The notes beneath the pieces were generated by a model. That model did no database searches. It was not told the DNA's origin and saw nothing but the letters and a program-made list of their open reading frames with translations. A stretch of 22,990 nucleotides of DNA from IMG/VR virus record IMGVR_UViG_3300009161_000248, positions 1-22,990 of that record. One strand, written 5' to 3'. The position numbers and the translations under genes were made by a program. Source of the DNA: a virus. Shown in pieces: positions 1-22,990 of this stretch; within the stretch, counting starts at the first letter, position 1; every line of letters begins with the position of its first letter.

Positions 1-318
1 ACCCGGATTTGCTACTCGATAAGAGCCACCACCACCACCGCCAGAGGAAGTAATAGTAGAAAAAACAGAATCATTACCATTGGTCCCGCGATTGTCGTTA
101 TTATTTATGCCGCCGGGCCCGCCGCCGCCAACGGTCACAGTTATAGAAACGCCAGCAGTTACCGCAAATCCTGCTGCGGTTCTATATCCTCCCGCACCGC
201 CGCCTCCGCCTTCACCGCAACCACCACCGCCGCCACCCGCGACAACAAGGTATTCAACCGTTGGCGTTACGTTAGCCGCAGCTTTACGAGTAAAAAAGAA
301 ATTAGGTGCAGCAAACAT
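1..318 (-). CDS. Glycine-rich tail fibre/adhesin-type protein, C-terminus outside window
   Basis: The ATG at 318-316 overlaps the TAA stop of the upstream fibre gene (TAATG), and the frame stays open for 106 codons to the window edge. The N-terminus (MFAAPNFFFTRKAAANVTP) is followed by VEYLVVAGGGGGG at about residue 22 and then several glycine runs separated by short Thr/Val segments. The YLVVAGGGGGG pattern is typical of glycine-rich phage tail proteins, in which polyglycine II-like tips contact the host surface. It is the last visible gene of the virion operon and follows two other fibre genes, so a receptor-binding or fibre-tip role is likely. The 3' end is missing, so total length and C-terminal domain are unknown. 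A plus-strand proline-rich frame here is only its shadow. Confidence 0.8.
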   Translation of the reverse strand, partial: MFAAPNFFFTRKAAANVTPTVEYLVVAGGGGGGCGEGGGGGAGGYRTAAGFAVTAGVSITVTVGGGGPGGINNNDNRGTNGNDSVFSTITSSGGGGGGSYRVANPG

Positions 319-1175
319 TACGCAAACGCCTGTGCAAAGGTGCCATACCAGACAGAGTTAATGCAGACAAAACTAAGAATATCTGTGCCAGTCGTAGCGG
401 TAGTGGTAATTGTCGGCACTGTCCCGCCGGGATATTTGACACCAGTAAAGGTTGCCGTTCTTGATCCCGTTCCATCTTGTATCAGCTTCACGATAAACGA
501 AGTGCCGCTAGTCGTTGCTGGCATTGTAAACGTGCAGTTACCGGTCAACGTGTAAGAAAGAACCGTTCCGTTTGCAAGCGAAATAGTTTGTGAAGTTGAT
601 GAATTGACAATAGCTGGTGCGGTTTCGAGGTAAGCTGTAACAGTCGGATTAGTCAGAACCGGCGTAGTTAGCGTCTTGTTCGTCAGGGTGTCCGTGGTAG
701 CCCGGCCTACCAGGGTGTCGGTAGAAGTCGGAAGCGTAAGCGTACCGGTGTTTGAAATCGTAGCTATGATCGGCGCGGTCAGCGTCTTGTTCGTCAACGT
801 GTCCGTCGTCGCGCGGCCTACTAGGGTGTCGGTAGAGGTTGGTAAGGTCAACGTGCCGGTGTTTACAATTGTAGCTATGACCGGCGCGGTCAACGTCTTG
901 TTCGTCAGCGTGTCCGTCGTTGCCTTGCCGACCAGCGTATCCGTAGTAATGGGCAAGGTTAGCGTTGGCGTTCCCGCTACCGCAGGCGTTACGATGGTAG
1001 CAGTGCCGGACGTGCTTCCCGTTATTGCTATGGCGGTAGAGCTAACAGACCTGCCTGCGGTCAAGTTGCTCACCGCAACATTAACGGTTACGCCAGACTG
1101 AACAATCGGCAATACCTCTGTGCCGGCCAGAGGTGTGGTTGCTGCGGTAAGCGCGGAGATTTTTACGTTTGCCAT
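318..1175 (-). CDS. Repeat-containing tail fibre/structural protein
   Basis: A 285-aa protein very rich in Thr, Ser, Ala and Val, lacking Cys except near the C-terminus. It begins MANVKISALTAA and carries three tandem 37-residue repeats at about residues 72-178 with the signature TDTLVGRATTDTLTNKTLTAP. The TNKTLTAP motif is common in phage tail fibre and baseplate-associated proteins and forms beta-rich trimeric stalks. The C-terminal part (about residues 185-285) looks like a compact beta-sandwich ending SVWYGTFAQAFA, similar to the end domains of many podoviral fibre proteins. It lies between a collar-type fibre gene and a glycine-rich fibre gene, starting 7 bp after the former and overlapping the latter by one base. 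The Shine-Dalgarno is weak, so translational coupling is likely. The exact role (stalk, or secondary fibre) is inferred. Confidence 0.8.
   Translation of the reverse strand: MANVKISALTAATTPLAGTEVLPIVQSGVTVNVAVSNLTAGRSVSSTAIAITGSTSGTATIVTPAVAGTPTLTLPITTDTLVGKATTDTLTNKTLTAPVIATIVNTGTLTLPTSTDTLVGRATTDTLTNKTLTAPIIATISNTGTLTLPTSTDTLVGRATTDTLTNKTLTTPVLTNPTVTAYLETAPAIVNSSTSQTISLANGTVLSYTLTGNCTFTMPATTSGTSFIVKLIQDGTGSRTATFTGVKYPGGTVPTITTTATTGTDILSFVCINSVWYGTFAQAFA
673..965 (-). repeat. Three 111-bp tandem repeats inside the fibre gene
   Basis: The word GTCTTGTTCGTCA recurs at 673, 784 and 895, an exact 111-bp period, and the flanking sequence is closely similar for about 100 bp in each copy. This encodes the 37-residue TNKTLTAP repeat three times. 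The period is a multiple of three, so gain or loss of a unit would keep the reading frame. Confidence 0.9.
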
Positions 1176-1182
1176 GGTTTAT

Positions 1183-2070
1183 TTATGACTTCATGATGTA
1201 GCACAGCGCGTAATACGGAGGAAGGTTTGCGTTGGTTCCACTTACACTTCCGGCTGGAACGGCGTTTGCTACCGTAACGCCGGTAACGGCAGAACTGCTC
1301 ACCGAGCCAGACCCGCCGATTACATACGTGCCGCCCGTTGAGCCAGCAGCAGCAGATGTAAAAGGCAAGTTATGGAAATGCCCCGGATCGGTAACTGTTG
1401 CAACGTGGGTATGGCTTACAACAACCGCATCGGCAGACCCACCCGTTGCGTTAACTGCGTAGGTAGACCCGGCGCCTACAACAAACCGATCCCGAAGATT
1501 TGGCGTGCTTAAGGTGCCATCGCACAGCAACCAGCCGGTAGGAATAGACCCAATATTCCCCGACCACAAAAGAATCATGCCTGTGGCGAACCCCGTCTGC
1601 ATGGTTGGCAAAGCACCAACGCCGTTGCTGGTCAGCACTTGCCCCGTGGTTCCTACCGAAGCTACAGATTGCAGCGCGCCTGTAGCGGTAGTGCCACCAC
1701 ATACCACCGCGTAGGCGGTAGCCGTTGCGCGCCCCGTGCCACCCGACGAAACCGGAAGGGGATTACCGACACCCGCTATGCCGGAAATATCGTCGGCGCT
1801 CCACAACTGAACATCGGCATCGGTTTTTAATACAAATTTATATGCCGTCGTAATGGTTAGCCAGACTTCGGTAGTGCCTGAAACACGCCCCGCAGCGTTC
1901 AATATAATTGGATTTGAATTAGCGGTTGCGCCGGTGCTACTGGTGTATGTAGTCTCCGGCGTCGTAGTGCCTGCGGCATAGGTATACAACCTGCCGCCGG
2001 CCAATGGGACGCCGTTAGCATCAAAAAACTGCCAGCCTGCGCCAGCAACGGGAGAAAGGCCGACGGTCAT
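1183..2070 (-). CDS. Tail collar-domain fibre protein
   Basis: A 295-aa protein with three recognisable parts. Residues 13-38 (WQFFDANGVPLAGGRLYTY) match the N-terminal module of many podoviral fibres, which anchors or starts the stalk. Residues 105-160 contain GGTG and GQVLTSNGVGALPTMQ, a fibre repeat seen in trimeric phage fibres. Residues 164-295 form a phage tail collar domain (GMILLWSGNIGSIPTGWLLC, then TPNLRDRFVVGAG). His pairs H220/H222 and H231/H233 (SHTHVATV, PGHFH) resemble the HxH metal sites of collar-type fibre tips. It is the first large gene after the portal group and is followed by two other fibre genes, so host recognition is its likely role. The start is the ATG at 2070, just after the stop of the 90-aa gene; the Shine-Dalgarno is poor. 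Confidence 0.88.
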   Translation of the reverse strand: MTVGLSPVAGAGWQFFDANGVPLAGGRLYTYAAGTTTPETTYTSSTGATANSNPIILNAAGRVSGTTEVWLTITTAYKFVLKTDADVQLWSADDISGIAGVGNPLPVSSGGTGRATATAYAVVCGGTTATGALQSVASVGTTGQVLTSNGVGALPTMQTGFATGMILLWSGNIGSIPTGWLLCDGTLSTPNLRDRFVVGAGSTYAVNATGGSADAVVVSHTHVATVTDPGHFHNLPFTSAAAGSTGGTYVIGGSGSVSSSAVTGVTVANAVPAGSVSGTNANLPPYYALCYIMKS

Positions 2071-2076
2071 TTTTGC

Positions 2077-2349
2077 TTACTCATATATGATTGTTGCGAC
2101 TACCGTTCCCGATATGACAACGTAAAGCCCTTTGCTTGCCGATATACCATTATTGGTAAACAGATAGTTACCCGCAGCGGTAGGGGCAAACACGCCGAGT
2201 ATTGTCGGGTCACCAGTGCTTGCGGTGCCGGAATCGTAAACCGTGATAAGCGGCGTTGCGCTTGCGGCGCTAACAAAGATGCCTTTCAAGACCGTAAACC
2301 CGACTTTGACTTGGTTAGTTGCGCTAATGCTTTTGTAGTTGGCTGACAT
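2077..2349 (-). CDS. Small beta-rich virion-associated protein, function unknown
   Basis: A 90-aa protein (MSANYKSISATNQVKVGFTV onward) with alternating hydrophobic and Ser/Thr/Gly residues and no strongly charged stretch, suggesting a small beta-sandwich. It ends VVATIIYE. It has a GAGG Shine-Dalgarno a few bases before its ATG. Its position between a portal-adjacent gene and the collar fibre, on the same strand, suggests a minor structural role such as a head decoration or fibre-attachment protein. No family name is claimed. Confidence 0.75.
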   Translation of the reverse strand: MSANYKSISATNQVKVGFTVLKGIFVSAASATPLITVYDSGTASTGDPTILGVFAPTAAGNYLFTNNGISASKGLYVVISGTVVATIIYE

Positions 2350-2357
2350 GATTTACC

Positions 2358-2723
2358 TCAAGCTAGGAATCGAAGTTTGTACAGTGTGCGTAAGTAAATT
2401 TCAACGATGTTGTCAATAAGCTGTTGCAACGCCGTGTCCGACTTGTCGCACACATCGTATCGACTGGCTTCAATTTCTTTTAGCTGGTCGTCCAAGAACT
2501 CAATGATGTTGGTTGTTTTCTTGGCTGACATAAGCGATATCGGGCCAATCAAACCATTCCGGCCTTGGTAGGCTTCTGCAAAATCGTCAGCAGCGCCCAC
2601 GATACGGTCGTAAAAGACGTTCAAGGCTACATGCTTTGAGTAGCTGCGGGTGTTGAGATGGACGCTATGCGCCACGTCCCGCGCCAAAAACAACATCCCC
2701 ATAAAGTCACATGCTTTGGTCAC
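2358..2723 (-). CDS. Small alpha-helical (Dps/ferritin-like, DUF5856-type) phage protein
   Basis: A 121-aa protein starting with GTG at 2723-2721; this GTG overlaps the portal stop in a GTGA arrangement, so translation is coupled. It is mostly helical, with the pattern HLNTRSYSKHVALNVFYDRI at about residues 22-41 followed by D-D-FAEAYQGR. That combination of spaced His, Tyr and acidic residues resembles the ferritin-like four-helix proteins (DUF5856 type) found next to portal genes in other podoviruses. Whether the metal-site residues are functional cannot be judged from sequence alone. The family name is from memory and should be treated as probable. Confidence 0.75.
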   Translation of the reverse strand: MTKACDFMGMLFLARDVAHSVHLNTRSYSKHVALNVFYDRIVGAADDFAEAYQGRNGLIGPISLMSAKKTTNIIEFLDDQLKEIEASRYDVCDKSDTALQQLIDNIVEIYLRTLYKLRFLA

Positions 2724-4969
2724 TGTGGCGTTCCTTGCGGTGGCATTTGTTCCATACCTTGCGGTGGCATCATTTCAGGTGGCATTTCCGGTGGCATCTG
2801 TTCCATTCCCTCTTGGGGCATTTCGGACATACCGGGCATAGATTCTTCGCGCATGTCCGGCATTTGGTTCATCATGCCTTGCGATTCTATCGCCGCTGCA
2901 ACCACACCCATTGCAATATCTTGTATCTGTTCTTCACTCATTCCGGCCTGCACCGCGCTAATGCGTTTAGTTTCCGCGTCGTAAGCTTTGACTTCGGCCT
3001 CAAACTCTTTGACCTTCAGCGTCTGCGCTTCCATCGACTTGTTGACGTTTTGCAGCATGCCGTGCATCTGCTCCATCTCTTTAGCCATAGCCTGCATCTG
3101 CTGGTTGGCCGCTTGAAGCGCAGGATCGTCCTCATTGGACAGCAGTTTCGGGTCGATAGTCTTGGCAAACCGTGCGGCCATTTCCTGCGCGCCCGGCCAA
3201 TCCATGTGTTTGATAAAGAGATCGCCGGCCACCGCCCACAGTTGCGGGTTGCCTTGCAGCAGTTGGCTCATGGCGTCGAGCGACTCCTGCCGCTTGGTCA
3301 TGTAGCTCGGGCCGGTAGTTACCGCAACGTCGTATTTGCCGACATTGGGGTTGTAAATCTTCTTGATAACAATGCCCTGCTCGTTCTCAATCTTCTTGAC
3401 CGCCATTGGTTGCGTCGGGTCAATCATAGCCTGGTCGGTTTCGCCATCCAGACCGATGATGCGAGCAATGCGTTGCGTGTCGTAAATCTTCGGAATCAGA
3501 TCGACCAGTTGCCGCGTCGCGTAGCGAATGGCGCGCGCCAAGTTGTCTACGTAGTGATAAGTGCCCGTATCCGACTGCTTTTCCCGCGCCAGAATAGCTC
3601 GCCCGGAGCGTTCGTTGCTGGTTGCCCCAAGGCTAGAGTCATATTGCCCCGTTGAGCTTTTAATGTCGTCTGCCGCCCCCGCTTTGGCTTGCAACAGACC
3701 ACTGGAGGCCATTGGCGGCTGTGACCGCGCCGGCAACGGTAGCACGCCGCCTTGTCCGTCGGTTACGTCGGGGTTAACTTCCAGATACGGCCAGTTGTTG
3801 ATGTTGGCCGTTTTCCACTGCGTTTCGTAACCCTCAAACTGACCGCCGTAGCCAATAAACGGTGCCTTCGGCGCCAGCGCCAGCATTTCTGCTTCTTGGC
3901 TAACCCAATAGTTATACATCCGTTGGGCGTCTTTGGCGTTTCGCACCAGCCCGCTGACGTACATACGGCCATCTATCTCGAATTCGTTGCCAATTACGCG
4001 GATAACGGGGATATATTTGCCCGCCCAATCGCGTTCTTCCAGCACCTCAAAACCGTTGGTTTTGCACCATTTGACCGACCTAACGTCCACATCTCGGGTC
4101 TTTAGAGGCTTTAAACCCATCATTTCGGCCTGTTTGGCCTCCGGCGAGCCAGCCATTGCGGTGATGCCGCTGTGATACTGGTGCAGTTTCTTGGCTTCAT
4201 GCTTGATGTAGAAGTATTCCGCAATCCGCACTGTGTCTTGGTTAATCCACGCGTTTAGCTGCCCGTCGCCCACGCCGTAGGCTAGGCTTGACAGCGGTGC
4301 CGCGTTAGGAAACTGGCGTTCGTAGTCGTCTTTGGTGATTTCTTGATTGATAAAACACCATTCGGCATCCGAACCGCACGGGTCTTGGATCGTCGGGTCC
4401 ATATAGACGCTAAACGAGTCTCGAATACGCCCAATCCGCAGGTCTTGCTCAAAAGTGTTGTCGTCGCAGTATTCCGTCAGGATGCGAAAGTAACCTTCGC
4501 CAAACGTCACCTGGTTGTCGCACGCCGTGTCGTAGGCTACGTCAGCGTCCGAGATATACTCTATGTGCCGCACCAAACCGTTGAATATCTCGGCCACCTC
4601 AATGTCGGCCTTGTCGTCAGCGGGGATAACCTTGCCACTTGGCCGGTTCTGCCGCTGGTCGTTGGTCACTTGCAACACATGCTGCGGCAGCTTGTTGATG
4701 GTCAGGCAGGGGCGCGCGTTAATCGTCTGGCCTTGCACCGAACCGCGTGTTGCCAGCACATCTGCCGGCCATTGCCACTGGTTGTCGGGCGAGGCCGCGC
4801 GGAAGCGCAGGTCGTCCAGTTCGTCCTCACGGGAATCCGAATACGCCGAGATCGCCATTGTGAGGCGTGTGCGCATGGTTGCCAGCATCTCGCCATTGTC
4901 ACGGTCGGACTTAGTGCCGCCCGACGCCACGGCGCCGGCTTCGTTAATGCCTGTGTCCTGATAGGCCAC
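2720..4969 (-). CDS. Portal protein (P22 gp1-like)
   Basis: A 749-aa protein, close to the length of P22-type portals (about 725 aa). The portal forms the dodecameric ring at the DNA entry vertex on which the terminase docks. Recognisable segments are ARPCLTINKLPQHVLQVTND near residue 85, FNGLVRHIEYISDADVAYD near residue 140, and VTFGEGYFRIL just after, all characteristic of this family. About residues 620-690 are predicted coiled coil (Gln/Met/Glu/Lys rich). The last 60 residues are a low-complexity Met-Pro-Glu-Gln tail (MPPEMPPEMMPPQGMEQMPP). The start is GTG at 4969-4967, sharing one base with the TAG of the upstream small gene and preceded by AAGGGC at a good distance. It follows the terminase genes, the usual order. 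Confidence 0.93.
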   Translation of the reverse strand: MAYQDTGINEAGAVASGGTKSDRDNGEMLATMRTRLTMAISAYSDSREDELDDLRFRAASPDNQWQWPADVLATRGSVQGQTINARPCLTINKLPQHVLQVTNDQRQNRPSGKVIPADDKADIEVAEIFNGLVRHIEYISDADVAYDTACDNQVTFGEGYFRILTEYCDDNTFEQDLRIGRIRDSFSVYMDPTIQDPCGSDAEWCFINQEITKDDYERQFPNAAPLSSLAYGVGDGQLNAWINQDTVRIAEYFYIKHEAKKLHQYHSGITAMAGSPEAKQAEMMGLKPLKTRDVDVRSVKWCKTNGFEVLEERDWAGKYIPVIRVIGNEFEIDGRMYVSGLVRNAKDAQRMYNYWVSQEAEMLALAPKAPFIGYGGQFEGYETQWKTANINNWPYLEVNPDVTDGQGGVLPLPARSQPPMASSGLLQAKAGAADDIKSSTGQYDSSLGATSNERSGRAILAREKQSDTGTYHYVDNLARAIRYATRQLVDLIPKIYDTQRIARIIGLDGETDQAMIDPTQPMAVKKIENEQGIVIKKIYNPNVGKYDVAVTTGPSYMTKRQESLDAMSQLLQGNPQLWAVAGDLFIKHMDWPGAQEMAARFAKTIDPKLLSNEDDPALQAANQQMQAMAKEMEQMHGMLQNVNKSMEAQTLKVKEFEAEVKAYDAETKRISAVQAGMSEEQIQDIAMGVVAAAIESQGMMNQMPDMREESMPGMSEMPQEGMEQMPPEMPPEMMPPQGMEQMPPQGTPQ

Positions 4970-5112
4970 TACTTGCCCTTCTTCTTGCCCGCCGCAGCGC
5001 GCTTGACAGAATAGGCTATCGCCACGGCCTGCTTGATCGGCTTGCCCGCCTTAACTTCCGCTTTGATGTTCTTGCGGAAGGCCATTGAACTGGGTGACTT
5101 AACAAGGGGCAT
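4969..5112 (-). CDS. 47-aa basic phage protein preceding the portal
   Basis: It reads MPLVKSPSSMAFRKNIKAE onward and ends AAAGKKKGK. The segment GKPIKQAVAIAYSVKR matches a small lysine-rich protein (DUF6496-like) that I know from many phages, always near head genes and without known function. I chose the ATG at 5112-5110 because the family begins MPLVKS; the longer frame upstream would overrun the neighbouring gene. Its stop shares one base with the portal GTG and its start lies one base after the stop of the next upstream gene, so the group is tightly coupled. About one residue in four is Lys or Arg, so nucleic-acid contact is possible but unproven. Confidence 0.78.
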   Translation of the reverse strand: MPLVKSPSSMAFRKNIKAEVKAGKPIKQAVAIAYSVKRAAAGKKKGK

Positions 5113-5113
5113 G

Positions 5114-5260
5114 TTATCGTTTCTTTGCAGTTTTGGCCGATTGCTTGAACGCCTTGGCAGTCGGCGCGCCGGGGGCACCCGGCTTACGCATTTTCTCTTT
5201 GCTGCCCGCAGCTATTCTGTCGCGCTTGGCGTTAATATTGGCGTAGAGTCCGGGTTTCAT
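5114..5260 (-). CDS. 48-aa basic phage protein, function unknown
   Basis: This gene is short and easily missed. It begins MKPGLYANINAKRDRIAAGS, continues KEKMRKPGAPGAPTAKAF and ends AKTAKKR before a TAA. I recognise the MKPGLYANIN...MRKPG...APTAKAF pattern as a small conserved protein of podovirus-like phages that sits in this same cluster between terminase and portal. It is strongly basic. It starts 2 bp after the stop of the upstream 85-aa gene and ends 1 bp before the next start, as expected of a coupled operon gene. No function is known to me. Confidence 0.8.
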   Translation of the reverse strand: MKPGLYANINAKRDRIAAGSKEKMRKPGAPGAPTAKAFKQSAKTAKKR

Positions 5261-5262
5261 GA

Positions 5263-5520
5263 TTAGCACTTCCATCGTCTAAGGGATGCTTTAGCACGTT
5301 CTGCCGGGCCTTTGGCCTTGGCTACCACGCCCGACATTCTGGCGCAAAACGACGCTTTGCGCCCCTTTGCGGCGGGTGTTTTAGGATTCGGTGCCGGGGC
5401 TTTCAAGTTGCTGCCGGTCGCGGCATTATACTTAGCGCGCCCTTTGGCGGTCAGGCCAGCGCCTTTGCTGACCGGGCGCTTCTCTCCCCGGCCAACCGAT
5501 AGCGATACGCTTTTCTTCAT
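5263..5520 (-). CDS. 85-aa basic protein (DUF6321-like)
   Basis: It contains KGAGLTAKGRAKYNAATGSN at about residues 19-38 and SFCARMSGVVAKAKGPAERA at about residues 57-76, ending ASLRRWKC. This combination matches a small basic phage protein family (DUF6321 in my memory) usually encoded between the large terminase and the portal. The ATG overlaps the terminase stop in an ATGA arrangement (5520-5517), so it is translationally coupled. Two Cys (in SFCARM and the terminal WKC) are family features. Function unknown; a packaging accessory role is possible from context only. Confidence 0.82.
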   Translation of the reverse strand: MKKSVSLSVGRGEKRPVSKGAGLTAKGRAKYNAATGSNLKAPAPNPKTPAAKGRKASFCARMSGVVAKAKGPAERAKASLRRWKC

Positions 5521-7040
5521 GACCCCATCCAGGAGTTAGTCACGCCAGCGTGCGATGACGCGCTGCGTTTGGCCGGTTCCCGATACTCGCGGTGCGCGAC
5601 GGGGAAGGCAAAGGTTACGGCCAGCGCGTCAGCAGCATCCGGTGATGCCAATCCACGACTACGCATCTCTTTTTTCCCCTCAAGGAAAATGGTGCCGCTG
5701 CTGTTAGGCTTCTTCATGGGGCCGACCAAATCGGCTTTTAGCTGACGGTCGTTTGGAATGGAAGCTGTTTTCAACCAATCCTTCATGGTGCCCCACATCT
5801 CAGCCCGCTTGTTGCCCCACATAATAGAGTTCTTGGCCTTCCAACCAAAGTTTACCCCGCGTACCTTATAACGCTGCTCGGTCAGCCTGTCAAGTATGCC
5901 GTAGCCAAGGCCACCTTCGTCAATTACCGACAGGATTGGCTTGTATTCCTCGATGGCGTCGATTACCCGCCCAACTATAGTCATGGTGTCCTCGCCCGAG
6001 TAGCGTTTGATTGCCACAATGTCCCGCCCTTGGCGCACCACCAGCACGGTCGAGTCAGCGCCGCCTCTGGCCGGGTCTATACCTAATACTATAGGCGCAG
6101 TAGTGTCCTTCCACCGTTCGCGGTTCATGGCGTCCTCGACCAGCATGGGCTTAATAAACTGATCCTCACCCGCGTCGGGAAATTCGCCATACACCTCGAC
6201 CTTGGCCTGTGGTGAATCCTCGCCATACTCCGCAATAATCTGCTCGTATACCTGTTTGTCCGTGTCCTCGACCGTTCTTGCATCGACGCTGCGGGTGTTC
6301 CAAAACGCTCGTTTGGCGTGGAAGCACTCAAAGAAGTAACCCTCGTTGCGGCGCGGGTTGCTGAAGGCAAACCAATACCGGTCTGGCGTGTTTTCCGTAA
6401 AGAACCCGGCGCCCACCTCCCATATCGGGTTGGGTATGCCTGACGACTCGTCGAAGATGAGCATCATGCCGTCCTGGTTGTGGACACCCGCGTAGCTATC
6501 TGGATTCTCAGCCGACCACAGCTTGCCCTCTGCCGCCCAGTAGCGTGTGCCTTTCTTCAGGTCGCGCTCGACTAGTTCGCACAGCCACTGCGCCGGCACC
6601 AGCTTCGTTGCGCTGATCTCAAACCAGTGGTTGTTGATGGTCATCGCCGCCCACTTGGTCAGTTCAGCCCAAGTCACCGACCTTAGCTGACTCTCCGAGT
6701 TGGCACTGATGACGATGCTGCCGCCGATGCGGGTGGTCAGCATCCACAGCACCAACCAAGACACTAAGGCCGACTTGCCAATTCCGCGCCCAGATGACAC
6801 CGCTTCCCGCAAGGTGTCCATCTGCACCTTACCCTTGTTACCGTCGATGTGCTTCTTAATGTCGCGCAGCACCTCGCGCTGCCATTTTCTTGGGCCACGG
6901 AACTTATGCAGCGGGGTGTTCTTCTGCCCCCACGGAAACGCAAACAACACGAACGCCTCGGGGTCGTCGGCCAGCGCGGGCGACCACAACTCCACCATCA
7001 ACTTCTGTTCTTCGTCTGACTTATAGACCGGCTGTTGCAT
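5517..7040 (-). CDS. terL: Terminase large subunit
   Basis: A 507-aa packaging motor and nuclease. The N-terminal ATPase has Walker A GRGIGKS at residues 84-90 and Walker B MLIFDES at 193-199. The C-terminal RNase H-like nuclease has its acidic residues in GIDPARGGADS (D322), SVIDEGG (D374/E375) and SPDAADAL (D468/D471). All key residues are present and the length is normal, so it should be active. It drives ATP-dependent translocation of phage DNA into the prohead at the portal and cuts the concatemer. The ATG shares one base with the stop of the small subunit gene (TAATG). Downstream lie three tiny basic genes and the portal. Confidence 0.95.
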   Translation of the reverse strand: MQQPVYKSDEEQKLMVELWSPALADDPEAFVLFAFPWGQKNTPLHKFRGPRKWQREVLRDIKKHIDGNKGKVQMDTLREAVSSGRGIGKSALVSWLVLWMLTTRIGGSIVISANSESQLRSVTWAELTKWAAMTINNHWFEISATKLVPAQWLCELVERDLKKGTRYWAAEGKLWSAENPDSYAGVHNQDGMMLIFDESSGIPNPIWEVGAGFFTENTPDRYWFAFSNPRRNEGYFFECFHAKRAFWNTRSVDARTVEDTDKQVYEQIIAEYGEDSPQAKVEVYGEFPDAGEDQFIKPMLVEDAMNRERWKDTTAPIVLGIDPARGGADSTVLVVRQGRDIVAIKRYSGEDTMTIVGRVIDAIEEYKPILSVIDEGGLGYGILDRLTEQRYKVRGVNFGWKAKNSIMWGNKRAEMWGTMKDWLKTASIPNDRQLKADLVGPMKKPNSSGTIFLEGKKEMRSRGLASPDAADALAVTFAFPVAHREYREPAKRSASSHAGVTNSWMGS

Positions 7041-7444
7041 TACCCGGCAATCTCAACCGCTTGGCCTTCGATCACCCTTGCGCGGGCTTCTTCCAGCGCC
7101 GTGATGACGCTAATCTTCTGATACACGTCCACACTGATCTCTTGCCGGGCCGTCCAACCATGGACGTGTTGTAGGATCGCCAGGCTCGCTTTAGCGTCGC
7201 CCTGTTCCGATGCCTCGTTCAGACGGCGGGCGGTTTGCATCTCGTTGTCAGCCTTACCCTTCTGCGCGGCCATCTCGGCCAATGGGTCAAATTGGCACAA
7301 TTGGCGATACTCCGTAGGGAGCATCCCGGCAGCTAGCGCCAGTGAGTCTCCTTTTAACCCCAAATTAGATGCAGTGTATATAGCGTTCAAACGCTGCTCG
7401 GTCGCCTTGACAACGCGGGGTGCAAAAGGGAGTGACTTGAACAT
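7040..7444 (-). CDS. terS: Terminase small subunit
   Basis: A 134-aa protein directly upstream of the large terminase and overlapping it by one base. The segment from about residue 13 (KATEQRLNAIYTASNLGLKG) to about 50 looks like a helix-turn-helix DNA-binding region, followed by a helical oligomerisation part (AEMAAQKGKADNEMQTARRL and ASLAILQHVHGW). This matches small terminases, which recognise the packaging site and load the large subunit. The ATG at 7444-7442 has only a weak Shine-Dalgarno (CAGG close to the start), and a good promoter -10 box lies just 5 bp upstream, so the message may be almost leaderless, or the true start could be further in. Confidence 0.85.
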   Translation of the reverse strand: MFKSLPFAPRVVKATEQRLNAIYTASNLGLKGDSLALAAGMLPTEYRQLCQFDPLAEMAAQKGKADNEMQTARRLNEASEQGDAKASLAILQHVHGWTARQEISVDVYQKISVITALEEARARVIEGQAVEIAG

Positions 7445-7449
7445 AGCCT

Positions 7450-7479
7450 GTTATAGCACGACTGTTTTCCGTTTGCCAA
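7450..7479 (-). promoter_or_regulatory. Candidate sigma70 promoter for the terminase/virion operon
   Basis: On the minus strand TTGGCA (7479-7474), an 18-bp spacer, then TATAAC (7455-7450). Each box has 5 of 6 consensus bases and the -10 has an extended TG (TGCTATAAC). Transcription would start near 7443-7444, which is the first base of the small terminase ATG. Confidence 0.55.
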
Positions 7480-7623
7480 TATGACAATTTTGCCTATGCC
7501 GTAGTTTGCAAGAGAATGTGTTGCATGTTGGCTAAAAAATAAAAAATTGTTCACGAACGATGCCGTGACCGACACGGCCAGCGCCGGGGCCTCCCTCCCC
7601 CATGCTGCACTGCAACACGCATC

Positions 7624-7667
<44 letters not shown>

Positions 7668-7677
7668 CCGACCAGCC

Positions 7678-7764
7678 TTTTGTATGTAGTCGCCTTGCAA
7701 ACATAGCAATCGTTCACGCCAGTTTGCATGTAGCCTCCTTGCAGTTTGCATGTAGCCTCCTTGC
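7678..7764. repeat. Three iteron-like repeats
   Basis: Two exact tandem 22-bp copies lie at 7721-7742 and 7743-7764, with core GCATGTAGCCTCCTTGC. A third, diverged copy (4 mismatches in 21 bp) lies upstream at 7678-7698. The array is non-coding and in the divergent control region, so it may bind a phage or host protein, as origin iterons or operators do. Confidence 0.85.
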
Positions 7765-7783
7765 AAACCAGCTTTTGAGGCTA

Positions 7784-7813
7784 GGCAATCATGGGCAATC
7801 TGGGCAGTCTTGG
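7784..7813. repeat. Short degenerate decamer repeats
   Basis: Three successive ten-base units GGCAATCATG, GGCAATCTGG and GCAGTCTTGG. The match is partial and the array is short, so it could be chance, but it lies directly after the iteron-like repeats. Confidence 0.4.
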
Positions 7814-7913
7814 CATACACATTTAAGTCGCGGCTAGAACGGTACACGCGCGCGCTGTGCTGTTGCATGGGATTACCTTACAAAAATACAAAAATCAAAC
7901 TACTACCTAGCAA

Positions 7914-7941
7914 TTGCCAATAATGCCCATTTCACTATGAT
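7914..7941 (+). promoter_or_regulatory. Candidate rightward sigma70 promoter 1
   Basis: TTGCCA (7914-7919), 16-bp spacer, TATGAT (7936-7941); each box matches 5 of 6 consensus bases. It would fire rightward toward the gene at 8135. Confidence 0.4.
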
Positions 7942-8025
7942 ACGCGCCTGTTTTTTGACTACCCAGATAAGCGCCCATGCCATTACCCATGTTTGCCCGC
8001 CCTAAAATATTTGTATGTAAAAAGC

Positions 8026-8054
8026 TTGCAAAGTGTAAATGGGTATGATGTAAT
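8026..8054 (+). promoter_or_regulatory. Candidate rightward sigma70 promoter 2
   Basis: TTGCAA (8026-8031), 17-bp spacer, TGTAAT (8049-8054), with an extended TG two bases before the -10. Expected start near 8061, giving a leader of about 74 bases before the ATG at 8135 that includes CCTAACCTAACCC at 8073-8085. Confidence 0.4.
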
Positions 8055-8134
8055 GAATCCGCTGTCCAAGAACCTAACCTAACCCAAACCATTCAATACC
8101 TGCACCTGCTGCTAACCCACAAGGAAAACACGCC

Positions 8135-8278
8135 ATGAATCAATACGCGCATATCAAGTATGTAATTCTGGATTCTTACCGTAAAGGTTTTCCGTTCAGC
8201 GTTGTTACCACGTCAGGTCGATGCTTGGCGTATTTTGTAAACCGTAAAGACGCACAGCAATATTGCGCTAGTCTGTAA
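8135..8278 (+). CDS. 47-aa protein, first gene of the rightward block
   Basis: It reads MNQYAHIKYVILDSYRKG onward and ends KDAQQYCASL before TAA. The ATG is preceded by CACAAGGAAAACACGCC, a good Shine-Dalgarno at normal distance, which is the main support for this short gene. It has two Cys, no membrane segment and a mixed alpha/beta look. No family is recognised. As the promoter-proximal gene of the rightward block it may be expressed early, like the small host-takeover proteins of other phages; that is inference from position. Confidence 0.65.
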   Translation: MNQYAHIKYVILDSYRKGFPFSVVTTSGRCLAYFVNRKDAQQYCASL

Positions 8279-8290
8279 ACCGTAGTAAAC

Positions 8291-8316
8291 CGTGCGCGCC
8301 ACGATCGGCGCGCGCG
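8291..8316 (+). other. GC-rich intergenic hairpin 1 ahead of the 146-aa gene
   Basis: Arms 8291-8300 and 8307-8316 (core GCGCGCC / GGCGCGC) pair over 10 bp, with one G-U, around the loop ACGATC. No T-run follows, so it is not an ordinary terminator. It ends 30 bases before the ATG at 8347, and the leader CTAAACTAACCTAAAAGG (8321-8338) lies between. Confidence 0.75.
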
Positions 8317-8346
8317 GATTCTAAACTAACCTAAAAGGCAAACATC

Positions 8347-8787
8347 ATGGCAAAATTATCAGCGCACGGAATCGAAGTCGGCCGCGTCGTGTACACGACG
8401 TCGACCAAGGCGTATATGTCCGACGGCAAGGTGCTAAAAAACTGGGGCGATGGCTGGAAGCGTTTTAGTACGGTAAAAGCCGGCTTCACGCCAGAAAGCG
8501 CGCTGGAAAGCGCGCGCGCAGCGCTGGCGCGATGGGAAGCGGCTAATCCTGCGGGCTTGGCGTATAAGCGCGAATTGCACGCAATGGCGCCACAAGGCAA
8601 GCGCTTGAAATTGCATACGGCGGTCCAGTTGATGCCGGACGACGCTGACGGCGTATGGTCGGAAGCGTGCGATGGTTACGGGGACAATATAAGCGCTGAC
8701 GTCGACGAAGTAAGCGCGCTATGCGCGCTATACCTGCGCGCGCTTGATGAAGCTAAAGCTAATAACTTGCAAAAGTTATTTGCGTAA
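8347..8787 (+). CDS. Conserved-looking phage protein of unknown function, 146 aa
   Basis: A soluble protein starting MAKLSAHGIEVGRVVYTT and ending ANNLQKLFA. The N-terminal 40 residues look beta-rich (VGRVVYTT, AYMSDGKVLKNWGDGWKRF), followed by helices (SALESARAALARWEAANPAG) and an acidic C-terminal half (MPDDADGVWSEACDGYGDN). No catalytic motif is visible and no family is recognised. The start is supported by AAAAGG upstream and by the conserved spacing from the preceding hairpin. It belongs to the rightward early-type block. Confidence 0.75.
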   Translation: MAKLSAHGIEVGRVVYTTSTKAYMSDGKVLKNWGDGWKRFSTVKAGFTPESALESARAALARWEAANPAGLAYKRELHAMAPQGKRLKLHTAVQLMPDDADGVWSEACDGYGDNISADVDEVSALCALYLRALDEAKANNLQKLFA

Positions 8788-8806
8788 CCTAATGCCTTGC
8801 AACATC

Positions 8807-8832
8807 CATGCGCGCCAATCCCGGCGCGCATG
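8807..8832 (+). other. GC-rich intergenic hairpin 2 ahead of the clamp gene
   Basis: A perfect 10-bp inverted repeat, CATGCGCGCC (8807-8816) and GGCGCGCATG (8823-8832), with the 6-base loop AATCCC and no T-run. It ends 30 bases before the ATG at 8863, exactly as hairpin 1 does before its gene, and is followed by CTAAACTAAAGG (8841-8852). Confidence 0.8.
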
Positions 8833-8862
8833 TTAGTAATCTAAACTAAAGGAAATCGCACC

Positions 8863-9540
8863 ATGGCCACAATCAATATCTATCGTAACAAGCTCAAAGC
8901 CGCTAGCCGCTTTATGGCCAATCAGGATATTCGCTACTACCTGAACGGCGTGCTAATCGAATCGAACGAAATGCAATCGCGTATCGTGTCCACCGACGGG
9001 CATACGCTTTTCGCAAGCCGCGACGACGCCAAGGGCGACAACGAAGGCTCATTCGTCGGCATCATGCCCGCCGATACCGTGAAAGCGATTCTAAGCTGGA
9101 AAGCGCCGTATAAAAGCGCGAACGATGTACCGGTGGTCATTACCACCGCCGACGATCTCGCCGGCGAACATCGCGCGGCCTGGTGCGGTAATGTATGCGT
9201 GTTCAGATTGATCGACGGCAAATTCCCGGATTACATGCGCGTAGTCCCGACCGACGTTAACGGCGCGCCAGCCTTTTATCAGCCCGAATACTTGGTGCGT
9301 TGCAGCAAAGCGGCTGTTGATATGAATACCAATAAACTAGGCCATTTTGATTTTAAACAGGGCGGCGACGGTAGCGGTATCGCTGTATTCAGTAGCGAAG
9401 CGTTCGCGGTCATTATGCCGATCCGTAACACGGTCGCCGATCCGGCGCTGATAGCCTGGGCGCGCGAAGCCTTGCCGGCGCCAGTGGCCGACGAACCGGT
9501 AGCCGAACCGGTAGCCGAACCGGTAGCCGCTGCGGCCTAG
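8863..9540 (+). CDS. Shortened DNA polymerase III beta (sliding clamp)-like protein
   Basis: A 225-aa protein carrying clear beta-clamp signatures: ANQDIRYYLNGVLIE at residues 19-33, STDGHTLFASRDD at 43-55, IDGKFPDYMRVVP at 117-129 and FAVIMPIR at 181-188. In E. coli DnaN the equivalents are RYYLNG, ATDGHRLA, VDGRFPDYRRVLP and the C-terminal VVMPMRL. A full clamp has about 366 residues in three domains; by eye this one keeps domain 2 and the second half of domain 3, and lacks domain 1 and the first half of domain 3. The residues around the partner-binding pocket are largely retained. A 35-residue tail follows, ending in three EPVA units. It is separated from the family A polymerase gene, in a different transcription block. 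It may be a processivity factor with altered ring architecture or a decoy for host clamp partners. The clamp relationship is confident; the role is not. Confidence 0.82.
   Translation: MATINIYRNKLKAASRFMANQDIRYYLNGVLIESNEMQSRIVSTDGHTLFASRDDAKGDNEGSFVGIMPADTVKAILSWKAPYKSANDVPVVITTADDLAGEHRAAWCGNVCVFRLIDGKFPDYMRVVPTDVNGAPAFYQPEYLVRCSKAAVDMNTNKLGHFDFKQGGDGSGIAVFSSEAFAVIMPIRNTVADPALIAWAREALPAPVADEPVAEPVAEPVAAAA
9493..9528 (+). repeat. Three 12-bp repeats encoding the EPVA tail
   Basis: GAACCGGTAGCC occurs three times in a row at 9493, 9505 and 9517, giving Glu-Pro-Val-Ala three times at the clamp-like protein's C-terminus. The in-frame period allows the tail length to vary. Confidence 0.93.
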
Positions 9541-9550
9541 CGCCCGACCT

Positions 9551-9576
9551 ATAGCGCCCGGCATGCCGGGCGTTAT
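9551..9576 (+). other. GC-rich intergenic palindrome 3 ahead of the 157-aa gene
   Basis: A perfect 18-bp palindrome CGCCCGGCATGCCGGGCG (9555-9572), extended to 26 bp by three A-T pairs and one G-T. No T-run follows. It ends about 42 bases before the ATG at 9618, with AACCTAATCGAAAGG (9596-9610) between, the same hairpin-then-leader order as hairpins 1 and 2. Confidence 0.82.
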
Positions 9577-9617
9577 GGGGCGCGCACTGCGTCATAACCT
9601 AATCGAAAGGGTAAACT

Positions 9618-10091
9618 ATGGATAAGAAACAGCAGATTATCGCGGCGATGTACGCATTCATCGGCCAGCGCGCCGGGCTTGAATTCGGCAATTATGGCGA
9701 CGTCAAAAGTTATCGCGCGGAACAGCGCGCGATAACTAAAGATCGGCACGACGCGCTCCAGCTCATACGCGACGTGGAGCTGCGCGATTCAATCAGCGCC
9801 GATGATATCCTGGTCGCGGCGAAAGGCGCCTACAGCGGGCGCTTGACGATCGTCACGCGTGACGATGGCGCTATTGCCATCGACTATTGCACGGGGCAGT
9901 ACTTCCCGACCGAATACCGGCGCGCCGTTTGCGCTGTCATGGCGTCCGTGCTCTGGAATTGGAAACGGACGCAGTGCATGCCCGACAGCTTTAGAGGCGC
10001 AACAGTTCCGCCCACAAGCCCAGGCGACTACCTGCGCGCCGGCTTTAAACGCGAATACGGGCGCGGTTTGGCTGCGCGTTGGTTTAACTAA
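9618..10091 (+). CDS. Conserved phage protein of unknown function, 157 aa
   Basis: It starts MDKKQQIIAAMYAFIGQR and ends GLAARWFN. The segments LEFGNYGDVKSYRAEQRAI, SGRLTIVTRDDGAIAIDY, CTGQYFPTEYRRAVCAVMAS and GDYLRAGFKREYGRG give a full, evenly folded soluble protein with no membrane segment. I believe similar proteins occur in other phages of proteobacteria, without a known function. The start is supported by GAAAGG at 9605-9610. No catalytic motif stands out; the conserved Cys, Tyr and Trp in the central region suggest a compact domain. Confidence 0.78.
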   Translation: MDKKQQIIAAMYAFIGQRAGLEFGNYGDVKSYRAEQRAITKDRHDALQLIRDVELRDSISADDILVAAKGAYSGRLTIVTRDDGAIAIDYCTGQYFPTEYRRAVCAVMASVLWNWKRTQCMPDSFRGATVPPTSPGDYLRAGFKREYGRGLAARWFN

Positions 10092-10104
10092 AGGAGCGCG
10101 AATA

Positions 10105-10239
10105 ATGGCCTACCATATGCACGATATGAAACGCGCCAGGCCGGCGCGCCCCGGCGAGATCATCGAGGCGCTGTTTGCCTTGTCTGTAACGGTACTTGCC
10201 ACGGCGCTGCTGTTGGCGCTGGCCGTTTGCTTAACCTAA
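10105..10239 (+). CDS. 44-aa single-pass membrane protein
   Basis: The ATG at 10105 is preceded by a strong Shine-Dalgarno (AAAGGAG, 10090-10096), which is why I start here rather than further upstream in the same frame, where it would run inside the 157-aa gene. The N-terminal 18 residues are basic (MAYHMHDMKRARPARPG) and residues 20-42 (EALFALSVTVLATALLLALA and on) form one hydrophobic span. A basic cytoplasmic end with a single span is compatible with a small inner-membrane effector or a holin-like peptide, but no lysis genes are visible nearby, so the function is open. Confidence 0.65.
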   Translation: MAYHMHDMKRARPARPGEIIEALFALSVTVLATALLLALAVCLT

Positions 10240-10257
10240 CCTAACCACGGGAGCAAC

Positions 10258-10749
10258 ATGGAAAATCAATCGGCGGCGCGGTTTTGCGCGGAACACTGCG
10301 AGACAGCACGGGCGGCCATGGAAATGGCCGTGAAATCTACCAATCACGATTTTGTGGCGGCGTGGGATTCGCCGGGTAATAGTGCGTGGTGGTGGGAGTC
10401 GTTCAATGGGAACAATTCACGCAAAAAAAGGGTAGCGGCGTTACCTAACAGGGAGAAAATCATGCAATTGACCACGGAAGAAAGCGAACGCGCTGCGTAT
10501 GCGGCAAACGATACGCCCCTGGCGATCGTTTGGGGCCGGGTGATCGATCTAGAAAATCAGGCGTGCGAGTTGCGCGCGCTGGTGCGGGAAGCAATCGAAA
10601 ATACGGCGCACATGCGCCGGGCGGCGGCGCGCAAGGCGTACGGCGTCAAATTGACCGACGCCGACGCCGACGCAAGGATAGCCAGCGCCGACGCCGACGC
10701 GGAAAGCTGGCACTGGCGCGCGGAAAAAGCGTTAGAGGACGACGCATGA
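10258..10749 (+). CDS. 163-aa protein, possibly two genes joined in frame
   Basis: As one frame it starts MENQSAARFCAEHCETAR behind GGGAG and ends EKALEDDA. The N-terminal third contains WDSPGNSAWWWESFNG; the C-terminal two thirds are helical and acidic/basic repeats (DADADARIASADADAES). Internally there is a second ATG at 10462 with its own strong AGGGAG at a good distance and a preceding TTACCTAAC leader like those that precede other genes here. Between the two lies an A7 run (10423-10429), after which the -1 frame meets TAA at 10446. This suggests an ancestral or alternative split into a 62-64-aa protein and a 95-aa protein (10462-10749). No family is recognised for either part. Confidence 0.65.
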   Translation: MENQSAARFCAEHCETARAAMEMAVKSTNHDFVAAWDSPGNSAWWWESFNGNNSRKKRVAALPNREKIMQLTTEESERAAYAANDTPLAIVWGRVIDLENQACELRALVREAIENTAHMRRAAARKAYGVKLTDADADARIASADADAESWHWRAEKALEDDA

Positions 10750-10805
10750 TCGCGCTGTGCGTGCTGCTGCTGGTGGCGTTGATGGCGATTATGTTTGACC
10801 TGTAA
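10746..10805 (+). CDS. Putative 19-aa hydrophobic microprotein
   Basis: The ATG overlaps the stop of the upstream gene in an ATGA arrangement. The peptide is nearly all hydrophobic (MIALCVLLLVALM and on, ending FDL), i.e. one membrane span, and stops 20 bp before the block terminator. The coupling and the clean hydrophobic composition support it, but a frame this short could be chance. Confidence 0.4.
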   Translation: MIALCVLLLVALMAIMFDL

Positions 10806-10825
10806 ACCGTAGCAGAACAAAAGAG

Positions 10826-10850
10826 AAGGGGCCTCACGGCCCCTTTTTCT
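10826..10850 (+). terminator. Rho-independent terminator of the rightward block
   Basis: An 8-bp stem AAGGGGCC (10826-10833) / GGCCCCTT (10838-10845) with loop TCAC, followed by TTTTTCT on the plus strand. It separates the converging blocks: it lies 21 bp after the last rightward stop and reaches the stop of the leftward primase gene. On the minus strand the trailing sequence is less T-rich, so it may act weakly in that direction too. Confidence 0.88.
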
Positions 10851-13146
10851 ATTTCACAACCCGCACGCCGGCGACGGCGGGCGGCGCCTCAATCATGCGC
10901 CTTAACTCCGACTTGTTATACCGCGCTGCAACATCGGGCGCTGCGAAAATGTGCTTTTTCGTGGTCAGGCCGACGGCAGCTAGGCGCCCGCAGTCGAGCC
11001 AGCCGGCCTCTTTTAGCGCGTGCAACAGGGCGGGCTGCGGCACCTTGACGCCCGACGGCGCCATGCCAGCGAGCCGGTCACATATCGGGTGAAAGGGCGA
11101 GCCGATGACGCCGGCGGCGAATTCGCCCTGACGCGCGCGCATCATCTCGACTAGGAAAGACTCGGCCATGCTCATCCCGTGCTCGATCAGGTTCTGCTTG
11201 AATTCAGTCTCGCCCGGCGCGGCAGCGGGATTGAACGCCGATAGGTTACGGCGCGCGAGCCAGGCGGCGACGGCGGCAAAGCCCCCGGCCTGATACCACT
11301 GCCACAGCGCAGCGGCGGCGGCGGGCGGCATCCGGGGGGCGCTCGACCAGACGCAAAACCAGCGGCGATCCTGCGACGCCAGCGAAATCGGCACGGGATC
11401 GTTCGAGAACGCCAGCACTAGGCACCGGTTCACCATATCGTACGGGTGCAGGCCCTTGCGGTTGATCGACAGCATTTCGGGCGGGGCGGCGATGATCGGT
11501 TTCAAGCGGTTCGCCAGCGCCCGGCGCGAACTGGCGTCGGGTTCCTTCAGTTCGTTGAGGATGATAATCTCGGCCTCAAGGGCGTAGCCCCACTGCGACG
11601 ATAGCGTGTCGTTATCCATGATGCCACGGTTCCGCAGCGCCGGCCCGCACACGGCCCAAAGCAGGGGGGCCCATAGGGTGTCTTTACCGCATCCTTCATC
11701 GCCCGCGTGCAGGACGGCGTGATTAATCTTGACGCGCGGATTTTGCAGCTTGCAGGCCATCACGTTAAATAAATGCTCGCGCTCGGCGGCGATGGGCACC
11801 AGCGCCTCGACGTGCTGGAGCCAGGGGGTGATATCGACCTCGGCATCGCGGTTAATCGGCGGGCGGGCGTCGCGCCAGCGGTTGCCGAATACGTCGCCGT
11901 CGCGCGTCACCAGCACGGCGTCGCCCGCGGAATAGGTGATGCCGACCAGTGCGGGCGCGCCCATCGCCTGCCGGTTCTCGTCGTAGCAGATCGACGCCTC
12001 GACACGGCGCGAGCCACCATTCGAGCCGGCGTGTATGGAGTAGCAGGCAATGTGACGGAACAGGGCGTTAAAGGTCGTGCGGCCCACCTCGCGGCGGTCG
12101 GTCATGTCGAAGTACGATTCGTCGGATTGTATATAGGCGAAACGGCTATACCAGCCCGTTTTTTCGACACGGCCTAGTTCCTTGCGCTCAACGGCGGCGA
12201 TCATGGCGCCCGCGTCGGTGTGAACGCTGAACAGGTCGCCGGGCTTCAGTTTAGCAAGCGCAGCTTGCATGACCGGCGCCAGCAGTTCGGAACGCAAGCC
12301 GGGCGCGTGCGCTGGCCCGCCCTGCGACGCGACCCACTCAAGGAAGGCGACGCTATCCCACTCCAGACAATGCTCATGCAGGCAAGTGTAAGCGCGGTTG
12401 ACCGGCATATACCGGCCTTCAATCTCGCCGGTCGTGTGTGCTGCGCTGTTCGGGCAAACCACGCCCCACCAGCCGGCGCTATTGCCCCGGGCGGTCAGGT
12501 GCCCGGTGTCGGACAGCCACGCCAGCACGTCGTCGCCGCCGTCGTCGGCCAGATCGATGCGGTGCGGGCCGGCGGTGTCGGCCTCGGCGGGCGTTACGCC
12601 CAAGGCGGTGCAGATTTCTGCAAGGGTGTATTCGCGCGCCGGTTCAAACTCCACCAGCACCGACGCCCACGCGTCGCGCCCCGGTTTTAGATTTATACTG
12701 CCCGGCAGGCGAAAATTTCTCACCGGGTTGGTCGCCCCGCCGTCGGTGTAGCCGGCCTCGGCAATGGCCTTAATCGCTGCGGTAAACTCGCCGCACGTCG
12801 GTTGAACGCTGAGAACGTAACCATATTGGTAGTTGCCGGGGGACGTTTCCATACGCCACGTAGGGGCCAGCGGCGGCACTTTCGCCTTGGTGCCCACGTC
12901 ATCCAAGACCAAGACTAGGCAGTGCGTGCAGTTGGCGGCACTGGCGCTCAATTTACCGTCGCGCATCCGGTCGAGAATGAAGCTGCCGGTATTGCCATAC
13001 CACGCGCCGCCGGCGCGGTATTTTTCAGGTAGGAACGGGGGCCATGTGTAGCTCTCAACGCCTCCGACGGTGCGGGGCTTTTGCTTAACGATAAGGGCGG
13101 TTTCTCCAGCCGGCGCCAGCCCGGCAACAAAATCGATAAAATCCAT
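10849..13146 (-). CDS. Primase-helicase (RepB-like primase domain plus SF3-type ATPase)
   Basis: A 765-aa replication protein. The N-terminal 170 residues look like a RepB/primpol-type primase: acidic pair in LVLVLDDVG (D82/D83), SPGNYQYGYVLS at 102-113 and NFRLPGSINLKPG at 144-156. A zinc-binding-like cluster follows (CPNSAAH at 231-237, then TCLHEHC at 254-260). The C-terminal helicase has Walker A AGDEGCGKDT at 481-490, a Walker B-like EIIILNELKE at 526-535, a sensor-type LAFSND at 578-583 and an arginine finger-like DRRWF at 593-597, matching the DUF5906/VirE-type SF3 ATPases of phages. It would unwind the phage DNA and lay down primers for the family A polymerase encoded just upstream. 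The ATG at 13146 has AGAGGAAC in front. It is the last gene of the leftward block. Confidence 0.9.
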   Translation of the reverse strand: MDFIDFVAGLAPAGETALIVKQKPRTVGGVESYTWPPFLPEKYRAGGAWYGNTGSFILDRMRDGKLSASAANCTHCLVLVLDDVGTKAKVPPLAPTWRMETSPGNYQYGYVLSVQPTCGEFTAAIKAIAEAGYTDGGATNPVRNFRLPGSINLKPGRDAWASVLVEFEPAREYTLAEICTALGVTPAEADTAGPHRIDLADDGGDDVLAWLSDTGHLTARGNSAGWWGVVCPNSAAHTTGEIEGRYMPVNRAYTCLHEHCLEWDSVAFLEWVASQGGPAHAPGLRSELLAPVMQAALAKLKPGDLFSVHTDAGAMIAAVERKELGRVEKTGWYSRFAYIQSDESYFDMTDRREVGRTTFNALFRHIACYSIHAGSNGGSRRVEASICYDENRQAMGAPALVGITYSAGDAVLVTRDGDVFGNRWRDARPPINRDAEVDITPWLQHVEALVPIAAEREHLFNVMACKLQNPRVKINHAVLHAGDEGCGKDTLWAPLLWAVCGPALRNRGIMDNDTLSSQWGYALEAEIIILNELKEPDASSRRALANRLKPIIAAPPEMLSINRKGLHPYDMVNRCLVLAFSNDPVPISLASQDRRWFCVWSSAPRMPPAAAAALWQWYQAGGFAAVAAWLARRNLSAFNPAAAPGETEFKQNLIEHGMSMAESFLVEMMRARQGEFAAGVIGSPFHPICDRLAGMAPSGVKVPQPALLHALKEAGWLDCGRLAAVGLTTKKHIFAAPDVAARYNKSELRRMIEAPPAVAGVRVVK

Positions 13147-13175
13147 GTTATAGTTCCTCTGTGAGTGGTCGTTGG

Positions 13176-13205
13176 ACGGCCCACGGTTCCTCCCCCGTGG
13201 GCCGT
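13176..13205. other. Strong hairpin between polymerase and primase genes
   Basis: ACGGCCCACGG (13176-13186) and CCGTGGGCCGT (13195-13205) form a perfect 11-bp stem with an 8-base loop. Read on the plus strand it is followed by TGCTTTTTCT, a terminator form, but both flanking genes run on the minus strand. It may stop antisense transcription coming from the left, or act in the minus-strand RNA as a processing or stability element. Confidence 0.8.
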
Positions 13206-13213
13206 TGCTTTTT

Positions 13214-15166
13214 CTACTTCCCGTAACGCGTCTGCACCTTAATCTCCACGCCTAGCGGCAGGCCAGCGGCCCACGCCGGCGGCGCGCACATCACCTCACG
13301 CAGTCGGGCAGCGGTCGCCTCGCCCATACGCTCGGGGCACTCGATCACAATCTCGTCGTGGATATGCAAAACCACACCCTCCAGTTCGCGCAGCGAATGG
13401 CGCAGAATATCGTTTGCCGTGGCCTGCGTGATGTTCTCTACAGCCAGACCGCGCCACAGACGGGCGCGCGGCCATTCCGTTGCGTCGGCGGCAGGTTTCC
13501 ACGACGCCTTGGCGTAGGACACGCCGTCATTTTCTAAGCGGGCGAAGGGGTAGCATAGCACCCGACCGGACGGCAAGCTATACCAAAGATGCTGACCGTC
13601 GTAGAGGTAACAGACGCGCCCGGCGGGGCACTCATGCCCTTTGTTTCGCAGGGCGCGGGTGTAGGCGGCTTCGAGGTCTTGGCCGTGCTTCATGGCCCAT
13701 TGGTTAGCCCGGCGCCAGGTCGAAATAGCGCGGGCGATCTCGCCCTCGGTCATCCGCACGCCGTAAACGCGGCCAAAGGTTTCAAAGCTGCCCGGGCCAC
13801 CTAAGAAGCCTAGCGCCAGTTCTTGCACCTTGCCGACTTGGCGCTGCATGTCGGTCACGTCGTCGTAAGTCACGCCGAAGGTTGTCGTCGCGTTGACCTT
13901 ATATGGGTCAAGCCCAGACCGGAACACATTGAGCTTGGCCTCACCAGCGGGGCAGTTCGACAGCCACGGATTGACGCGGCCTTCAATCGCCGACCAGTCG
14001 GCCACCACCAGCACATTGCCGGCGGCGGGCATGAGCGCGGGGCGAAGCATCCCCTTTAGAACGTCGGTCACGCGCCGGCCATATAATGGCACAATTTGAT
14101 GCCCGCGCACCATTGCCTGCCGCACGGCGTCGGGTTCCTTCGCGCACTTGCGGGTAAAGTTATGCACCTGGGCGCCATACGACGACGCCCGACCGGTGGC
14201 GCTGCCGCCGGCAAACACGAACGCGCCGCGCACCCGCTGGTCATCCACGTCGGCCAGATCGGCCAACCGCTTGAACTTGGCGACCGAACTAGCCCACAGG
14301 TCATCCGCGCACTGGATTACGTCTGCCACGTCGGGCGGCACCTCGTCGGGGTTTTCTTCGGCCAGCAGCAGCAGGTTGGCGCGCACGGTCTTATCAATCG
14401 AATACTTAACCACGCCGTCGATGTGCAAGGTCATCAGCTTGATGGCCTCGGGGCCAACGCGGGCCTGCACCCAGGCGCGCATCTTGGGCGACCGCACACT
14501 GGTGATGGCGCCGTCGGTCACATCGTGGACGATCTGCTGGATTTCTACCAGTTCGGCCTCGGCGTAGGTCATGGCGGCGCGGCACAGAGGCGCGTCCACC
14601 AGCACGCCCCGGTCGTTAATGCGCTCGTTGACGTGGTAGTCGGCCAGTTCTTCGTCGGACAGGTCACGCATGGCGGTGCTAATCTCCCGCATGGCGCGTA
14701 CATCCTGCTCGCAATAGCGCACCATCTCTGCCATCAGGTCGGGGTCGTTGTTGAAGGTGCCATCGGCGCGGGGAATGCACAGCAGGCGAATAAGCTGCGC
14801 GCCGCGATGGTCTTTCTTCATGGACGCACCGGCAAAGCGGCCTACGTCCTCCAGACTACCCGGCGCGCAGTTGGCGCGGGCTTGCGAAGCGGTGCAGTAG
14901 AACTGCGTCAGCAGCGGCTCGGGGATACCAAACTCGGGGCACAGGACATACCAGAAAATCAGGCGCTCAAACGCGGCGTTGTGGGCGCGGATTTGCGCGT
15001 CGCCAATGTCGGGGAAAGCGTCACCCGGGCGCCACGTCTGCACGTCGCCATCGTCAAACGCGTAGGACATGCACAAGACCTCGGTCGAGGCGTCGCGCGC
15101 ATAGTTGTAAACACCCGCCGCCGGTAGGTTGCACCGACTGCGGGTTTCAAAGTCCAGCCAGATCAC
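13214..15166 (-). CDS. DNA polymerase I-like family A polymerase with 3'-5' exonuclease
   Basis: A 650-aa replicative polymerase. Exonuclease domain: LDFETRS (D5, E7), AHNAAFE at 61-67 and YCEQD (Y151, D155), so proofreading should be active. Polymerase domain: motif A ADWSAIEGR with D390, motif B QRQVGKVQELALGF at 441-454, and motif C LHIHDEIVIE with H603-D604-E605. There is no 5'-3' exonuclease domain, as usual for phage members. The start is GTG at 15166, which overlaps the preceding stop in GTGA; the protein begins MIWLDFETRS, where family members begin. It lies between small genes and the primase-helicase, the standard order of this phage replication module. Confidence 0.95.
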   Translation of the reverse strand: MIWLDFETRSRCNLPAAGVYNYARDASTEVLCMSYAFDDGDVQTWRPGDAFPDIGDAQIRAHNAAFERLIFWYVLCPEFGIPEPLLTQFYCTASQARANCAPGSLEDVGRFAGASMKKDHRGAQLIRLLCIPRADGTFNNDPDLMAEMVRYCEQDVRAMREISTAMRDLSDEELADYHVNERINDRGVLVDAPLCRAAMTYAEAELVEIQQIVHDVTDGAITSVRSPKMRAWVQARVGPEAIKLMTLHIDGVVKYSIDKTVRANLLLLAEENPDEVPPDVADVIQCADDLWASSVAKFKRLADLADVDDQRVRGAFVFAGGSATGRASSYGAQVHNFTRKCAKEPDAVRQAMVRGHQIVPLYGRRVTDVLKGMLRPALMPAAGNVLVVADWSAIEGRVNPWLSNCPAGEAKLNVFRSGLDPYKVNATTTFGVTYDDVTDMQRQVGKVQELALGFLGGPGSFETFGRVYGVRMTEGEIARAISTWRRANQWAMKHGQDLEAAYTRALRNKGHECPAGRVCYLYDGQHLWYSLPSGRVLCYPFARLENDGVSYAKASWKPAADATEWPRARLWRGLAVENITQATANDILRHSLRELEGVVLHIHDEIVIECPERMGEATAARLREVMCAPPAWAAGLPLGVEIKVQTRYGK

Positions 15167-15453
15167 TTTCTAATCTCATGACGAACCATCGTCCACATGG
15201 CGCACGCATCAATTAGCTCGGGCGGCGCGTCAGAGCTAAGATACTTACGCCAAGAACCTTTTGCGTAAAACATACGCATTTTTTCAGGGTTAGCCTTGCA
15301 GTACGCTCTGTGATACGCCGCATTCTTTTCTCGGTTAGCCGCGTTGTATTTCTTTTTGATTGCGCGTATCTTTTCGGGATTATTCTTACGGTATTCTTTT
15401 TGATACCGCTTGTCATACTCCGGGTGTGCTTCCCGCCACGCTTTAGTGCTCAT
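15163..15453 (-). CDS. Lys/Arg-rich 96-aa protein with NPEK repeats
   Basis: The protein is helical and basic, with a repeated unit visible at HPEYDKRYQKEYRKNNPEK, then NREKNAAYHRAYCKANPEK. The C-terminal part APPELIDACAMWTMVRHEIRK resembles the tail of several small phage proteins. The repeated (N/H)PE(K/Y) pattern is also seen at the N-termini of some phage HNH endonucleases, but no HNH core is present. The gene is more AT-rich than its neighbours. It overlaps the polymerase start by 4 bases and the upstream gene by 11, so it is coupled to both. DNA binding is plausible, not shown. Confidence 0.7.
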   Translation of the reverse strand: MSTKAWREAHPEYDKRYQKEYRKNNPEKIRAIKKKYNAANREKNAAYHRAYCKANPEKMRMFYAKGSWRKYLSSDAPPELIDACAMWTMVRHEIRK

Positions 15454-15664
15454 GGCTGGCGTCCGTTATCTGCGGTGCTTGCTCAATTATGCGAGGTGAA
15501 AGGGTATTGAGAAACACCGCCGTTGCCAGTTCCAACTGCTCGGCCTTCAGAAACTTGCCGCTGATGTTCGCCAACTCGCCTGCGGTCTTTAGGTCTACGG
15601 TGCCAGCCTTGACTGCTTCGTATAGCTCGCTCATGTCTTGCTTAATGTCGGTTAGAGTTTTCAT
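15443..15664 (-). CDS. Small helical phage protein, 73 aa
   Basis: It begins MKTLTDIKQDMSELYEAVKA and contains AGELANISGKFLKAEQLELA, a pattern I know from small unassigned phage proteins encoded near replication genes. Predicted all-helical and acidic, without Cys or membrane segments. The ATG is preceded by TAAGG. It lies between the candidate SSB-type gene and the NPEK-repeat gene and overlaps the latter by 11 bases. Function unknown; partner or regulator of replication proteins is possible by context. Confidence 0.75.
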   Translation of the reverse strand: MKTLTDIKQDMSELYEAVKAGTVDLKTAGELANISGKFLKAEQLELATAVFLNTLSPRIIEQAPQITDASHEH

Positions 15665-15756
15665 GGTTTACCTTAGATTAATGTGTGAGTAAAAGCGGGG
15701 GCAGCGGAGGTTCTCACTCCGCATTTCTTTCCGCTAACGGAACCCCCAACCCTTTC

Positions 15757-16428
15757 TTACGCCGCGACCCGACGGCGACGGCCAGCCGGTGCTGCTGCCG
15801 GTTCCGGCGCGGGGGCCGGTGCCGGTGCAGCTAACTTGGCGGCAACGGGGGGCGGTTCATCCCCGTTGATGCTGACCCACTCCAACACCTTGAAGATCGG
15901 GGTGTAGATGCGGCCATACGACTTGTGCTGATAATGCTCCGTGTCCAACTCGACCAGCGGGACGGGCTTGCTCTGGTCGGTGTCCACCTGGCCGGCAATG
16001 GCGACGGCCAACGACTGCACCGCACGCTTACCGCCGACGCTGGTCGTCGTGAACTTCGCTTCCATCCCGGCGTCCTCGCCGTTCAAGCACTTCAGCGACA
16101 TGCCAACCTGCGTTTCCCACCCCTTCTTAGCGCCCGGCGGCGCTGCGTCCAACTCCGGCAGCGGATCGCTGACCGAAGCCATACGCTCACCCAACACCTC
16201 ACCGTCACCCCACGCGATGAAGCCGTGGACAAAGCTAAACGGGTTGATAGCCCACTGCGAACCGTCCTCGATCTCGGTCTGGTCAGCACCGAACACCCAA
16301 TGCCCGGTCTTGTCCATCTTGAGGATGACCATACCGGGCGTGCCAACGTCGGCCTCCAGCTTGCGGAGCGACGTGGAGAGGGAAGCAACAGCGGGGAGTT
16401 TGCCTGCAAACGTGACTATATTTGACAT
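15757..16428 (-). CDS. Candidate ssDNA-binding/annealing-type replication protein, 223 aa
   Basis: The ATG at 16428 (MSNIVTFAGKLPAVASLSTS) is preceded by AGGAGT at an ideal distance; a longer frame upstream overlaps the preceding gene and is rejected. The body is beta-rich (GMVILKMDKTGHWVFGAD, WAINPFSFVHGFIAWGDG, HKSYGRIYTPIFKVLEWVSI), followed by a Pro/Ala linker and a basic end GRRRRVAA. In many phages the slot between the DUF2800 nuclease and the family A polymerase holds DUF2815, an SSB-like protein; this gene sits in that slot though I do not see DUF2815 motifs. An OB-like fold with ssDNA binding is therefore inferred from position and composition. The basic tail differs from the acidic tail of typical SSBs. 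Confidence 0.78.
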   Translation of the reverse strand: MSNIVTFAGKLPAVASLSTSLRKLEADVGTPGMVILKMDKTGHWVFGADQTEIEDGSQWAINPFSFVHGFIAWGDGEVLGERMASVSDPLPELDAAPPGAKKGWETQVGMSLKCLNGEDAGMEAKFTTTSVGGKRAVQSLAVAIAGQVDTDQSKPVPLVELDTEHYQHKSYGRIYTPIFKVLEWVSINGDEPPPVAAKLAAPAPAPAPEPAAAPAGRRRRVAA

Positions 16429-16438
16429 TACTTTACTC

Positions 16439-17563
16439 CTAGATAATTTTAGAGAGCGCCGCAACCATCTGCGACGCGATTTGCAAAACCGCTGGCCTCG
16501 GGTCAGACTCCGGTGCCAACGTATCGCCTGATGACACTGACACCGTCAGTCCTTCAGGCAGATTCTGTTTTTTAGCCTTCAGCAGTTTTTCTGCTTGAGC
16601 CGGAGAAACTATCTCCAACTTCATGGGGTCAACGCCCAACGCGTTCAGCGCGTCTGCCGCCTTGCCCTGGTCGGCCCACTTGCGCGTGCCACGCTTGGCG
16701 ACCAATTTCCAACCGGGTATTTTATAACCCTTTTCAATTTTGGTCTGCACCAGCGCGTTCAGGTCGTCGATCCAGCCTTGCAACAGCACGGCGTTGGCAG
16801 CATACGCGCCTAGCGTGTTGTCGTCGAGGGCGTCCAACTGCACCTTCAGCGCGCGGTCAACCGCACCCGTCATAGCGGGGCAGGTCGGCTTCGCCGCACA
16901 CCACCGGCAATGCTCGCCGACCACAATCGCCGCGTCGGGCATGGTGCTAATCTTGATGGCCTTCTTCAACGACCGCTCAAACTCCTTGATGCGCTTGACA
17001 GTCGTCACCCACCGCTTAACGGCTGGCGGTTGCACGATGATGATCTCAACTTCCTCGGCACCGTCGAACACCCACTGCGTCGCGGGTGTCCTCATTGCCG
17101 CTGCGGAGTAGAACATTCCTTGTTCGTTTTCTTCCGCGCTGACGGCCACACCGTCACCGAATTTCCAGTCAAGCACAACAGCGCGATTGCCCAAACGACC
17201 AAGTAGATCGGCGCTACCAAACACGCCCGGCATATAAGCGCCAAACCCGACCACGGTTTCGACAGCATATTCCATTACTCCTTCGGGGTCGATTGCGTCA
17301 AGCGCCGCCAGCGCGGGCAGAATTTTCTCGTCGAGCAGGTCTTGCGTGAAGGTTTCGTTGGCGTAGGTTGCGCCAAGCAAGGACTCCGGCGTGATGGTGT
17401 CGCTGTCCAGCACAGACGCAATGATGTTGTGCAGCAGGGTGCCTTTGTCGGCGTAAGTGCTACTGGGCTTCGGCGGCATCTTTGCGACCAGCGCCACGCT
17501 GCCGGGGCAATTGATAACGCGCTTCGCGGTGCTGCCACCGGCGATTAGTGAGTGTGAAGTCAT
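16439..17563 (-). CDS. DUF2800 PD-(D/E)XK nuclease (RecB/Cas4-like)
   Basis: A 374-aa protein starting MTSHSLIAGGSTAKR at the ATG 17563, preceded by AAAGGAAAA; the longer upstream frame runs through the promoter and is rejected. Nuclease motifs: GSADL with D119, LDWKFG with D132 and K134, and QGMFYSAAAMR with Q148 and Y152. Four Cys (C19 in INCPGS; C219, C222, C228 in HCRWCAAKPTCPAM) form the iron-sulphur-type staple seen in Cas4, AddB and DUF2800 proteins. The probable role is 5' or 3' end resection of DNA during phage recombination or replication. It is the first gene of the leftward replication block and stands directly behind a consensus promoter. Confidence 0.9.
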   Translation of the reverse strand: MTSHSLIAGGSTAKRVINCPGSVALVAKMPPKPSSTYADKGTLLHNIIASVLDSDTITPESLLGATYANETFTQDLLDEKILPALAALDAIDPEGVMEYAVETVVGFGAYMPGVFGSADLLGRLGNRAVVLDWKFGDGVAVSAEENEQGMFYSAAAMRTPATQWVFDGAEEVEIIIVQPPAVKRWVTTVKRIKEFERSLKKAIKISTMPDAAIVVGEHCRWCAAKPTCPAMTGAVDRALKVQLDALDDNTLGAYAANAVLLQGWIDDLNALVQTKIEKGYKIPGWKLVAKRGTRKWADQGKAADALNALGVDPMKLEIVSPAQAEKLLKAKKQNLPEGLTVSVSSGDTLAPESDPRPAVLQIASQMVAALSKII

Positions 17564-17593
17564 TTTATTTTCCTTTAGTGAAGTGGAGGCCAG

Positions 17594-17623
17594 ATTATAA
17601 GCCAAGTAAAAATTACTTGTCAA
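17594..17623 (-). promoter_or_regulatory. Perfect consensus sigma70 promoter for the replication block
   Basis: On the minus strand TTGACA (17623-17618), an 18-bp spacer and TATAAT (17599-17594), both boxes 6 of 6. Transcription would start near 17587, leaving a leader of about 24 bases before the DUF2800 ATG with its AAAGGAAAA site. Confidence 0.85.
17603..17619. promoter_or_regulatory. Candidate operator palindrome across the divergent promoters
   Basis: CAAGTAA (17603-17609) and TTACTTG (17613-17619) are perfect 7-bp arms around AAA. The site fills the spacer of the minus-strand promoter and touches the -35 boxes of both promoters, so a dimeric protein bound here would block both directions. 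No dedicated repressor gene was recognised in the window. Confidence 0.6.
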
Positions 17624-17646
17624 AGACTTTTTTAGCGTGTTAGGAT
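17617..17646 (+). promoter_or_regulatory. Candidate rightward promoter for the VRR-NUC block
   Basis: TTGTCA (17617-17622, 5 of 6), an 18-bp spacer, TAGGAT (17641-17646, 4 of 6). Its -35 overlaps the -35 of the stronger leftward promoter by five bases on the opposite strand. Expected start near 17653, about 20 bases before the ATG at 17673. Confidence 0.5.
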
Positions 17647-17672
17647 TCGGTCGTATCACAAAGGAAGCCAAC

Positions 17673-17984
17673 ATGCTAGAAAAAGAAATCGAACAGTATT
17701 TTGATTGGGTTGTGCGGGTTAACGGCGGGCAAACCTACAAGTTTCGTTCACCCGCGCAGCGCGGTGTGGCAGATTGCATCGCCTGTTTGCCGAATGGGGC
17801 GACGTGGTTTGTGGAACTGAAAAAGCCCGGCGGTCGGCTATCCAAGCTGCAAGGCTTGTTTGCCGAGGACATGCGCCAATTGGGCCAACGGTATGCTTGC
17901 CTATGGACAAAGGAACAGGTGGATGTATGGATGCTAGACCAGCAAAATACTTTGCACACCCGCCTTACCGCGCCGAGGACTTAG
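17673..17984 (+). CDS. VRR-NUC domain nuclease
   Basis: A 103-aa protein; the ATG at 17673 is preceded by AAAGGAAG, while an upstream GTG in the same frame overlaps the promoter and is rejected. The VRR-NUC fold of the PD-(D/E)XK superfamily is shown by RGVADCIACLPNG (D34), WFVELKKPGGRLSKLQ (E48, K50, Q60) and the following helix. Stand-alone VRR-NUC proteins in phages of this type are structure-selective nucleases, probably acting on replication or recombination intermediates. It is the first gene of the rightward block and overlaps the next gene by 58 bases. Confidence 0.9.
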   Translation: MLEKEIEQYFDWVVRVNGGQTYKFRSPAQRGVADCIACLPNGATWFVELKKPGGRLSKLQGLFAEDMRQLGQRYACLWTKEQVDVWMLDQQNTLHTRLTAPRT

Positions 17985-18130
17985 GCGGCACGATAGGGTG
18001 GTGGGGCGTGATGAACCGTAACGGGGTCAATTGCTTGACCTTTGCAAGTCAACCTGGCGCTGTGGTGACTAACGAAGCCAACGCGATACATATAGCGAAA
18101 GAGTGGAATGAATTACTACAACGAGTTTGA
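17927..18130 (+). CDS. 67-aa protein bridging VRR-NUC and methyltransferase genes
   Basis: Starts at ATG 17927 (MDARPAKYFAHPPYRAEDLG), with AGGTGG close upstream. It contains GGTIGWWGVMNRNGVNCLTF and ends [15 protein letters not shown]. The start lies 58 bases inside the VRR-NUC gene and the end lies 23 bases inside the methyltransferase gene, so it forms an overlapping chain with both. The composition is protein-like (aromatic core, amphipathic C-terminal helix). I recognise the GWWGVMN...N...[14 protein letters not shown] pattern only as a small conserved phage-type protein; no function is assigned. Confidence 0.65.
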   Translation: MDARPAKYFAHPPYRAEDLGGTIGWWGVMNRNGVNCLTFASQPGAVVTNEANAIHIAKEWNELLQRV

Positions 18131-19109
18131 TCCTTACGCCGCACAGTGGCTGTGGAATTTAATTGACGCAGGGCATATCGCCAAGGGCGATGTAGACACA
18201 AGGAGCATCAAGGATGTTAGAGCCAGTGATCTTACCGGATACGTGCAGTGCCATTTCTTCGCCGGCCTTGGTGGCTGGAGCCACGCCCTGCGCCTTGCCG
18301 GATGGCCCGACGACCGACCTGTTTGGACGGGCAGTTGCCCATGCCAACCCTTCAGCGCCGCAGGTACCCAAAAAGGCACCGCTGATGATCGACACCTCTG
18401 GCCTGTCTGGTTCAATCTCATCCGCGAGTGCCGCCCTGGAGTCGTCTTTGGTGAGCAAGTTGAAGCAGCGGTTAAACACGGATGGCTCGATCTTGTTCAA
18501 ACTGACCTGGAAGGAGAAGGTTACGCCTGCGGGGCGGTTGGTCTGCCGGCTGGCGGCGTCGGGGCACCGCACATCCGACAACGACTCTGGTTCGTGGCCG
18601 ACGCCGCAAACAATGGACACCTTGCCGCCGATGGATTACGAGAAACGCTTGAACCATCCGGGCAGGCCGGGGCGCACGGTGTCGGGCAATTTGCGCGAGG
18701 TGGTGACGTTGACCAGTTGGCCGACAGCCAGTGCGAGGGATTGGAAGGATACGACGGGGATGGCGACGACCGGAACGAACCCGGACGGGTCAACGCGCAG
18801 CCGGCTAGATCAGTTGCCCCCCGTAGCGGGGTTAGCCGCTTGGACAACCGCATCAGCAACGGACGGAACGCGCAGCGGGACGATGACTCCGAACATGACC
18901 GGCAGCTCTCTGACACAACAATCAACATTAGTTTCTGGTCTGACTGCGACTGGCTCCCCTGCATCGACGGAAAAGCGCGGCCAGTTGAACCCGGCACATT
19001 CCCGTTGGCTCATGGGGCTACCGCCAGAGTGGGACGCCTGCGCGCCTACGGTAATGCCATCGTCCCGCAAGTCGCGCAAGTCTTTATAGAAGCGTATCTT
19101 GATTCTTAG
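18108..19109 (+). CDS. DNA C5-cytosine methyltransferase
   Basis: A 333-aa enzyme transferring methyl from S-adenosylmethionine to C5 of cytosine in DNA. Motif I FFAGLGGW at residues 50-57 (SAM binding); motif [11 protein letters not shown] at 75-83 with catalytic C79; motif VI appears as FGEQV (E116) where most relatives have ENV; motif [14 protein letters not shown] at 157-166; motifs [21 protein letters not shown] at 309-326. The region between about 167 and 290, where target recognition normally lies, is low-complexity (Gly, Asp, Arg, Asn) and is simultaneously read in another frame (see next entry). The start is ATG 18108 with only a moderate GAGTGG site. The likely role is self-modification against host restriction. 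It overlaps the helicase start by 11 bases. Confidence 0.9.
18214..19089 (+). CDS. Nested 291-aa reading frame inside the cytosine methyltransferase gene
   Basis: This frame lies wholly within the methyltransferase gene, one base ahead of its frame, and stays open for 291 codons. It has a better ribosome site than the outer gene: AAGGAG at 18200-18205, eight bases before the ATG. Its protein is not random-looking: [20 protein letters not shown] at 63-82, [20 protein letters not shown] at 93-112, three related units ([10 protein letters not shown] at 127, [13 protein letters not shown] at 168, [11 protein letters not shown] at 209) and the end [20 protein letters not shown] then [10 protein letters not shown]. 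From memory, proteins with the SWPTP...RDWKD units and the LNPxHSRWLMG...SSRKSRK ending occur in many phages and prophages next to or overlapping cytosine methyltransferases. I therefore treat it as a real dual-coding gene. Function unknown; it is Ser/Thr-rich with a basic C-terminus. Confidence 0.6.
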
Positions 19110-20430
19110 ACCTTACCAAGAAATAGCCGCCGACTTCCTTTACGAGTCGGACAGGGCGATGATTCTCGCACCCGTTGGGGCGGGCAAGACCGCGCTGACC
19201 TTGACCGCCATGCGCGACATGCTGGCGGCGGGCGAGGTGCAGCGGTTCTTGGTCGTGGCGCCAAAGCGCGTAGCCGAGTCGGTCTGGCCGACGGAGGCCA
19301 AGCTATGGACACCGGGCCTGTCACTGGCGGTCGCCACCGGCACGCCGGCGCAGCGCGTCAAGGCGCTACACGCTAATGTGCAGATCGTGGTCGCCACCTA
19401 CGACAACCTGCAATGGCTGGCCGAGCAACCGTTGCGCTTCGATGGTGTGGTGTTTGACGAACTGACGCGGCTTAAGAATCCGTCCGGCAAGCGGTTCAAG
19501 GCGCTGCTGAAGGTGCTGGACGCTATCCCGATTCGGTGGGGCTTGACGGGTAGCTTTACCAGCAACGGGCTGGAGGATGTATTCGGCCAGTGCAAGGTGA
19601 TCGACCAGACGCTACTCGGGCGCAGCAAAGGTGCCTTCTTGCAGCAGTATTTTCATTGCATCAACCGGGATTACGGCGATTGGGAGCCGCGCGCCGATGC
19701 GCTGCCGATGGTGATGGAGCGCATTAAGCCGGCTACCTTCGTCTTGGACGCGGGCGAATACAAGGACAAGCTGCCGCCGCTGCACATCGTCGAGATGCGC
19801 TGCACGATGGAGATGTGGGAATACAAGGCCATGAAAAGAGATTTTATGGTGCAGTTCCCCGACGCCCAGGCCGTAGCGGCCAATGCCGGGGTCGTCACCG
19901 GCAAGCTGCAACAGATGAGCAGCGGTTTTGTTTACGACACTTGCACAACGCCAAGCGACCGTCCGGGCAAGTTCACCACCACCAAGTCGGCGGTCTGGTT
20001 TTCTGACCACAAGTTTGAGGCGCTGGCCGATCTGTTGGCCGAGAACCAGCACGCCAACACGATCATCGCCTACCAATACCAAGAGGAACTGGCCGAACTA
20101 CAGCGCCGCTATCCCGGCGCCGTGACGTTGGACGAGCCGGACGCCATCGACCGCTGGAACGCCGGCAAGGTCAAGCTGCTGCTGGTGCATCCGAAGTCTG
20201 CCGGCCACGGCCTGAACCTGCAATTCGGTGGTTGTCACATGGTGTTTCTGTCGCTGCCGTGGTCACTGGAACTGTTTGAGCAGACCTACGGGCGCCTGCA
20301 CCGCAGCGGCCAACGGCACGACGTATGGGTTTACGTCCTGCTGACCGAGGACACTATCGACGAGAAGATTTACGTAACACTGCACGACAAACGCTCTTTA
20401 TCTGACTTAGCAATGGATTCTTTAAAATGA
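19099..20430 (+). CDS. SNF2-type (SF2) DNA helicase/translocase
   Basis: A 443-aa ATPase of the SNF2-like SF2 class found in phage replication modules. Motif I APVGAGKT at 24-31, motif II FDELTRLKN at 119-127 (DELT instead of DEAH), motif III GLTGSF at 148-153, motif V HPKSAGHGLNLQFGG at 364-378 and motif VI QTYGRLHRSGQ at 395-405 with both Arg. The start is TTG at 19099 ([17 protein letters not shown]), chosen because the family begins with the LRPYQ motif near the N-terminus; it overlaps the methyltransferase end by 11 bases. The likely role is ATP-driven remodelling or branch migration during phage recombination and replication. The stop overlaps the next ATG in ATGA. Confidence 0.92.
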   Translation: MILRPYQEIAADFLYESDRAMILAPVGAGKTALTLTAMRDMLAAGEVQRFLVVAPKRVAESVWPTEAKLWTPGLSLAVATGTPAQRVKALHANVQIVVATYDNLQWLAEQPLRFDGVVFDELTRLKNPSGKRFKALLKVLDAIPIRWGLTGSFTSNGLEDVFGQCKVIDQTLLGRSKGAFLQQYFHCINRDYGDWEPRADALPMVMERIKPATFVLDAGEYKDKLPPLHIVEMRCTMEMWEYKAMKRDFMVQFPDAQAVAANAGVVTGKLQQMSSGFVYDTCTTPSDRPGKFTTTKSAVWFSDHKFEALADLLAENQHANTIIAYQYQEELAELQRRYPGAVTLDEPDAIDRWNAGKVKLLLVHPKSAGHGLNLQFGGCHMVFLSLPWSLELFEQTYGRLHRSGQRHDVWVYVLLTEDTIDEKIYVTLHDKRSLSDLAMDSLK

Positions 20431-20909
20431 TTACACAACAATATTTGCAGCATCTATTTTCTTACGTTGATGGGCTTTTATACTGGAAAATTTCTCGCTC
20501 ACATTGCATCCACGTCGGCGATTTAGCGGGGTGCGGACTAAAAAATGGGCGCAGAACCATACATATTGACGATCGCATTTACTATTTGCACCGGCTTGTA
20601 TTTCTATACCACTATGGTTGGTTGCCTAGGGAGATAGACCACATTGACGCTAACCCCAACAATAGCCGCGTAAAGAACTTACGCGCAGCGACTAGAACTG
20701 AAAATCAGTACAACGCTCGTTTGCGCTCAGACAACCTATCTGGTGCAAAGAATGTCCAATGGTACAAACAGACTAAAAAATGGCGCGTTGTTTTAAGGGT
20801 AAATAAGACCCGCAAGCACATTGGTTTCTTTAGCGATTTTGAACTGGCAGAACTTGTCGCTACGGAAGCCCGGGATAAATTTCACGGCGCATTTGCAAGG
20901 AGCAAATAA
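20427..20909 (+). CDS. HNH homing-type endonuclease with AP2-like DNA-binding domain
   Basis: A 160-aa protein. The HNH core is at about residues 52-96: LHRLVF (H55), EIDHIDANPNNSRVKNLRAA (D71, H72, D74, N79, N84), then TENQYN. Residues 107-139 (KNVQWYKQTKKWRVVLRVN, then IGFFSDFELA) resemble the AP2-type DNA-binding module found in free-standing phage homing enzymes. It would nick or cut related phage DNA lacking the gene and so spread itself. Its base composition is clearly more AT-rich than the helicase upstream, a sign of recent arrival. It is nevertheless coupled to the helicase by ATGA and to the next gene with a one-base frame change at TAAATG. Confidence 0.9.
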   Translation: MITQQYLQHLFSYVDGLLYWKISRSHCIHVGDLAGCGLKNGRRTIHIDDRIYYLHRLVFLYHYGWLPREIDHIDANPNNSRVKNLRAATRTENQYNARLRSDNLSGAKNVQWYKQTKKWRVVLRVNKTRKHIGFFSDFELAELVATEARDKFHGAFARSK

Positions 20910-21068
20910 ATGACACGCAAAGAACTGGCGAAAGCCAAACTGAAGATTGCACTACGGGAGTTAGTAATCCGCACGCGGCAGTATAACGCCGCCCGACGGG
21001 GGCTGATTAAGGTAATGAAAACGATTGCTAAACTGGAGGCACAAATTGAAAAAGCTAACCTGGCGTGA
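20910..21068 (+). CDS. 52-aa basic helical protein
   Basis: The ATG directly follows the HNH stop (TAAATG) and has a strong AAGGAG site at 20897-20902. It begins MTRKELAKAKLKIALREL and ends KLEAQIEKANLA. The whole peptide is predicted helical, probably coiled coil, with a strongly basic first half and heptad-like Leu/Ile spacing. No family is recognised. It overlaps the next gene by 23 bases. Oligomerisation or nucleic-acid contact is possible from composition only. Confidence 0.65.
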   Translation: MTRKELAKAKLKIALRELVIRTRQYNAARRGLIKVMKTIAKLEAQIEKANLA

Positions 21069-21249
21069 GCTAAACCATAACCTTGGCACCAAAACCGAGG
21101 CCGAGGTGCTGGACATGCTTACCGAAGAACGCGCCAACCTGCGGCGCATCGTGGTGCTGGAGCGCCTGCACCAGCGGTATAACAGCCTGCGGGTATCGCG
21201 GGAGCGTATTGAGATACTGAAGGGAGCCACGGCCAAATGGAAAAGATGA
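21046..21249 (+). CDS. 67-aa helical protein with TTG start
   Basis: I place the start at TTG 21046, which has GGAGG at 21034-21038 at ideal distance; the alternative TTG further up lacks a site. It then reads MKKLTWRELNHNLGTKTEAE and ends LKGATAKWKR. Charged and helical (TEERANLRRIVVLERLHQRY), without Cys or membrane segment. It overlaps both neighbours. Function unknown. Confidence 0.65.
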   Translation: MKKLTWRELNHNLGTKTEAEVLDMLTEERANLRRIVVLERLHQRYNSLRVSRERIEILKGATAKWKR

Positions 21250-21401
21250 CGCTGACGCAGTTTAAGGTGGTTTTGGAAAAGTTCATGCTTGCGCGCGGGC
21301 GTTACATGAACTCACCCACTAGCACGACATCAAAGGCATGGAAAGCTGCCGATCTTGAGTTAGCTAATGCTTATAACAAATACATGGAGACAAGAAAATG
21401 A
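21237..21401 (+). CDS. 54-aa protein of unknown function
   Basis: ATG 21237 gives MEKMTLTQFKVVLEKFML and on; a second ATG at 21246 overlaps the preceding stop as ATGA and could be the true start, giving 51 aa. The end is NAYNKYMETRK. The middle has TSKAWKAADLELANAY, an amphipathic helix pattern. It sits in a run of coupled tiny genes. No family recognised. Confidence 0.6.
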   Translation: MEKMTLTQFKVVLEKFMLARGRYMNSPTSTTSKAWKAADLELANAYNKYMETRK

Positions 21402-21553
21402 TTCAGACAAACGAGGAAAAGGTAGCCGCCGCTATTGCATACCTGCGTTCGCGGGATAAATACCTGCTGGACAACGGCAAGTGGATTCCGACGCCAGCCG
21501 GTCAAACTGATGTGCGGCAGACAATCGCACAGTATCGGGAGGCGGTGAAATGA
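21398..21553 (+). CDS. 51-aa protein of unknown function
   Basis: Starts in an ATGA overlap with the preceding stop (MIQTNEEKVAAAIAYLRS). It contains KYLLDNGKWIPTPAGQTDVR and ends IAQYREAVK. The mix of a helix, a Trp-Pro turn and a second helix suggests a small folded domain. Coupled to both neighbours by 4-base overlaps. Confidence 0.6.
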   Translation: MIQTNEEKVAAAIAYLRSRDKYLLDNGKWIPTPAGQTDVRQTIAQYREAVK

Positions 21554-21666
21554 AAGCCATTGTGCTAGCGATTGCATTTTGCTCATCGCTCTCCTTTGTT
21601 GTCGGTGTGGTCAACGGGACGATAGCGGCAAATAAAATAGTGCCAACGAAGGAGTGCGGGAAATGA
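21550..21666 (+). CDS. 38-aa putative membrane or secreted peptide
   Basis: Starts in an ATGA overlap. Residues 3-21 (AIVLAIAFCSSLSFVVGVV) are hydrophobic after a single Lys, so it is either a single-span inner-membrane peptide or a signal sequence with a short exported tail. It ends IVPTKECGK; the KECGK end is shared with two genes downstream because of a repeated DNA cassette at the gene junctions. Function unknown. Confidence 0.5.
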   Translation: MKAIVLAIAFCSSLSFVVGVVNGTIAANKIVPTKECGK

Positions 21667-22175
21667 GTGAGACTAAAAAGATGGGGTTTACCCACGACGA
21701 CAAAAACAACGTAACCGTTGACTGGTGGACTCCCAAATGGGTGTTTGACCTGATGGATGCCAAATTTGCGCTTGACCCTTGTTCGCCAAAAGGTGGTGTG
21801 CCGTGGATACCAGCCGCTAAACACTACACGGTTGAGGACGATGGGCTATTGCAACCGTGGGACGGGATGGTGTGGTGCAACCCCCCGTATGGTAAATACA
21901 CTGGGAAGTGGATGCAGAAGATGCACCAACACGCCAACGGAGTTGCGCTAGTGTTTGCCCGCACTGATTGCCAATGGTTTCACAATTACGTGGCAGAGGC
22001 TGACGCGTTGTTGTTTCTTAAAGGGCGGGTGCAGTTCGTTGACGCGACGAGCGCCACCAAAGGCGGCGGCGCGGGGTGTGGTTCACTACTTGCGGCATGG
22101 GGCAATGAAGCTGTCGATTGTCTGATACGCATGAAGCAAATGGGGCATTACACAGTGAAGGAGTGCGGGAAATGA
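21663..22175 (+). CDS. DNA N6-adenine methyltransferase (phage Dam-like)
   Basis: A 170-aa enzyme of the phage DNA_N-6-adenine-MTase family. The start is ATG 21663 with AAGGAG eight bases upstream; an in-frame GTG at 21654 falls inside that site. WWTPKWVFD at residues 21-29 and FALDPCSPKGG at 35-45 correspond to the SAM-binding part, WCNPPYGKYTGKW at 71-83 contains the catalytic NPPY, and LFLKGRVQFVDA at 117-128 is typical of the family. It transfers methyl to N6 of adenine in DNA, most likely to protect phage DNA from host restriction. The stop overlaps the next ATG (ATGA). Its last residues KECGK come from the repeated junction cassette. Confidence 0.92.
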   Translation: MSETKKMGFTHDDKNNVTVDWWTPKWVFDLMDAKFALDPCSPKGGVPWIPAAKHYTVEDDGLLQPWDGMVWCNPPYGKYTGKWMQKMHQHANGVALVFARTDCQWFHNYVAEADALLFLKGRVQFVDATSATKGGGAGCGSLLAAWGNEAVDCLIRMKQMGHYTVKECGK

Positions 22176-22438
22176 GTAGCGACAAAGCGTACCGGGCACT
22201 GAAGGAACGGTATTGCGCTCTTGAACGCGAACTTGCCGCAGCAAAGGCCGAAATTGCGGCGCTGCGGAAGGATGCGGAGTATGCCGACCTGTTGAGATGG
22301 GCTGAGTCACATCCTGAAATCGCCTATAACTCCATAACGTCGTGGTGGGCGCAAGCTGGGCGAGGATGCCGCGAAAGAGAGTTTATGTTCTCCAATTGCA
22401 TTAAGGGCGCAAAGAGGATGAAGGAGTGCGGGAAATGA
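22172..22438 (+). CDS. 88-aa coiled-coil phage protein
   Basis: The ATG at 22172 lies in the junction cassette with AAGGAG upstream. Residues 6-36 (AYRALKERYCALERELAAAK and on) are a predicted coiled coil, followed by AEYADLLRWAESHPEIAYNS, a segment common in small accessory phage proteins that start with a coiled coil. It ends GAKRMKECGK, again from the junction cassette. Function unknown. Confidence 0.7.
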   Translation: MSSDKAYRALKERYCALERELAAAKAEIAALRKDAEYADLLRWAESHPEIAYNSITSWWAQAGRGCREREFMFSNCIKGAKRMKECGK

Positions 22439-22674
22439 GCGAAGTCTTAGAAATCACGCGCAAATTCACCCTACTGGGCAAGATGAGGCACTACCTGTTT
22501 GAATGCCCTACGTTCTGGCGGAGGAAGCCATCATTCCAGTGTCCAGTCTGCGACGCGACTTACAGATGCTATTGGGATGGCAACGACGTTGGCGGGAAGA
22601 TCAACGTCTGCAAGGCATGCACCTACGGCTACGACACACAGGGCGGTTGGATAAAGGAGAAGAACGGTGGATAA
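22435..22674 (+). CDS. 79-aa zinc-ribbon protein
   Basis: The start ATG 22435 is in the third copy of the junction cassette. Two CxxC pairs, FQCPVCDATY (C36, C39) and NVCKACTYGY (C59, C62), are separated by 19 residues, a classical zinc-ribbon arrangement; C24 and C45 are extra. The N-terminal part is basic (MRHYLFECPTFWRRKPS). Such small zinc ribbons bind nucleic acid or proteins; which applies here is not visible. It overlaps the next gene by 8 bases. Confidence 0.7.
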   Translation: MSEVLEITRKFTLLGKMRHYLFECPTFWRRKPSFQCPVCDATYRCYWDGNDVGGKINVCKACTYGYDTQGGWIKEKNGG

Positions 22675-22888
22675 ATACAAAAACATTGAAAAAGTAAAGC
22701 AATTAGATTTTGACCACCTTGACATGCTGGTGAGCGAGCGCATCGGTGCGCTGAAACTGTTAGCGCAGGGCATGAATGAGCGTGAAGTAAACGACGAGAT
22801 TTGCCGCGACCTGATACTGCCTTGCGTTTATTTGCTGGCGCAGTTTCTTGAGTCTGTGAAGATTGAGGATGAGGAGAAGAACACATGA
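22667..22888 (+). CDS. 73-aa helical acidic protein
   Basis: Starts with GTG at 22667, behind AAAGGAG (22655-22661), giving MDKYKNIEKVKQLDFDHLDM. The rest is helical and acidic, ending FLESVKIEDEEKNT. It has two Cys (EICRDLILPCVYL) and no membrane span. Coupled to both neighbours, with an ATGA at its end. No family recognised. Confidence 0.65.
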   Translation: MDKYKNIEKVKQLDFDHLDMLVSERIGALKLLAQGMNEREVNDEICRDLILPCVYLLAQFLESVKIEDEEKNT

Positions 22889-22990
22889 CATACGAGGAGT
22901 TTCAAGAATATGTACGTGCCAAGTGTTTGTACGAAACAATTTATAGCGATAGCGATGGGCGGGAAATACTGATCATTCGGATGCTAGATG
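22885..22990 (+). CDS. Partial small gene at the right edge
   Basis: The ATG at 22885 overlaps the preceding stop (ATGA) and has GAGGAG upstream. The frame, beginning MTYEEFQEYVRAKCLYETIY, is open to the window end (35 codons visible). Too short to classify. Confidence 0.55.
   Translation, partial: MTYEEFQEYVRAKCLYETIYSDSDGREILIIRMLD

Follow-up and report, generated by a model that had tools for sequence, protein, structure and literature searches.

A virus record of 22,990 bases (IMGVR_UViG_3300009161_000248), called the window here, carries a cytosine methyltransferase gene inside which a second long reading frame stays open. This arrangement raised two questions: whether the inner frame is a gene, and, if it is, what its product has to do with the methyltransferase that surrounds it.

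Arrangement of the nested locus

The coordinates of the two genes and of their parts are listed in Table 1. The outer protein matched Pfam PF00145 above the cut-off (E 3.3e-14) and phrog_363 over residues 1-331 (E 2.6e-82), and the residues P78, C79, F82, and S83 of its motif IV were invariant in alignment A1. The inner protein matched phrog_1008 at positions 28-285 of 329 (E 1.9e-26). The first-pass annotation, made from the letters alone, had described a 291-codon frame one base out of register with the methyltransferase, preceded by AAGGAG at a distance of eight bases and encoding SWPT..ARDWKD-type repeats, and each of these features was reproduced. The inner start lies 106 bases 3' of the outer start, and SWPT/ARDWKD-type units were located at inner residues ~127, 168-179, and ~210; the WPTP-type units of the inner frame were conserved in alignment A2. 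At the ribosome-binding site, the outer Arg-Ser pair was encoded as AGG-AGC/T in 24 of 67 relatives, and AGG made up ~8% of the Arg codons elsewhere in these genes. A site of at least four bases stood before the chosen inner start in 74 of 96 relatives, a count that is biased upward because the start was partly chosen by the ribosome-binding site criterion.

Table 1. Positions of the two overlapping genes and their motifs in the window
Feature	Position	Strand	Basis
Outer gene: C5-cytosine methyltransferase of 333 aa with motifs I-VIII and X, proposed as catalytic subunit	18108..19109	+	
Ribosome-binding site AAGGAG of the inner gene	18200..18205	+	sequence; 8 bases 5' of ATG
Inner gene in the +1 frame: 291 aa, proposed as recognition subunit with the recognition region and motif IX; begins with ATG at 18214, stop codon ends at 19089	18214..19089	+	
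Outer-frame motif IV SCPCQPFS, catalytic Cys	18333..18356	+	sequence; alignment A1
Outer-frame motif VIII GAPHIRQRL	18561..18587	+	sequence; conserved in alignment A1
Outer-frame variable stretch, residues 170-277, where the recognition domain is expected	18615..18938	+	pLDDT, dN/dS, profiles
Inner-frame repeat unit	18715..18750	+	sequence; further units begin near 18592 and 18841
Inner-frame motif IX	18985..19032	+	hhalign to single-chain methyltransferase residues 334-352
Outer-frame motif X	19026..19073	+	hhalign to single-chain methyltransferase residues 359-380

Among the neighbours, the upstream ORF at 17637-17984 resembles a VRR-NUC nuclease, and the downstream ORFs at 19099-20909 resemble an SNF2-type helicase and an HNH-type endonuclease; the methyltransferase-helicase gene order also occurs in Kagunavirus. 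The motif order in the first part of the outer protein (18108-18356) seems to be rearranged: by eye and along the hhalign path, a II-like and a III-like segment (GDVDTRS) precede FFAGLGG (motif I), which is followed by PCQ (IV). Separate searches with the rearranged segments gave no significant match.

Conservation and distribution of the inner frame

An open inner frame could be an untranslated by-product, caused by base composition and the outer protein sequence, and the DNA is fairly GC-rich, with other spurious long ORFs in the window. However, when the synonymous codons of the outer gene were shuffled so that the outer protein and the codon counts were preserved, 3-4 stops appeared per gene; the mean in the inner stretch was 3.72 against 0 observed, and the stretch was open in 112 of 20,000 shuffles. 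The reverse shuffle, in which the inner codons were exchanged, gave 5.3 stops in the outer frame, which remained open in 5 of 5000 trials. In 34 relatives, a set fetched with the outer protein only, there was no +1 stop between codon 45 and motif X in 25, against 0.8 expected. In the other nine, stops were found at codon 53 (in L143 also at codon 88), 5' of a later inner start, or near motif X, and stops within about seven codons of motif X are the inner gene's own end; none of these 34 relatives selected by the outer gene alone had a stop inside the inner gene. The +2 frame was full of stops and showed no stop depletion, the +1 frame of the downstream SNF2-type helicase, examined as a control in 43 homologues, had 8.8 stops per 250 codons, and the nested frame of Paenibacillus phage Xenia was also open, over 236 codons. 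Since the inner frame is also under selection, as described below, we regard the by-product explanation as hardly credible.

By tblastn, the inner protein was found in 214 phage records and the outer protein in 374, and the nested pair was present in phages and prophages from many bacterial groups. The inner profile retrieved 80 genome-contig loci, and in every one of them the methyltransferase lay in the expected frame. Among 274 genomes of one class that were drawn independently, phrog_1008 occurred in 10, one of which was the genome on which the draw was centred, and always in the +1 frame inside a methyltransferase. No standalone inner gene was found in the genome contigs or in the 274-genome draw, a search that divergent ones would escape. 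A search of E. coli genomes with the K1ind2 gene gave no more than a partial match of 10%, in 10 genomes. Annotation of the pair is uneven: both genes are annotated in K1ind2, a single 663-base ORF named 'methyltransferase' is annotated at the inner position in NTEC3, and neither gene is annotated in SAP012. A search of open-licence papers found none that describes the nested pair.

Selection in the two frames

Selection was estimated from 23 non-overlapping pairs of relatives at 80-99.5% identity by simple site counting, not with the published OLGenie; bootstraps resampled codons, and phylogeny was handled solely by the use of non-overlapping pairs. The inner dNN/dNS was 0.58 in the catalytic part, 0.50 in the recognition stretch, and 0.51 in the C-terminal part, against 0.82-1.00 for the helicase control. 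The inner dSN/dSS was 0.12 in the catalytic part and 0.08 in the C-terminal part; in the recognition stretch it was 0.69 with a wide interval and is uninformative. Set beside these inner-frame ratios, the helicase control gave 0.82 and 0.78. In pairs at 70-80% identity, the inner signal was less pronounced, at 0.74-0.78 in the first two zones.

The outer frame behaved differently in the recognition stretch, where its dN/dS was 1.18 (1.02-1.41), and the inner frame of the close pairs was under purifying selection even where the outer one evolves freely. In pairs at 88-95% identity, the outer codon positions 1, 2, and 3 of this stretch differed at 0.241, 0.115, and 0.086, respectively. These rates are reversed relative to a normal gene, as would be expected if the constraint lay on the inner frame. 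Both frames are thus coding and under selection. The synonymous shuffles, the helicase control, and selection together ruled out a chance ORF, and the inner frame is a real, widely conserved coding sequence.

Homology of the inner protein to single-chain methyltransferases

The methyltransferase of mycobacteriophage ShiLan carries WPTP-type repeats, 'LAPAFSEWMMGWPAGWVT', and motif X in one frame, and it matched both phrog_363 and, over residues 196-388, phrog_1008. Profile comparison aligned inner residues 127-275 with residues 200-352 of the ShiLan-type enzymes (probability 96%, E 3e-9). In hhalign comparisons with single-chain methyltransferases, the inner C-terminus fell on the position of motif IX (probability 94%, E 1.6e-7) and the inner middle on the recognition region (probability 69%, E 4.5e-5), and the outer C-terminus fell on the position of motif X with a modest score at the right position (probability 42%, E 2.6e-4). 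In 12 column-shuffled controls, E was 0.13 or worse. The outer middle (residues 166-276) had no match in the single-chain enzymes. The motif IX pattern of C5 enzymes is L-x-P ... M-G-x-P, and we apply the label 'motif IX' here on the basis of this residue pattern and of location, the segment following the recognition region and preceding motif X. Against solved structures, the single-chain IX-X segment gave only chance nanobody matches and did not match HhaI directly, and the inner profile gave no match.

In structure prediction, the outer core modelled well and matched HhaI, and outer residues 170-277 had a pLDDT of 31-46. The inner protein modelled poorly as a single chain (mean 59); it had one better part, a helix at residues 70-90 with strands at 95-118, and showed short helices at motif IX. 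A fold search with this model, which is too poor to use, gave only chance matches.

Motif IX and the target-recognition domain between motifs VIII and X are therefore absent from the outer protein alone and have their counterparts in the inner frame. Because the inner protein shares homology with single-chain enzymes in the recognition region and motif IX, the two frames are most likely the halves of one enzyme. The same homology weakened the candidate of an unrelated second protein. An overprinted protein with its own accessory, regulatory, or anti-defence function, no part of the methyltransferase, would account for the inner N-terminal third, for which profile comparison detected no counterpart in single-chain methyltransferases. 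It would also suit Pseudomonas phage PMG1, in which the outer gene is interrupted 5' of the inner start and the intact inner ORF is annotated alone, and the prophage locus L207, where the outer match is truncated. Such a protein is nevertheless unlikely, given that what the outer protein lacks is what the inner protein resembles, and that no inner gene occurred without a methyltransferase in the genome loci or in the 274-genome draw.

These results also bear on what the first-pass annotation had made of the inner frame. Its proposal of long-term dual coding was strongly supported by the conserved +1 frame, start, and ribosome-binding site, by selection on both frames, and by occurrence in phages and prophages from many bacterial groups; the absence of stops inside the inner gene of the relatives, the constraint estimated for each frame, and the phrog_1008 match of the 291-aa product with its 214 phage records came from checks that it had suggested. 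Its impression that the repeat-bearing outer stretch is dictated by the other frame agrees with an outer dN/dS of about 1.2, a constrained inner frame, and the low pLDDT. The view that the outer gene has all catalytic motifs needs revision, since motif IX and a recognition region are found in the inner frame instead, and the picture of a complete methyltransferase beside a separate second product was not supported.

Nested, split, and single-frame forms

The set of motifs is distributed over the two frames, and fused, split, and nested versions of these modules all occur. The nested form, which is that of most phages, was found in the window, in Kagunavirus, in phage Xenia, and in aquatic phages such as L302. 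The split form, seen in Gordonia phage Upyo, L269, L273, and other actinophage-type loci, has motifs I-VIII in one ORF and the recognition region, motif IX, and motif X in a +1 ORF. The single-frame form is that of the ShiLan type. The +1 frame of ShiLan contains a 153-codon stretch that matches phrog_1008 positions 44-172, and this match suggests, but does not prove, that the single-frame form was derived from a two-frame ancestor. Single-frame actinophage-type enzymes (L260 1505-2167 and L256 1595-2128) have a long +1 open stretch like the N-terminal part of the nested protein; that of L260, like that of ShiLan, matches phrog_1008, and these stretches may be relics of a two-frame ancestor.

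The two frames might alternatively yield one chain by programmed frameshifting, with a +1 slip after motif VIII and a slip back before motif X. The motifs do alternate between the frames in the right order, and single-frame relatives such as ShiLan are known. However, two slips would be required, the inner gene is provided with a start and a ribosome-binding site of its own, and its N-terminal part (zone ovN), which lies upstream of any slip, is itself under selection. Moreover, the outer frame stays open throughout the recognition stretch, and the first ORF of the split form simply ends. We consider this mechanism very unlikely and retain two separate polypeptides as the preferred reading.

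Several relatives showed irregularities of their own. A poly-G tract in the recognition stretch had G8, G9, and G10 in 7, 10, and 1 of 18 closely related virus contigs (L353-L370), respectively, and tracts were also present at L102 3292, L108 3146, and L109 3112; no poly-G tract of this kind is present in the window. L353 and L366 (G9) and L362 (G10) were identical over 1213 flanking bases, and the G9 tract shifts both frames out of register together. The G8/G9/G10 tract looks like a phase-variable switch, and homopolymer or assembly error is also possible. A second poly-G tract (G7-G9) directly after motif IV was found at L006 2656, L008/L009 2656, L011 2656, and L013 2655; at this tract, the outer match of L008/L009 (G9) and L011 (G7) splits into two frames. 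In L103, both frames are broken between motifs IX and X by an insert (about 3400-3830) that codes for a Cys-rich protein resembling an HNH endonuclease. The outer frameshift of PMG1 (L003 1880-2800), whose annotation has the inner ORF only, and an in-frame TGA in the outer frame at L091 3467 each leave the inner frame open, and both may be sequencing errors. That the loci form a widespread family of obligate heterodimers in which the recognition stretch of the catalytic gene is filler set by its partner, whose forms interconvert by frameshifts and in some lineages are shifted in both frames by poly-G, is a broader proposal to which we give an even chance.

A probable two-subunit methyltransferase and its known counterparts

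From sequence comparison, the locus probably encodes a two-subunit C5-cytosine DNA methyltransferase, both subunits of which would be read from the same DNA in two frames. The outer frame would give the catalytic subunit with motifs I-VIII and X, and the inner +1 frame, translated from its own ribosome-binding site, would give a recognition subunit with the target-recognition region and motif IX. With both frames translated, the two subunits would come together, like those of natural split C5 enzymes, as a single active methyltransferase with sequence specificity, and each would be needed for catalysis. The biological role would probably be escape from host restriction. If this is true, one sequence has to meet the demands of two proteins that must also fit each other, and the locus would offer an unusually clean, naturally replicated system for the origin and persistence of overlapping genes, for which the fused, split, and nested relatives could serve as controls. 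The apparent absence of a recognition domain in such phage methyltransferases would also be explained. Many records call only one of the two genes and would need corrected annotation, and recoding of the annotated gene for expression would destroy the second subunit.

In M.EcoHK31I, a C5 methyltransferase of two polypeptides, the large subunit has motifs I-VIII and X and the small subunit motif IX, and prediction places the recognition domain in the large one (PMC3404938). This enzyme (YGGCCR) is the closest known system and has, at the sequence level, the same split into I-VIII and X on one side and IX on the other, a likeness of motif division only. The division of labour is not identical, because the recognition domain there is predicted in the large subunit, whereas the homologous region here is in the small, inner protein; furthermore, M.EcoHK31I is part of a restriction-modification system and the nested pair is found in phages. 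The two genes of M.EcoHK31I also overlap in different frames. In M.AquI (CYCGRG), motifs I-VIII are in one polypeptide and motif IX is in the other (PMC3404938). The catalytic motifs I-VIII and motif IX are thus on separate polypeptides, as here, but motif X of M.AquI goes with motif IX and its variable region is divided between the subunits, an arrangement like the split actinophage form (Upyo, L273) and unlike the nested one. The ShiLan gp70 type shares the WPTP-repeat recognition region, motif IX, and motif X with the nested pair, although all its motifs are in one frame. By profile, the inner and outer proteins belong to phrog_1008 and phrog_363, respectively, both named 'DNA methyltransferase'; PHROGs lists the two halves as separate families, and these entries do not state the nested relationship. 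Unlike the precedents M.EcoHK31I and M.AquI, the inner gene here is almost wholly nested in that of its partner.
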